DNA of 64,000 bases from Methanococcus maripaludis (GTDB taxonomy: Archaea; AGJL01; Methanococci; Methanococcales; Methanococcaceae), in the NCBI RefSeq assembly GCF_013760955.1, contig NZ_JACDUL010000001.1, positions 148,481-212,480 on the forward strand, given 5' to 3'. Shown one piece after another: positions 1-64,000 of the stretch; the stretch's first letter is position 1; every line of letters begins with the position of its first letter. The notes below the pieces were generated by a model. The model was not told the DNA's origin and did no database searches. It was given only the letters and a program-made list of their open reading frames with translations. The translations under genes were made by a program, and so were the position numbers.

Positions 1-338
1 CTAGAGCAGTAATTAGAGTTACTGAATTAGACCCTAAACAACAAGCTGGTTACTTAGCTGACGAAGATGTTTTAAAAATAGAATCAGTATTGGAAGACCC
101 TGCAACACATGGAATCCCTTCATGGATGTTCAACAGGAAAAAAGATGTTTACTCAGGACTCGATAAACACCTTATCGAAACAGATCTCGTACTCACAGTA
201 CAAGAAGACATCACAAACATGAAAAAGATAAGATGCTACAGAGGAGTCAGACACGAGTTAAGATTACCTTGTAGAGGACAGAGAACCAGAGGTTCATTCA
301 GAAAAGGAACTTCAATGGGAGTTAAAAGGAAAAAATAA
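1..338 (+). CDS. rps13: 30S ribosomal protein S13 (partial, 5' end outside window)
   Basis: The reading frame is open from the window edge (first full codon at position 3) to the TAA at 336-338, giving the last 111 residues of a protein that is usually about 149 in archaea. The C-terminal part carries the family's basic tail, with RGVRHELRLPCRGQRTR and a GTSMGVKRKK end. S13 sits in the head of the small subunit and contacts S19 and 23S rRNA. It is the first gene of an S13-S4-S11-RpoD-L18e-L13-S9-RpoN-RpoK arrangement, the standard archaeal order. An internal ATG at 90 is not the start, because conserved S13 sequence precedes it. Confidence 0.97.
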   Translation, partial: RAVIRVTELDPKQQAGYLADEDVLKIESVLEDPATHGIPSWMFNRKKDVYSGLDKHLIETDLVLTVQEDITNMKKIRCYRGVRHELRLPCRGQRTRGSFRKGTSMGVKRKK

Positions 339-358
339 ACGGATAAAAAGGTGAAAAA

Positions 359-895
359 ATGGGAGATCCAAGACGATTGGGTAAAAAATACGACACGCCT
401 AACCATCCATGGATTGGGGAAAGAATCCAAAGCGAAAGAGAAATTAGCCAAAAATACGGTCTAGTTAACAAAAAAGAACTTTGGAAAATGGAAACCCAAT
501 TAAGGAACTACAGAAGACAGGCAAGAAAATTAATCAGCGACACCACAACACAAGGTGGAAAAGAAGCTGTTCAGTTATTCAATGTTTTAAAAAGATACGC
601 AATATTAGTTGAACAAGAACCAACACTCGACCACGTTCTTTCATTGAACATTGAAAGTATCTTAGAAAGAAGATTACAGACCATGGTATACAAAAAAGGT
701 CTCGCTAAAACAGCAAAACAAGCTAGACAGTTCATTGTTCACGGCCACATTGCAGTAAACGGCAAAAGAGTTACTTCTCCATCATACTTGGTTTCAGTAG
801 CTGAAAATGATGCGATAGAATACGTGCCTAACTCACCAATGGCTTCAGAAAACCACCCTGAAAGAACTGCCGCAGTAAGCGAAGAAAATCAATAA
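359..895 (+). CDS. rps4: 30S ribosomal protein S4
   Basis: Primary 16S rRNA-binding protein of the small subunit body, 178 residues, the usual archaeal length. It begins MGDPRRLGKKYDTP as archaeal S4/eukaryotic S9 proteins do. The S4 RNA-binding fold lies at about residues 102-165, with the run ARQFIVHGHIAVNGKRVTSP. An AAGGTGA ribosome-binding site lies just before the ATG. It follows S13 by 20 nt and precedes S11 by 9 nt, so it is clearly cotranscribed. Confidence 0.98.
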   Translation: MGDPRRLGKKYDTPNHPWIGERIQSEREISQKYGLVNKKELWKMETQLRNYRRQARKLISDTTTQGGKEAVQLFNVLKRYAILVEQEPTLDHVLSLNIESILERRLQTMVYKKGLAKTAKQARQFIVHGHIAVNGKRVTSPSYLVSVAENDAIEYVPNSPMASENHPERTAAVSEENQ

Positions 896-904
896 GGTGA
901 TTAT

Positions 905-1279
905 ATGAGTCAAAAATGGGGATTAGTACACATTTATGCATCGTACAACAATACAATTCTCCACGTTACTGATTTAACTGGAGCAGAAACTATCGCTAAA
1001 GTTTCAGGCGGTATGATTGTAAGAAACCAGAGAGATGAATCATCTCCATACGCTGCAATGCAAGCTGCATTCAAAATCGCAGATTTAATGAGAGATAAAG
1101 GAATTGATCAGGTACACGTAAAGGTCAGAGCTACAGGTGGCCAGAAATCTAAAAACCCAGGACCTGGTGCCCAAGCTGCTATCAGAGCATTATCAAGAGC
1201 AGGAATCAGAATCGGAAGAATTGAAGATGCTACACCAATTCCACACGATGGTACTACACCAAAAAGAAAGAACAGATAA
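905..1279 (+). CDS. rps11: 30S ribosomal protein S11
   Basis: Small-subunit platform protein, 124 residues, the archaeal/eukaryotic S14 type. Diagnostic segments include the [17 protein letters not shown] start region, [21 protein letters not shown] and the basic C-terminal end with [31 protein letters not shown] precedes the ATG, giving a strong ribosome-binding site. It lies between S4 and RpoD in one operon, and the RpoD ribosome-binding site begins only 3 nt after its stop. Confidence 0.98.
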
Positions 1280-1291
1280 TTGGTGATTTTT

Positions 1292-1879
1292 TTGATAAAA
1301 AACATCCAAAAAGAGGAAAAGAGAACAGGGGAAATTATGAAAATGGAATTAAAAGCCCCTTTATCTTTTTCCAGTGCATTAAGAAGAATAATGATTTCAG
1401 AAGTCCCTACATATGCTATTGAAAATGTATACTTTTATGAAAACACATCTTCAATGTACGATGAAGTTCTAGCTCACAGACTTGGATTAATTCCAATAAA
1501 GGGAGTTCCAGTAAGTGGAGATGAAGTTATTGTACTTACAATCTCCAAAGAAGGACCTTGTATGGTATATTCATCAGATTTAAAATCTGAATCCGGTGAG
1601 CCTGCTTTTGAAAATATTCCAATTGTAAAATTAGCAGAAGGCCAGAAACTTGAGTTAGAAGCTGAAGCTCTTGTAGGCACAGGAAAAATTCATGCAAAAT
1701 GGCAACCTTGTAATGCAGTTTACAAACAGATATCAAATGACGAAGTGGAATTTAAAATTGAGTCATTCGGAAACATGGATGCTGAAGACATTGTAAGATC
1801 TTCACTTGAAATTTTAAAAAACAAAGCTGAAAAATTCTTATCGGAATTAGAAGGCAGAGAATTAAGTGACGAAAATTAA
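1292..1879 (+). CDS. rpoD: DNA-directed RNA polymerase subunit D (Rpo3)
   Basis: Assembly-platform subunit of archaeal RNA polymerase, equivalent to bacterial alpha and eukaryotic RPB3; it pairs with subunit L. The dimerisation region ALRRIMISEVPTYAIENV and LAHRLGLIPIK is clear. I choose the TTG at 1292 because GGTGAT at 1282-1287 is correctly spaced from it, whereas an earlier TTG at 1280 overlaps that site; the resulting N-terminus MIKNIQKEEK resembles other Methanococcales proteins. The result is 195 residues. Only two cysteines are visible, so the ferredoxin-like iron-sulfur domain found in some archaeal RpoD proteins, such as those of Methanosarcina, is absent. Confidence 0.95.
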   Translation: MIKNIQKEEKRTGEIMKMELKAPLSFSSALRRIMISEVPTYAIENVYFYENTSSMYDEVLAHRLGLIPIKGVPVSGDEVIVLTISKEGPCMVYSSDLKSESGEPAFENIPIVKLAEGQKLELEAEALVGTGKIHAKWQPCNAVYKQISNDEVEFKIESFGNMDAEDIVRSSLEILKNKAEKFLSELEGRELSDEN

Positions 1880-1939
1880 CTACCTATTATTTCTTCCAAA
1901 TTATTGGAAATTATGAATCAATATCAATAGGGTGAAATT

Positions 1940-2302
1940 ATGAAAAAAATCATGTCAACAAACCCAAAAACTCCTGAATTGATTCAGAAGTTAAAAGAAG
2001 AATCATTCAAAAACAGTGCACCAATCTGGAAAGATGTTGCTAAAAAGTTAGCTAAACCAGCTAGAAAAAAAGTTGAAGTAAACGTAAGCAAAATCAGCAG
2101 ATACGCATCAGAAGGCGATGTAATCTTAATTCCAGGCAAAGTACTCGGTGCTGGGTCATTAAAAATAAATGTAACTGTTGCAGCATTTTCATTCTCAGAA
2201 ACTGCAAAATCAGCAATTGAAGCTGTAGGCGGAAAATGCTTAACAATCGAAGAACTTATTGCAGAAAACCCTAAAGGTTCTAAAGTAACCATTATGGCGT
2301 AA
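1940..2302 (+). CDS. rpl18e: 50S ribosomal protein L18e
   Basis: Large-subunit protein shared by archaea and eukaryotes, 120 residues. It shows the L18e/L15 fold signature, with KVEVNVSKISRYASEGDVI and PGKVLGAGSLK in the first half and FSFSETAKSAIEAVGGK near the end. GGGTGAAATT precedes the ATG at 1940. The 60-nt spacer after rpoD shows no clear terminator, so cotranscription continues. Confidence 0.96.
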   Translation: MKKIMSTNPKTPELIQKLKEESFKNSAPIWKDVAKKLAKPARKKVEVNVSKISRYASEGDVILIPGKVLGAGSLKINVTVAAFSFSETAKSAIEAVGGKCLTIEELIAENPKGSKVTIMA

Positions 2303-2322
2303 TTAAACACGAAGGTGGAATT

Positions 2323-2736
2323 ATGGTTGTTGTAAACGCTGAAAATGCAGTTGTTGGAAGATTAGCTTCATACGTTGCTAAACTTGCATTAAGCGGTGAA
2401 GAAGTAACCGTTGTAAACGCTGAAAAAGCAATTATGACTGGAAACAAAGAATACATATTCCAAAAATATGTACAACTCAGAACTAGAAAAAGTATTTCAA
2501 ACCCTAAAAAAATGGGTCCAAAATATCCAAGAAGGCCTGACGACATCGTAAGAAGAGTTATCAGAGGAATGCTCCCATACAAAAAACCTAGAGGAGTAGA
2601 AGCTTTCAAAAACATTAAAATTGAAGTTGGAGTTCCTGAAGGAGTTTCTATCGACATTAACTTAGGTAGCGAACCAAACACAATCAAATATGTAACCGTT
2701 GGAGAATTGAGCCAATTCTTAGGCGCTAAATTCTAA
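2323..2736 (+). CDS. rpl13: 50S ribosomal protein L13
   Basis: Large-subunit protein, 137 residues. Typical features are the start VVVNAENAVVGRLASYVAK, the RTRKSISNPKKMGPKYPRRP segment and VIRGMLPYKKPRG. AAGGTGGAATT lies before the ATG. The L13-S9 pair is conserved from bacteria to archaea; here the S9 ribosome-binding site starts only a few bases after the L13 stop. Confidence 0.97.
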   Translation: MVVVNAENAVVGRLASYVAKLALSGEEVTVVNAEKAIMTGNKEYIFQKYVQLRTRKSISNPKKMGPKYPRRPDDIVRRVIRGMLPYKKPRGVEAFKNIKIEVGVPEGVSIDINLGSEPNTIKYVTVGELSQFLGAKF

Positions 2737-2749
2737 TTGAGGTGAAAGT

Positions 2750-3154
2750 GTGAAAGTAGTCCACACAGTAGGTAAAAGAAGAACCGCAATCGCAAGAGCT
2801 ACTGCAAAAGAAGGTAGCGGTAAAATCAGAATTAACAAAAAACCATTAGAATTAATGGAACCTAAATACATCAAAATGAAATTAATGGAACCTGTTATCT
2901 TAGCAGGCGAAGCTTTAAGCAACATTGATGTAGATATTGATGTTAAAGGTGGCGGTATCGTAAGCCAAATGGATGCTACAAGAACCGCTTTAGGTAAGGC
3001 TATTGTTGAATTTACTGGTAAAATGGAATTGAAAGAAAAATTCTTAAGTTACGACAGAACATTACTTGTCAGTGATGCAAGAAGAACTGAACCACACAAA
3101 CCAAGTAAGTCTTCAAAAGGTCCAAGAGCTAAAAGACAAAAATCATACAGATAA
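2750..3154 (+). CDS. rps9: 30S ribosomal protein S9
   Basis: Small-subunit head protein whose C-terminal tail reaches the P-site tRNA, 134 residues. It starts with GTG after GAGGTGAAA. The N-terminal VHTVGKRRTAIARA and the basic tail DARRTEPHKPSKSSKGPRAK ending in KRQKSYR are diagnostic. It sits 13 nt after L13 and before rpoN, the normal archaeal order. Confidence 0.98.
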   Translation: MKVVHTVGKRRTAIARATAKEGSGKIRINKKPLELMEPKYIKMKLMEPVILAGEALSNIDVDIDVKGGGIVSQMDATRTALGKAIVEFTGKMELKEKFLSYDRTLLVSDARRTEPHKPSKSSKGPRAKRQKSYR

Positions 3155-3192
3155 TTATTTTTCTTTCCCTTTACGTTTTTTAGGTGGTAATA

Positions 3193-3399
3193 GTGATATT
3201 TCCAATCAGATGTTTTTCCTGTGGAGCTGTAATTTCGGAAGTCTATGAAGAATACAGAACTAGACTTAAAGATGGCGAAAACCCGGAAGAAATTTTAAAC
3301 GACTTAGAAGTTAAAAAATACTGTTGTAGAAGAATGTTCGCATCCCACAGATTGGACAACGACAGAGAATTATTTGACGATATCGTCGAATACAAATAA
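3193..3399 (+). CDS. rpoN: DNA-directed RNA polymerase subunit N (Rpo10)
   Basis: Small zinc-binding polymerase subunit, counterpart of eukaryotic RPB10, which stabilises the D-L assembly platform. With the GTG at 3193 as start it has 68 residues and the invariant start MIFPIRCFSCG. The other zinc ligands are the paired cysteines in YCCRRMF. The GTG at 3184 lies inside the GGTGG ribosome-binding site and would add three residues not seen in the family, so I reject it. Confidence 0.97.
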   Translation: MIFPIRCFSCGAVISEVYEEYRTRLKDGENPEEILNDLEVKKYCCRRMFASHRLDNDRELFDDIVEYK

Positions 3400-3435
3400 T
3401 TATTTATTATTTACTGATTACCTATCTATTCAGAC

Positions 3436-3509
3436 GGGGCCGTGGGGTAGCCTGGCCATCCTGTGCGTCTGGGGGGCGTGCAACCCGAGTTCGAATCTCG
3501 GCGGCCCCA
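3436..3509 (+). tRNA. tRNA-Pro (anticodon GGG)
   Basis: A full cloverleaf can be drawn. Acceptor arm GGGGCCG pairs with CGGCCCC, with A73 after it. The T arm is CCGAG-TTCGAAT-CTCGG. The D loop has the AGCCTGGCC pattern. The anticodon loop is CTGGGGG with GGG at 3471-3473. No CCA is encoded. The anticodon stem TGCGT/GCGTG contains three G-U type pairs and can be extended by a G26-C44 pair, which is unusual but acceptable. It lies between rpoN and rpoK and is probably processed from the operon transcript. Confidence 0.93.
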
Positions 3510-3546
3510 CTTTTTATTAATCTATAAAGTCCTCTTGGGTGATTTT

Positions 3547-3723
3547 ATGAAATTAACTAAATTTGAAACTGCACGATTAGTTGGTGCAAGATCCCTCCAA
3601 ATTTCTGACGGTGCTCCACTCACAATCGAATCAGACAGAACTTCGTCATTAAACTTAGCTGAAGATGAAATAAAGCAGGGTAAACTCCCACTGTGTGTTA
3701 AAAAACAAGTCAAAAAAAATTAA
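3547..3723 (+). CDS. rpoK: DNA-directed RNA polymerase subunit K (Rpo6)
   Basis: Small polymerase subunit, counterpart of bacterial omega and the core of RPB6, that helps assemble the largest subunit. With ATG 3547 it has 58 residues. The family core is visible as KFETARLVGARSLQISDGAP and the helix IKQGKLPLCVKK. Start choice is set by GGTGAT at 3538-3543; reading further upstream would run into the tRNA. It is located between the tRNA and the enolase-like gene, as in other Methanococcales. Confidence 0.95.
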   Translation: MKLTKFETARLVGARSLQISDGAPLTIESDRTSSLNLAEDEIKQGKLPLCVKKQVKKN

Positions 3724-3754
3724 TTAACTATTTTAAACTCTTTGGGGGATTTTC

Positions 3755-4690
3755 GTGGAAAACAGTACATCCATAAAAAGAATAACTGCAAAGAAGGTTT
3801 TTAAAGACTCAAAAATTCAAGTAAGGATCGCTACATTGACCAATAAAGGTATTGGTTACGATGTAATAGATGCGGAAAATCCAGACTATGTAATTTCTGA
3901 CGTCGAAAATGTAATTGCTCCAGAACTTGTTGGCTATCCTGCTTATGATCAAGATATTATTGATTCAATAATATGTGATACATCCGTAGACAGTCCCAAG
4001 GTTACAATGGGCACTTCTTTGAGTGTTGCAAGAGCCGCTGCAAACAGCGTTGAAATTCCATTATTTAAGCATATTGGTGGAGTATTATCTACAAACCTTC
4101 CAATTGTAGGATGTTCTTTAGTTTCAGACGGAATAAACCAGCTTTTGACTATTCCAATGGCAGAATCAATTGGCGAAATGATCTATATCTACAATAAAAT
4201 ATTATCTGAACTCTCTGAAGAATACGATTTTAGAAATAACTACGGGGAGTACGTTTCTAAAGATATTTTTAAAGATATTGGAAAATTCAAAGAAATTATT
4301 TCAAACATTTCTGAAGATGAAGATATCGAAATTTTATCCGGTGCAAAAATCTCCGAATTTAAAAAAGAAATTGAGGAACTCGATTATTTAGAAAGTTCTG
4401 AAATAATTGAATTCGATGGAATATTGTGTACTGAAAATATCGATGAAGAAGCGGATTTTTCGAAAATAGACCCTTATTCCATGGGAACTCTTACCGAAAT
4501 GAATTATTATATCAATTACACGGTTGAAAAAGGATTAACTCCGACGATTTCCGGAAACAACACCTCATTCCCGCACTTAGCAATTGGATTTAAAGTTCCA
4601 TTTTTACGTGCAAATATAAACTCAAAAGTATTAAACGAAATCTGGAACATTGAAAGGATTTTAAACAGCCCCAATATTACAAGATTTTAA
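3755..4690 (+). CDS. Enolase-like protein, probably not an active enolase
   Basis: This 311-residue protein starts with GTG after GGGGGA. It keeps recognisable enolase landmarks: LSVARAAANSVEIPLFKHIGG followed by NLPIVGCSLVSDG matches the enolase segment ending in PVPMMNVINGG, and near the C-terminus TPTISGNNTSFPHLAIGF aligns with SGETEDTFIADLAVG. True enolases have about 430 residues; here roughly 120 are missing, and I cannot find the catalytic lysine or the magnesium-binding acidic residues in their usual contexts. It occupies the place of eno in the archaeal RpoK-Eno-S2 gene order. It is probably a diverged paralogue of unknown role, possibly linked to translation or transcription; the active enolase must be elsewhere. 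Confidence 0.75.
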   Translation: MENSTSIKRITAKKVFKDSKIQVRIATLTNKGIGYDVIDAENPDYVISDVENVIAPELVGYPAYDQDIIDSIICDTSVDSPKVTMGTSLSVARAAANSVEIPLFKHIGGVLSTNLPIVGCSLVSDGINQLLTIPMAESIGEMIYIYNKILSELSEEYDFRNNYGEYVSKDIFKDIGKFKEIISNISEDEDIEILSGAKISEFKKEIEELDYLESSEIIEFDGILCTENIDEEADFSKIDPYSMGTLTEMNYYINYTVEKGLTPTISGNNTSFPHLAIGFKVPFLRANINSKVLNEIWNIERILNSPNITRF

Positions 4691-4737
4691 TACTTTAACT
4701 TTTAAAAAATATACTGTAAAAAAAATGAGGGGATAAT

Positions 4738-4926
4738 ATGAGTGTTGTAATTGATTACGATAAATGTAAAGGCCCAGAATGCGCTGAATGTGTAAATACC
4801 TGCCCTGTAGAAGTTTTTGAAATTCAAGGGAACAAAGTAGTTGTTGCAAGAGAATCAGACTGCACACTGTGCATGGTATGCGTTGATGTATGCCCAACTA
4901 ATGCAATAACTGTAAAAGAAGACTAA
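4738..4926 (+). CDS. 2[4Fe-4S] ferredoxin
   Basis: Small electron carrier of 62 residues. The first cluster motif is slightly spaced out, CKGPECAECVNTCP, and the second is the regular CTLCMVCVDVCP. A GAGGGGATAAT ribosome-binding site precedes the ATG. It follows the enolase-like gene by 47 nt on the same strand and is convergent with hypC. Many such ferredoxins exist in methanogens, so its electron donor or acceptor cannot be stated. Confidence 0.93.
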   Translation: MSVVIDYDKCKGPECAECVNTCPVEVFEIQGNKVVVARESDCTLCMVCVDVCPTNAITVKED

Positions 4927-4947
4927 ATATTTATTTTTTAACTTAAA

Positions 4948-5214
4948 TTATTCGGAATTTTCTTTTTTAACTCCGTCCATTTCATCGAGTACATCGAACA
5001 ATTCTTCCCATGCATCTAAACTCAATTTTGCTTCGTCTTCACTCATTTTTTCAAGCGCGTATCCTGTGTGGATCAGCACATAATCTCCAATTTCAACGCC
5101 TTCTAGAAGTGCGAGTTTTGCTTTTTGTTTTACACCCTTGTATTCAGCAAGCGCGTATTTTTCGCCATCTTCTTCAAATATATCAATAACTACGGATGGA
5201 ATTGCAAGACACAT
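4948..5214 (-). CDS. hypC: Hydrogenase maturation chaperone HypC
   Basis: Chaperone of 88 residues that, with HypD, carries the Fe(CN)2CO unit into the large subunit of [NiFe] hydrogenases. The family hallmark MCLAIP start with catalytic Cys2 is present, as is [15 protein letters not shown] with the conserved histidine. TCACCT on the plus strand just before the start is the GGTGA ribosome-binding site. Its clients would include the Fru hydrogenase encoded at 56404-59856. Confidence 0.95.
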
Positions 5215-5310
5215 ATGATTTCACCTGAAATAAATAGAGATAAAAATAATATTTCTAAATCTGTGATTAATCTATTTATAAATATCGATAAAATTTTTAA
5301 AAAAAGATCA

Positions 5311-5784
5311 TTAAAACGGAAGTATACTTGCTAAAGCCGCAAATGGCAGCACTACGAGTCCGTGTTTTATAATTCTACTTATGATCAATGCTGAAACATA
5401 AATTTTAAAAGGCATCTTGAATATCCCTGAAATCCAGCAGATCACCTCAAATGGAATTGGGGTAAAACTTATAAGAATTATTCCAAGAGCGCCCCATTTA
5501 TTTAAAAATTCTTCCGCACTTGAATATTTTTCTTTTTTAAATATCTTTAAAAAAAGATTCTCGCCATATCTTGAAGATATAAAATATGTTACAATTCCCC
5601 CTAACGTACTCCCAACTGTTGAAACCAGTATTACATACCTCCAATCAAGCCCAAGAGCAAGTCCTCCAAGCATGAAAACTTCGGTTGGAATTGGTTGAAA
5701 AATTGGCTCTGAAAATCCAATCAAAAAAATAGCCAAAAGTCCATATGAAGCAACTAAATCCATCCCTATTGAAACAAAATCCAT
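5311..5784 (-). CDS. DedA/YqaA-type (VTT-domain) membrane protein
   Basis: A polytopic inner-membrane protein of 157 residues with about four hydrophobic segments. The GFSEPIFQPIPTEVFMLGGLALG stretch and the later LISFTPIPFEVICWISGIFKMP resemble the VTT/DedA (COG1238, YqaA-like) family, where paired loops with conserved prolines dip into the membrane. Members are linked to lipid scrambling or transport, but the substrate here is unknown. The ribosome-binding site is weak (TGGTATAAT). It lies between hypC and a flavin oxidoreductase on the same strand. Confidence 0.8.
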   Translation of the reverse strand: MDFVSIGMDLVASYGLLAIFLIGFSEPIFQPIPTEVFMLGGLALGLDWRYVILVSTVGSTLGGIVTYFISSRYGENLFLKIFKKEKYSSAEEFLNKWGALGIILISFTPIPFEVICWISGIFKMPFKIYVSALIISRIIKHGLVVLPFAALASILPF

Positions 5785-5822
5785 ATTATACCATTTTTAA
5801 AAAAATATAGATTAATTTGTAT

Positions 5823-6977
5823 TTAAACCTGCCAGTAATAAGGGTCTGTTGTTGGGTAAACTTCTAAAAAGTCTTTGTAAACATCGATTCCTTTTAAGTA
5901 CTGTGCAAAGTAAGGTGCAAGTTCAGTAGCTGTTGTCATTACAACTGCACCGACTGCTTTTCCATTTTCATAGTATATCCTGTTCATTCCACGCTTTTCG
6001 GTTTTTCGGAAATAATACCCCCTACCAGGACGGTTGTACGATGTTTTAAAATCTTTTGTCTGTTTTCCAACGACTAAAATGCTGATCGGCATTCTAATTG
6101 TGGCAATCTCAATTCCATATTCCATTTTTTTTAGAGGAAGATTTTTTATCTCGTTGTAAATATTTTCTGCAACAATTTTTCCCTCGCGGTTAGAAATTGG
6201 GGTATATCCGCCCCTTACTGAGTCCCCGCAAGCATAAACTTTCGATTTTCCATCAACTTGAAAATATTCATTTGTTTTGTATCTTGGTGTTCCACCAATT
6301 GCCAAAATATTAAAATACTCATCATCGTGGAGCATTTTATTCAGTTCTTCTTCGCTGTGAGTTATTTTAAAATTTGACAGGTCATTTATGATATAATCCC
6401 TAAGTTCATCATCTTCGATTTTTTTTAAAAACTTTGACCTTACATAAACAGTTACTTCGCTTCCAAATGTCGAAAAAATTGATGCATATTCTGCTGCAAC
6501 AGTTCCACCACCAATTATGAGAATTTTTTTTGGTAGTTTTTTTAAATACGGAAGTTCACTATGAATCGCACATTCGACCCCCAGGTAATTTCTAGCATAA
6601 TTTTGCCCTGTCGCATAAACCACATAATCATAGTTTTTTTCATATTCTTCCTTAAATTCTTCAAATTTTACAAATATTCCCAGTTCATCGAGCGTTTTTT
6701 TAGCCCCTTCCCGCATAGATCTGTGAATTTTATAAACTTTTTCGTGTAACTCGTTAAGTGAAATTATATCTTCTAAAACATGTTTTTTTCCAGTTATCGC
6801 ATTTAAATTATCAATTACATCTGAAACTTCTTTTAAAGCATTTACATACCTGCAACCGTAATTTAAGCAGGTACCACCAAGTTTGTCCATCTCATAGAGT
6901 TCAACTTCAAGTCCTCGTCTAGCGAGTGCGTGTGCACAAGAAAGACCTGCAGGCCCCCCACCTACAACTGCAATCAT
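5823..6977 (-). CDS. FAD-dependent pyridine nucleotide-disulfide oxidoreductase-like protein
   Basis: A flavoprotein of 384 residues. The N-terminal FAD site is MIAVVGGGPAGLSCAHALARRG, and the second dinucleotide site is PKKILIIGGGTVAAEYASIF. GGTCLNYGC has the two cysteines, four residues apart, of dihydrolipoamide dehydrogenase-type enzymes. The protein is shorter than the usual 450-470 residues, so the C-terminal dimerisation domain that carries the active-site base is largely replaced. I start at ATG 6977 because AGGGGAT precedes it; an ATG 15 nt upstream overlaps that site. The substrate is unknown. Confidence 0.82.
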   Translation of the reverse strand: MIAVVGGGPAGLSCAHALARRGLEVELYEMDKLGGTCLNYGCRYVNALKEVSDVIDNLNAITGKKHVLEDIISLNELHEKVYKIHRSMREGAKKTLDELGIFVKFEEFKEEYEKNYDYVVYATGQNYARNYLGVECAIHSELPYLKKLPKKILIIGGGTVAAEYASIFSTFGSEVTVYVRSKFLKKIEDDELRDYIINDLSNFKITHSEEELNKMLHDDEYFNILAIGGTPRYKTNEYFQVDGKSKVYACGDSVRGGYTPISNREGKIVAENIYNEIKNLPLKKMEYGIEIATIRMPISILVVGKQTKDFKTSYNRPGRGYYFRKTEKRGMNRIYYENGKAVGAVVMTTATELAPYFAQYLKGIDVYKDFLEVYPTTDPYYWQV

Positions 6978-7060
6978 AATCCATCCCCTCATTTTTTAAA
7001 CCAGTGTATCTAATGTATTGAATGTATTATGTTTATATCTTACGAAATCACGGTGATACT

Positions 7061-8182
7061 TTGAACACTTTTGGGGATAATTTTAGAGTAACGACCTGGG
7101 GAGAAAGCCACGGAAAAGCATTAGGTGCAGTAATTGACGGATGTCCTGCAAATCTACCCATTTCAGAACAAGATATCCAAAATGAACTCAATAGAAGAAG
7201 ACCTGGATACAGCATCTTCTCAACACCGCGAAAAGAAGAAGATAAGGTAGAAATTCTTTCAGGAATTTTTGAAGGAAAAACTACGGGAACCCCAATTTCA
7301 GGACTTGTATTTAACAAAGGACAAAAATCAAAAGATTACAGTAAAATTAAGGATACGCCAAGACCCGGACACGCTGACTTAAACTACTTTTTAAAATACG
7401 GAAATTACGACTACAGGGGCGGTGGACGAAGCAGTGGAAGAACCACAATTGGAAATGTGATTGGTGGAGCAGTTGCTAAAAAATTAATTGAATTTACACA
7501 CAATATCAAAATAATCGGGTATTCTACTAAAATTGGAAAAATAAAAGGGGACTTTGATTACTACAAAAATCCAAAATTTTTTGAAAGTGATTCAAATATT
7601 GAAAAATTATTGAAAAAAATAGAAAATAATCCATTAAGATGCCCTTCAAAAAATAGCGATGAAATGAAGGATTACGTTATTGATGCGATGGATAAAAAAG
7701 ACAGTGTCGGCGGAATAATTGAAATAATTATAAAAGGAATTCCGCAAGGCGTTGGAAATCCAGTATTTAACAAATTAGAAGGAAAACTTGGAAGTGCATT
7801 CATTGGAATTAATGCGGTGAAAGGATTTGAAATAGGCAGGGGTTTTGAAGCTTCAGAATTATATGGAAGCGAAATGAACGATGCATACCATATATATGAA
7901 AATTCAATAAAAGAAATGACAAATAATGCCGGTGGAATTATCGGTGGAATCAGCACTGGCTCCCCAGTTGTTCTTAGGGTTTCAATAAAACCAACACCTT
8001 CAATTTCAAAAATTCAAGATAGTATGAATTTGATATCGAATAAAGATGAAAAAATTGAAATTGGCGGTAGACACGACCCGATAATCGTTCCAAGAGTTAT
8101 TCCAGTACTGGAATCGATGGCTGCAATAACGGTTGCTGATCTAATGATTTCGAGTGGATATATTAACCCATGCAGAATATAA
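7061..8182 (+). CDS. aroC: Chorismate synthase
   Basis: Last enzyme of the shikimate pathway, converting 5-enolpyruvylshikimate 3-phosphate to chorismate with reduced FMN. The protein has 373 residues from the TTG at 7061, which is preceded by GGTGAT and gives the family start NTFGDNFRVTTWGESHG. Other signatures are RPGHADLNYFLKYG, YRGGGRSSGRTT and GGRHDPIIVPR. An ATG at 7022 would add 13 residues not seen in the family. It is divergent from the flavin oxidoreductase. Confidence 0.97.
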   Translation: MNTFGDNFRVTTWGESHGKALGAVIDGCPANLPISEQDIQNELNRRRPGYSIFSTPRKEEDKVEILSGIFEGKTTGTPISGLVFNKGQKSKDYSKIKDTPRPGHADLNYFLKYGNYDYRGGGRSSGRTTIGNVIGGAVAKKLIEFTHNIKIIGYSTKIGKIKGDFDYYKNPKFFESDSNIEKLLKKIENNPLRCPSKNSDEMKDYVIDAMDKKDSVGGIIEIIIKGIPQGVGNPVFNKLEGKLGSAFIGINAVKGFEIGRGFEASELYGSEMNDAYHIYENSIKEMTNNAGGIIGGISTGSPVVLRVSIKPTPSISKIQDSMNLISNKDEKIEIGGRHDPIIVPRVIPVLESMAAITVADLMISSGYINPCRI

Positions 8183-8617
8183 AACCAACAAAAAAATTTA
8201 ATTTTCTAAAAAAAATAATAAAAAAAGCGGATACAGAACTCAATCCAAAAAATCCGGTATCCTAACGATTAATCCCCATTAATCCAACGATAATAGCACC
8301 TGTATGTTATCCACAAGCAAGTGCAATATAAATTTTATATATTCTGCTATATATATTTGATGTGAATAATGGGGGATATTACCTTCACAAAGGCTGTAAA
8401 ATAGAGTAAATAGCATTTAAAGGATTTAATAGTCAGTTTGGCAATTATTTATGTTAATATGCTCTTTTAAAATTCAATTATTTATTTACCAATTCAAAAT
8501 TAGATTTATGCAACTAAAAATATTTTTCAAATTTATATTTTTTAAACCGACAGACTACCTTATATACAAAGTCGGATTATGTTAAATAACTCAGTAAAAC
8601 ACCTAAAGATTGATAAT
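8183..8617 (+). other. Longest gene-free stretch, with hairpins and a promoter
   Basis: No convincing coding frame exists on either strand. Positions 8229-8263 hold a GGATAC/GTATCC inverted pair. At 8268-8287 the octamer ATTAATCC occurs twice in close succession. A TATA-like TTTATATA at 8334-8341 lies about 25 nt before a hairpin at 8362-8388 (GTGAA/TTCAC enclosing TAAT/ATTA). A second TATA-like element at 8560-8567 probably drives the downstream GTPase gene. A small RNA in the middle part is possible but unproven. Confidence 0.4.
8560..8567 (+). promoter_or_regulatory. Probable TATA box for the GTPase gene
   Basis: TTATATAC sits in an ACC-TTATATAC-AAAG context. Archaeal transcription normally starts about 22-27 nt downstream, near 8588, which is after the ATG at 8579. 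This favours the ATG at 8618 as the real start of the GTPase gene. Confidence 0.5.
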
Positions 8618-9745
8618 ATGGAAAACAAAATTCCCATGAGAAGAATGGTTCACAAAATCATATATGAGTGCAATATCGTGCTTCTCGTTGTTGATGCAAG
8701 GGATCCCGAAACTACACGAAACAGGGCTCTTGAAGAATATACCATTGAAAAAAATAAAAAATTAATTTACGTAATCAATAAATCAGATCTTGTTCCTAAA
8801 AAAATTCTTGAAAAATGGAAAGACAACTTTAAATCTGAAAACCCGAATTCTTCCGTAGTTTTTGTAAGTGCCAAAGAAAAATTGGGCACAAAAATGTTAA
8901 GGGATGAAATTAAGGCTTATTTAAATTCAAACAACATTAAATACGGACAAGTTGGAATCGTTGGATATCCAAATGTTGGAAAATCCTCAATAATCAATGC
9001 ACTGACAGGTAAAAAAAGTGCAAGAAGTGGACTTACCGCGGGATTAACTGTTGGAGAACAGTGGGTAAAATTAACAAAAGATATCAAATTACTCGATTCT
9101 CCAGGAATAATTGAACCAAAAGATGAAGATGAACTCGTAATATCTGGCGCATTAAGGTACGAAAAGGCCGATGACATCATATCCCCGGCACTAAAAATTT
9201 TACAACGTATTCACACGTTTGATAACACGATTCTGAATGAATACTACGGTTTTGAAATCGGAGAAGAAATAAATATAGAACTTCTTGAAAAAATCGGAAC
9301 TAAATTAAATTTCCTTACAAAAGACGGCAAAATCGATATAGACAGGACTTCAAAAAGTATAATCCGGGAATTCCAAAACGGCAAATTGAACTACCACAGG
9401 ATGAACTTAAAAAAATACGAACAGAAAAGAACCAAAAATATTGATTTTATAACAAAATACCTGCAAAACTTCCCATTTATCAACGATGCCGACCAGATTA
9501 TATCCCATCTTGAAAATATAGATGAACTTGGAACAATGAATACAAGACCTGTAATCGGGATGAAAGAATTAGACGATGCTTTTGTAATAATCTCGTTTTC
9601 TGAAAAATCAAGAGATACCGGCAGAAAAAAAGTTGAAGAACTTGCAAGAATGAGCGATATTGAATTATATTCACTTGGTGGCGGAAGGGTTGGAAAACAT
9701 AGAATTTACATTGGAGTAGGCGAAAAAATTAAAAACACAATATAA
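8618..9745 (+). CDS. Circularly permuted GTPase of the YlqF/YawG family
   Basis: Predicted ribosome-associated GTPase, 375 residues. The G motifs are in permuted order: NKSD (G4) near residue 55 and VSAKE (G5) come first, then GYPNVGKSS (G1) near 120 and DSPG (G3). This order is typical of YlqF/YawG/Nog2-type large-subunit assembly GTPases. The C-terminal half holds a helical region and an added domain ending in GGGRVGKHRIYIG. I prefer ATG 8618; an in-frame ATG at 8579 lies upstream of the start site expected from the TATA box. It ends 3 nt from the convergent mevalonate kinase gene. Confidence 0.88.
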   Translation: MENKIPMRRMVHKIIYECNIVLLVVDARDPETTRNRALEEYTIEKNKKLIYVINKSDLVPKKILEKWKDNFKSENPNSSVVFVSAKEKLGTKMLRDEIKAYLNSNNIKYGQVGIVGYPNVGKSSIINALTGKKSARSGLTAGLTVGEQWVKLTKDIKLLDSPGIIEPKDEDELVISGALRYEKADDIISPALKILQRIHTFDNTILNEYYGFEIGEEINIELLEKIGTKLNFLTKDGKIDIDRTSKSIIREFQNGKLNYHRMNLKKYEQKRTKNIDFITKYLQNFPFINDADQIISHLENIDELGTMNTRPVIGMKELDDAFVIISFSEKSRDTGRKKVEELARMSDIELYSLGGGRVGKHRIYIGVGEKIKNTI

Positions 9746-9748
9746 TGA

Positions 9749-10702
9749 TTAATTGGCCATTTTACATTCATAAATTCCAATTACACCAATTTTTTTCAAT
9801 TCTTTTAACAATTCTTCCCTATCTTCTTTTAAAAGTATTATTGCAGAACCCCCTCCCCCTGCACCGGTTAATTTTCCCCCGTAACCGTACTTTTGACCTA
9901 CTTTTGCAACTAAATCTAACTTTTCAGTAGAAATTCCAAATTTTTTAAGAAGTTCGTGGTTTTCATTCATCAATTTTCCAAGTTCTGATTTATCGGATAC
10001 CCACCTTACAGTACTTATTATTTTTCCAATTTCCTCAAAAATCTGCTCTTTTTCAGGGTGTTTTGAAACCTCGTGTACTAATTCTGCAGTTTTCCTTGTT
10101 CTCTCTTCAACATTCACAACCAAAAATCTACAAGTTTTTATGAATTCTTCCAAATCGTTAGGCATTGGCCTGTATTCCCCATTTACAATTTCAATCATTC
10201 CTCCCAAAGAAATCGTTGCAGTGTCAGTTACACTTGCCCTTCCCTGAACCTCTTTTTCAACAGAATATGCAAGATTTATTACTTCATCATTTTCCAATTC
10301 AATTTTGTAAAAACTTAAAATTGAACGAATAACAGTTACAACAACAGATGCAGATGAGCCTAAACCGCAACTTAGGGGAATTTCAGAATATATTTTTAAT
10401 TTAAAGGGTTTTATCTCTTTTAAATTTTTAAATTCGGATAGATAATATATCGTAGATTTTGCAGCGCATAACACGTACTTTAATGCAGGACTGAAATTTG
10501 AAATTTCCAAATTTTTAATTAATTCGGGAGTTATTTCAAAAATTTCATTTAAATCTACAAGGTCTATTGAAATTGTGTCGGAATTTTCTTCAATTTCACC
10601 CGTTGTTTTTAAATCGAGTGCCATTGAAATTGCAGGATAACCGTCAACTACTGCATGTTCTCCGAACAATATAATTTTAGAAGGTGTTTTTATCGTGTTC
10701 AT
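9749..10702 (-). CDS. mvk: Mevalonate kinase
   Basis: GHMP-family kinase that phosphorylates mevalonate for archaeal isoprenoid lipid synthesis, 317 residues. The three family motifs are present: IILFGEHAVVDGYPAIS near the start, the ATP-binding PLSCGLGSSASVVVT at about 110-125, and GKLTGAGGGGSAIIL near the end. ATG 10702 follows AGGTGGAATAT; a GTG nine bases upstream is part of that ribosome-binding site. It lies 10 nt downstream of selB and is probably cotranscribed. Confidence 0.96.
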   Translation of the reverse strand: MNTIKTPSKIILFGEHAVVDGYPAISMALDLKTTGEIEENSDTISIDLVDLNEIFEITPELIKNLEISNFSPALKYVLCAAKSTIYYLSEFKNLKEIKPFKLKIYSEIPLSCGLGSSASVVVTVIRSILSFYKIELENDEVINLAYSVEKEVQGRASVTDTATISLGGMIEIVNGEYRPMPNDLEEFIKTCRFLVVNVEERTRKTAELVHEVSKHPEKEQIFEEIGKIISTVRWVSDKSELGKLMNENHELLKKFGISTEKLDLVAKVGQKYGYGGKLTGAGGGGSAIILLKEDREELLKELKKIGVIGIYECKMAN

Positions 10703-10712
10703 ATATTCCACC

Positions 10713-12119
10713 TTAACCCCACCTTCTAAGCCTGTTTAACAGCACTTTATCCCGGTTTTCAACATTTCCATTAAATTCCGCAGTTAACAGTCCTTTTGTT
10801 CCAAAAGTTCCTTTTATTTTTCCAACAACATCTTTTCCTTCAATGGATATTTCTTCACCGATTAATTTTTCGGCTGCAACTTTTGACTGTGCGAGTTCTT
10901 CAATCACGGTCCTTGATTTATCGATTTTAATCTTTCCTTCCCTAAGTACTTCTTTTTTAATATTCAGATCTTTTATTGGTTTAAATTCCTCGATTAAACC
11001 ATGACCACAGATTCTAAGGGTTGTTGGGGGAAGATCAAGCCTTGTAATTAAAACCCTATCTCCAACTTCCGCCAAAACCTTTTCTTCAAGTTCAAATACA
11101 CAGTAGCATTCATTTCCAGAAATTACTTCGTTTAAAATTACATTTTCTTCCGATTTGCCAACCGTTAATTTTTTAAACGGTACTGCAACTGCCGGAACTA
11201 TCAACATTCCCACATTTAAGTGAACTTTCATTTTTGGAGTTAAATTGTACTTGAAAATGTCTGAAATTTTTATTTTGGCAACTATTTTGTCGACTACCTG
11301 TAAATTAGTATCTTTTGAAGTTAAAATGCATCCCCGATAGATTTGTTTTGCTTCAACACCCTGAATTGCCATTCCAACTCTGTCGCCAGCTTTTGCCTCC
11401 ATAACATTTTCTTTAAAGCACTGTATACTCCTGACTTTCGTAGACATGTTTATTGGAAGAACTTTTAATTCATCACCGACTTTCACAATTCCTTTGTTAA
11501 TAGTTCCGGTTACAACCGTTCCTGCACCCTTTATAGGAAATGCGTGATCTAGGGGCATTTTAAAATAACTGTCAGTATTTCTAATTATTTCAGTATTATT
11601 CAAAGTATTTATAATCAAATTTTTAATTTCGGTGATGCCAGATCCCGTTTTTGCAGAAATTGGAATAATTGAACTGTTTTTTAAATTTTGAGTAGATTGC
11701 AAAATGGACTTCATAAACATTTCAGTTCTTTTGATCTCTTCGGTTTCTGCATTGTCTGATTTTGTAATCACAACAATTGTTGGAATATTGAAGTGATCAA
11801 GAATTAACATGTGCTCCCCAGTCTGGGTCTTTGGCCCTTCTTTTGCATCAACAACAATTAATGCAAGATCGATTATATCTGCAGCACTTACAACTGCCCT
11901 AATTAAATCAGCGTGTCCTGGTGCATCAACCAAAGTTATACGGTAATTTTCAAGCTTAAATGCTGAAAACCCGATATCGATTGTAATTCCACGTTTTTGA
12001 GATTCAGGCAGTTTATCGTGTGCCGAAGTTGATGCAATTTCCGTTAAAACTTTAGAAAGTGTCGTTTTTCCGTGATCGATGTGTCCAAAAATTCCGAGGT
12101 TGATATTTTTAAAGTCCAT
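10713..12119 (-). CDS. selB: Selenocysteine-specific elongation factor aSelB
   Basis: GTPase that delivers Sec-tRNA(Sec) to UGA codons marked by a SECIS element, 468 residues. The G domain has GHIDHGKTT at 12-20, DAPGHAD and TKSD. It differs from EF-1alpha and aIF2gamma by a shorter G domain and by an extra C-terminal domain of about 130 residues, as in archaeal SelB; unlike bacterial SelB it has no winged-helix RNA-binding tail. Its substrate message, fruA, is in the same window. It is divergent from a hydrogenase maturation protease gene. Confidence 0.92.
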   Translation of the reverse strand: MDFKNINLGIFGHIDHGKTTLSKVLTEIASTSAHDKLPESQKRGITIDIGFSAFKLENYRITLVDAPGHADLIRAVVSAADIIDLALIVVDAKEGPKTQTGEHMLILDHFNIPTIVVITKSDNAETEEIKRTEMFMKSILQSTQNLKNSSIIPISAKTGSGITEIKNLIINTLNNTEIIRNTDSYFKMPLDHAFPIKGAGTVVTGTINKGIVKVGDELKVLPINMSTKVRSIQCFKENVMEAKAGDRVGMAIQGVEAKQIYRGCILTSKDTNLQVVDKIVAKIKISDIFKYNLTPKMKVHLNVGMLIVPAVAVPFKKLTVGKSEENVILNEVISGNECYCVFELEEKVLAEVGDRVLITRLDLPPTTLRICGHGLIEEFKPIKDLNIKKEVLREGKIKIDKSRTVIEELAQSKVAAEKLIGEEISIEGKDVVGKIKGTFGTKGLLTAEFNGNVENRDKVLLNRLRRWG

Positions 12120-12165
12120 TTTCTACTACCTTGATAACCGATTCCTATTAAAATAATATACCTAG

Positions 12166-12190
12166 ATTATATATGCACTTAGATATAAAA
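12166..12190. promoter_or_regulatory. Divergent promoter region between selB and a hydrogenase protease
   Basis: ATTATATAT at 12166-12174 could serve selB on the minus strand, and GATATAAAA at 12182-12190 could serve the protease gene on the plus strand. Distances to the starts (about 47 and 38 nt) fit short leaders. TATA-like words are common by chance in AT-rich DNA, so the call is tentative. Confidence 0.4.
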
Positions 12191-12228
12191 GGATAAATAA
12201 ATTTTGAACTGATTTTTTGGTGATAGAT

Positions 12229-12708
12229 ATGATCCCCGATTCTTTAAAATACGAAATTTTAGTTTTTGGCTGCGGAAATTTAGTATTTGCAGACGATGGT
12301 TTTGGTTACGAAGTAATTTCAAAGCTCGAAACTATGGAACTTCCGAAAAACGTTGGAATAATCGATGCAGGAACTGGAGCGCCTTATTATTTAATGTCTA
12401 TAATGGATGAAGAGTGCCTTACTAAAAAAATTATTATTGTTGATATTATTGATTTTCAACTACCCCCTGGAACCTTAAAAATACTCTCAACTGAAGAACT
12501 CACAAAAATAGATAAATACACTTTTGATGCACACGACATGCCACTTTCTGACTACCTTATAAAAGCACAAGAATCCGGAATCGATGTTACAGTTATCGGA
12601 TGCCAGGCAAAACGAGTTTCAATGCCCGATATCGAAGTTGGGTTAACAGATGAAGTTAGGGCAGCTATTGATGGTGCAGTAGACCTGGTTCTTGAGCATA
12701 TCAAATAA
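12229..12708 (+). CDS. Hydrogenase maturation protease, FrhD family, not in a hydrogenase operon
   Basis: Predicted nickel-dependent endopeptidase of 159 residues that trims the C-terminus of a [NiFe] hydrogenase large subunit. The start FGCGNLVFADDGFG, the later VDIIDF and the AHDMPLSDYL segment supply the acidic and histidine nickel ligands of the HycI/HybD fold. It is clearly homologous to FruD at 57749 along its length, but it is not next to a hydrogenase; its neighbour is selB. ATG 12229 follows GGTGAT at 12219-12224. Its target could be the Vhu/Vhc or a second F420 hydrogenase, which is inference. Confidence 0.9.
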   Translation: MIPDSLKYEILVFGCGNLVFADDGFGYEVISKLETMELPKNVGIIDAGTGAPYYLMSIMDEECLTKKIIIVDIIDFQLPPGTLKILSTEELTKIDKYTFDAHDMPLSDYLIKAQESGIDVTVIGCQAKRVSMPDIEVGLTDEVRAAIDGAVDLVLEHIK

Positions 12709-12825
12709 GTTAATAAATTTAAGAACACCCAAAAATATTTTTTTAAAACAATATTTGATCAATCAAAAATTATTTTAACCCTTTAAAAAATAAATTTATT
12801 ATGGAGTTTTTTAGAGGGGGAATTT

Positions 12826-13020
12826 ATGAAAAGTTACAAAATCAAGCTTTTTTTCTCGGGCGATGAGGATATTGTAAAAACAGAAACTGTTGAAGCTGAA
12901 AATCCTTTTGAAGCAAAAGAATTGCTTTTAAAAAAGTATGGTGCAGTTAAACCAAGACTTCAAGATAAGACCCTTGAAATCCTTTCAAAAATAGAAATAC
13001 TGGATTATAATATCATTTAA
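12826..13020 (+). CDS. Small conserved-looking protein of unknown function
   Basis: A 64-residue protein with a strong AGGGGGAATTT ribosome-binding site before its ATG. It starts KSYKIKLFFSGDEDIVKTETVEAENPF, which suggests a small beta-strand pair followed by the helix EAKELLLKKYGAV. No catalytic motif or cysteine is visible, and I do not recognise a named family. It stands alone between the protease and a convergent methyltransferase gene. Confidence 0.7.
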   Translation: MKSYKIKLFFSGDEDIVKTETVEAENPFEAKELLLKKYGAVKPRLQDKTLEILSKIEILDYNII

Positions 13021-13031
13021 CTAATCTAGAT

Positions 13032-13841
13032 TTATTTTTCCTTTTTAGCTTTTATAATGTGCCTGATTCTTTTTCCAGTTGTTATTTCGGATTTTTTAAG
13101 AGTTAATCCAAGTTCTTGTATTTTATCTTCAACGAGTTTTCTTCTTTCAAACGGCTTTTCTGGAAACATTATTGCAATAATTCCACCCTCATTCAAATAA
13201 TCCATTCCTTCTTCAATTATTTTCTGTGAAAATACTTCACCATATTTTCCACCACCAATTAATTCAACTTCGCTTGCAAAAGCCCCGCCAAAACTTCTTT
13301 TTGATGCAACTGAATTATCTGCATAGTATGGAGGGTATGAAATAATTAAATCGAATTTTTTGTTTTTTAATTCGGGAATATCAAATATTATTTTTCCTTT
13401 TGAATCTACAAGAATTATTTTTGAATCAAGATTATTTTTTGAGATGTTTTCTTCTGCAATTTTTAAATAATCGAAAACTGTGTCTGTTGCAGTGACATTA
13501 CATTCAAAATATTTTGCAATCAATATTGAGATGATTCCTGAACCGGTTCCAATCTCAAGAACCTCTTTAATGTCATCTTTTTCATCAAATATATTTTTTA
13601 TAAATAAATACCTGTTAATGGGTGTCGGAATGAGTGCATCTTCATGAAAATCCATATCCAATCCAAAAATATGCCTTAATATTGCAATATTATATTCTTT
13701 CATTGCTTCTTTATTCTTAAAATCAATTCTTGGTTTTCCCGATTTGTACACAATAAAATCTTTCAGTTTTTCATTTACCAAAATTGCATCTTCAATTTTC
13801 AGTCCGAGTTCTAGGGGTTCAGGTTTCATAGTTTTCCACAT
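13032..13841 (-). CDS. Class I SAM-dependent methyltransferase resembling RlmF/METTL16
   Basis: A 269-residue protein with SAM motif I LEIGTGSGIISILIAKY at about 97-113. The catalytic loop reads SYPPYY in place of the NPPY/NPPF of N6-adenine methylases, and it is followed by GGAFASEVELIGGGKYGEVF, an arrangement like that in RlmF/METTL16-type RNA m6A enzymes. An RNA target is therefore likely but not shown. The start is uncertain: 13841 and 13829 are both ATGs without a good ribosome-binding site, while a longer form to 13892 would add a hydrophobic stretch and lie upstream of a TATA-like sequence. Confidence 0.8.
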   Translation of the reverse strand: MWKTMKPEPLELGLKIEDAILVNEKLKDFIVYKSGKPRIDFKNKEAMKEYNIAILRHIFGLDMDFHEDALIPTPINRYLFIKNIFDEKDDIKEVLEIGTGSGIISILIAKYFECNVTATDTVFDYLKIAEENISKNNLDSKIILVDSKGKIIFDIPELKNKKFDLIISYPPYYADNSVASKRSFGGAFASEVELIGGGKYGEVFSQKIIEEGMDYLNEGGIIAIMFPEKPFERRKLVEDKIQELGLTLKKSEITTGKRIRHIIKAKKEK

Positions 13842-13933
13842 TTTTATTTTAAATTGATTGATGAAACAATAATATAAAAAAATATTTAACAAATATCGTT
13901 GAAAGTTAGATTAAGTAATTTTGGAGCGATATT

Positions 13934-15049
13934 ATGCAATTTGTTCACATGGCGGATAATCATCTAGGATACCGCCAGTACAACCTTGATGAGCGGGAAA
14001 ACGATATTTACGAATCATTTTTGGAATGTATCGATAAAATTATTGAAATAAGGCCGGATTTTGTAATTCATAGCGGTGACCTATTTGAAAGCCCACAGCC
14101 TTCGGTAAATGCAATAAGATGTGCAATTGAAGGTTTTTTGAAATTAAAGGAAAAAAATATACCAATTTACTTAATCCACGGAAATCACGACATTCCAAAA
14201 AGTCAGCAAAAGGGAAAACCGTTTGGACTTTTGAAAAAAATACTTGGAAACAGTTTACTAACATTTGGAAAAAATAAATCCCACATTTTTAACAATGAAA
14301 TATTCATTGGCGGAATTGAGTACGTATCCCATAATAAAATTCCAAAAACTTATGAAGATTTAGAAAAAATTAATTCTGACTCTAAAGATTATAAAAAAAA
14401 GATATTGCTTTTCCACCAGAGCGTGAATCCATTCATCCCACAAAGTTTTGAAATGCAACTTACAGACTTTCCAAAAGATTTGAATTATATTGCAGGAGGT
14501 CACATCCATCAAAGAGTACTAAAACCGGTTAATGATGGAAATTCCGTATTTTCGTATGCTGGATCAACCGATATCATGTCTGTTAGCGAAGTTAGAGATT
14601 ACCAAAAAAATGGAAAAGGATTTTATTTAGGCGATTTAAGTGGGGATTTTGATATCAATTCAATTCAAAAAATTGATGTTGAATGCAGAAATTTCATAAT
14701 CGATAAAAAAATTAAGAATGAAAATGATTACGAAAAAATAATCAAAGAACTCCAAAACTTGCAAGGTGAGAAGAAACCGGTTATATACTGTGATATAGTT
14801 GAAAATTTATTTAATTCATTTAATGATGAAATTGCCGAGTTAACACTTTATAAAAGGATAAACAGGATTGACGAAAACCTAGAAGAATCTTTGATCATTA
14901 ATGAAAGTAGTATTGAAGAAATCTTCCAAGAATATATTAAAAACAAAGAAATGGATGTAAATTTCGTATACGGACTCTATAAAAAACTTTTAGAGAACGA
15001 TGAAGATTCATTGCTTTACGTAAATGACTACTTTAAGGGTAATTACTAG
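13934..15049 (+). CDS. mre11: DNA double-strand break repair nuclease Mre11
   Basis: Metallophosphoesterase that, with Rad50, senses and resects DNA ends; 371 residues. The phosphoesterase motifs appear in order: FVHMADNHLGYRQYN, VIHSGDLFESPQPS, LIHGNHDIP and AGGHIHQR. The C-terminal part would hold the capping and Rad50-binding region. GGAGCGATATT precedes the ATG. rad50 follows after 12 nt and a PIN gene after that. Confidence 0.97.
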   Translation: MQFVHMADNHLGYRQYNLDERENDIYESFLECIDKIIEIRPDFVIHSGDLFESPQPSVNAIRCAIEGFLKLKEKNIPIYLIHGNHDIPKSQQKGKPFGLLKKILGNSLLTFGKNKSHIFNNEIFIGGIEYVSHNKIPKTYEDLEKINSDSKDYKKKILLFHQSVNPFIPQSFEMQLTDFPKDLNYIAGGHIHQRVLKPVNDGNSVFSYAGSTDIMSVSEVRDYQKNGKGFYLGDLSGDFDINSIQKIDVECRNFIIDKKIKNENDYEKIIKELQNLQGEKKPVIYCDIVENLFNSFNDEIAELTLYKRINRIDENLEESLIINESSIEEIFQEYIKNKEMDVNFVYGLYKKLLENDEDSLLYVNDYFKGNY

Positions 15050-15061
15050 GGGGCGTACTTG

Positions 15062-18043
15062 ATGATTATCAAAACTATCAAAATGGAAAACTTCAGAAGC
15101 CACAGAAACACATCAATAAATTTTAACAAGGGAATAACTTCAATTATTGGGCAGAATGGAAGTGGAAAATCGTCAATTTTTCAAGCAATGAATTTTGCAC
15201 TTTTTGCACCGCGTGGAAGCAATTTTAGAATTGAAAATTTAATGCAACAGGGCGCTGCATCTTTTTCAGTAGAATTAGAATTTGAAATGATGGGAAATAC
15301 CTATCTTGTAAAAAGAAAACGGTTTCAAAATAAAACTGATGATAAATTATACGTTAACGGAAAATTAAATGCCGAATCCGCATCTGAAATCAACAAAAAA
15401 ATTGAAGAAATATTAGAAATAGATAACAGTGTATTTTCAAATGCAATATACATAAAACAGGGCGAAATTGCAAATTTAATCCAGATGACTCCAAGGGATA
15501 GAAAAGAAGTTATCGGAAAGCTTTTAGGAATTGAAAAGTATGAAAAAGCCGCTGAAAAAATGAATATTGTAAAAAAAAGCTACGAAGAAATGCTTTTTAA
15601 ACTTGAAGGAGAACTAACCCAAGAACCTGAAATTTTGGAAAATCTTGAAAAATTGAAAAATGAAGTTTCTGAATCTGAAGTTTTAAAAGAAGAAGTTTTA
15701 AAAAAATATGGGAATTTAGAAACGGTAAAACTTGAAAAAAATTTAGAATTAACCCAAATGGAAGAAAAATTTACGGAGAATAACAGGTTAAAAGAAAATT
15801 TAAAGGACATTATTTTAGAAATCAAAAATATAAATTTAGAAATTCAAAATTTTAAAAATTCGCTAAATCTGGTTGTTGAAGAATCTGAAAATCTATCTAA
15901 AAACGAAGAAAATTACAAAAAATATCTAGAACTTGAATTAAACATTAAAGATCTAAATACTAATTTAACTAGTCACAGATCAGACTATGAATCATATAAT
16001 AAGTTAAAAACTATAGAAGAATCCCTACTAAAAGAATTAAATAGCTTAAAAGAATCTTTAAAAGATAATAAAAAAAATCCTGATGAATTGAAAAAAAATT
16101 TAAAGGAAAACGAAGGAAAAATCCTGAGTCTAGATAAAATAAAAGAAAAAATTAAAGAATTGGAATTTATTGAAAAACAGATTTGTGAAATAGAAACCCA
16201 CAAAAAAACGGTAGAAAACCTATTTAATAGTGTTAAAATTTACGAAAACTCGATTAAAACTTTTGAAGAACTGAAAACCAAAAAAAATAGTTATGAAAAT
16301 CTTTTAAAAGAAAAAATTGACGTTGAAAAAAAACTTCGAACCGAAAATGATGAAAAAATTAAATTAATTTCTGAATTGACAGTTTTTGAAAAAATAGAAG
16401 AAAAAATTAATCTTGAAAATGAATTAAAGGAAAAATACGAAGAACTATCTGAAAAAATAGATAAATTAAATGAAATCGTTTTAAAAAAAGAAAGTAAAAT
16501 TTCAGAATATAAAAATTCTAAGGCAGAACTTGAAAAAACCAATGATTCGTGTCATGTTTGCCAGTCCAAAATAAGTGAAGAAAAAAAGCAGGAACTGCTT
16601 AGAAAATACAACAATGAAATCCAAAACGAACAGTTATCTACTGAAAGTCTTAAAAAACAGCTTGAAATCATATTAACTAAAAAAGAACAGATTAAACTTA
16701 AATTAAATGAAATCGATTCGTTTAAATCAAAATATGGTGAATTAAAAGAAAAAAAGAACTATCTTTTGAAAATTGAAGAATCTTTAGTTGAAAATAACCA
16801 AAAATTAGACGAATTAAATGAAAAAATTAATGAATATTCTTCATTAAACGATGAAATGGATCTAATTGAAATTAAATTAAAAGATTTGGAAAAAGACCAT
16901 AAAAATTATAATTATTCTGCCCAGTTTGTAGCTAAAAACGACGAATCTGAAAGTTTAAAGAAAAAGTTGGAACTTTCAAAAATTATTGGAAATTACGATT
17001 TTTCAAAAATTGAAAACGAAAAGAAATCCCTCGAAAATTTAAAAGATGAATTAAAAAATATTATTTACAATTTAGACAGAGAAATTAACATAAAAACAGA
17101 ATTAAAAAATATTCAAAACGATATTTCTTCAAAAATAGGTATTGCTGAATGCTACGTTAGATGGGAAACCCAAAAATCAGATTTTGAAAACAAAATATCA
17201 AACTGTAAAGAAAGTTATGAAAAATATATGAAAAGTCATGCAGTTCTTAAAAACTATTCAAAAACGTATATTATTGAAATAAATAATTTAAACGAGTTTT
17301 TGAACCAGAAAATTGCTGAAAAACAGCAACTTTGTGGAAAACTTCTTGAAACACGAGCAGAAATTGAAAAAAATATTCAGATTACAAATTACAATCCAGA
17401 ATTGCATGAAAACGCTAAAAGACTTTACGAAAATATATTTAATGAATTTAATGATATTTCAAGAACTTTGGAGAGAATAAATTCTGAATTAAAACTTAAA
17501 AGCGAAAATATAAATTATTTAAATGAAAAAATCCAAAATCTGGCGAATAAAAAAGAAGAAAGAAAAAAAATTGAAGAATTTAAAGAATATCTCGATAAAA
17601 TAAAAAGGGAAATATTTTCAAAAGATGGATTTCAGAGATATTTAAGAGAAAAATATATTCCTTTGATTCAGAGACATACAAACCATATTTTTCAGGAATT
17701 TGAACTTCCATATTCACACATTCAATTAAAAGATGATTATAGCCTCATAGTTGATGGCCTCCCAGTTGAAACCCTAAGTGGAGGGGAGCAGATTGCAGTA
17801 TCTCTTGCATTGAGGCTTGGAATCTCTAAAGCGGTTTGTAATAATATTGAATGCATAATATTAGATGAGCCTACTGCATATCTTGATGAGGATAGGCGTA
17901 AAAACCTTTTAAATATCTTCAAAAACATAAAAACAATACATCAGATGGCAATAATCACTCACCACCAAGAACTTGAACAGATTGCGGATAACATAATAAA
18001 AGTTAGAAAAATCGGCGAAAATTCAAAAATATCTTTAGAATAG
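15062..18043 (+). CDS. rad50: DNA double-strand break repair ATPase Rad50
   Basis: SMC-like ATPase of 993 residues that partners Mre11. Walker A is GQNGSGKSS at 30-38, the ABC signature LSGGEQ at 905-910 and Walker B CIILDEPTAYLDE around 931-943. Between them is a long coiled coil, very rich in Lys, Glu and Asn, with the zinc hook CHVC at 497-500 near the centre, which joins two molecules. ATG 15062 follows GGGGGCGTACTTG; a TTG one codon earlier is also possible. It lies 12 nt after mre11. Confidence 0.98.
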   Translation: MIIKTIKMENFRSHRNTSINFNKGITSIIGQNGSGKSSIFQAMNFALFAPRGSNFRIENLMQQGAASFSVELEFEMMGNTYLVKRKRFQNKTDDKLYVNGKLNAESASEINKKIEEILEIDNSVFSNAIYIKQGEIANLIQMTPRDRKEVIGKLLGIEKYEKAAEKMNIVKKSYEEMLFKLEGELTQEPEILENLEKLKNEVSESEVLKEEVLKKYGNLETVKLEKNLELTQMEEKFTENNRLKENLKDIILEIKNINLEIQNFKNSLNLVVEESENLSKNEENYKKYLELELNIKDLNTNLTSHRSDYESYNKLKTIEESLLKELNSLKESLKDNKKNPDELKKNLKENEGKILSLDKIKEKIKELEFIEKQICEIETHKKTVENLFNSVKIYENSIKTFEELKTKKNSYENLLKEKIDVEKKLRTENDEKIKLISELTVFEKIEEKINLENELKEKYEELSEKIDKLNEIVLKKESKISEYKNSKAELEKTNDSCHVCQSKISEEKKQELLRKYNNEIQNEQLSTESLKKQLEIILTKKEQIKLKLNEIDSFKSKYGELKEKKNYLLKIEESLVENNQKLDELNEKINEYSSLNDEMDLIEIKLKDLEKDHKNYNYSAQFVAKNDESESLKKKLELSKIIGNYDFSKIENEKKSLENLKDELKNIIYNLDREINIKTELKNIQNDISSKIGIAECYVRWETQKSDFENKISNCKESYEKYMKSHAVLKNYSKTYIIEINNLNEFLNQKIAEKQQLCGKLLETRAEIEKNIQITNYNPELHENAKRLYENIFNEFNDISRTLERINSELKLKSENINYLNEKIQNLANKKEERKKIEEFKEYLDKIKREIFSKDGFQRYLREKYIPLIQRHTNHIFQEFELPYSHIQLKDDYSLIVDGLPVETLSGGEQIAVSLALRLGISKAVCNNIECIILDEPTAYLDEDRRKNLLNIFKNIKTIHQMAIITHHQELEQIADNIIKVRKIGENSKISLE

Positions 18044-18051
18044 GTTAAAAA

Positions 18052-18447
18052 ATGTACAGAATAATCCCAGACACCAATTTTTTAATTTATACGTTTAAAC
18101 AGGGCATTAATTTTGAATACGAATTAAATAGTGCTATCGATAGAGGTTACAAAATATACATTATGGATTGTGTTTTAAAAGAACTTGATAAATTAAAATC
18201 AGAATTTAAAGGAAAGGAAAAGCTTTCTGCAAATATGGCTTTAAAATATGCCAAAAATTTTGAAATTATCGAATATTCAGACGGGAAATATGCTGATGAA
18301 ATGATTATAAACTATTCTAAAGAAAATAAAGATGTAATAATCTGTACTAATGATAAAAAACTAAAAAAAGAATTGATTGATAATGGAACCCCGATAATTC
18401 TTGTAAAACAGCACAATCACTTTGAACTTCAGGGTTATTTAAAATAA
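18052..18447 (+). CDS. PIN-domain protein in the mre11-rad50 operon
   Basis: A 131-residue single-domain protein. The start YRIIPDTNFLIYTFKQG contains the first conserved acidic residue of the PIN nuclease fold, MDCVLKELDKLKSEFKG the second, and CTNDKKLKKELIDNGTPII the third, so a metal-dependent RNase or DNase activity is plausible. It resembles the FCF1-like archaeal PIN group more than toxin VapC proteins, and no antitoxin gene lies beside it. The 8-nt gap to rad50 implies cotranscription and hints at a link to DNA-end or RNA processing, which is inference. Confidence 0.85.
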   Translation: MYRIIPDTNFLIYTFKQGINFEYELNSAIDRGYKIYIMDCVLKELDKLKSEFKGKEKLSANMALKYAKNFEIIEYSDGKYADEMIINYSKENKDVIICTNDKKLKKELIDNGTPIILVKQHNHFELQGYLK

Positions 18448-18462
18448 AAGTAAAAAATTAGT

Positions 18463-19263
18463 TTAATATTTAATGTAATCAAATCTACAATTTTTATTTT
18501 CCAAAATTATTTTTAAACCGATTTTAGCAGGAACTACGGGAATATCGATATTTTCTGAGATATATCTTGCTTCTGAATCAGGGTCTGTCATTTTCATTCC
18601 CATGTGGTACATTGCAAGCATTTTCGGTTTTTTTTTCATTGAATTTACTATTTCGATTATATCATTTGAACACATGTGTCCTGGAACTTTTTGACCTTTA
18701 ACCCGAATTATATTTGCAATTAAAAAATCTACGCAATCAAAATCTTCGATTAATGAATCGATATATTCTGAATCTGAAGTGTAACCAATTAATCCATCTT
18801 CTGTTTCCAATTTAAATCCAATTGTTTCTGGATCGTTGTGTTTTGTTTTTGTTGCAGCTAATTCCCAATTATTTATATTTATTTTATCATAAGGGCCCAA
18901 AACATGCCTTTCTCCAACTCTCGATTGATGGTATGTTGAAATTCCCTTTTCAAACCTACTGTTTCCATTTAAAACTGAGTTGTTACCAATTAAAACTCCT
19001 TGTTTTTTGGTCATTCCTTTGGTCATTGCTTCAACAAGGTTTTCTGCATCGGTGTAGTGATCAGGATGGCAGTGCGTAGAAATTATTGCATCTGTTTTCC
19101 AAGGATTGATCTGTAACTGATTCATTCTAACCAGTGCTCCAGCTCCAGGATCAACGTGCATAGTTATATCTTCAGAATGGATTCTAAACCCGCCAGTTCC
19201 CTTAACTTGCGTTATACTTTCCCATCGACCTCCGCCACCCCCTAAAAATACTATCTCTAACAA
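18463..19263 (-). CDS. Metallo-beta-lactamase fold hydrolase
   Basis: A 266-residue hydrolase with the metal-binding STHCHPDHYTD motif at about residue 61. It starts with TTG as MLEIVFLGGGGGRWESITQ. Later YTSDSEY and the MYHMGMK segment near the C-terminus provide further metal ligands, as in RNase Z-like and UlaG-like enzymes. The substrate is unknown. It is the most downstream gene of a minus-strand series that includes a lipoprotein, a prenyltransferase and mtxX, with a 10-nt spacer to the lipoprotein gene. Confidence 0.85.
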   Translation of the reverse strand: MLEIVFLGGGGGRWESITQVKGTGGFRIHSEDITMHVDPGAGALVRMNQLQINPWKTDAIISTHCHPDHYTDAENLVEAMTKGMTKKQGVLIGNNSVLNGNSRFEKGISTYHQSRVGERHVLGPYDKININNWELAATKTKHNDPETIGFKLETEDGLIGYTSDSEYIDSLIEDFDCVDFLIANIIRVKGQKVPGHMCSNDIIEIVNSMKKKPKMLAMYHMGMKMTDPDSEARYISENIDIPVVPAKIGLKIILENKNCRFDYIKY

Positions 19264-19274
19264 ATTTGATCACA

Positions 19275-19742
19275 CTACTCGATTACTTTAAATTCAACGT
19301 TATTGTAAATGCCATTCACTTCAACTATTTCGTAAGGGTAGACAATTACCCGATCAGAAATGGTTTCAGGCGTTATTTCTTCAACATTAACGATTAATAC
19401 ACCATTTTCTAATTTTATCGAATTAATTTCTATGATATTATCAGAACCTAATTTTTTGCCCATATAAACTTCGATAACGGTCTTATCATCCTTAACATTG
19501 CTTTCATAATGTTTGTAAGAATCCCCATAAATTCCAAATTCTAAAACTTTAAAAGGTATTGACCCAATTTCAGAACTATTTTTTGATTCTGAACTATCAT
19601 CCGCTTCTACTTCAATATTCGGATTTTCGGATGAAGTATTGTTTAACAGTGAAGTTCCATTTGATTCAGTTGTAATATTGTCTTCGATACATCCACTAAA
19701 AATAAGGATTGCCGAAATTAAAAAAATAAACGAGTATTTCAT
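19275..19742 (-). CDS. Predicted lipoprotein of unknown function
   Basis: A 155-residue exported protein. The N-terminus KYSFIFLISAILIFSGC is a signal peptide with a lipobox-like end at Cys17 or nearby. A low-complexity Ser/Asn/Glu-rich linker follows, and the C-terminal 90 residues form a predicted beta-rich domain (VLEFGIYGDSYKHYES, VIVYPYEIVEVNG). ATG 19742 is preceded by GAAGTGAG. Its start lies only 4 nt after the end of the prenyltransferase gene, so translational coupling is possible. I do not recognise the family. Confidence 0.8.
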   Translation of the reverse strand: MKYSFIFLISAILIFSGCIEDNITTESNGTSLLNNTSSENPNIEVEADDSSESKNSSEIGSIPFKVLEFGIYGDSYKHYESNVKDDKTVIEVYMGKKLGSDNIIEINSIKLENGVLIVNVEEITPETISDRVIVYPYEIVEVNGIYNNVEFKVIE

Positions 19743-19746
19743 GTAC

Positions 19747-20541
19747 TCACTTCCCATATCTCCTTTCACGTTTTTGATACTCCCGAATAGACCTCAATAA
19801 ATCAACTTTTCTAAATGTCGGCCAGTATGTTTCACAAAAATATAGTTCTGAATAACATGACTGCCAGGTTAAAAAATTACTTATACGCTCTTCTCCCGAT
19901 GTTCGAATAATTAAATCAGGATTTGGTGATGGAAGGTTGCTTGTGTATAGATTTTTAGATATTAATTCAATAGTTATGTCTTCAATTTCTATTTCGTTGT
20001 CTTTTACTTTTTCTGCAATTTTTTTGACGCTATCAATTATTTCCTGCTGGCCACCATATGCGATTGCAAAATTAACAAAGTGATCAGAATAATCCTTTGT
20101 TTTTTCTTCTGCATACATAATTGCTTTTTGAACATATTCTGGTAGCATTTCTCTTCTTCCAATAACACTAACACGTATTTTATCCTTGTGAACACCTGGG
20201 TGATCTGCAATTTCAATGAATTCTTTTTCAAAAAGGTCCATCAAAACTTTTACTTCATTTTCCGGACGATTAAAATTTTCTAAAGAAAATGCATAGAGCG
20301 TGACAGTATGAATTCCCAAAGAAACACACCAATTTATAACTTCGTGAACCTTTGAAGCTCCTAAATTATGGCCAAGTTCTGGATTTTCACCTAATTTTTT
20401 TGCAAGCCTCCTGTTCCCATCCATAATTATTCCAACGTGTTTTGGGAGAGGATACTTAGAAATTTTTGATTCTAATTCTCTTTCGTAGAGTTTTAATGCC
20501 CCAAATTTGCTCAAATATTCATAAAATTTAAATAACGGCAA
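19747..20541 (-). CDS. uppS: Cis-prenyltransferase (undecaprenyl/polyprenyl diphosphate synthase family)
   Basis: Makes long cis-polyprenyl diphosphates used as lipid carriers for glycans; 264 residues. The diphosphate-binding HVGIIMDGNRRLAKK, the LYAFSLENFNRP segment and the terminal DLIIRTSGEERISNFLTWQ plus ELYFCETYWPTF are all classic for the family. It begins with TTG after GGTGATAC. In archaea the product probably carries N-glycans of S-layer and archaellin proteins. Confidence 0.95.
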   Translation of the reverse strand: MPLFKFYEYLSKFGALKLYERELESKISKYPLPKHVGIIMDGNRRLAKKLGENPELGHNLGASKVHEVINWCVSLGIHTVTLYAFSLENFNRPENEVKVLMDLFEKEFIEIADHPGVHKDKIRVSVIGRREMLPEYVQKAIMYAEEKTKDYSDHFVNFAIAYGGQQEIIDSVKKIAEKVKDNEIEIEDITIELISKNLYTSNLPSPNPDLIIRTSGEERISNFLTWQSCYSELYFCETYWPTFRKVDLLRSIREYQKRERRYGK

Positions 20542-20557
20542 AGTATCACCAGAGTTT

Positions 20558-21292
20558 TTAAAAACCTTCTTTTAAAAATTTAACCGCATTGTAATATCTT
20601 TTCCAAGATCCGCTTCTACTTGTATCTATAAACTTAATATTTTCACTATTTAAAATAATAGCACCAAATCCTTCTAAATTACAGACAAGCGCAAATGCCC
20701 TGAATAAAAGATTTCCTGAAATTCCATCATCTGAAATAATTATATTGTATCCTTCTTTTAGATATTCTTCAATTAATATTCCCTTGTGATCAATTTCTGG
20801 ATTTTCAAAAAATTCTAAAGATTTAACACGTTTTAAAAGATTTTCCGCTTCAATTATAGAATCGTCTATTTTTTTACTTCTTCCAACATCCGAAAGCCTT
20901 CCTGCAGATAATATCCCTACCTTTGGAGTTATTTCTCTTGATTTTAAAAATTCTAAGGAATATTTGATTATTTCTAATTTTTCGTCCAAACTCATTTTAG
21001 GATCTTCAGAAATCTCGTCGATCCCAACTGGAGCCAGTATGAAAATTTCATTGTTAAATGGGTTTTTTAAAATAGATGCCCGGTAAAATTTCCCGATTTT
21101 TTTTCTTAAAATTGGAATTAAATCACTAGAAGAAAGCGAACCCCTAACTGCACCACAATATCGTTTATTAATTAAACCATCAATCAAAACATTAGGACTA
21201 TCTACTAATTCAACGTCTATTCCTTCTTTTTTCAAGTTTTCAACTGCAATTAGCACTTCATCTCGATTTTTACCGATACCGATAGCATACAT
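20558..21292 (-). CDS. mtxX: Methanogen marker protein MtxX (putative methyltransferase-related)
   Basis: A 244-residue protein with the start MYAIGIGKNRDEVLIAVENL and the RYCGAVRGSLSSSDLIPILR and RLSDVGRSKKIDDSI segments of the MtxX family, which is restricted to methanogens. The fold is related to phosphate acetyl/butyryltransferases. Its reaction is not established. ATG 21292 follows TATGGTGGACACC; an upstream GTG overlaps this site. It lies 16 nt upstream of the cis-prenyltransferase gene. Confidence 0.85.
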   Translation of the reverse strand: MYAIGIGKNRDEVLIAVENLKKEGIDVELVDSPNVLIDGLINKRYCGAVRGSLSSSDLIPILRKKIGKFYRASILKNPFNNEIFILAPVGIDEISEDPKMSLDEKLEIIKYSLEFLKSREITPKVGILSAGRLSDVGRSKKIDDSIIEAENLLKRVKSLEFFENPEIDHKGILIEEYLKEGYNIIISDDGISGNLLFRAFALVCNLEGFGAIILNSENIKFIDTSRSGSWKRYYNAVKFLKEGF

Positions 21293-21419
21293 GGTGTCCA
21301 CCATACTTAATAATATTAAAAAAATAATCTTTCACAAAATATAATAACCAACTATATATCGATTCAATTACATACAAAAACATGCAGTAGTGAAGAAAAG
21401 TAAAAAATTGTTAAGGTAA

Positions 21420-21620
21420 TTATTTCATTGCTAATTTCAAATCGTCAGCTTTAACAGTTTTTCTGCCTGCGTGCTTAGCTAAACCAACTGCTTCTTTAGC
21501 TACGTCAACTGCAATTTCTTCTAATGCTTCAGCGAGCATTACTGCTGCATCTCTACTTACTCTTTCAGCACCTGCGGATTTTAGGATTCTCTCCATTGGT
21601 GCAACTGGAAGTTCTGCCAT
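21420..21620 (-). CDS. Archaeal histone
   Basis: DNA-wrapping protein of 66 residues made of a single histone fold. It shows the archaeal pattern [20 protein letters not shown], then the central long helix and the closing [30 protein letters not shown] precedes the ATG. It is monocistronic, with a 127-nt gap to mtxX downstream and a TATA-like element upstream at 21669-21680. The codon use of this short gene looks like that of highly expressed ribosomal genes. Confidence 0.97.
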
Positions 21621-21668
21621 AGAATCACCTTCTTTTCTTATTACAATTTAAAATGGTATTCTTCCAGT

Positions 21669-21680
21669 ATTTATAATTTT
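21669..21680 (-). promoter_or_regulatory. Probable TATA box of the histone gene
   Basis: On the minus strand the sequence reads AAAATTATAAAT, about 50 nt before the histone ATG. A transcript starting about 25 nt downstream would have a leader of roughly 25 nt with the GGTGAT site. Confidence 0.5.
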
Positions 21681-21809
21681 CGTAAAAAATCGTATTCTTT
21701 TTTCAATTACAAGAGTTAATCAGTTTGTAATTCAAAATATCTGGATGATTCATTTAAATTTATTTATTCAAATATCCAAGTAATAATAAATTTAAAAAAA
21801 AGAAGTAAA

Positions 21810-22913
<1,104 letters not shown>

Positions 22914-22919
22914 TTAAAT

Positions 22920-23696
22920 TTAAGGCATTGGTAATGGCAAGGACTTATGTTTGTTTGTTGTAATCCTAATCATTAATTCTTCCATTTTTTCTAGAGAAAT
23001 GCCTAAAAATTCACATATATCATCAATTTCCTTTCCCTTTTCCATTAAATTTAAAAGTTTGTCGAGAGTTTCGTAAGAAATTCCAAGTTCGCCTTCGTCA
23101 GTTTGACCATCCCAAAGTCCTGCAGAAGGTGCTTTATCAATTATCTCTTTTGGAACGCCAACATAACCTGCAAGCTGCCTTACTTCAGTTTTGAAAAGAT
23201 TTCCAATAGTTAAAAAGTCGCTTCCAAGGTCCCCGTATTTTGTACCGTATCCCATGTATATTTCTGATTTATTGGATGTTCCTGCAACAAGGTAATTTTT
23301 CTTGTTTGCATGGTAATATACTTCAGTCATCCTAATTCTAGGCTTTAAATTTGCATCGACACGTTTATCAAACTCTTTTCCTTCAACGTATCCCCCTGCA
23401 CCAAATGCAACTAAAACAGGAGTTATATCAAATATTGTGTAATCAATTCCAAGAGATTCTGCAACGAGTTTTCCATACTTTTCATCATCAGGATTTGAAT
23501 TTTTTTCAGGCATTATTACTCCAAAGACATTTTCTTTGCCAAGAGCTTTTACTGAAAGATATGCTACAAGGGCGCTGTCTATTCCGCCACTGAGTCCCAC
23601 TACAACGCCTTTTGCATCTGCATTTTCTACCTGTTCCCGTATAAAATCACATATATTGTTTGCAAGTTCGTCCAACTGTTCATTTGTTCTTATCAT
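22920..23696 (-). CDS. nadE: NH3-dependent NAD+ synthetase
   Basis: Converts deamido-NAD to NAD with ammonia and ATP; 258 residues. The ATP pyrophosphatase loop VVVGLSGGIDSALVAYLSVKA and the VAGTSNKSEIYMGYGTKYGD and KAPSAGLWDGQTDEGELG segments identify the family. The glutaminase domain found in larger NadE forms is absent. GAGGTATTATC precedes the ATG. The next gene downstream is the TOPRIM-ArfC fusion at 27 nt. Confidence 0.96.
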   Translation of the reverse strand: MIRTNEQLDELANNICDFIREQVENADAKGVVVGLSGGIDSALVAYLSVKALGKENVFGVIMPEKNSNPDDEKYGKLVAESLGIDYTIFDITPVLVAFGAGGYVEGKEFDKRVDANLKPRIRMTEVYYHANKKNYLVAGTSNKSEIYMGYGTKYGDLGSDFLTIGNLFKTEVRQLAGYVGVPKEIIDKAPSAGLWDGQTDEGELGISYETLDKLLNLMEKGKEIDDICEFLGISLEKMEELMIRITTNKHKSLPLPMP

Positions 23697-23711
23697 GATA
23701 ATACCTCTTAA

Positions 23712-25025
23712 TTAAATTAAGAAATCCCCGTACTTAAATATTAACTCGGTTGCTTTTCGTATATCTGAACCTTGCATTTTTGCTTCATCAAGATATACCT
23801 TCGATAAATTATTTGTAATCATTCTCGGAGTTGATTTCCACATTTCTGAATGAAGCATTAAATCATATGCCCTTGCTTCGTTTTCTTTTAGCCCATATTT
23901 TCGATAAGGCCCATTATGTGTAATAAATGTTGGATTTTTATCCATTTCGGTATTCAATACTTCAGTACATAGCTCAGTTCTTGGAATCGGCTCAGCAGCA
24001 CTTACAAAAACGTCATCGAGTTCTGCATCAACGATAAAGTCTTTTGTCATCAAAAAGTCAACTTCTTTTTCTTTTGGATGCCCAACGATAAAACTTCCAG
24101 CAACTTTTACTCCACAATCTTTTGCAAGCTCGATTGCTTTTAAATTTTTCTTTGTGTTAGTTCCTTTTTTCATTGAATTTAGAAGTTTGTCACTTCCACT
24201 TTCAATTCCGTAGAATACCCATCCAATTGAATAAGTTTTAATGGCATTCAAAACCTCTTCGTCAACGTAGTCAACCCTCATGTCTGGAACTGATAAATTC
24301 TCCCTTCCAATTATGTTTGAAACGCTTTCAATCATTTCTATAAATTTATTTTTGTTTACGGTGTTTTTAAAGTTATAGAGGCTTCCAGTACCACCACTTA
24401 TTGCAATTCTTTTAACACCATTTTTTTTAAGTTCCATTACTTCTTCAATTATTAATTCAATTGGTTTACTTCGAATATCCCGTCCAAAAAATTCAGGAAC
24501 CTGGCAAAATGTGCAGTGCCCAAGACAGCCCCTGTGGGTTTCAATATATACATTTGCACCACGTACATTCTGAGCTTCAATATCTTTTGGAACGTATATC
24601 TTTGAAAAATCCAAATCAGGCTTTATTTTTGGATTGTTTACAATAATTTCGCCATTTTCAATATATGCCAATCCTTCAGTGCTTCCACTAACTATTTCGG
24701 GAGTTGTAAGTTCGCCTTCTCCCAAAATTACCCCATCAACAGTTAATTCATTTAATATAATCTCAGGATATGCTGAAACTGGCCCTGCAATGTAAATTTT
24801 TACGTTTTTAGATTTTAAATAGTCAATCGTCTCTTTAATTACTGGATCGATGATATTTAATGTAGAATAAAGGCTAAAAATAACTATATCCGATTTTAAA
24901 AAAAGTTTCTTGTTTTTTATGTCCTTTGTAAGCTTTACGTCGTGTTTATGTTTTTCTTTTAAAATTCCGCCGACCAACATGGCACCGTAAGTGTATATAT
25001 CTTTAGAATAAATTGTAATTTTCAT
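23712..25025 (-). CDS. Cobalamin-binding-type radical SAM protein, MJ0865-like; candidate MCR methylase
   Basis: A 437-residue protein. The N-terminal 130 residues look like a B12-binding-type Rossmann domain (FSLYSTLNIID, IYIAGPVSAYPE, GVILGEGELTTPEI). The radical SAM motif GCLGHCTFCQVP (CxxxCxxC) is near residue 175, followed by ISGGTGSLYNF. Members of this methanogen family include the glutamine C-methyltransferase of methyl-coenzyme M reductase, to my recollection, so that role is a reasonable candidate here. ATG 25025 is preceded by GGTAGATATC and overlaps the end region of the acetyltransferase gene by nothing but is 5 nt from it. Confidence 0.78.
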   Translation of the reverse strand: MKITIYSKDIYTYGAMLVGGILKEKHKHDVKLTKDIKNKKLFLKSDIVIFSLYSTLNIIDPVIKETIDYLKSKNVKIYIAGPVSAYPEIILNELTVDGVILGEGELTTPEIVSGSTEGLAYIENGEIIVNNPKIKPDLDFSKIYVPKDIEAQNVRGANVYIETHRGCLGHCTFCQVPEFFGRDIRSKPIELIIEEVMELKKNGVKRIAISGGTGSLYNFKNTVNKNKFIEMIESVSNIIGRENLSVPDMRVDYVDEEVLNAIKTYSIGWVFYGIESGSDKLLNSMKKGTNTKKNLKAIELAKDCGVKVAGSFIVGHPKEKEVDFLMTKDFIVDAELDDVFVSAAEPIPRTELCTEVLNTEMDKNPTFITHNGPYRKYGLKENEARAYDLMLHSEMWKSTPRMITNNLSKVYLDEAKMQGSDIRKATELIFKYGDFLI

Positions 25026-25030
25026 GATAT

Positions 25031-25516
25031 CTACCACATGTTTACAAAAATAGGATAGTTTCCATATAAATCGAATCTTCTTTTTATCATGAGTATCGCA
25101 TCCGCACCGTCATCGTAATAATTGTAAAGAACTTTTCTATCAACATAATTTCGCTTGTAGTAAAATTCTCTCGCTTTTTTATTATCGAAGCGAACTTCTA
25201 AAACGCAGTGTTTTGCATGGCACTCGTTAAATAAAAAGTTTTCAACAGCATTTAAAAGGGCATTTCCAATCCCGTAATTTTGGTAAGCTGAATCAACTGC
25301 AATTGATACAACATGCCCATTTCCCCACTCCATTAATGCAATTATATATCCAACAATTTTTCCTTCTTCATTTTCTGCTACCAAAAAACCGTCTGGAAAC
25401 GAAGTATATATATGCATCATCAAAAATTCCGGATAATTTTTATCAAAAGATTCTTTTTCAATCTCCATTACCCTTTTTAAGTCTTTTTCCCGGAATTTTC
25501 GTATATTTACTATCAT
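25031..25516 (-). CDS. GNAT-family N-acetyltransferase (RimI-like)
   Basis: A 161-residue acetyl-CoA-dependent transferase. The GNAT core is visible: VSIAVDSAYQNYGIGNALLNAVE contains the QxxGxG/A acetyl-CoA loop, and LEVRFDNKKAREFYYKRNYV is the RimI-type motif B. It probably acetylates protein N-termini, as archaeal RimI/Ard1 homologues do. ATG 25516 follows GGTGAACATATA; an upstream ATG at 25570 would add an unlikely N-terminal tail. It precedes the radical SAM gene with a gap of 5 nt. Confidence 0.87.
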   Translation of the reverse strand: MIVNIRKFREKDLKRVMEIEKESFDKNYPEFLMMHIYTSFPDGFLVAENEEGKIVGYIIALMEWGNGHVVSIAVDSAYQNYGIGNALLNAVENFLFNECHAKHCVLEVRFDNKKAREFYYKRNYVDRKVLYNYYDDGADAILMIKRRFDLYGNYPIFVNMW

Positions 25517-25651
25517 TATATGTTCACCATTCGGTTTCAATCCGAAATTAGATTTGATATGATATATCATTAAATAAATTATTAAAATTTAACGCAAAAT
25601 AAAGATTTTCAAAGAGAATTTAAATTTAAAAATTTGAAAAAAAGTTTATGA

Positions 25652-26461
<810 letters not shown>

Positions 26462-26535
26462 TTAAATTTTTATTGTTAGTTTTTTTATTTTTTCAGATTT
26501 TGATTTAGAAATTTCAAAATCATATGTTACATCAA

Positions 26536-27510
26536 TCATTTTTGTTTATAGTGTTCGATACTATTTAATATTGAAGAAATAACCATTTCCCGAATATTTG
26601 GAACATCTTCTTCAAGTGACTTCAAAACTTCGTGGGACTTTTTCCTTATTCCATCGCCATTATGCCTACTGTAGGGACATTCGTCCTTGTCTTTGTAGTA
26701 TTCGATGTCACATTCAACTAATGCCTTTACGATTTTTTCTTCTGAGACATTGAGCATCGGTCTAATCATACAGCAGCTTTTAAGATTTAATTTAAAATCT
26801 TTAAAGTCTACATCTGTCTCATTGAAATTTTTAATCGGCTCTAGTGCTTTTATTACATTTCCTTTAAATATATTTGCCATTATCGTGTCAGAATTATCCT
26901 CTAACGTGTGACCTATTGCGATTTTTACGTTTGAATCATTATCAAAGTTATTTTCTGCATAATTAGTTAAAACGTGCCTTCTAACCATTGAACATGAAAA
27001 ACATGGCGAATATTCAATTCCTTTCGTGTTTTGTGAGAGTGTATTTGACATTTCAACAACGTTCCCATCATGTGCAATTATTTCGTGAGGAATATTCAGA
27101 TTGTTACAGTGTTCTGAAATTTTCTTCACGTTTTCATTATTTTTTGTCCATGGGTGTATTCCATTTATATTCAAATCAACGGTTACCGCATAGATTTGAA
27201 CGCCATATTTTCGACGGTATGGCTCTAAAAGGTGCAAAAGTGCAAGGCTGTCCTTTCCACCACTTAATCCCACCAGTATTTTATCTTTTGGAGAAATAAT
27301 ACTATTTTTTGAAACATACCTTCCCATCCTCTCGGAAATTTCTTCAAAAACTCGAGAATAAACAATAGGAATTCCAAAATCGGCTTCAATTTTTCTCATT
27401 TTTTCCTTTGAAAGTCTCGCCAAACCCTTGTTTCCCACAATAATTTTATCATTCCTTATCGTTAAATAGGAAGGATTACAATACTTTTTTAACTCTTTCA
27501 AGTCTATCAT
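26536..27510 (-). CDS. PP-loop tRNA thiolation protein (TtcA/TtuA-like)
   Basis: A 324-residue ATP pyrophosphatase. The PP-loop is ILVGLSGGKDSLALLHLL near residue 80; PCFSC and a later CPYS provide three cysteines that in TtcA/TtuA bind an iron-sulfur cluster for tRNA sulfur insertion. IGHTLEDNSDTIMANIF is the second family motif. The N-terminal 60 residues (CNPSYLTIRNDKIIVGNKG) are not the zinc finger seen in NcsA. ATG 27510 follows GGTGACTTC. The exact tRNA position modified is unknown. Confidence 0.85.
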   Translation of the reverse strand: MIDLKELKKYCNPSYLTIRNDKIIVGNKGLARLSKEKMRKIEADFGIPIVYSRVFEEISERMGRYVSKNSIISPKDKILVGLSGGKDSLALLHLLEPYRRKYGVQIYAVTVDLNINGIHPWTKNNENVKKISEHCNNLNIPHEIIAHDGNVVEMSNTLSQNTKGIEYSPCFSCSMVRRHVLTNYAENNFDNDSNVKIAIGHTLEDNSDTIMANIFKGNVIKALEPIKNFNETDVDFKDFKLNLKSCCMIRPMLNVSEEKIVKALVECDIEYYKDKDECPYSRHNGDGIRKKSHEVLKSLEEDVPNIREMVISSILNSIEHYKQK

Positions 27511-27642
27511 GAAGTCACCAGAAATCATCACGTAAATATAACATAATATATAAGCATAATGTTTGAAAGTATTTATTTAGGATGTAGCTATTTTATTTAA
27601 ATTCATTTATTATTGGTTTAAAAACGGTTTTAGGTTGAGATA

Positions 27643-28794
27643 TTGAAAAAATTCATTGTGAGATACGGAGAAATTGGAACGAAATCACGACAGACCATGC
27701 ACAGGTTTGAAAAATTACTTGCAAAAAACATCTCAAAACTTGCAAAAAAACACGGAATTTCGGCAGAAGTTGAAATAATCCATACAAGATTAATTGTAGA
27801 TGTTGCTGAAGAAAATTTTGAAAAAATGAAGGAACTCCTAAAAAAAGTACCGGGAATTGTATCTTTTAGCCCATGCTACTACATCGACCCAGATATTGAA
27901 CAAATAAAGGAAATTTCATCCGAACTTTTTGAAAAAGAACTTGAACGTTACAAAAACAAAGAAAATATTACATTTAGAGTAAAAACTCAAAGACCGCAGA
28001 AAAAATTCCCGTTAACGTCACTTGAAGTAAATATGGCAGTTGGTGGGCCAATCTCTGAAAAATACGGAATAAAAGTAGATTTAACGAATCCTACAATTTC
28101 TCTGGATATAGAAGTTTTCAACGAATACGCTTACGTATTTGCAGAAAGAATCGAAGGAATTGGTGGAATTCCTGTTGGAACTCAAGGGCGCGTTTTAGTA
28201 CTAATTTCTGATGGAATCGATAGCCCGGTTTCTGCATACATGATGGCAAAACGGGGATGTAAACTCTTACTTTTACACATGAAAACTTCAGATGAAGGGC
28301 TTGAAAAGACCCAAAAACTCGCTGAAGTTTTAAGCGACTTCGACCCGGAAGCTAAATTTGTATACGTTGACTTTAAAGAAGAGCTTGCAAAAATTAAAGC
28401 CGAACTTACGGAAATTAATAGGGATAAATACACGTGCATTTACTGTAAAAAATACATGTTAAAATTAGCTGAAAAACATGCTAAATGGCATAAATGTGAT
28501 GCTATTATAAATGGAGATAATATGGGCCAGGTTGCATCCCAAACCCTTAAAAATTTGCGTGTAATTAGTGAAGGAATTGATTACCCGATTTTAAGACCTT
28601 TGATTGGACTTGATAAAGTCGAAATTATGGATATTGCAAGGAAAATCGGAACTTTTGAAATTTCGACGAGTAAAGAAGTGAGCTGTTTTGCAGTTCCAAA
28701 ACATCCGATAACAAATGCTACACCTGAAGAAATTGAAAAAATTGAAGAACAGCTTTCAAATTTAAGAAACTGTGATGAATGTAATAATTGTTAA
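27643..28794 (+). CDS. thiI: tRNA 4-thiouridine synthetase ThiI
   Basis: Installs 4-thiouridine at position 8 of tRNA; 383 residues. The N-terminal ferredoxin-like and THUMP domains cover about 1-165 (IVRYGEIGTKSRQTMHRFE, then LIVDVAEENFEKMKEL), and the PP-loop is VLISDGIDSPVSAYMMAKRG at about 183-202. There is no rhodanese domain, as in other methanogens, so sulfide may be the sulfur source. SCFAVPKHP and a terminal CDECNNC may carry the reactive cysteines. It begins with TTG after GGTTGAGATA. Confidence 0.95.
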   Translation: MKKFIVRYGEIGTKSRQTMHRFEKLLAKNISKLAKKHGISAEVEIIHTRLIVDVAEENFEKMKELLKKVPGIVSFSPCYYIDPDIEQIKEISSELFEKELERYKNKENITFRVKTQRPQKKFPLTSLEVNMAVGGPISEKYGIKVDLTNPTISLDIEVFNEYAYVFAERIEGIGGIPVGTQGRVLVLISDGIDSPVSAYMMAKRGCKLLLLHMKTSDEGLEKTQKLAEVLSDFDPEAKFVYVDFKEELAKIKAELTEINRDKYTCIYCKKYMLKLAEKHAKWHKCDAIINGDNMGQVASQTLKNLRVISEGIDYPILRPLIGLDKVEIMDIARKIGTFEISTSKEVSCFAVPKHPITNATPEEIEKIEEQLSNLRNCDECNNC

Positions 28795-28808
28795 ATTAGG
28801 GGAAAATC

Positions 28809-29489
28809 TTGAATTCAAATCCATTTGAAACTTATAGAGATATTAGAATAATGAACGAAAACCCGAAATACCTTGTAAAAGGGGACGGAATAGTTCGGGA
28901 AAAAATAAAAAGTGAAAACGTCGAAATCGGAGAATACACTTATTATTCGGGATACTACGAAAGAAAAGAGTTTAAAGACTGTATAATGTACCTTGACGAA
29001 ATCGACAACAGAAAAGATGTCGATAAATTGATTATTGGTAAATTTTGTAGCATTGCGTCAGGCGTTAAATTTGTAATGGGTGGAAATCAGGGCCATAGAT
29101 ACGACTGGATTTCAACCTATCCATTAACTTTGATTTCTGAAACTCCAGAAGATTTAAAATCAGAAAATGGAAAAGGATATTTGAAAAAAGGAGATACAGT
29201 AATTGAAAACGACGTCTGGATTGGTGCAAATGTAACAATTATGCCGGGCGTAAAAATTGGCAGCGGTGCAGTAATTGCAACAGGAAGCGTCGTTACAAAA
29301 GAAGTTCCCCCCTATACAATAGTTGGCGGAAATCCTGCAAAAATAATTAAAAAAAGATTTTCTGAAGAAAAAATAGAACTTCTTTTAAAAATAAAATGGT
29401 GGGACTGGCCAATTGAAAAAATTAAATCAAATATCAAGATTTTAATGAGCGATGACTTTGAAGAATTAAAAAAGATTTGTGAAGAATAA
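28809..29489 (+). CDS. Left-handed beta-helix acetyltransferase (CatB/XAT-like)
   Basis: A 226-residue acyltransferase with hexapeptide repeats (VIENDVWIGANVTIMPGVKIGSG, AVIATGSVVTKEVPPYTIVGG). The GGNQGHRYDWISTYP segment with the catalytic histidine is typical of CatB/Vat-type xenobiotic acetyltransferases. In methanogens such proteins probably act on endogenous molecules, and antibiotic resistance should not be assumed. It starts with TTG after GGGGAAAATC, 14 nt behind thiI, so it is cotranscribed with it. Confidence 0.85.
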   Translation: MNSNPFETYRDIRIMNENPKYLVKGDGIVREKIKSENVEIGEYTYYSGYYERKEFKDCIMYLDEIDNRKDVDKLIIGKFCSIASGVKFVMGGNQGHRYDWISTYPLTLISETPEDLKSENGKGYLKKGDTVIENDVWIGANVTIMPGVKIGSGAVIATGSVVTKEVPPYTIVGGNPAKIIKKRFSEEKIELLLKIKWWDWPIEKIKSNIKILMSDDFEELKKICEE

Positions 29490-29506
29490 TTTTTTATTTT
29501 GATTGA

Positions 29507-30442
29507 TTAAATCTTTTCAAATTTCGATTTTTCCAAAATTCCAAGATTTTTTAAATAACTGCACACCTTACAGACTTCGGTTGCAGATAAATCCCCGCAG
29601 ATTTTACACTCTCCAGTGTAACCCGGAAGTTCGATATGTTCGAGAAGTCTTTCATAACCCCTTACAATTGAATATTTTGCACCAGGGTGGTTTTTTTCCA
29701 ACGTATCTGTAATTTCACAGACTTCTGATCTAAAAGAAAGACATGAATACGGGCATGGTGACTTGTGGTATTTTAATTCAAGTAAATCTGCAATTAAAAG
29801 CACTTCTTCTTCTGGAATTTTTTCTAAAGGTTTTATTCGTTTAACAAATTTAGGATTTTTCAAACTTTTTCCTAAAAAAGCCAGTTTTTTAACGTCTCCT
29901 TCGATGTAATTCATCATAACTGCCTGTGCAACATCATCTAAGTTGTGGCCAATTGCAAGATAATCGCATTTTTCTTCAATAGATACCCGGTTTAAGATTT
30001 TTCTCCGTATTACTCCACAAAATGAGCATGGATTCATTGTTAAATTTTTTTCTTTTGCAAGTTTTACAATTTCGTCAAGATTTGTTCCAAGATAATCCTT
30101 AAAATGAACAATTCTGTATTCGATACCATGTTCTTCGCAGAATTTTACTGCTGCATCTATTCCATCAGTCCTATATCCTTCGATTCCTTCATTAACAATT
30201 ATTGCAAGGATTTTAGACTTTGGAATCTGTTTGTAAAATTCATTTAATATATGGGCCATTACAAGACTGTCTTTTCCACCGCTTAGGCCCATTGCAACTT
30301 TAATATTGTTTTTAAGAACATCCCTTCCAAGGGTTTTTCTAACTTTTCTTTTAGTTTCTTTTATGAAACATGTCCTACAATAATTATTTCCAGAGTGTTT
30401 TTGGTAGTATATTGAAGGGCCACCACATTTTTTGCATTTCAT
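29507..30442 (-). CDS. ncsA: tRNA-U34 2-thiolation enzyme NcsA (Ncs6/TtuA family)
   Basis: ATP-dependent tRNA thiolase of 311 residues. An N-terminal zinc finger (CKKCGG and CRTCF) is followed by the PP-loop VAMGLSGGKDSLVMAHIL, then PCSFCGVIRR and CPYSC, cysteines that in characterised relatives hold an iron-sulfur cluster, and finally a C-terminal zinc finger (CKICGD and CKVCS). This is the archaeal/eukaryotic Ncs6 arrangement. A MoaD/ThiS-like gene lies 15 nt upstream. ATG 30442 follows AGTGATTACT. Confidence 0.92.
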   Translation of the reverse strand: MKCKKCGGPSIYYQKHSGNNYCRTCFIKETKRKVRKTLGRDVLKNNIKVAMGLSGGKDSLVMAHILNEFYKQIPKSKILAIIVNEGIEGYRTDGIDAAVKFCEEHGIEYRIVHFKDYLGTNLDEIVKLAKEKNLTMNPCSFCGVIRRKILNRVSIEEKCDYLAIGHNLDDVAQAVMMNYIEGDVKKLAFLGKSLKNPKFVKRIKPLEKIPEEEVLLIADLLELKYHKSPCPYSCLSFRSEVCEITDTLEKNHPGAKYSIVRGYERLLEHIELPGYTGECKICGDLSATEVCKVCSYLKNLGILEKSKFEKI

Positions 30443-30457
30443 AGTAATCACTTTAGG

Positions 30458-30712
30458 TTATCCGCCTGAAACTGGAGGATATATTCCAATTTCACCACTT
30501 TTATTAATTAAATCGTTTGAAGAAACGATTTCAAAGTCTTTTGAAACAATTATTTTTCCGTTTTCAAAATCTTCTTTTAAGTTTAAATTGTAGTCTTTTT
30601 CCAAAATTTCAATCAATTCCAAAACGGTTACTTCATCTAGATCTATTGATATTTTTAAACCTTCGCCAAAATCTTCCCTGCATTTTGCAAAGAATTTTAT
30701 TGTTAAATCCAT
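30458..30712 (-). CDS. MoaD/ThiS-like ubiquitin-fold protein
   Basis: An 84-residue beta-grasp protein that ends in the diglycine needed for thiocarboxylate or isopeptide formation (IYPPVSGG). The start DLTIKFFAKCREDFGEGLKI is the MoaD-type first strand. It may carry sulfur for molybdopterin, or act with the adjacent NcsA as the Urm1/SAMP-type sulfur donor; context favours the latter but does not prove it. AGGTGGTTTA precedes the ATG. Confidence 0.88.
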   Translation of the reverse strand: MDLTIKFFAKCREDFGEGLKISIDLDEVTVLELIEILEKDYNLNLKEDFENGKIIVSKDFEIVSSNDLINKSGEIGIYPPVSGG

Positions 30713-30755
30713 TAAACCACCTTAAAAAACAGTAAAAAATTAAATTCACTTGAAA

Positions 30756-31154
30756 TTAAATTTCAAATATTTTAATTGCGTTTACAGGGCATATTTTTGC
30801 ACAGTTTTTACAACCAATACATTCTTCTTCGTCGAGCAATATTTTAAACTCATTATCAACGGAAAGTGCACCAACTGGGCAGTGAACTACGCATGCACCA
30901 CAATCGATACATTTTTCATCGTCTTTTTGAATCATTTTTGGTATATCTTCTGCTTCACCAAATTTCCTCAAAATTTCGAGTGCTTTTTCGATCTGTCCTT
31001 CATCACCAGTTAATTCGAGAATTAAGAATCCTTCTCTTGGTTCCATTTTTGCTTTTAAAATGTTAACCATTACACCAGTTCCCAAAACCACGTTTGAAAC
31101 TACCGGTTCCCTTACGTTGCTTCCAGATATCCAGTAAAATACTCTTTTTTTCAC
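30756..31154 (-). CDS. NIL-domain 2[4Fe-4S] ferredoxin, homocysteine-synthesis partner (MA1822-like)
   Basis: A 132-residue protein with an N-terminal NIL domain (VFYWISGSNVREPVVSNV to LELTGDEGQIEKALEIL) and two ferredoxin motifs, CIDCGACVVHCP and CIGCKNCAKICP. In Methanosarcina acetivorans the homologous pair MA1821/MA1822 is required for homocysteine formation from aspartate semialdehyde and sulfide, and this gene lies 13 nt after the MA1821 homologue. It starts with GTG after GGTGATTTAA. Confidence 0.88.
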   Translation of the reverse strand: MKKRVFYWISGSNVREPVVSNVVLGTGVMVNILKAKMEPREGFLILELTGDEGQIEKALEILRKFGEAEDIPKMIQKDDEKCIDCGACVVHCPVGALSVDNEFKILLDEEECIGCKNCAKICPVNAIKIFEI

Positions 31155-31167
31155 TTAAATCACCAGA

Positions 31168-32709
31168 TTAAATTTTATGAAGTCCTGTTCTCCCGATAAG
31201 TTTTGAGATATCTTCAGCCGAAACTACTCCTAAAACCTTGTTGTTTGAATCCACAACAGGAAGTCCCGAAATATTATTTCTGCTCATTTTTCTTGCTGCC
31301 ATATCGATAGTCTCATCTGGTGTTGCAGATACTATATATGTGGTCATAATTTCAGAAATTGAATGTTTATCTTGAGCCATTGCTTTTGCAATATCCCACG
31401 AAGTAATTATTCCGGAAAGTTTGCCGTTTTCATCGATAATTGGAAGATGGTTGATATTATTTTCAATTAAAATTCTTGAAGCTTCTGTAATTGACATTTT
31501 TAAACTTCCAACAACTGCAGGTTTACTTAATATATCCTTTACAAGTTTCATTTTTGCTTTCATCGGTTTTGGAGCTGCACTTTTTAAAGGTTCCAATCTT
31601 TCAGTTAACGTAAATTCGCTATTTGAAATCCAATTTTTAAGTTCTTTTGAAATTTCTCTTGAAACTTTATAGCTTGAAACTGAAGCTGTTTTCATGCATT
31701 TATCGACTTTTTTACCTTCAACTTCAACTTCAATCGTTACTTTTCCAGATCTTGCCTGTTTGTAATTAGTAACGCCCAGTTCAGGCCTATCCCTTCTAGG
31801 AATTCCGTAATCTAAAATCGGAACTGAGATATCTTCGTCTTTTATTGCACATGTTTTTGCAATTTCCGCGTTTAATACTGGAATCGGGATTCCAATTCCC
31901 ATGTAAAGCGTGCTTCCATATTTAGGAATTGTTGCGCCCCTTAAATATTTAGTACTCATTTCTTTTAAGTCACCTTGAACCATTAAAGTTCCAAATCCAC
32001 CATTTGGACTGTGTTGGGTTCCAGCACCGGTAATATACCCTTGTGCACCGCCTAAAAATATTTTTGTACCCATTCCTATAGTATTGTAAGTTTTTGTTTC
32101 CGTGTTAAAATCATTTTGTAGTGGGTTTAATTGGCCTGCACCAGAATAATTTAAGTTTCCAAATTCTGGAAGCAGTGCCCCCATGTAAGTGTATATTTTT
32201 TCTTCAGTACTGTTCGTAGCTCCGTTGTATGACTGGTAGCAATTTCTTGGATTTACCAAAATTGCCTGATTTAAATCATCTAGGGTTATTGTTGTTGAAA
32301 CTTTTTTTCTAGGGTAACAGTCCGTTGTATAACCTTCAGCAACAAGCTCGATTTCTTTTCCTGCTACAAGGTCTTCAAGTACGTGAGAACCGCCGTATGA
32401 AATATCGATATCATCATCGCTATTAGTTTGAGCAGCCCCTAAATACGCATCAACTGCTGCAAGTCCAGAATATGCCTCAACACCATTCAAATATGTCTTG
32501 TACATTTTTATTGGTGGATCGGAGTGTCCAAAATTTAAAAATGCTCCGCTTGAACACATCGCTCCAAATGTACCTGTCGTAACTACATCTATTTCAACTG
32601 CCGCTTTTTCCGCACCCAGTTCGTCGACTATATCGATCATCTCTTCTGCAGTAACCACAACTGCATCGCCATTTCGTATCTTCTCATTAATTTCGTGAAC
32701 GGTTTTCAA
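31168..32709 (-). CDS. L-aspartate semialdehyde sulfurtransferase (DUF39/HcyBio with CBS pair)
   Basis: A 513-residue enzyme of the DUF39 family. Residues 1-370 are the HcyBio domain, with FGAMCSSGAFLNFGHSDPPIK near residue 50, which holds the candidate catalytic cysteine. Two CBS domains fill 390-505 (ILIENNINHLPIIDENGKLSG, NISGLPVVDSNNKVLG) and may sense adenosyl ligands such as SAM. With its ferredoxin partner it probably converts aspartate semialdehyde and sulfide to homocysteine, the route used by methanogens that lack O-acetylhomoserine enzymes. It starts with TTG after GGTTGATA and is divergent from rpoH. Confidence 0.88.
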   Translation of the reverse strand: MKTVHEINEKIRNGDAVVVTAEEMIDIVDELGAEKAAVEIDVVTTGTFGAMCSSGAFLNFGHSDPPIKMYKTYLNGVEAYSGLAAVDAYLGAAQTNSDDDIDISYGGSHVLEDLVAGKEIELVAEGYTTDCYPRKKVSTTITLDDLNQAILVNPRNCYQSYNGATNSTEEKIYTYMGALLPEFGNLNYSGAGQLNPLQNDFNTETKTYNTIGMGTKIFLGGAQGYITGAGTQHSPNGGFGTLMVQGDLKEMSTKYLRGATIPKYGSTLYMGIGIPIPVLNAEIAKTCAIKDEDISVPILDYGIPRRDRPELGVTNYKQARSGKVTIEVEVEGKKVDKCMKTASVSSYKVSREISKELKNWISNSEFTLTERLEPLKSAAPKPMKAKMKLVKDILSKPAVVGSLKMSITEASRILIENNINHLPIIDENGKLSGIITSWDIAKAMAQDKHSISEIMTTYIVSATPDETIDMAARKMSRNNISGLPVVDSNNKVLGVVSAEDISKLIGRTGLHKI

Positions 32710-32962
32710 AATATCAACCTTAATTTTATATATTTAAAGCAGTGAATGTATAATATCTGGACAATAATCCATCGGGTTAGCTCTAGAGTATATATACACT
32801 ATAATATATAACCGTATCACTATTTTGCTAACTTGAAATAATTTTAGAAATATATATAAAGATAGAAAATAATATATATGAGTTACCACTATTTTTCATG
32901 ATATTAATATTATACGCATAAATTTATTTTTATAACTATTTTAAACAAATGGAGGCCAAACT
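32710..32962. promoter_or_regulatory. Divergent promoter region between DUF39 gene and RNA polymerase operon
   Basis: This 253-nt gap has several TATA-like runs. AAATATATATAAA at 32848-32860 is the best candidate for the polymerase operon on the plus strand, giving a leader of about 75 nt. Near 32787-32802 a GAGTATATATACAC run could serve the minus strand. No coding frame was found. Confidence 0.45.
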
Positions 32963-33199
32963 GTGAAAGTATCATCACATGCAATGGTTCCGACACATGA
33001 GATTATTCCAAGAGAAGAAATACCCCTTTTACTCGAAAAATACAATATAAAATTGCAGCAATTGCCTAAATTGCTCGATACCGATCCACTTGTGCTCGAA
33101 GTTGAAGCAGCTCCTGGAGACGTTTTAAAAATAACAAGAATGAGTCCTACTGCAGGCGAAAGCACCTATTACAGATTAGTAATAGCAACTTCACTCTAA
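32963..33199 (+). CDS. rpoH: DNA-directed RNA polymerase subunit H (Rpo5)
   Basis: Subunit of 78 residues equal to the C-terminal domain of eukaryotic RPB5; it sits at the downstream DNA jaw. The archaeal signature [21 protein letters not shown] and the [17 protein letters not shown] and [13 protein letters not shown] segments are present. It starts with GTG after GGAGGCCAAACT and leads the H-B''-B'-A'-A'' series. Confidence 0.97.
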
Positions 33200-33282
33200 A
33201 TTGCTGGTTAATACCTGCTAAATATTTTTTAAAATTTAAAATAAGCTATTATTCCTTTATCTAAAATCTATGGGGGAAAATC

Positions 33283-34782
33283 ATGGAGTCCCGTGTCGTT
33301 GTTGATGCATTTTTTAAAGAAAACAGTTTAGTAAAACACCACATCGATTCCTACGATGATTTTGTGAAAAATAAAATTCAAAAGATCATCGATGAGGTAA
33401 CTGGTGTCGAAACAGAAATTAAAGGAGGATACAAAGTATCCTTTGATAAAGTGAGAGTTACAAAACCAATAAATAAAGAAGCTGACGGTTCTGTAAAAGA
33501 AATAACACCTATGGAAGCGAGAATTAGAAACCTTGCATACTCTGCACCGCTTTACCTTGAAATGATACCGACAGTTGGCGAAGATGAAGAAGAAAAAGTG
33601 TTATCTCCTGTTGAAGTTTACATTGGAGAACTTCCGGTAATGCTTGGTTCAGAAATCTGCCACTTGTGCGGAAAATCAGAAGAAGAATTAATAAAATACG
33701 GCGAAGACACAAAAGATCCTTTAGGTTATTTTATTGTTAACGGTTCTGAAAAAGCAGTTGTTGCTCAGGAAGACCTTATTCCTAACAGAATTATATGTGA
33801 AAAGGTAGAAAAAAACAATAAAATCGTAGATATCGCAAAAGTATTTTCAACCAGACATGGATTTAGGGCATTATGTACTGTTGAGAGAAACCCAGATGGG
33901 TTATTAAATGTTTCATTCCCGGGAATGCCTAGCACAATTCCACTAGTTATATTGATGAGAGCACTTGGTGCAGAATCAGATAGGGAGATTATCGAATTAA
34001 TTTCAGACGAACCAACAGTTGTCATGCAGTTAATTGCAAACTTACAGGAAGCAAGAGAAGAGCATGCAATAAACACGACTGAAGATGCACTCGAACATAT
34101 CGGAAAAAGAGTAGCTCCAGGACAGCCTAAAGAGTACAAGTTAAAAAGAGCAGAAACTATTCTTTGCAACTATTTATTGCCACACATGGGCGTAGAATCT
34201 GCAAAATTAGGTGCTAAATGTAAATACCTTGGAAGAATGGCTAAAAATTCAATCGAACTCTACTTAGGATTAAGGGTTGAAGATGATAAGGACCACTATT
34301 CAAACAAAAGGTTAAAATTAGCTGGAGACTTGATGGAAGATTTATTTAGACATTCATTCAACCAGTTGATTAAAGATATCAAATATCAGCTCGAAAGACA
34401 AGCAATAAGAAACAAAGAACCTTCAATTCAAGCTGCAGTTAGAAGTGATGTTTTAACTGAAAGAATGAGACATGCGATGGCTACTGGAAACTGGGTAGGT
34501 GGAAGAACTGGGGTATCCCAACTTCTCGATAGGACCAGTTACCTTGCAACAGTATCCCAATTAAGAAGAGTTGTATCCCCACTTTCAAGATCACAACCTC
34601 ACTTCGAAGCTAGGGACTTGCACGCAACCCAATGGGGTAAAATATGTCCGTCCGAAACACCAGAAGGTCCAAACTGTGGTCTGGTAAAAAACCTTGCTGT
34701 AATGTGCAAAGTAACTACTGACGAAAGCGACGATAACGTAATAGAATTATTAAAAGAACTCGGGCTCACAAAGGAAAACTAA
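33283..34782 (+). CDS. rpoB2: DNA-directed RNA polymerase subunit B'' (Rpo2, N-terminal half)
   Basis: N-terminal half of the second largest polymerase subunit, 499 residues. The start MESRVVVDAFFKENSLVKHHIDSY and the GGYFIVNGSEK-like DPLGYFIVNGSEKAVVAQE are diagnostic, as is the end PSETPEGPNCGLVKNLAVM near residue 460. A CHLCGKSEEE segment near residue 125 contains a CxxC pair. Splitting of subunit B into B'' and B' is normal for methanogens and is not a frameshift: the next gene begins 43 nt later with its own ribosome-binding site. Confidence 0.97.
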   Translation: MESRVVVDAFFKENSLVKHHIDSYDDFVKNKIQKIIDEVTGVETEIKGGYKVSFDKVRVTKPINKEADGSVKEITPMEARIRNLAYSAPLYLEMIPTVGEDEEEKVLSPVEVYIGELPVMLGSEICHLCGKSEEELIKYGEDTKDPLGYFIVNGSEKAVVAQEDLIPNRIICEKVEKNNKIVDIAKVFSTRHGFRALCTVERNPDGLLNVSFPGMPSTIPLVILMRALGAESDREIIELISDEPTVVMQLIANLQEAREEHAINTTEDALEHIGKRVAPGQPKEYKLKRAETILCNYLLPHMGVESAKLGAKCKYLGRMAKNSIELYLGLRVEDDKDHYSNKRLKLAGDLMEDLFRHSFNQLIKDIKYQLERQAIRNKEPSIQAAVRSDVLTERMRHAMATGNWVGGRTGVSQLLDRTSYLATVSQLRRVVSPLSRSQPHFEARDLHATQWGKICPSETPEGPNCGLVKNLAVMCKVTTDESDDNVIELLKELGLTKEN

Positions 34783-34825
34783 ATTTAATATTGATCGAAT
34801 TTAGTCAATTAAGAAGGTGGATACC

Positions 34826-36661
34826 TTGGAAAAGCAGACAAATGTATATGTTAACGGGAAATTGATCGATACCACAGAAGACCCTGAAACACTTGTTAAA
34901 AACTTAAGGGACAATAGAAGAAGTGGAAAATTATCGCCAAGCACTTCAATTTCATTCAATGAAGAAAGTAACGATGTTCACATTTCAACTGATGGTGGAA
35001 GGGCTGTAAGGCCATTAGTTGTAGCTGAAAACGGTGCTTCAAAATTAACCGAGGAATTACTTGAAAAAGTAGATGCTCAGGAATTAACTTTTCATGAATT
35101 AGTGGAATCTGGTGTTATTGAATACTTAGATGCTGAAGAAGAAGAAAACGCAAGAATTGCGATGTATGCAGATGAAGTAACTGAGGAAAACACCCACGTT
35201 GAAATCGACCCGCTTGTTATTTTGGGAATCGGTGCAGGTGTTGCCCCATATCCAGAACATAACTCAGCTCCAAGGATTACGATGGCTGCTGCGATGAGTA
35301 AACAGTCACTTGGAATTCCTATGGCAAACATAAAATGGAGAATGGATACAAGAGGACACTTACTCCACTATCCGCAAGTTCCACTTGTAAGAACGAAACA
35401 CCAGGAAATCTTAGGATTTGATAAAAGACCTGCTGGACAGAACTTCGTTGTAGCAGTTATGAGTTACGAAGGCTACAACATGGAGGATGCATTCATTATC
35501 AATAAAGCGTCCCTTGAAAGAGGTCTTGGTAGAAGTACTTTTTTTAGAAGCTACGAAAGCTTTGAAAAAAGATACCCTGGAGGACAGCTCGATAAATTCG
35601 AAGTTCCTGAAAAAGGAGTTAGAGGATACCGGGCTGAAGAAGCTTACAGAAATTTAGGAGACGATGGTTTAATCGACCTTGAATCCGAAGTAAGATCAGG
35701 AGATGTAATTTTAGGAAAAACGTCACCTCCAAGATTTTTAGAAGAACAGGAAATTACCCTTCAAACAAAATCCCAGAGAAGAGATACATCCGTTACAATC
35801 AGACACGGTGAAGAAGGAATCGTTGACCTCGTAATTTTGAGTGAAACAAAAGAAGGAAACAGACTTGGAAAAGTTAGAGTTAGAGACTTAAGAATTCCTG
35901 AGTTTGGTGACAAATTTGCATCCAGACACGGTCAGAAAGGGGTTATTGGACTTATTGTTCCACAAGAAGACCTACCTTACACCGAAGATGGAGTAATTCC
36001 AGATTTAATCATCAACCCGCACGCAATCCCTTCAAGGATGACTATCGGACAGGTTCTTGAAATGATTGGTGGTAAAGTTGGTTCATTAGAATGCAGAAGA
36101 ATCGACGGAACAATTTTCAGCGGCGAAAGCGAATGGAAATTAAGAGAAGGCCTTGAAAAATACGGCTTTAAGCACCACGCAAAAGAAGCTATGTACGATG
36201 GAAAATCCGGTAGAAAATTAGAGTGCGACATTTTCGTTGGAGTTGCATACTACCAGAAATTACACCACCTAGTTGCTGGAAAAATCCACGCAAGAAGCAG
36301 AGGACCAATCCAAGTTCTTACAAGACAGCCTACAGAAGGTAGGGCAAGAGAAGGAGGTCTTAGGTTCGGGGAAATGGAAAGAGATGTTCTTGTAGCTCAC
36401 GGTGCTGCAATGCTCCTTAAAGAAAGACTTCTCGATGAATCAGACCCTCACGAAGACTACGTTTGTGCAAAATGTGGTGAAATTGCAATCTTCGATTACA
36501 AAAGAGGCATGAAATTCTGTCCAGTTTGTGGTGAATCAGAAGACATTCAGGATAACAGAAAAATCCCACCTGTAAAAATTGCTTATGCATTCAAATTATT
36601 GTTGGATGAGCTTAAGAGTATGGGAATTGATCCTAAATTAGAATTAAAAGACAGAGCATAA
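34826..36661 (+). CDS. rpoB1: DNA-directed RNA polymerase subunit B' (Rpo2, C-terminal half)
   Basis: C-terminal half of the second largest subunit, 611 residues. Active-centre segments are [34 protein letters not shown] and [21 protein letters not shown]. The C-terminal zinc site is CAKCGE and CPVCGE. TTG 34826 follows AAGGTGGATACC; a GTG at 34817 is inside that ribosome-binding site, so I reject it. Confidence 0.97.
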
Positions 36662-36711
36662 TTTAAATTATTTTATTTTTTATTAAAAAGGTCTAAACCA
36701 CGGTGAAACAT

Positions 36712-39381
36712 ATGGATAGATTTGATGTTCCAAAGGAAATCGGAGATATTACATTTGGATTGCTCTCCCCTGAACAGATAAGAACCATGTCAGTTGCTAA
36801 AATCGTTACTGCAGACACTTACGATGACGATGGATACCCAATTGATGGTGGATTGATGGATACTAGACTCGGTGTTATCGACCCGGGATTAGTATGTAAA
36901 AGCTGCAGCGGAAGAGTTGGAACTTGTCCCGGACACTTCGGACATATTGAACTTTCAAAACCAGTAATTCATATCGGATTTGCGAAAGATATTTACAAAA
37001 TTTTAAAAGCAGTGTGCCCACACTGTGGAAAAGTTACGATTACAGAGATAAAAAGGGACGAATACTTAGAAAAAATGGCCAAACTCGAAGAGGATGGTGG
37101 AGACCCTTGGACACTCTGTGACGACTTATTAAAAGAAGCTGCAAAAGGTAGCGTCTGCCCTTCATGTGGTGAAGTAAAAGCGGATGTAAAATACGATAAA
37201 CCTACTGCATACCACCAGTTAGATGGAAAAGCTCAAAAACAGTTAACTTCATCAGAAGTTAGAGAAATTTTAGAAAAAATCCCTGGTGAAGACTGTAAAC
37301 TTCTTGGAATTAATGCAAAAGTTGCAAGACCCGAATACATGGTTTTAACAGTTTTACCAGTTCCTCCAGTAACCGTTAGACCTTCAATCACACTTGAAAG
37401 TGGAGAAAGAAGTGAAGATGACTTGACACACAAATTAGTTGATATTATCAGAATTAACCAGAGGTTAGAAGAAAATATCAACGGTGGAGCTCCAAACTTG
37501 ATTATTGAAGATTTATGGGACTTATTACAGTACCACATAAACACGTACTTCGATAACGAAGCGCCAGGGATTCCTCCAGCAAGACACAGAAGTGGAAGAC
37601 CACTTAGAACACTTGCTCAAAGGTTAAAAGGTAAAGAAGGAAGGTTCAGACACAACTTAGCAGGTAAAAGGGTAAACTTCTCTGCAAGGACTGTTATCTC
37701 ACCTGATCCAAGACTCAGTATTAACGAAGTTGGTATTCCTAAATTAATCGCAAAAGAATTGACTGTTCCTGAAAAAGTTACCCCCTACAACATTGAAAGA
37801 GTAAGGGCACTTTTAAGAAACGGAGCTGACACCCACCCAGGTGTAAACTACGTTATTAAGAAAGTTAAAACTAAAGATGGAAAAGAAGAAGAATACAAGA
37901 TAAAAATTACAGATGCCAACAAAGACATGTGGGTAGAAAATATAACCGATGGAATGGTTATTGAAAGACACCTTTCAGATGGGGACGTCGTGTTGTACAA
38001 CAGGCAGCCATCCTTGCACAGAATGTCAATTATGGCACACAAAGTAAAAGTTCTTCCATACAGAACATTCAGACACAACCTGTGTGTATGTCCACCTTAC
38101 AACGCGGATTTCGATGGTGACGAAATGAACGTTCACGTCCCACAATCCGAAGAAGCTAGAGCTGAAGCTGAAACATTAATGCTCGTTGAAAAACACATTG
38201 TTTCCCCAAGATTTGGTGGTCCAATCATCGGTGCAATTCACGACTTTATTTCAGGAGCATACGTCCTTACAAGTTCATTATTTACAAAAGACGAAGCTTT
38301 AACATTATTGAAAAGCTCCGGACTAGATAATGAACTTGGAGAAGCAGATGTTGTTGAAAATAAAGTTGAATACTACAGCGGAAAATCATTATTCAGTAAA
38401 ACTCTTCCAGAAGGATTAAGCTTACAGTATAGGGCAAAAATCTGTAAAAAATGTGACACCTGTACCAAAGAAGAATGTGAACACGACGCTTACGTTGTAA
38501 TTAGAAACGGTAAACTCTTACAAGGAGTAATCGATAAAAACGGATTTGGTTCAGAAGCAGGAATCATATTAAACACCCTTGTAAAAGACTTCGGTTCAGA
38601 AGATGCGAGAGTATTCCTCGACTCTGCAACCAAAATGTCAATAAAAGCAATGGTTTTGAAAGGATTTACAACAGGTATTGACGACGAAGATATCCCTGAA
38701 GAAGCAATTCAAGAAATTCAGGATTTGTTAAACAAAGCTGAACAGGATGTTGAAGATATCGTTGAAAAATATGAAAACGGAACTTTAGAATCCCTCCCAG
38801 GAAGGGGTGTTGAAGAATCCAGAGAAGCATACATCATGCAGATTTTAGGTAAAGCGAGGGACCAAGCTGGTAACGTTGCTGAAAAATACTTAAGTAAAGA
38901 AAACCACGCTGCTCTGATGGCAAGAACCGGTGCAAGAGGTTCACTCCTTAACATTACGATGATGGCTGCAAGTGTTGGTCAGCAATCCGTTAGGGGTGGT
39001 AGGGTCTTTAGAGGTTACAGAGAAAGAACCCTTCCTCACTTTGGAAAAGGAAGTTTAGATGCAAAATCACACGGATTTGTTAGAAGCTGTTATAAAAAAG
39101 GATTAGCACCAACAGAATACTTCTTCCACGCGATGGGTGGTAGAGAAGGTCTTGTGGACCAGGCGGTCAGGACTGCACAATCTGGTTACATGCAGAGAAG
39201 ACTCGTAAACGCTTTACAGGACATTAGGGCGGAATACGATGGAACCGTAAGAGATTCAAGAGGACTTGTTGTTCAGTTTGAATACGGGGAAGACTTGGTA
39301 GACCCTGCAAAAGCAGACCACGGAAAAGGTGTAGATTTAGATAAAATATTCACAAAAGTTAATTCAAAATATGAAAATTAA
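36712..39381 (+). CDS. rpoA1: DNA-directed RNA polymerase subunit A' (Rpo1N)
   Basis: N-terminal two thirds of the largest subunit, 889 residues. The catalytic magnesium loop is YNADFDGDEMNVHVP at about 460-475. Zinc sites are at the N-terminus (CKSCSGRVGTCPGHFGHIEL) and in CPHCGK with CPSCGE around 103 and 150. The bridge-helix region GGREGLVDQAVRTAQSGYMQ lies near the end. ATG 36712 follows CGGTGAAACAT. Confidence 0.98.
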   Translation: MDRFDVPKEIGDITFGLLSPEQIRTMSVAKIVTADTYDDDGYPIDGGLMDTRLGVIDPGLVCKSCSGRVGTCPGHFGHIELSKPVIHIGFAKDIYKILKAVCPHCGKVTITEIKRDEYLEKMAKLEEDGGDPWTLCDDLLKEAAKGSVCPSCGEVKADVKYDKPTAYHQLDGKAQKQLTSSEVREILEKIPGEDCKLLGINAKVARPEYMVLTVLPVPPVTVRPSITLESGERSEDDLTHKLVDIIRINQRLEENINGGAPNLIIEDLWDLLQYHINTYFDNEAPGIPPARHRSGRPLRTLAQRLKGKEGRFRHNLAGKRVNFSARTVISPDPRLSINEVGIPKLIAKELTVPEKVTPYNIERVRALLRNGADTHPGVNYVIKKVKTKDGKEEEYKIKITDANKDMWVENITDGMVIERHLSDGDVVLYNRQPSLHRMSIMAHKVKVLPYRTFRHNLCVCPPYNADFDGDEMNVHVPQSEEARAEAETLMLVEKHIVSPRFGGPIIGAIHDFISGAYVLTSSLFTKDEALTLLKSSGLDNELGEADVVENKVEYYSGKSLFSKTLPEGLSLQYRAKICKKCDTCTKEECEHDAYVVIRNGKLLQGVIDKNGFGSEAGIILNTLVKDFGSEDARVFLDSATKMSIKAMVLKGFTTGIDDEDIPEEAIQEIQDLLNKAEQDVEDIVEKYENGTLESLPGRGVEESREAYIMQILGKARDQAGNVAEKYLSKENHAALMARTGARGSLLNITMMAASVGQQSVRGGRVFRGYRERTLPHFGKGSLDAKSHGFVRSCYKKGLAPTEYFFHAMGGREGLVDQAVRTAQSGYMQRRLVNALQDIRAEYDGTVRDSRGLVVQFEYGEDLVDPAKADHGKGVDLDKIFTKVNSKYEN

Positions 39382-39416
39382 TTATTTTCAATTTCTTAAA
39401 TTAAAACTATTTCTAG

Positions 39417-40586
<1,170 letters not shown>

Positions 40587-40599
40587 TTTAATACTTAAT

Positions 40600-40652
40600 A
40601 CTTTTTTAATTATTTTTAAGATAATCGTTTTTTATATCGTTTTTAATACTCA
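40600..40652 (+). terminator. T-tract terminator region after rpoA2
   Basis: Three runs of five or six T residues (near 40603, 40613 and 40629, with another at 40641) follow the rpoA2 stop without a strong hairpin. Archaeal polymerase stops at such oligo-T tracts. A new TATA-like element at 40700-40709 then supports separate or extra transcription of the L30e-NusA-S12-S7 block. Confidence 0.45.
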
Positions 40653-40699
40653 CTTAGATTCTTTAATTATAATTAGAGAGTTCTTGGATGATGCAAAGG

Positions 40700-40709
40700 T
40701 ATAAAAATA
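40700..40709 (+). promoter_or_regulatory. Possible TATA box upstream of L30e
   Basis: TATAAAAATA in the 221-nt gap after rpoA2. A start near 40730 would give a leader of about 75 nt. In that leader ACCCTCT at 40773-40779 can pair imperfectly with the ribosome-binding site AGGAGGT at 40796-40802. Confidence 0.4.
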
Positions 40710-40807
40710 ACATGTAACTATTAACTAGTTCGTATATTCATAGGGACATTAATTTCCAAATTGCATAGGAAAACCCTCTGGAGAATATAATGAGAAGGAG
40801 GTCTAGT

Positions 40808-41110
40808 ATGGACATAAACAGAGCTATAAGAGTAGCAGTGGACACTGGAAACGTAGTCTTAGGTACAAAACAGGCTATTAAGAACATAAAACACGGCGAA
40901 GGCCAGTTAGTTATTATTGCAGACAACTGCGCTAAAGACGTTAGAGAAGACATTTTTTACTACACACAACTTTCAGAAACCCCGGTTTACACACACCAGG
41001 CAACTTCAATCGAACTTGGAGCTATTTGTGGAAAACCATTCCCTGTTTCAGCATTGTTGGTTTTAGAACCTGGTAACTCGGCTATTTTAAACGTTAACAA
41101 TGAAGAATAA
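40808..41110 (+). CDS. rpl30e: 50S ribosomal protein L30e
   Basis: Large-subunit protein of the L7Ae/L30e RNA-binding superfamily, 100 residues. The core is [26 protein letters not shown] followed by [21 protein letters not shown], the L30e pattern. ATG 40808 is preceded by AAGGAGGT at an ideal distance; the ATG at 40790 lies before that site and would add six residues. In archaea it sits between RpoA'' and NusA, as here. Confidence 0.96.
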
Positions 41111-41126
41111 CCGTGGGTGATGGTTG

Positions 41127-41648
41127 ATGAAAATTAAACTTAATACAGAAGATATCATGAGAATCAGCCTCTTCGAAAAGATGACTGGTGCAAACGTGAT
41201 TGATAGTACTTCTGATGACGAAAAAATTGTTTTCGTTGTTAAGGAAGGCGACATTGGAGCTGCAATAGGAAAAGGCGGCGAAAATGTGAAAAGTGCAACC
41301 GAAAAATTCGGTAAAAAAATAGACTTAATCGAATACTCAGAAGATGTAAAACAGTTCATTAAAAACATTTTTGCACCAGTTGAGTTGGAAGATGTCTGGA
41401 CTAAAAAATTTAGTGACGATTTAGTAGTTTACGTTAGAGTTCACCCAAGATTAAGGAGAGCTGTTATCGGAGACAAAGGAAAAAACATTGATAGGGCAGT
41501 TGACATTGCAGGAAGACTTGCTGGTGTTAAAAATATCAAAGTCGTTGCTGGTTTAAGAAAAGATAACGATAAAAAACCAAAACAGGACGAAATACCTGAA
41601 AAAGCAGCAGAATCATCTACAAATGTTGAAGCTGAAGAAAACCAATAA
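41127..41648 (+). CDS. nusA: Archaeal NusA-like protein with two KH domains
   Basis: A 173-residue protein consisting only of the two KH RNA-binding domains of bacterial NusA; the S1 and N-terminal domains are absent, as usual in archaea. KH loops are visible as GAAIGKGGENVKSATEKFG and RRAVIGDKGKNIDRAVDIAG. The C-terminal 25 residues are charged and probably unfolded. Its place between L30e and S12 is conserved and suggests a role in transcription elongation or rRNA processing. ATG 41127 follows GGGTGATGG. Confidence 0.95.
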   Translation: MKIKLNTEDIMRISLFEKMTGANVIDSTSDDEKIVFVVKEGDIGAAIGKGGENVKSATEKFGKKIDLIEYSEDVKQFIKNIFAPVELEDVWTKKFSDDLVVYVRVHPRLRRAVIGDKGKNIDRAVDIAGRLAGVKNIKVVAGLRKDNDKKPKQDEIPEKAAESSTNVEAEENQ

Positions 41649-41657
41649 GGTGATTTT

Positions 41658-42101
41658 ATGGCAGGAAGTAAATCTCCAAAAGGAGAATTCGCAGGAAGAA
41701 AATTACTTTTGAAAAGAAGAGCAAGCAGATGGCACCACTACAAATACGTGAACAAAGCATTAAGCTTAAAATTAAAAGCTGACCCATTAGAAGGTGCTCC
41801 AATGGGAAGAGGAATTGTTGTTGAGAAAGTAGGTCTCGAAGCAAAACAACCAAACTCTGCTATCAGAAAATGTGTTAGAGTTCAGTTAATCAAAAACGGT
41901 AGACAAGTTACCGCATTTGCACCTGGAAACCACGCTATCAACTTCATTGATGAACACGACGAAGTTGTTATCGAAGGTATCGGTGGTCCATCAGGACAGG
42001 CTAAAGGGGATATCCCTGGAGTTAGGTACAAAGTTGTTATGGTTGGTAAAAACTCAATCAGAGAGCTTGTCAGAGGAAGACAGGAAAAAGTTAAAAGATA
42101 A
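41658..42101 (+). CDS. rps12: 30S ribosomal protein S12
   Basis: Decoding-centre protein, 147 residues of archaeal/eukaryotic (S23) type. Signatures are [38 protein letters not shown] and [31 protein letters not shown] lies before the ATG. It precedes S7, EF-2, EF-1alpha and S10, the classic str-operon order. Confidence 0.98.
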
Positions 42102-42134
42102 ATTAAGATCTAAAAAAGAAAAAAGGGTGAAAAA

Positions 42135-42701
42135 TTGGAAATCAAATTATTTGGTAAATGGGACAGCGAAACTGTCACAGTTAAAGACCCAAGTTTAAAA
42201 TCCTACGTTAGTGTAGCTCCAGTTTTAGTTCCACATACTGCAGGAAGAAACTCAAAGAAAAGTTTTGATAAATCAAAAATGAACATTGTAGAAAGATTAG
42301 CTAACAAATTAATGGCTAACCAAGAAAATACGGGTAAAAAACACGAAACTTTAGCAATTGTTGAAGAAGCTTTAACAATAATCGAAAACAGGACAAAAGA
42401 AAACCCTGTTCAAGTTTTAGTTGATGCTTTAGAAAACTCAGGACCTAGAGAAGAAACAACAAGAATCTCTTACGGGGGAATCGCATTCTTACAATCCGTT
42501 GACGTTTCACCTTCAAGAAGATTAGATACAGCTTTCAGAAACATCGCTCTCGGTGCTTCACAAAGCGCACACAAAAACAAAAAAACCGTTGCTCAATGCT
42601 TAGCAGACGAAATCATCTTTGCTTCAAAAGCTGACATGCAAAAAAGCTTTGCTGTTAGGAAAAAAGAAGAAAAAGAAAGAGTTGCACAATCTGCAAGATA
42701 A
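42135..42701 (+). CDS. rps7: 30S ribosomal protein S7
   Basis: Small-subunit head protein that nucleates 3' domain assembly, 188 residues. It starts with TTG after GGGTGAAAAA. Family segments include [40 protein letters not shown] and the end [19 protein letters not shown]. It follows S12 by 33 nt and precedes EF-2 by about 100 nt. Confidence 0.97.
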
Positions 42702-42803
42702 TTCTAAATACTTTTTATATTTCTTTATAATTAACCAAGTATCATAATTTGGTAACTATTGTTTACATATTATGAACTGCTCAAAAACTAAAAGAGTGAG
42801 ATT

Positions 42804-44987
42804 ATGGGAAGAAGAGCAAAAATGGTTGAAAAGGTTAAAACCTTAATGGAAAAGCACGACCAAATTAGAAATATGGGTATTTGTGCTCACATCGACCACG
42901 GTAAAACCACATTATCAGACAACTTGCTTGCAGGAGCAGGTATGATCTCAAAAGAATTAGCTGGAGACCAGCTTGCACTCGACTTCGATGAAGAAGAAGC
43001 TGCAAGAGGTATTACCATCTACGCTGCAAACGTTTCAATGGTACACGAATACGGCGGAAAAGAATACTTAATCAACTTAATCGATACCCCAGGTCACGTT
43101 GACTTTGGTGGTGACGTTACAAGAGCAATGAGAGCAATCGATGGTGCTGTTGTTGTATGTTGTGCAGTTGAAGGTGTTATGCCACAAACGGAAACTGTTT
43201 TAAGACAGGCATTAAAAGAAAAAGTTAAACCTGTTTTATTCATTAACAAAGTTGACAGATTAATCAATGAATTGAAATTAACCCCTGAAGAATTACAGGG
43301 AAGATTCATGAAAATCATTGCAGAAGTTAACAAGTTAATCGAAAAAATGGCTCCTGAAGAATTCAAAAAAGAATGGTTATGTGATGTTGTAACTGGAAAA
43401 GTTGCTTTCGGTTCAGCATACAACAACTGGGCTATTTCAGTTCCATACATGCAAAGATCAGGCATTTCATTCAAAGACATTATTGACTACTGTGAACAAG
43501 AAAAACAAGGAGAATTAGCTGACAAAGCTCCACTCCACGAAGTTATTCTCGACATGGCAATCAAACACTTACCAAACCCGCTCCAAGCTCAAAAATACAG
43601 AATTCCAAACATCTGGAAAGGAGATGCGGAATCAGAAATCGGTAAATCAATGGTTGCTTGTGACCCTAACGGACCACTCGCAGGTGTTGTTACAAAAATT
43701 ATCGTTGATAAACACGCTGGTGCAATTTCCGCATGCAGATTGTTTTCAGGAAGAATCAAACAAGGAGACGACCTCTACCTCGTTGGTTCCAAACAAAAAG
43801 CAAGAGCTCAGCAAGTTTCAATTTTCATGGGTGCTGAAAGAGTTCAGGTACCAAGCATTTCAGCAGGTAACATCTGTGCTTTAACAGGATTAAGAGAAGC
43901 TACCGCTGGTGAAACAGTATGCAGCCCTTCAGAAATCTTAGAACCTGGATTTGAATCATTAACTCACACCTCTGAACCAGTTATCACTGTTGCAATCGAA
44001 GCTAAAAACACTAAAGATTTGCCAAAATTAATTGAAATCTTAAGACAGATTGCAAGAGAAGACAACACAGTAAGAGTAGAAATCAACGAAGAAACCGGTG
44101 AACACTTAATCAGCGGCATGGGTGAGCTCCACATCGAAGTTATCACAAACACCAAAATCGGAAGAGATGGTGGAATTGAAGTAGATGTCGGTGAACCAAT
44201 CGTTGTTTACAGAGAAACAATCACAGGAACTTCACCTGAAATCGAAGGAAAATCACCAAACAAACACAACAAACTCTACATGATTGCAGAACCTATGGAT
44301 GAATCCGTATACGCTGCATACGTAGAAGGCAAAATCCACGATGAAGACTACAAAAAGAAAACCACTGCTGATGGTGAAGCAAGGTTAGTTGAAGCAGGTC
44401 TTGACAAAGACCAAGCTAAAAAAGTAATGTCAATTTACAACGGAAACATGATTGTAAACATGACAAGAGGTATCGTACAACTCGATGAAGCTAGAGAATT
44501 AATTATCGAAGGTTTCAAAGAAGGTGTAAGAAACGGTCCACTCGCAGCTGAAAAAGTTCAGGGTGTAAAAATCAGATTAGTGGATGCAACATTCCACGAA
44601 GATGCAATCCACAGAGGTCCTGCTCAAATTATCCCTGCTGTAAGATTCGGGGTAAGAGATGCAGTTGCTCAAGCAAAACCAGTTCTCCTCGAACCTATGC
44701 AAAGTGTTTACATCAACACCCCGCAAGACTATATGGGAGATGGTATGAAAGAAATCAACAACAGAAGAGGACAGATCCTCGACATGGAACAAGAAGGAGA
44801 CATGTCAATCATCAAATCCTCAGTACCTGTTGCTGAAATGTTCGGATTCGCTGGTGCAATTAGGGGAGCTACCCAAGGTAGATGTTTGTGGAGCGTTGAA
44901 TTCTCAGGATTTGAAAGAGTTCCAGCAGAGCTTCAACCTAAGATTGCTAAACAGATTAGGGACAGAAAAGGGTTAAAATCAGAATAA
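42804..44987 (+). CDS. fusA: Translation elongation factor 2
   Basis: GTPase that drives ribosomal translocation, 727 residues, full length for aEF-2. G1 is AHIDHGKTT at 28-36, G3 [12 protein letters not shown] and G4 NKVDR. In domain IV, His603 in [10 protein letters not shown] is the residue converted to diphthamide in archaea and eukaryotes. GAGTGAGATT precedes the ATG. It lies in the S12-S7-EF2-EF1alpha-S10 series. Confidence 0.98.
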
Positions 44988-45001
44988 ACAATTACCATAA
45001 A

Positions 45002-45011
45002 ATATATATAC
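45002..45011 (+). promoter_or_regulatory. Probable TATA box for EF-1alpha
   Basis: AATATATATA lies in the 84-nt gap between EF-2 and EF-1alpha, about 70 nt before the start. It would give a leader of about 40 nt. This suggests extra transcription of the EF-1alpha-S10 pair, as expected for very abundant proteins. Confidence 0.5.
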
Positions 45012-45071
45012 CCTTTTTCACTATGATATTACAAAAATCGACTAAAAACATGCTCTTATGGAGGAATGATT

Positions 45072-46358
45072 ATGGCAAAAGAAAAACCAATTCTTAACGT
45101 TGCATTTATCGGACACGTAGATGCTGGTAAATCAACAACAGTAGGAAGATTATTATTAGACGGTGGAGCTATCGACCCACAGTTAATCGTAAGATTAAGA
45201 AAAGAAGCTGAAGAAAAAGGTAAAGCTGGATTCGAATTTGCTTATGTTATGGACGGTTTAAAGGAAGAGAGAGAAAGAGGGGTTACAATTGACGTAGCTC
45301 ACAAAAAATTCCCTACCGCAAAATACGAAGTTACAATCGTAGACTGCCCAGGCCACAGAGACTTCATTAAAAACATGATCACTGGTGCTTCACAAGCTGA
45401 TGCAGCTATCTTAGTTGTAAACGTTGACGATGCTAAATCCGGTATTCAACCCCAAACAAGAGAACACGTATTCTTATCAAGAACACTCGGTATCTCACAA
45501 TTAGCTGTTGCAATCAACAAAATGGATACAGTAAACTTCTCAGAAGCTGACTACAACGAAATGAAAAAGATGTTAGGCGACCAATTGTTAAAAATGGTTG
45601 GATTCAACCCAGACAACATCACATTCGTACCAGTTGCTTCACTCCACGGTGACAACGTATTCAAAAAATCCGACAAAACACCATGGTACAACGGACCTAC
45701 ACTCGCAGAAGTTATCGATGCTTTCCAACCACCTGAAAAACCAACAACCTTACCACTGAGATTACCTATCCAAGATGTTTACTCAATCACTGGTGTAGGT
45801 ACAGTTCCAGTAGGAAGAGTTGAAACAGGTATCATCAGACCAGGAGACAAAGTTATCTTCGAACCTGCAGGAGCAGTAGGAGAAATTAAAACTGTGGAAA
45901 TGCACCACGAACAATTACCAAGCGCTGAACCAGGAGATAACATTGGTTTCAACGTAAGAGGTGTTGGTAAAAAAGACATCAAAAGAGGAGACGTTTTAGG
46001 ACACACTACAAACCCTCCAACAGTTGCTGCAGATTTCACAGCACAAATCGTTGTTTTACAACACCCATCAGTTATGACTGTAGGTTACACACCTGTATTC
46101 CACGCACACACAGCACAAATTGCATGTACATTCATGGAATTACAGAAAAAATTAAACCCTGCAACTGGTGAAGTTTTAGAAGAAAACCCAGACTTCTTAA
46201 AAGCTGGTGACGCTGCAATCGTTAAATTAATGCCTACAAAACCATTAGTTATAGAAAGCGTTAAAGAAATCCCACAACTCGGTAGATTTGCAATCAGAGA
46301 TATGGGTATGACAGTTGCTGCAGGTATGGCAATCCAAGTTACAGCTAAAAACAAATAA
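45072..46358 (+). CDS. tuf: Translation elongation factor 1-alpha
   Basis: GTPase that brings aminoacyl-tRNA to the ribosome, 428 residues. G1 is GHVDAGKST at 14-22, G3 [11 protein letters not shown] and G4 NKMD. Codon use is strongly biased, as for other highly expressed genes here. I take ATG 45072 because GGAGG at 45060-45064 is correctly spaced from it; the ATG at 45066 is only one base from that site. Confidence 0.98.
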
Positions 46359-46406
46359 TTAGCTTAACTTTTTTTTCTTATTAAAACACGGAAAAAGAGG
46401 AATATT

Positions 46407-46715
46407 ATGCAAAAAGCAAGAATTAAATTATCAAGTACACAACACACAGAATTAGACGGTGTATGCGACCAGATTAAAGCTATTGCTGAAAAAACTGGTG
46501 TAGACATGGCAGGTCCAATTCCATTACCAACAAAAGCGTTAAAAGTTACAACAAGGAAATCAACAGATGGTGAAGGTTCCTCATCATTCGACAGATGGAC
46601 AATGAGAGTTCACAAAAGAGTTATCGACATTGAAGCTGACGAAAGAACCATGAAACACATCATGAAAGTTAGAATTCCTGACACAGTTCAAATTGAAATT
46701 GAATTGAGAAACTAA
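46407..46715 (+). CDS. rps10: 30S ribosomal protein S10
   Basis: Small-subunit head protein, 102 residues of the archaeal/eukaryotic S20 type. Diagnostic parts are [41 protein letters not shown] and [31 protein letters not shown] precedes the ATG. It closes the str-like operon; a hairpin with a T-run follows at 46748-46792. Confidence 0.98.
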
Positions 46716-46747
46716 TTTTAATTCGTTTAAATCGCAAAAGCCAGACG

Positions 46748-46792
46748 TATTGCAATCTGAGAGTTGAGGATTGCAATAAAACTTCTTTTTTT
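46748..46792 (+). terminator. Perfect hairpin followed by seven Ts after rps10
   Basis: TATTGCAATC at 46748-46757 pairs perfectly with GATTGCAATA at 46769-46778 around an 11-nt loop, and TTTTTTT lies at 46786-46792. This looks like an intrinsic terminator, unusual in form for archaea where T-runs alone often suffice. It could also be the 3' end of the S10 transcript protected by a hairpin, or part of a small RNA. Confidence 0.55.
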
Positions 46793-46999
46793 CGCATTAT
46801 TAAATCAAAACATTTTTATAAAAATATAGATATAGAAAATAACACCTCATTCCAGAGTGTGTGAGGAGTATTTTTATTTTCGACCATTGTTCAGAGTAAT
46901 TATGGTATACTATTTTTTATTTTTTTGAAAAGTTATTTAACCCCAATTTACATAAACAACGTATATATTTTTTTATTCAACTTTTGATGGTGGTTTAGG
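46793..46999 (+). other. Gap with a second hairpin and a TATA box before the phosphomutase gene
   Basis: TTTATAAAA at 46815-46823 is followed by a hairpin at 46836-46874, in which AAAATA pairs with TATTTT and CCTCA with TGAGG across a small internal loop. GTATATATT at 46961-46969 is a likely TATA box for the gene starting at 47000. No coding frame is convincing. A short regulatory RNA from the first element is possible. Confidence 0.4.
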
Positions 47000-48313
47000 T
47001 TGGTATTTAAAGCATATGATATCAGGGGAATTTATGAAAAAGATTTAGACGACAATTTTGCTTACTCTTTAGGAAAACTCGTTGGAAAAAAATATGAACG
47101 AATAATGGTTGGAAATGATATCAGGATTGGTTCAAAAAAACTTTTAAAACCATTTATTTACGGAATAATTGAAAATTCTAAAGTATACTATGCTGGAGAA
47201 ATTTCAACTCCTTTGATGTACTTTGGAACTCTCAAAAAATTTGACCTTGGAGTTATTCTAACTGCGTCACACAATCCAAAAGAATATACTGGATTTAAAA
47301 TGTGTGATATCAATGCAATTCCACTATCTCCGGTAGATGAAATAAAACCAGATTTTGAAATGTTTAAACTTTCAGATACCCAAAAAGAAGAAATTGAAAA
47401 CTTGGATTTAGAAAGTTTAAAAGTTGATATTTCAAGCGAATATTCGAAATTTTTAACAGAAAATATCGAAAAAACGAATAGAAAAATTGCAGTGGATTTT
47501 GCAAACGGTGCGACTACCCATGCAGAAAAGGAAATCTTAGAAAAAATTTTAGAAAATAAAATATTTATTAATGATTTTCCGGATGGAAATTTCCCGGCAC
47601 ACGAACCAGATACTCTCAAAAAAGAATGTTTAATCGATATCATAAATACAGTGAAAGAAAATTCCTGTGAATTTGGCCTTATTTTTGATGGAGATGGCGA
47701 CAGAATCGGAATGGTCGATGAAGAAGGAGAAATTTTAGCAGGAGATATACTAACTGCGATAATTTCAAATGAAATTTTAAATGACGTTAAGGGAAAAATT
47801 GTATACGACTTAAGGTGCAGTAAAATCGTTCCAGAGATAATTTCAAAAAATGGTGGAACCCCAGTAAAAACAAGAGTTGGCCACTATTTCATAAAAAAGT
47901 TGATGCATGAAATAGATGCTGAATTTGCAGGGGAGTTTAGCAATCACTTCTACTTTAAATCAGTAGGGTACTTTGAAAGCCCGCTATTAGCATTGAATTA
48001 TATCCTGAAAGCACTTGAAAGAGAAGGAAAACCACTTTCAGAAATTTCAAAAATGTACAAAAAATATTTCCACAGTGGCGAGATAAACTTTAAAGTAGTC
48101 GATCAAAACAAATCGATTGAATCAATTGAAAAAAAATATGAAAACATCTGTAAAATCGAAAAATTAGATGGAATTTCACTGTACTGTGATGATTTCTGGT
48201 TTAATGTAAGATCATCAAATACTGAACCACTTTTAAGGTTAAATTTAGAAGCAGAGAACGAAAAAACAATGAATGATAAATTAAAAGAGATAAAAGATAT
48301 AATAAATTCTTAA
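47000..48313 (+). CDS. Phosphomannomutase/phosphoglucomutase family protein
   Basis: Alpha-D-phosphohexomutase of 437 residues, starting with TTG after GGTGGTTTAGG. The start VFKAYDIRGIYEKDLDD, the phosphoserine loop TASHNPKEYTGFK, the metal loop LIFDGDGDRIGMVD and the phosphate loop RSSNTEPLLRL are in normal order. The sugar-binding loop GEFSNHFYF resembles that of phosphomannomutases more than glucosamine mutases. It probably supplies mannose-1-phosphate or a related sugar for glycans; exact specificity is not visible. Confidence 0.9.
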   Translation: MVFKAYDIRGIYEKDLDDNFAYSLGKLVGKKYERIMVGNDIRIGSKKLLKPFIYGIIENSKVYYAGEISTPLMYFGTLKKFDLGVILTASHNPKEYTGFKMCDINAIPLSPVDEIKPDFEMFKLSDTQKEEIENLDLESLKVDISSEYSKFLTENIEKTNRKIAVDFANGATTHAEKEILEKILENKIFINDFPDGNFPAHEPDTLKKECLIDIINTVKENSCEFGLIFDGDGDRIGMVDEEGEILAGDILTAIISNEILNDVKGKIVYDLRCSKIVPEIISKNGGTPVKTRVGHYFIKKLMHEIDAEFAGEFSNHFYFKSVGYFESPLLALNYILKALEREGKPLSEISKMYKKYFHSGEINFKVVDQNKSIESIEKKYENICKIEKLDGISLYCDDFWFNVRSSNTEPLLRLNLEAENEKTMNDKLKEIKDIINS

Positions 48314-48380
48314 ATTTTAAATAAAATTGAAAATTTCCTAAAACTACTTTTTTAAAAAAATAAAAAAAATTGAAGATTAA

Positions 48381-49466
48381 TTAAGATATAACTTTATCAA
48401 TCATTTTGAGTTCGAGTGCTAATTTTATTTCTCTTGCAATTCTCTGGCCCATGCTTAATGGTTCTCCTGTGTAAAGGCATGAATACGGGCTTCCGTTCAT
48501 GAACGTGTTTGTTCCACCATCTACCCTTGCACTCATTTCGAATACAACGAGTTCTAGGTTTTCGTTACATAATGACTGTAAACAGAACGGTCCAAGCATT
48601 CCCGGTTTTACGAGTTCTTTTGCTTTTGTTGCTAATTTGTCACCCATGTCAAATACTTGAGGCAAGAGACTTTCTCTGATTACAACAGGGAAGTTTCCTG
48701 TGATAACGTATGATGGGTCAATGCTTAATTCAAGCTGGTCTTTTGCAGGAACCCTAACAAGTCCATCAATACTGCTTTCATATCTTCTATCAATACCCAT
48801 TAATTCAACCTGGTCTTTTAATGGTGAATAGAAGTAGTGAATACAGTAGTTTGCACCAACAACATATTCTTCGATGTGTGCTTTTGCAACATCGTCTTCT
48901 GTAAGAATACCTTTAGCTTTGAATTCGTCTATTTTTCTCCAGAATTCTTCCACAGTTGAGCATGGGAAGTATCCTCTGCCACCCCTTGCTCCAGGGAATT
49001 TAACCATTACTGGCCCATCTATGTCATCAGGTCCACCGTATTTTTTAGGGATTCTAAGGCCGCTTCCGCCCAAAAGCTGTCCTTCGAGATCTCTTTCAGC
49101 CTCCCATCTTAAAATAGCCCTGTTTCCAAACATTGGAACTTTGAATGTATCTTCCACATTATCTAAACCACAATAAGCTATAAACGAACCGTGTGGAACA
49201 ATAATTGCATTCATATCCCTTAATTGCTGTTGAATTTCTTCTTTTGAAATATCTGAAAATTTGTCAACATAGATAAATTTGTCCGCAACCCCAAATCTTT
49301 TGTACGGAATGTCCCTATCCCTTGTTGTTATAACTGCAGTTGAAAAGCCCTCCAATTTTGCACCTTTTAAGATGTGCAAGGACGTGTGACTGCCCACCGT
49401 AACGATAGTCACTTCGTCCTTGTTGTACTTTTCAAAAATCCCCATTATTTCTTCTTTTGGAATCAT
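48381..49466 (-). CDS. purP: FAICAR synthetase PurP (formate-dependent purine synthesis)
   Basis: Archaeal ATP-grasp enzyme of 361 residues that formylates AICAR with formate and ATP, replacing the folate-dependent PurH step. The start region VTIVTVGSHTSLHILKGAKLEGF, the VMVKFPGARGGRGYFPC loop and EMSARVDGGTNTFMNGSPYS are typical of PurP. A GGTGGTAAG ribosome-binding site precedes the ATG. It stands alone, divergent from rnhB. Confidence 0.95.
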   Translation of the reverse strand: MIPKEEIMGIFEKYNKDEVTIVTVGSHTSLHILKGAKLEGFSTAVITTRDRDIPYKRFGVADKFIYVDKFSDISKEEIQQQLRDMNAIIVPHGSFIAYCGLDNVEDTFKVPMFGNRAILRWEAERDLEGQLLGGSGLRIPKKYGGPDDIDGPVMVKFPGARGGRGYFPCSTVEEFWRKIDEFKAKGILTEDDVAKAHIEEYVVGANYCIHYFYSPLKDQVELMGIDRRYESSIDGLVRVPAKDQLELSIDPSYVITGNFPVVIRESLLPQVFDMGDKLATKAKELVKPGMLGPFCLQSLCNENLELVVFEMSARVDGGTNTFMNGSPYSCLYTGEPLSMGQRIAREIKLALELKMIDKVIS

Positions 49467-49583
49467 CTTACCACCATGGTTTTATAGGGTATTTAAAATG
49501 AGTTTTTTGACCGAAAATAAAGCATTATTATATCCGTGTTACTGTTTTTTATATGTTTCCTGTTTAGTAATTTACGTGATACA

Positions 49584-50303
49584 ATGAATGAGGATATTAA
49601 AAATAATTTAAATAATTCAGACGAATTTAACGGCAAAATAATTGTTGGACTTGATGAAGCAGGGCGTGGACCTGTAATTGGGCCAATGGTAATTGCTTCT
49701 GTAAAAATTAATGAAAACGATCTTCCTAAATTACATGATCTCGGATTAAAGGACAGTAAACAACTTACGAAAAAAAAGCGTGAAGAGTTATATATAAAAA
49801 TAAGCGAGATATGTGACGTTAAAAAGATTGTCATCGATCCTGAAAAAATTGACGAACAGATGGAAATTATTAACTTAAACAAGATTGAATTAGGCGCTTT
49901 TTCAAAACTTGCGAATCATTTTATTAAGGAAAACGAAAATATATCAATTTATATCGATGCGTGCAGCAGCAATGAACAGTCATTTTCAAATCAATTTAAA
50001 GCAAAGCTTATTAATAAAAACGTTGAAATCATTGCTGAACACAAAGCTGATGAAAATTACAAAATAGTATCTGCTGCATCAATTATTGCCAAAGTAACTC
50101 GTGATAATGTTATTGAGGAATATAAAGAAATTTTTGGAGAAATTGGAAGCGGATATCCGAGCGATCCAAAAACAAAAAAATTTTTGAAAAATTACGTACA
50201 CGAAAACAAGGGCCTGCCAAAAATTGCGAGAAAAAGCTGGGCAACTTCAAAAAATCTTTTAAAAGAAATAGAAGAATCTAAAATATTTCAATGGGTGAAA
50301 TAA
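49584..50303 (+). CDS. rnhB: Ribonuclease HII
   Basis: Cleaves the RNA strand of RNA/DNA hybrids and ribonucleotides in DNA; 239 residues. The acidic motifs are VGLDEAGRGPVIGPMVIAS near residue 20, IYIDACSSN, and HKADENYKIVSAASIIAKVTRD. ATG 49584 follows CGTGATACA; a longer hydrophobic upstream extension from 49536 is not family-like. Its stop overlaps the start of trmI by one base (TAATG). Confidence 0.96.
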   Translation: MNEDIKNNLNNSDEFNGKIIVGLDEAGRGPVIGPMVIASVKINENDLPKLHDLGLKDSKQLTKKKREELYIKISEICDVKKIVIDPEKIDEQMEIINLNKIELGAFSKLANHFIKENENISIYIDACSSNEQSFSNQFKAKLINKNVEIIAEHKADENYKIVSAASIIAKVTRDNVIEEYKEIFGEIGSGYPSDPKTKKFLKNYVHENKGLPKIARKSWATSKNLLKEIEESKIFQWVK

Positions 50304-51175
50304 TGGTTAACAAAACATTGGTTATAGATAATCGTGGGAAAAAATACCTTTTAAATAAAGACCTCGATAACTTCGGAAATGATCTTGGAGTTGTTGATTT
50401 AGTTGGAAAAGAAGAAGGATCAATTTTAATGACAAATAAAGGCGGAGAATTTTATTTCGTAACCCCAACTATTCATGACATTATCAAAAAAATGAAAAGA
50501 AGTGTTACAACACTCCTTCCAAAAGATATTGGATTAATCATTGCTGAATGCGGTATCGAAAATGGAGAAACCGTTGTTGAAGCAGGTACTGGTTCTGCAG
50601 CACTTACAATATATTTAGCAAATGCTGTTGGAAAAGAGGGAAAAATAATAACTTACGAAAAAAGACCTGAATTTGCAAAAATTGCGAGAAAAAACCTTGA
50701 AATTGTTGGAGCAGTTCGAAAAAACCAAAAAATCATTGGAATTGACGACGAAGACGAAGAAGAAATGGAAATTGTGGAAAACGGACTTTACAACGTTACC
50801 CAAAAAATCGGTGACATTACTGAAAAAATTGAAGAAGAAAATATCGATGTTTTAGTTTTGGACATGCCTGACCCTTGGAATGTTGTGGAACATGCCAAAA
50901 AATCACTCAAAAAAGCAAAGGGAAGAATTGCAATATATGTACCTTACGTGGAACAGGCTAAAAAAGGTGTTGAAGCTTTAAAAGAACATGGATTTTTAGA
51001 TATCCGGACTGTTGAGTGTATTGTTAGAGACATTGAAATTTCAGAAAAGGGTGTCAGACCTTCAACGAGAATGATCGGACATACCGGATACATTACAACT
51101 GCAAGAGTCTGCCCTGAAGAAGTAGTGAAATACGTTCCAAAAAAGCCAAAAGATGCAGAAAAAATTGAAGAATAA
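50303..51175 (+). CDS. trmI: tRNA (adenine-N1) methyltransferase TrmI
   Basis: SAM-dependent enzyme for m1A at tRNA position 57/58, 290 residues. An N-terminal beta-barrel (KKYLLNKDLDNFGNDLGVVDL) precedes motif I TVVEAGTGSAALTIYLANAVG near residue 95. VLDMPDPWNVVEHAKKSLK is the catalytic-site segment and RPSTRMIGHTGYITTAR the C-terminal signature. GGGTGAAATA lies inside rnhB, so the two genes are coupled. A charged insert (IDDEDEEEMEIVENG) near 150 is a small oddity. Confidence 0.94.
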   Translation: MVNKTLVIDNRGKKYLLNKDLDNFGNDLGVVDLVGKEEGSILMTNKGGEFYFVTPTIHDIIKKMKRSVTTLLPKDIGLIIAECGIENGETVVEAGTGSAALTIYLANAVGKEGKIITYEKRPEFAKIARKNLEIVGAVRKNQKIIGIDDEDEEEMEIVENGLYNVTQKIGDITEKIEEENIDVLVLDMPDPWNVVEHAKKSLKKAKGRIAIYVPYVEQAKKGVEALKEHGFLDIRTVECIVRDIEISEKGVRPSTRMIGHTGYITTARVCPEEVVKYVPKKPKDAEKIEE

Positions 51176-51264
51176 TTTAAATTTATTATTTAACCATTTT
51201 TAAATACTATTTTTCACAAAAATATACCAAATAAAAAAATTAAGCTATTTTTGAGGAATAAATT

Positions 51265-51525
51265 ATGAAAAGATTATATCGATCAGATAAAGAAAGAATG
51301 CTCTCAGGAGTATGCGGGGGACTTGCAATCTACTTCAACATAGATCCAACATTAATAAGGCTTTTATGGGCGCTATTATTTTTCATGAACCCTTTAATGA
51401 TTGTTGTATATATCATCGGAGCATTAGTCATTCCGATTAAACCTGAAGGGGTTTTTTATGACTTTTCTGAAGAACCTGAAAAAATAAAATCTGAATCTGA
51501 AATTGAACCAAAACCTGAAGAATAA
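51265..51525 (+). CDS. PspC-domain membrane protein
   Basis: An 86-residue protein with the PspC signature KRLYRSDKERMLSGVCGGLAIYFNIDPTLIRLLW followed by a hydrophobic segment (FFMNPLMIVVYIIGALVIP) that spans the membrane. The C-terminal 25 residues are acidic and probably cytosolic. PspC proteins report envelope stress in bacteria; the role in methanogens is not known. GAGGAATAAATT precedes the ATG. It is followed after 29 nt by a transglutaminase-like gene. Confidence 0.9.
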   Translation: MKRLYRSDKERMLSGVCGGLAIYFNIDPTLIRLLWALLFFMNPLMIVVYIIGALVIPIKPEGVFYDFSEEPEKIKSESEIEPKPEE

Positions 51526-51554
51526 TTTAAATTTTTTTAAATTTTGGTGTTTTT

Positions 51555-52622
51555 ATGAATTTAAAACTGAAAAACATAATTTATATCGCAATTGTTGGAA
51601 TTTTAGCAGTTTCTACCCTATTTTTCATTCAAAATAATTCTGAAACGTTGAATTTATCGGACATTTTTGAAAATGGTGTATTTAGTGAAACTTCTGAAAA
51701 ACTCCCAAAATATATTTTTGAAGATTCAATTGAAGTTTATCTATCGCCAAACGAACTTGCAAAAGTATCTAAACTATCCAAATCCCTAAATGGAGATACG
51801 ATTGAAGATTCCATCTGGAACATTATACTTTGGGAAGAAGATAACATCGAATACAACCATGCGAAAGCTGAACTTCCAACTCCAGAAGTTACATACTGGG
51901 TAACTGGAAAAACAGAAGTTTCTGATCCATACAATAATACAATACAAAGTCCCACTGAAACAATTGCCTTAAAATCAGGAATTTGTGGAGATTATGCACT
52001 ATTAACCTCTGCATTGCTTTTAGAAATGAATTATTCCCCGATATACATTTTAACCTTCGAGTCAGAAGGAAACGCAGGTCATGCTGCCGCTGCAGTTAAC
52101 ATTAATGGTGATTATTATATTATTGACCAACAACCGCCAATAATGGAGTTATATAATTATTTAGACTATAAAAGAGACATTGAAGAGTATAAAATAGATA
52201 ATATCACATTTTACAAAATTGAACTATCAAATGATTCAACCTACTTTGAAAAAGGTTTTGAATCTGTTGAAACTTATGATTCAGTTTCAAATGAATACAG
52301 CGATATTCCAGGTCTTTCAAGATACTTGATGACGTATTTTGAGAACAGTTATGAAATAAGTAGTGATTACAATATCAAATACCTAGATTCGATGGAGTAT
52401 CTTCCAAGAGCATATGAAAAAGGGGTAACAATTCAGTATTTCTTTCAATTTGGTGGATACACACCAATTTTTGAAAAACAGTATGCAAAATGGGTATTTG
52501 ATTATATTGAAAATGACATGACTGAAAGTAAATATGATATTTCAGAATATAATTCAATATGGATTAGAAGTTCTTACGATGGAGAAAAACTCAAAATAAT
52601 AATAAATCTATCTAAAAAATAA
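51555..52622 (+). CDS. Membrane-anchored transglutaminase-like protein
   Basis: A 355-residue protein whose N-terminal hydrophobic helix (IIYIAIVGILAVSTLFFI) is a signal anchor. The catalytic triad of the transglutaminase-like fold is visible: SGICGDYALLTSALLLEM gives the cysteine near residue 144, NAGHAAAAVNINGDYYIIDQQ gives the histidine and aspartate near 178-196. The C-terminal 140 residues have no recognised fold. It probably acts outside the cell, as a peptidase or cross-linking enzyme on surface proteins, which is inference. GGTGTTTTT precedes the ATG. Confidence 0.85.
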   Translation: MNLKLKNIIYIAIVGILAVSTLFFIQNNSETLNLSDIFENGVFSETSEKLPKYIFEDSIEVYLSPNELAKVSKLSKSLNGDTIEDSIWNIILWEEDNIEYNHAKAELPTPEVTYWVTGKTEVSDPYNNTIQSPTETIALKSGICGDYALLTSALLLEMNYSPIYILTFESEGNAGHAAAAVNINGDYYIIDQQPPIMELYNYLDYKRDIEEYKIDNITFYKIELSNDSTYFEKGFESVETYDSVSNEYSDIPGLSRYLMTYFENSYEISSDYNIKYLDSMEYLPRAYEKGVTIQYFFQFGGYTPIFEKQYAKWVFDYIENDMTESKYDISEYNSIWIRSSYDGEKLKIIINLSKK

Positions 52623-52841
52623 TTATTTAAAACTTTAACACCTTTTTTCGCCGTTATATAGTACCATCTTTTATTTTTGGTCATTTTTGAATGAGGTATG
52701 ATAAAAATATTTCGATTTTTCCACAATAGTAACAATAATATAATAATTAAAAAATACTTATTTTTGTTGTATTACAATGTTTTTAATTTTAAAAAGAGGC
52801 TTTGTAGGCACAAATAACAAAGTTTATTGAAGGTAGATACC

Positions 52842-53018
52842 ATGGGCGTTGGAAATTCAATAAAAAACATATGGCGTGGAGTTAGAGGAAAACCAAGCAC
52901 TGAACTTCAAGAAATAATTGACTGTTTTAAATCCAGAGGTTCATACAGATGCATTGAAGACTGCATGGACTTTTTAGAACTCAGTAAAAAGTTAAAACAG
53001 GTAAGCGGAAGTAAATAA
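52842..53018 (+). CDS. Small protein of unknown function with three cysteines
   Basis: A 58-residue protein starting at ATG 52842 after AAGGTAGATACC. It begins MGVGNSIKNIWRGVRGKPS and continues into a helical part, ELQEIIDCFKSRGSYRCIEDCMDFLELSKKL, with cysteines in CF..YRCIEDC. No family is recognised. A hairpin with a CTTTGT/ACAAAG stem lies at 52800-52822, about 20 nt upstream. It is a single gene, convergent with the ThyA-like gene. Confidence 0.7.
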   Translation: MGVGNSIKNIWRGVRGKPSTELQEIIDCFKSRGSYRCIEDCMDFLELSKKLKQVSGSK

Positions 53019-53045
53019 TATAGTATAATATTATTTTTGATTATT

Positions 53046-53678
53046 TTAAAACTTTTTTAAAGCATCAATATCCCGTTCATAATAAACGTGCATAGATACT
53101 GAATGGTGCGTGTATTTTACAAGTTCAATTCCCAATTTTTCAGCAACTAATTCACCAAGCGCAATTAATCCTATTGCATTTGCGTGAAATGCCAAAAATG
53201 CATCGTTTGACCTGAAAAGTACTGTTTGGTATAATTTATTATCTCTTATCAAAAACTGCACAATCTGTAAACAGGGAACATCTTTTACAGTTTGATCAAT
53301 ATAGGGATTCCATGTAATTGCAACTGCTCGCCTTGAATTAATCTGTTCTTTTAATTTATATACAATATATTCAATCTGGTCGTTTTTTAATTCTTTTTTA
53401 TCATTCGGGTATTCAAAAATTCTTTCATGGTAATCGTAAACAAATGTTGCTGCGGATCCATGCAATAACTGTTCAGTATAAGATTTAACAGCCCGCTCTC
53501 CAAGCTGATATTTTTCAGAGATTGATTTATCCGATGGATCAGTGATTTCAATAATTGTATTCATTATTTCTTTACATTTCTGCCTATCTTCTGTAACCAT
53601 ATCGGTTCCTTCTTCCATGATTTTTGGTATAAGTGCTTCAAATGCAGATTTAACAGATTTTTTCTTTATTGCGAGCAT
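53046..53678 (-). CDS. thyA: Archaeal thymidylate synthase-like protein
   Basis: A 210-residue protein of the short archaeal ThyA type, which lacks parts of the bacterial enzyme. The nucleophile region is VPCLQIVQFLIRDNKLYQT, and FRSNDAFLAFHANAIGLIALGELVAEKLG matches the dUMP-binding helix. Methanogens use tetrahydromethanopterin instead of folate, so the methyl donor may differ. ATG 53678 follows TGGTGAAAATC; an upstream start overlaps it. Confidence 0.88.
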   Translation of the reverse strand: MLAIKKKSVKSAFEALIPKIMEEGTDMVTEDRQKCKEIMNTIIEITDPSDKSISEKYQLGERAVKSYTEQLLHGSAATFVYDYHERIFEYPNDKKELKNDQIEYIVYKLKEQINSRRAVAITWNPYIDQTVKDVPCLQIVQFLIRDNKLYQTVLFRSNDAFLAFHANAIGLIALGELVAEKLGIELVKYTHHSVSMHVYYERDIDALKKF

Positions 53679-53751
53679 GATTTTCACCAACAGATTAATA
53701 TTTAATGGTTAAACTTCCATACTTTAAGTAGTTAGAATAAAGGTGCGAATT

Positions 53752-54870
53752 ATGGTTTATTTAAATTCTAATTTTTTATATGGCGACGACTTCGAACCAA
53801 AAAAAGGAGTTTTGGTTATCGAAGACGAAATTATAAAAGGATTTACGAGTGAACACCATTCAAATGTTTTAAATTACAAGGGGTTAGTCATTCCTCCCCT
53901 TATTAATTCCCATACTCATATTGGAGACAATAGTATTAAAGATATTGGTATTGGAATGTCACTTGATGAACTTGTCAAACCCCCAAATGGCATTAAACAC
54001 AAGTTTTTAAATAGTTGTAGCGAGAAAGAGTTGGTGCAGGGGATGTCAGAAGGGCTTTATGATTTGGAAAATAATGGCATTAAAGCTTTTTGTGACTTTC
54101 GTGAAAATGGAATTAATGGAATAAATTTACTTAAATCAGCATTTGAAAATTCAGATGTATCTATTAAACCCATAATTCTTGGAAGGCCCACTGAAAGGGA
54201 AAAAAACCTTTTAAAAAATGAGATAGCCACTATCTTGGATAATTGTGATGGTTTAGGATTAAGCGGTTCAAATGAGTATTCGGACCAAGAACTTAAGTTT
54301 ATTTGTAAATTGGTGAATAAAAAAATACTTTCAATTCATGCAAATGAACATAAGGGCTCAGTCCAGTATTCAATAGAAAAATATGGAATTTCCGAAATTG
54401 AAAGATTGATAAATCTAAAAATAAAGCCTAATTTCATTATCCATGCGACACACTCTAGTTTTGATGACCTATCCCTGTTAAATGAAAATAAAATACATGT
54501 TGTAGTATGCCCAAGAGCAAATGCCTCGTTTAATGTTGGAATTCCGGACATTCCAAAAATGTTAGAATACAATTTAAAACTTGGAATTGGAACTGATAAC
54601 TTCATGACAAATTCTCCGTCAATATTTAAAGAAATGGACTTTATCTACAAAACATACCATGTAGACCCAAAAGAAATTCTTAAGATGGCGACCATAAACG
54701 GTGCTGAAATACTCGGACTTCAAAATACTGGATTGATAAAAGAAGGATATAATCCAATATTTACATTTATAAAAAATGTAAACATTTTAAAAACATCTAA
54801 AAACGTTGTTGCATCAGTTGTAACTCGATTGGAAAATGGAGACGTTGATTCAAAGTTTTTAGTTTGTTGA
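53752..54870 (+). CDS. Amidohydrolase-family protein (possible deaminase)
   Basis: A 372-residue metal-dependent hydrolase. Metal ligands are in INSHTHIGDN near residue 57, SIHANEHKG near 195, HATHSSFDDL near 230 and GIGTDNFMTN near 280. The pattern fits the ATZ/TRZ-like, guanine or cytosine deaminase-related branch, but the substrate cannot be told from the sequence. ATG 53752 follows AAAGGTGCGAATT. It lies just upstream of a beta-CASP nuclease gene on the same strand. Confidence 0.85.
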   Translation: MVYLNSNFLYGDDFEPKKGVLVIEDEIIKGFTSEHHSNVLNYKGLVIPPLINSHTHIGDNSIKDIGIGMSLDELVKPPNGIKHKFLNSCSEKELVQGMSEGLYDLENNGIKAFCDFRENGINGINLLKSAFENSDVSIKPIILGRPTEREKNLLKNEIATILDNCDGLGLSGSNEYSDQELKFICKLVNKKILSIHANEHKGSVQYSIEKYGISEIERLINLKIKPNFIIHATHSSFDDLSLLNENKIHVVVCPRANASFNVGIPDIPKMLEYNLKLGIGTDNFMTNSPSIFKEMDFIYKTYHVDPKEILKMATINGAEILGLQNTGLIKEGYNPIFTFIKNVNILKTSKNVVASVVTRLENGDVDSKFLVC

Positions 54871-54930
54871 TTCAATATGTAATTGATATTTAATTTAAAA
54901 AACTGCAATATACTAAATTTATGTGATATA

Positions 54931-56199
54931 ATGACAATTGCTAAATTTCACGGTGGATGCCACCAAATTGGAAAATCTTGCGTAGAGATAAACACTAAAA
55001 AATCAAAAATATTAATTGACTGTGGAATGGACCCTTCAGATAACGGGCTTCCAGACATTACTGATTCTGATGTTGACGCAGTTTTGGTTTCACACGCTCA
55101 CTTGGACCACTGCGGTGCAATCCCATATTTTAACTTCAAAAAAATATACTGTAACCCCCCAACTGCGGATTTGATGTACAACGTCTGGAAAGACACGGTA
55201 AGCCTTTCAAAAACGTACAGGGAAGAAGATATCAAAAAATCAATGGATGTAATCAAAACTGTAAATTACCGGGAAGAAAAACAGGTTACTCCAGACATTA
55301 AAATGAAAATGTACGATGCTGGACACATTTTAGGAAGTTCTTCCCTCTATTTGGATATCGATGGAAAAAAATTACTCTATACCGGAGATATTAACGAAAT
55401 TGAAACAAGAACGCTCCGTGCAGCAGATACTGACTTTGATGAAATCGATACAATAATTATTGAATCTACTTACGGTTCTCCGTTGGATATAAAACCTGCA
55501 AGAAAAGTTTTAGAAAAACAGTTAATCGATGAAATCTCTGAAACTATCGAAAACGGTGGAAAGGTAATTATTCCTGTTTTTGCAGTTGGAAGGTCCCAAG
55601 AAATCATTGTTGTGATCAACAACTACATGAAAAGCGGTGCTTTAAAAGAAGTTCCAATATACATTAATGGATCTTTAACACACACTACGGGAATGTACAT
55701 GGGATATTCTGACTGGTTAAATCCAAAAATAAAAAATGCAATTGAAAACAGGATCAATCCGTTTGGAAATCTCATAAAAGGCGGGGACGAAGCTTTCAGT
55801 AAAGAACCTTGCATTATTATTTCAACATCAGGAATGGTTCAGGGGGGCCCAGTACTCCAATACCTTTCACTATTAAAAAATCCAAGAAATAAGATAATAT
55901 TAACAGGATACCAGGCTGAAGGAACTATTGGAAGAAGTCTTGAAGAAGGTGCTACAGAAGTAAAACCTTTCAAAAGAGCAATTCCCGTAAATGGAAAAGT
56001 TGTAAAAATCGAGTTTTCTGCCCACGCTGACTACAATTCGCTTCTGAGGTTTATGAAAAAGATACCACAACCAAGCAAAGCGATCGTAATGCACGGGGAA
56101 AGGTACCAGGCACTTTCACTTGCAATGACAATCTGGAAAACCTTAAAAATTCCTGCACTTGCACCATCCATAGGCAGTGTTTTGCCATTATTTGATTAA
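54931..56199 (+). CDS. Beta-CASP metallo-nuclease without KH domains (aCPSF2-type)
   Basis: A 422-residue RNA-processing nuclease of the CPSF73 group. Metallo-beta-lactamase motifs SHAHLDHCGAIPYF, DAGHILGSSSLYLD and LYTGDINEIETR are followed by beta-CASP motifs VFAVGRSQEIIVV, ISTSGMVQGGPVLQYL and FSAHADYNSL with a final VMHGE. The N-terminal KH domains of the termination factor FttA (aCPSF1) are absent. ATG 54931 follows ATGTGATATA; an upstream frame start at 54883 is hydrophobic and unlike the family. Confidence 0.92.
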   Translation: MTIAKFHGGCHQIGKSCVEINTKKSKILIDCGMDPSDNGLPDITDSDVDAVLVSHAHLDHCGAIPYFNFKKIYCNPPTADLMYNVWKDTVSLSKTYREEDIKKSMDVIKTVNYREEKQVTPDIKMKMYDAGHILGSSSLYLDIDGKKLLYTGDINEIETRTLRAADTDFDEIDTIIIESTYGSPLDIKPARKVLEKQLIDEISETIENGGKVIIPVFAVGRSQEIIVVINNYMKSGALKEVPIYINGSLTHTTGMYMGYSDWLNPKIKNAIENRINPFGNLIKGGDEAFSKEPCIIISTSGMVQGGPVLQYLSLLKNPRNKIILTGYQAEGTIGRSLEEGATEVKPFKRAIPVNGKVVKIEFSAHADYNSLLRFMKKIPQPSKAIVMHGERYQALSLAMTIWKTLKIPALAPSIGSVLPLFD

Positions 56200-56342
56200 T
56201 TTCTTTTTTTAATATTTTAAAATTCAATAGTATTAGTTATATCCATTTTTTTAATAGCTATTTTAAAAATAAATAATCTAAATAGGTTTTTAAGTATTTA
56301 GTAATGTATTTACCCGTATTTGCATTTTTAAAGAGGTATCCC

Positions 56343-56351
56343 TTTATATTA
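56343..56351 (+). promoter_or_regulatory. Probable TATA box of the fru hydrogenase operon
   Basis: TTTATATTA in the 204-nt gap before fruA. A transcript starting about 25 nt downstream (near 56373) would have a leader of about 30 nt with the strong site GGAGGTGA. Fru expression depends on selenium in M. maripaludis, but no operator is evident by eye. Confidence 0.5.
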
Positions 56352-56403
56352 TCCCCAAGAAAGAAAGTTTAATGTATGCATATTACCCTTGGAGGTGACT
56401 AAA

Positions 56404-57648
56404 GTGGCAGAACCTGTAACTATCAGCCCTACAACTAGACATGAAGGGCACGCTAAGCTAGTTTTGAACGTAGACGATGAAGGGATTGTAACTAAGGCAT
56501 TTTATCCAAATACGACCCCTGTAAGAGGTTTCGAAACAATGTTGCAAGGAAAAGCAGCAGCATTCGGACCTATTGCAGTTATGAGAATTTGTGGTATATG
56601 TCAGGCAACCCACGGTATTGCTTCATGTGAGGCAATCGAACATGCTATTGATATGGAAATACCTAAAGACGGTATGATATTAAGAGAATTAGTAGGTTTA
56701 GGAAATAGGATGCATTCGCACCCACTACACCACTTGTTAATTGTAGATGACCTCTTAAAACCTGAAGAAGCTGGAACTTTAAGAGTAGAAGGAATTAAAT
56801 TAATCCAGAGAATGAGAAAAGCTGGACAGATGCTTGTAGATGTTGCCGGTGGGGAAGGTATTCACCCTCCAAACTTAATGGTAGGCGGTATGAGAACAAA
56901 CATCACCGAAAGAGCAAAAGCTAAACTCTACTATGCTTGCAGAGAATACGAAAAAGACTGTAATGCAATGCTAGAAGTATTAGAAATGTTAATGGAAAGA
57001 TACTTGGAAGAAATCGGAATTCCTGATCTAGGTAAACATGATCTCCCATATATTGCTTCAGACACAACATTTGGTAACAGAGATGCTATCAACTTTAAAG
57101 ATATAACAGAAGTTACTGCACAAAGATACTATGCAGACTTCCCAGATATTGCACAAACCGCAACAAACCAGATCCCATTCTACAGAGGAAACCCTGCAGA
57201 AGGTGGACCTAGGGCAAGAATGATTAAATACGGAAACTTTAAATCTGCCGGTGGAGCAATGGATATTAACCTTGCGAGAGCGATGGAAAACTTTGAAGCT
57301 GTTAAACGATCATTGGAACTTCTTGATGAATTAAACATTAACGGAACTACAAGAGAAGTACCTAACTTCTATAATGCTAAGGAAGAATACGGAATAGGTG
57401 TTCACGAAGCACCAAGAGCTATCAATACCCACATGGCTAAAATGGGTAAAGATGGTAAAATCGAAAAATACAACATCATTGCTGCTTCAACATGGAACTT
57501 CCCAGCTGTTGAAAAAGCTATTGAAGGTTACCACCACCAATATGCGGAAGTAATTATGAGAGCTTACGACATATGAGCTTCATGTGCTACGCACGTCATC
57601 GTAAAAGATGAACAGACTAAAAACGTTGTTGAAATAAGAGAATTCTAA
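56404..57648 (+). CDS. fruA: F420-reducing hydrogenase large subunit FruA, selenocysteine-containing
   Basis: [NiFeSe] large subunit that splits H2 to reduce coenzyme F420; 414 residues if the in-frame TGA at 57574-57576 is read as selenocysteine. N-terminal nickel ligands are RICGICQATH (C63, C66). The C-terminal motif is DI-U-ASCATH, with Sec391 and Cys394 where other hydrogenases have DPCxxC. Conserved sequence continues after the TGA to the TAA at 57646-57648. The protease FruD would cut after His397 and remove 17 residues. GTG 56404 follows GGAGGTGA; a TTG at 56389 overlaps that site. A naive gene call would end at 57576 and lose the active site. Confidence 0.95.
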
Positions 57649-57664
57649 ATTCCTGAAAAGGAAA

Positions 57665-57700
57665 GTCTCAGAAAGGGAACCTTAATGGACCTCAAGAGAC
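57665..57700 (+). promoter_or_regulatory. SECIS element in the 3' untranslated part after fruA
   Basis: Archaeal SECIS hairpins have a conserved GAA...A internal loop between GC-rich stems. Here GUCUC pairs with GAGAC at the base, AGG (57674-57676) with CCU (57690-57692), GAA (57677-57679) faces A57689, and CC/GG close a UUAAU loop. The element begins 16 nt after the true fruA stop, where archaeal SECIS elements normally lie. Confidence 0.85.
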
Positions 57701-57748
57701 AAAATTTAACTCACGGTAATCAAAAAAATCATTTCAACGGTTATTGAT

Positions 57749-58273
57749 ATGGAATATAAACTAACCCCTTCTTACCTTTTAAAGGAAAATATGGTTCTTG
57801 CATGCGGAAATATCCTATTTGCAGACGATGGATTCAGTGTCCATGTAATCGAAAAATTACAGGAATTATTAACTGAAGAAGAAAAGGAAAATATTGCACT
57901 GGTAGATGCCGGAGCAGGTGCTCCACAACAGGTGCTCACTTTAATCGACGGTGAATCTAAGACTAAACGAATTATAGTCGTAGATATTATAGATTACGGA
58001 CTAGAACCGGGAGAAATTAAAATACTTACTATGGATGACCTTCCAAAACCAGAACACACAAAAGTTGATAGTCATGACTGGCCGCTCTCTACTACGATGT
58101 ATAGGGTATTTAGAGATGCACCTCATGAAATAGACTTTAAAGTTGTTGGTTGTCAGAAAAAGTACGTTTCAGAACCTGATGTAGTACTTGAACTGTCAGA
58201 AGAAGTCCAAAATGCAGTAGATGTAGCCGTAGACATAGTACTTTCCGAATTAAGGGGAAAACCAATCAACTAA
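57749..58273 (+). CDS. fruD: Hydrogenase maturation protease FruD
   Basis: Endopeptidase of 174 residues expected to remove the FruA C-terminal extension after nickel insertion. The start [31 protein letters not shown] and the [11 protein letters not shown] segment provide the nickel ligands of the HycI/FrhD fold. It is homologous to the solo protease at 12229. It lies in the fruADGB operon, 100 nt after fruA with the SECIS in between. Confidence 0.94.
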
Positions 58274-58287
58274 GGGAGGAGAATATC

Positions 58288-58974
58288 ATGGTAAAAGTTG
58301 CTCACGTGCAATTAAGTAGCTGCTGTGGGTGTCTAGTTTCCCTTGCAGACACCTATGAAAAGCTTTTAGATGTTTTAGGAGCTATAGATTTAGTTTACTC
58401 CCAGACTCTTGCTGATGTGAGAGAAGTTCCTGACGATGTAGACATAATCTTACTCGAAGGTAGCGTTTGTTTAAGCGACCACCACGCAATGGAAGTTGCA
58501 CTTGATTCTAGGAAAAAAGCAAAAATATTAGTTGCTTTAGGAGCTTGTGCTGCTACTGGAAATGTTACAAGATTTTCAAAAGGAAATCAGCCTTCAAAAC
58601 CAGTTCACGATGCATTTGCACCATTAACAGAAGTTGTAAAATGTGACTTGGCAATCCCAGGATGTCCACCATCACCAGAATCTATAGTTGCAGTAGTTTT
58701 GGCGGCATTAAACGGAGATATGGAATACTTAGAACCATATGCAGAACTTGCAAAATATGGATCAGAAGCTTGTGGATGCGATTTAATTACAAAAGTAATT
58801 AATAAATCACTCTGTATGGGATGCGGTTCATGTGCAGCAGCTTGCCCTACAAGAGCAGTATCTATGGATGCAGGAAGACCATTAGTTGACAAGGAAATCT
58901 GTATAAAATGTGGCTCATGTTCAGTTCAGTGCCCAAGAATTAGATTCCCTGAATTAATTGAAAAAATAGAATAA
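58288..58974 (+). CDS. fruG: F420-reducing hydrogenase small subunit FruG
   Basis: Electron-transfer subunit of 228 residues. [20 protein letters not shown] is the proximal cluster site typical of small subunits, and [14 protein letters not shown] and CAATGN supply more ligands. The C-terminal part has two ferredoxin motifs, [12 protein letters not shown] and [13 protein letters not shown] strong GGGAGGAGAATATC ribosome-binding site precedes the ATG, 14 nt after fruD. Confidence 0.96.
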
Positions 58975-59007
58975 TTGCAATTATGGAAAATAAAAAAAGG
59001 TGATTAG

Positions 59008-59856
59008 ATGGATCCCTTTGGAACATATATAAAAGCAGTCTCCGCAAGAGCTGCAGACAAAGAAATCCTTAAGAAAGCACAAGATGGAGGTATCGTTTCT
59101 GCCGCATACATTTACGGTTTAGAAAGCGGACTCCTCGATGGTGTAATTATTGCAGACAAAGAAGATGGATTCGCAGCAGCTCCAAAAGTTGCTACAACAA
59201 GAGAAGAAATCTTAAGCGCTGCAGGAACTAAATATACCGTATGTTCTAACCTTTCAGTAGTAAAAAGTGCTGTAAGAGAATACGGATGTGAAAAAGTCGG
59301 ATTTGTTGGAACTCCTTGCCAAGTCCGATCAATCAGAAAAGCAATAAAATACCCTGTTGGATACAGACACGTTCCAGACAAGATTGCATTAATTATGGGT
59401 ATCTTCTGTATGGAAAACTTCCCATACAACGGTATGAAAGCAATTGTTGAAGAACACTGTGGTATCAAAATGGACGATGTTGTAAAAACCGACATCGGAA
59501 AAGGTAAATTCTGGGTTTACTCAAAATGGGGAGACGTAAAAACAGTTCCATTAAAAGACACCCACCCATACGAGCAAATGTCATGCCACGTATGTATGGA
59601 CTATACAGCAGAACTTGCAGATATCTCAACAGGATCAGTAGGAAGCCCAGATGGATGGAGCACAATCTTTGTTAGAACTGCAAAAGGAGAAGAGTACCTA
59701 AACAAAATGGTTGAAGCAGGCGCTATTGAAACAAAAGACATAGACGCTGTAAAACCAGGTTTAGACTTAGTACAAAAACTCGCTCTCTCCAAAAAAGAGA
59801 AAAATGCAAAAGAAGTAGAACACAGGAAAGAAATTGGTTTACCAGTTCCATACTAA
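59008..59856 (+). CDS. fruB: F420-reducing hydrogenase beta subunit FruB
   Basis: Flavoprotein of 282 residues that binds F420 and FAD and contains an iron-sulfur cluster. Family segments are [50 protein letters not shown] and [15 protein letters not shown] with the cluster cysteines. AAGGTGATTAG precedes the ATG. It is the last gene of fruADGB and takes electrons from FruG to reduce F420. Confidence 0.96.
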
Positions 59857-59960
59857 CTTCTTAAACTTTTTTTATTATTTTTAGATAAATTTTCGACAAT
59901 TATATCATCTAGTTTTTTCATAAGTATTTTTATCATTTTAACTTGTTCTGGGGGATCTAC

Positions 59961-60968
59961 GTGAACGTGAGACTCATCGAATGCTATGTTCCAAAAAAAA
60001 TATATTCTGGATATGAAGAATCGCTTGAAAATAATCTTGAAAATATCATCTGGCATAGCGTTTGCGAAGAATCAAATCATACTGTAATCAGATTAATTAC
60101 TGAAACAGAACATGTTGAAAAAGTAATCGATGTCCTTTCATCAAAATATGGCGGATCAAACTTCAGAATTATTGTAACTGAACCAACAGCAACAATTCCA
60201 GAAATTAAAAAAGAAGAAAAAGTGGAAGTTGAAGATAAAACTCCAAAAAGAGTTTCAAGACATGAAATAATTGGAAAAATAGGGGATGTATCTCACCTTT
60301 CAAAAGAATACTATTCATTATTATTTTTAGCAGCAGTTGTTGCCTCAATTGGGATATGGTTGGATGATGTTGCGTTGATAATTGGTTCAATGATAATTGC
60401 ACCTTTTTTAAGCCCGATGATTTCATTCACATTTTCAGTTGCTGTTATGGATTTAGCTTTTGCAAAAAAATCATTGAAAAACCTTCTTTTAGGAATTCTG
60501 ACTGTACTTATATTTTCATTTGTTATAGGAACTTTCCTGCACGTAAGCCCTGAAAGCCCACAAATTGCATCCAGAATGAATTTAGGATTACAAAATATCG
60601 CAATTGCACTTTCAGCAGGTTTTGTTGGTACTCTTTCAATGTTAATTCCTGAAATTTCCTCAACTGTTGTTGGAGTTATGATTGCAGTTGCACTGATGCC
60701 GCCACTGGTTGCGTTTGGATTGATGCTTGGCTCAGGATATTACATAGAATCAATCCCAATTTTGATATTATTTATCGTAAATATAATCTCTGTTAATTTT
60801 GCATCTGCATTTTTATTCTACCTTTATGGAATAACCCCCTACAAATGGTGGGAAATTGAAAAAGCAAGAAAATTAGCAATTTTTAGTATCATATTTTGGT
60901 TTTTAAATCTCGTAATTCTTACAAGTATTATCCTAACTTTTGGAAATGGAAATTTGAAAATAATATAA
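59961..60968 (+). CDS. DUF389-family membrane protein
   Basis: A 335-residue protein. The first 110 residues are a soluble alpha/beta domain (RLIECYVPKKIYSGYEESL); the rest has about six membrane helices with the DUF389 signatures SMIIAPFLSPMISF and GTLSMLIPEISSTVVGVMIAVALMPPLVAFG. Function is unknown; a transport or channel role is possible. GTG 59961 follows GGGGGATCTAC and is preferred over an upstream start. Confidence 0.85.
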   Translation: MNVRLIECYVPKKIYSGYEESLENNLENIIWHSVCEESNHTVIRLITETEHVEKVIDVLSSKYGGSNFRIIVTEPTATIPEIKKEEKVEVEDKTPKRVSRHEIIGKIGDVSHLSKEYYSLLFLAAVVASIGIWLDDVALIIGSMIIAPFLSPMISFTFSVAVMDLAFAKKSLKNLLLGILTVLIFSFVIGTFLHVSPESPQIASRMNLGLQNIAIALSAGFVGTLSMLIPEISSTVVGVMIAVALMPPLVAFGLMLGSGYYIESIPILILFIVNIISVNFASAFLFYLYGITPYKWWEIEKARKLAIFSIIFWFLNLVILTSIILTFGNGNLKII

Positions 60969-61018
60969 ATCCGTAGAAAAATAAAATAAATTAATGTAAA
61001 TAAATTTGGGGGGGCATT

Positions 61019-61873
61019 ATGAAGAGAAATCCTGTGGTTGCAGGGATGTTTTATCCTGCTGACTACCACGAATTACTTGAGATGATTGAATACTGCTATT
61101 TAAGTCCGAGAGGCCCTAAAGAACTTCCTTCAAAACGGGGAAACTACACAAAACCGCTTGGAATCGTATCACCACATGCAGGATATATTTATTCCGGGCC
61201 TGTTGCAGCACACGGCTACAAAAAAATATCTGAAAATGTAAGCGGGGAAGTTACTGCAATAATTCTTGGTCCAAACCATACAGGACTTGGTTCTGGAATT
61301 TCCACAATGAAAGGAATCTGGAAAACACCTTTTGGAGATATGGAAATCGATAATGAATTTGCTGATAAGCTGTGGAAAGAATGCGATGTTTTAGATTTAG
61401 ATGAAAATTCGCATTTGAGAGAGCATTCAATTGAAGTTCAACTTCCATTTTTAAAGCATCTTGAAGAATTAAACATTGCAAAATTCAAGTTTGTTCCGAT
61501 ATGCATGATGATGCAGGATTATGAAACTTCCATGGATGTAGGATACTTTATTGCAAAAGTTGCCAAAGAAATGAATAGAAAAATTATAATAATTGCATCT
61601 ACGGACTTTTCACACTATGAACCACAGGAATCTGCTTCAAAAAAAGATGCACTCGTTATAAAAGACATTTTGGAATTAAATGATGAAGAGATATTTACCG
61701 ATGTTGTAACACACAATATAAGCATGTGCGGATACGGGCCAGTTATTGCAATGGTTAAAGCAATGAAAGATTTGGGTGCGACGAACTCAAATTTACTTTA
61801 TTATTCAACTTCTGGAGATGTTACGAAAGACTATTCTGAAGTTGTTGGATATGCTTCGATACTGGTAAAATAA
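61019..61873 (+). CDS. Memo-like protein (AmmeMemoRadiSam system protein B)
   Basis: A 284-residue member of the MEMO1 family, related to non-haem iron dioxygenases. [40 protein letters not shown] and [11 protein letters not shown] hold the conserved histidine and cysteine ligands. The other members of the AmmeMemoRadiSam set (radical SAM and AMMECR1 proteins) are not in this window. GGGGGGGCATT precedes the ATG. The biochemical role in archaea is not established. Confidence 0.92.
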
Positions 61874-61899
61874 GTTTTAAAAGAGATAGTATCATAATA

Positions 61900-61916
61900 A
61901 ACTAATAAAATTAGTT
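61900..61916. terminator. Hairpin between convergent genes
   Basis: AACTAAT at 61900-61906 pairs with ATTAGTT at 61910-61916 around an AAA loop. It lies 27 nt after the Memo-like gene and includes the last codons of the convergent redox gene, so it could mark transcript ends on both strands. No long T-run follows. Confidence 0.35.
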
Positions 61917-62156
61917 AGATTTTAAATAATCTTCAAGTTCCTTTTTTAAATCGTTTACAGAAGGTACCGTTCCTTCAAATATGATATCTTCATCAAATGC
62001 AACTGCTGGAGCCATCAATACCCATTCAGAAATTTCTTTTATATCGGTTATTTTCACAATTTCTGCATCGATTTTCAATTCATGAACTGCTTTTTTAACG
62101 TTTTCGTACGTTTCATTGCATTTTGAACATCCCATGCCAAACACTCTTATTTTCAC
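61911..62156 (-). CDS. Small thioredoxin-like redox protein
   Basis: An 81-residue thioredoxin-fold protein with the active-site GMGCSKCNETYENV (CxxC) near residue 9. It belongs to the short redox-active disulfide (glutaredoxin/thioredoxin-like) group common in methanogens; APAVAFDEDIIFEGTVPS contains the cis-proline region. Its reductant is unknown. AAGGTGGTTTTGTG precedes the ATG. It lies after the MFS gene on the same strand. Confidence 0.9.
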   Translation of the reverse strand: MKIRVFGMGCSKCNETYENVKKAVHELKIDAEIVKITDIKEISEWVLMAPAVAFDEDIIFEGTVPSVNDLKKELEDYLKSN

Positions 62157-62205
62157 AAAACCACCTTAAAAATTTTTGATAAGTCAAATTATTCTTTAAA
62201 TAAAA

Positions 62206-63354
62206 TTAATTTTGTAAAATTTTTATATGTTTTGGAATTTTTTGAACAAATAATAATGAAATTACACTAAATACTGCACCCATAACAAATGGGGTCTTCC
62301 AGTTCGTCATCCACATAATTCCGCCAACTACGGGAATTATAACTGCTGAAATATGATTTATTGCGAATCCAACGCCCATTGAGGGTGCGATATCTTCTGA
62401 ATCCGCAGTTTTTTGAAAGTATGTATTGATCCCGATTGCAAAACTGAATACGATGTGGTCGATTATGTAGAGTAAAACTGCGATATTTCTATTTTCGATA
62501 AAGGCATACCCTAAGAACACGAATGTCAATGTTAAATATTCTATCGTGAGCATTTTCCGCTCCCCTAATTTATTTATTCCCTCTGCAACCTTTGGAGCCG
62601 TGAAATAAATCAGTAAATTATTCAAAACAAATAAAACTGCAACTTCTGAAACACTGAATCCATAGTTTTGAACCAACAAAAATACTGCAAATGCAATGAA
62701 GATCTGCCTTCTTGCACCACTTAAGAAGTTTAAAACGTAATATAACCAGTATTTTTTCTTTACAACCATTCCCTTTCTCTGAGGAACCGTTTTTTTGAAT
62801 ATTGGATTTTTAAAAAGTGAATAAACCCCAATTACCATTATAATTATTCCATAAATTAGATAATTTGACCATATTGGTAATAATTTAACACTCATCCATA
62901 TGAAAAATCCTGCAATAATACTTGCAATTGCACCGTAGCTACTAAATCTTCCAAAAACTACCGGAGCTTCTGATTTATTAAAATGCTGTAACGTGAGTGA
63001 TTTGTTGGTTGTTTCGAAATAGTGAAATCCAATCGACATTAAAAACGTCGTAATTATAAGGCCTTGAACCGTTGGAAATAATCCTGTTATTGCAACACCA
63101 AAACCCATCAATATTGTTGAAAGAGCTGAAAGTCTGTGTTCTTTTATTACTAATAATACATAAATTACAAGAAACGTTAAAAATCCAGGTATTTCCCTAA
63201 TTGACTGGATTAAACCCATTTGAAAACCGTTTATCCCTACAACGTCTACGGCAAAATTGTTAAAAAGTGTCCCCCAGACTTGATGAGAAATTGCTGCGGC
63301 AATTATCAGGAAAAAAAGGTACTCATACATTGGATTTTTTTTGATTTCTATCAT
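62206..63354 (-). CDS. Major facilitator superfamily transporter
   Basis: A 382-residue protein with about eleven or twelve hydrophobic segments. The first loop region (NGFQMGLIQSIREIPGFLTFLV) and GFGVAITGLFPTVQGLIITTFL match the MFS fold, and the central hydrophilic part FKKTVPQRKGMVVKKKYW separates two halves. No substrate can be read from the sequence. It starts with ATG near a weak ATCG-rich upstream sequence. Confidence 0.87.
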   Translation of the reverse strand: MIEIKKNPMYEYLFFLIIAAAISHQVWGTLFNNFAVDVVGINGFQMGLIQSIREIPGFLTFLVIYVLLVIKEHRLSALSTILMGFGVAITGLFPTVQGLIITTFLMSIGFHYFETTNKSLTLQHFNKSEAPVVFGRFSSYGAIASIIAGFFIWMSVKLLPIWSNYLIYGIIIMVIGVYSLFKNPIFKKTVPQRKGMVVKKKYWLYYVLNFLSGARRQIFIAFAVFLLVQNYGFSVSEVAVLFVLNNLLIYFTAPKVAEGINKLGERKMLTIEYLTLTFVFLGYAFIENRNIAVLLYIIDHIVFSFAIGINTYFQKTADSEDIAPSMGVGFAINHISAVIIPVVGGIMWMTNWKTPFVMGAVFSVISLLFVQKIPKHIKILQN

Positions 63355-63462
63355 CGATACACCGATTGTTTAAGAATAAATTATATTTTAAAAGTTATTT
63401 TCGGGATTTTAATATTTATACTAAATCATTAATTCGGGTTTTCGGATATAATGTATTACCAG

Positions 63463-63633
63463 TTATTTTCTTACTCTGCGCCTTCCTTTAAGTCCTGAAA
63501 CATCTATTTCCATTTTTGTATCACAAACATCGCAATTTGGAAGTTCAACTTCTGAAGCTTTGCAAATACAAACATCCACTTGGTAAGTCCTTCTTTTATT
63601 GCATTTTGGGCACTGTAAATTCCACGTGAGCAT
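63463..63633 (-). CDS. Small zinc-ribbon-like protein, 56 residues
   Basis: A short frame on the minus strand with a clear AAGGTGGTAGT ribosome-binding site before its ATG. It encodes MLTWNLQCPKCNKRRTYQ near the start and then CICKASEVELPNCDVC, giving pairs of cysteines (CPKC, CIC and CDVC) that suggest zinc binding, and a basic tail LKGRRRVRK. Such proteins often bind RNA or ribosomes. I do not recognise a named family. It lies between asd and the MFS gene on the same strand. Confidence 0.75.
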   Translation of the reverse strand: MLTWNLQCPKCNKRRTYQVDVCICKASEVELPNCDVCDTKMEIDVSGLKGRRRVRK

Positions 63634-63767
63634 ACTACCACCTTATTAATAATATAATTCAAAACAGGGAATATTTATAACTATCAATATATCGATTAAT
63701 CTTAATATATTTAAAAAACATTTGAATATATGGATTAAACTTTGGAAAATAAAAATAAAAAAGTGTT

Positions 63768-64000
63768 TTAAAGGTATTTCTGAACGAATAATTCAGCATT
63801 TAATACACTTGCTCCTGCAGCTCCCCTTATGGTGTTGTGTTCGAGTGCGGTGTATTTTACATTGAAGATCGGGTCTTTTCTAACTCTTCCAACAACAATT
63901 GACATTCCATTTCCAGTATTTCTGTCGAGTCTTGGTTGAGGTCTGTCATTTTCGCCCCTTAAAACAATTGGTTTTGCGTAGCTTGGTAAATTTAAACCTT
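63768..64000 (-). CDS. asd: Aspartate-semialdehyde dehydrogenase (partial, C-terminal end)
   Basis: The frame enters from the right edge of the window and ends at TAA (63768-63770), giving about 77 C-terminal residues. [10 protein letters not shown] and the terminal [19 protein letters not shown] are typical of archaeal Asd, which reduces aspartyl phosphate to aspartate semialdehyde. That product feeds lysine, threonine and, in methanogens, the homocysteine enzyme encoded at 31168-32709. Confidence 0.94.

Follow-up and report, generated by a model that had tools for sequence, protein, structure and literature searches.

The window, that is, the whole stretch of 64,000 nucleotides analysed here, carries the hydrogenase genes fruA, fruD, fruG and fruB together with selB, and the features concerned were collected in Table 1. 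With TGA translated as U, the frame of fruA encoded a precursor of 414 aa (397 aa once the C-terminal tail is removed). The GTG at 56404 was taken as the start codon from the sequence and its translation, and in two relatives (L004 and L006) GGAGGTGA likewise precedes GTGGCAGAA. FruA scored 593.3 bits against NCBIfam TIGR03295 (frhA; curated cut-off 392.5), which placed it among the alpha subunits of F420-reducing hydrogenases. Homologues of frhD, frhG and frhB followed directly on the 3' side, all above the cut-offs of TIGR00130, TIGR03294 and TIGR03289, as in an operon of this kind. The protein was 94-99% identical to the copies of the nearest two genomes, and a search for related loci in the genome contigs returned two distant hydrogenases only. 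Upstream of fruA, at 54883-56199 (+), a beta-CASP ribonuclease of 438 aa was encoded; it was aCPSF1-like but under the cut-off of that family, and it matched only family positions 179-624, the N-terminal part being absent.

Table 1. Features of the fruA locus, and selB, in the window
Feature	Position	Strand	Description	Basis
Shine-Dalgarno-like GGAGGTGA	56391..56398	+	upstream of fruA GTG 56404	sequence
fruA	56404..57648	+	Sec-containing alpha (large) subunit, F420-reducing [NiFeSe] hydrogenase	TIGR03295, translation with TGA=U
In-frame TGA	57574..57576	+	codon for selenocysteine 391, at a nickel ligand position	conserved TGA in relatives
C-terminal tail VIVKDEQTKNVVEIREF	57595..57645	+	17 residues, follows His397	conserved in copies read
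TAA	57646..57648	+	true stop codon of fruA	sequence, translation
SECIS element	57665..57700	+		pattern search, folding, covariance model, covariation
fruD	57749..58273	+	hydrogenase maturation protease (FrhD family)	TIGR00130 190.9 bits; PF01750
fruG	58288..58974	+	gamma subunit	TIGR03294 362 bits
fruB	59008..59856	+	F420-binding beta subunit	TIGR03289 463.5 bits
selB	10713..12119	-	selenocysteine-specific elongation factor, 468 aa	TIGR00475 above cut-off

The TGA at codon 391 stands where the C-terminal nickel motif has its first cysteine, and the preliminary description had located it correctly to the base. The C-terminus was translated as ...RAYDI-U-ASCATH-VIVKDEQTKNVVEIREF, in which U391 was aligned with the Cys of DPCVSCATH in FrcA, the Cys paralogue of FruA, and the sequence past the UGA was conserved as in selenoprotein genes. 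The conserved ASCATH and the tail reaching to the TAA, which had also been proposed beforehand, were recovered both in the translation and in the relatives. It had been claimed further that automated gene calling would truncate the protein and lose the active site. The truncation was found, as a mechanical caller stops at the TGA, but the loss of the active site would be partial: among the nickel ligand positions C63, C66, U391 and C394, two of the four (U391 and C394) are lost by a stop at the UGA, and C63 and C66 stay.

The 3' stretch of fruA folded as a small hairpin followed by the hairpin at 57665-57700, for which the minimum-energy and centroid structures gave GUCUC(AGAA)AGG-GAA-CC(UUAAU)GG-A-CCU(CAA)GAGAC. 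In this fold, the GAA (57677-57679) faces A 57689, the apical CC/GG pairs close the UUAAU loop, AGG/CCU forms the basal clamp and GUCUC/GAGAC the outer stem, and the spacing from the UGA to the stem is 88 nt. A stem with GAA facing A, GC flanks and a short loop in an untranslated region is the shape of the archaeal (methanogenic) SECIS as defined in PMC9622424 and PMC11881835, and the earlier proposal of a SECIS core here was thus supported by fold and pattern. When the two strands of the window were searched for the GAA/A arrangement between GC pairs with at least 8 bp around it, a single instance was found, compared with about 0.15 per strand expected from simulated sequence. Judged by folding energy alone, the 67-nt 3' stretch was no more than mildly unusual (z -1.8). 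No match was returned by Rfam for the whole window at gathering thresholds, and no SECIS match for 57400-57900 when the search was relaxed to E <=10.

Because Rfam found no SECIS at fruA, a covariance model was built from seven equal-length SECIS of other Methanococcales genera, which replaced a set of ten aligned with gaps. The 3' region had been suggested for such a search, and the single match of the home-built model in the window was 57665-57700 (E 0.0054). In the whole genome, the fruA SECIS was the top match (E 0.15) and the second match lay just 3' of vhuU. At E 0.05 the model missed 5 of the 7 Methanococcus fruA elements; the stems of the Methanococcus elements L003-L007 differed in sequence and kept the same paired shape. 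Compensatory changes were found among 21 matched loci (13 distinct), where two-sided changes fell in 4 SECIS pairs and numbered 15 compared with 5.4 in shuffles; 98.6% of cells paired. The alignment behind these figures was fitted to the covariance model, which works in favour of the structure. Given the z of -1.8 and the whole-genome E of 0.15, the SECIS call leans on position and conservation in addition to score. Lack of SECIS conservation in related genomes had been named as a ground for rejecting the proposal, and all 26 UGA copies read carried a conserved tail and a SECIS in the 3' UTR.

The distribution of the UGA form and the decoding machinery were evaluated in the source genome and its relatives. 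UGA was present at this fruA codon in 7/7 Methanococcus genomes. Across the Methanococcales, 35 of 36 genomes had a match above the frhA cut-off, the genome without a full-length FruA/FrcA match being 54% complete, and a UGA copy was found in 35/35. The source genome contained a tRNA-Sec (above the Rfam cut-off, with ARAGORN in agreement), SepSecS, PSTK, SelB and a SelD with a UGA of its own, which is the machinery for selenocysteine. The match of selB to TIGR00475, at G000:C1:159688-160584(-), reached 410.9 bits together with its neighbour in frame. selB and fruA share the window, about 44 kb apart. A rival view, in which the TGA is a genuine stop codon or arose by nonsense mutation and has left a truncated or decaying gene with the downstream similarity as a relic, agrees with the mechanical gene caller ending the frame there, and it was judged extremely improbable in the face of the UGA copy in every genome with a full-length match, the tail conserved in those read, and the full Sec decoding set in the genome.

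The nickel motif separated UGA copies from Cys copies without exception among those read. The UGA copies had DI-U in 24 cases and DM-U in 2, followed by ASCA(T/V/A)H, whereas all 11 Cys copies (FrcA) had DP-C. The DI-U motif, first described as a variant worth comparing, is therefore not peculiar to this strain, as DI-U/DM-U was fixed in all 26 Methanococcales UGA copies read. VhuU of the source genome has DP-U, which indicates that Ile marks FruA and is not a need of Sec. FrcA (e.g. L008-L013) belongs to the same family as FruA and has the same subunit role; it differs in having Cys for Sec, DP-C for DI-U and no SECIS, and is about 51-54% identical. The structure of FrcA from Methanothermococcus thermolithotrophicus has been solved (9r51). 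The vhu cluster of the source genome (G000:C1:500-507.6 kb) resembles fruA in that vhuU likewise carries a UGA within its C-terminal nickel motif, with a SECIS-like match just 3' of the gene, but it encodes an F420-non-reducing hydrogenase with a separate small subunit gene.

The 3'-UTR of fruA from M. maripaludis is the model archaeal SECIS, and in vivo that of strain JJ causes UGA to be recoded and 75Se to be incorporated (PMC9622424, PMC11881835). Recoding with this 3'-UTR was reported to be SECIS- and selenium-dependent, with the GAA/A motif essential and a UGA-to-SECIS distance of 88 nt (PMC9622424), and the published element has an apical clamp of two C-G pairs and a five-base loop (PMC11881835). 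Compared with fruA of M. maripaludis JJ (MMJJ_14570), the locus described here comes from another strain or species and showed only small sequence differences; the order fruADGB, the 88-nt spacing, the GAA/A bulge, the two C-G apical pairs and the five-base terminal loop were alike. Minor Sec-independent suppression of UGA has been discussed for M. maripaludis (PMC9622424), and a near-cognate tRNA might accordingly read the codon without selenium, e.g. as Cys or Trp, with the hairpin having no role. However, readthrough with the M. maripaludis fruA 3'-UTR was mostly SECIS- and selenium-dependent (PMC9622424), and the SECIS went with the UGA copies, and the covariance model gave no SECIS match at the 11 Cys-copy loci; we give such decoding hardly any credence.

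Taken together, conservation, the machinery in the same genome and the published experiments on the orthologue make it practically certain that UGA 391 of fruA is read as selenocysteine, directed by the 3'-UTR SECIS just past the true stop, and no evidence against this recoding was found. By analogy with the M. maripaludis orthologue and the hydrogenase family, archaeal SelB would bring Sec-tRNA(Sec) to codon 391, licensed by the untranslated hairpin that begins 88 nt 3' of the UGA. Sec391 would then replace the first cysteine of the nickel motif and bind nickel there, and FruD would be expected to cut off the 17-residue tail after His397, as do proteases of the HycI/FrhD family. The reading of fruA in the preliminary description is true but already known: fruA is established in the literature as a selenoprotein gene, even though a Sec-unaware gene caller would truncate it, and the locus is a textbook case and not a discovery.

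In the absence of selenium, fru expression goes down and frc expression goes up (PMC11097638). Neither FrcA nor VhcA had a match in the source genome, alone among the seven Methanococcus genomes; each of the other six searched had at least frcA. Without these matches, the source genome may depend wholly on Sec isoenzymes. In G001, an approximately 11-kb Cys cluster (fwdB-hdrA-vhc-frc) sits between two flanks which, with the cluster DNA of G001 as query, were found to adjoin in the source genome at G000:C2:126849/126868 (L070:16849-16868), within a contig and with no N; the cluster may still lie in a masked stretch elsewhere in G000. G002 carried the Cys cluster too, and shared with G001 the flank next to frc. 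In the source genome, the empty site is separated from a tRNA-Ser by about 26 kb that include an integrase gene and look like an integrated element beside the missing cluster. Tyrosine-integrase-like and MCM-like genes were seen in L040:9949-20000 and L070:1-16524 (G000:C2, about 101-126.5 kb). In G001, vhu and tRNA-Sec likewise seemed to be missing, but this was rejected as a masking artefact, since G001:C1:1036001-1056000 (L072) is all N in the copy analysed. The Cys copies were absent from many other Methanococcales genomes too, so that a Cys-less state has precedents within the order.

These results confirmed a textbook selenoprotein of archaea in a further genome, with exact coordinates for annotation, and added that the UGA form was present wherever a Methanococcales genome had a full-length match and that DI-U/DM-U and DP-C set Sec and Cys copies apart among those read. 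We consider it an even chance that the Cys back-up cluster (frcADGB, vhcDGAB, hdrA and fwdB) has been lost in its entirety from this strain, in which case selenium and the fruA SECIS would be required for its H2-dependent methanogenesis, and the source genome may represent a natural selenium-dependent Methanococcus.
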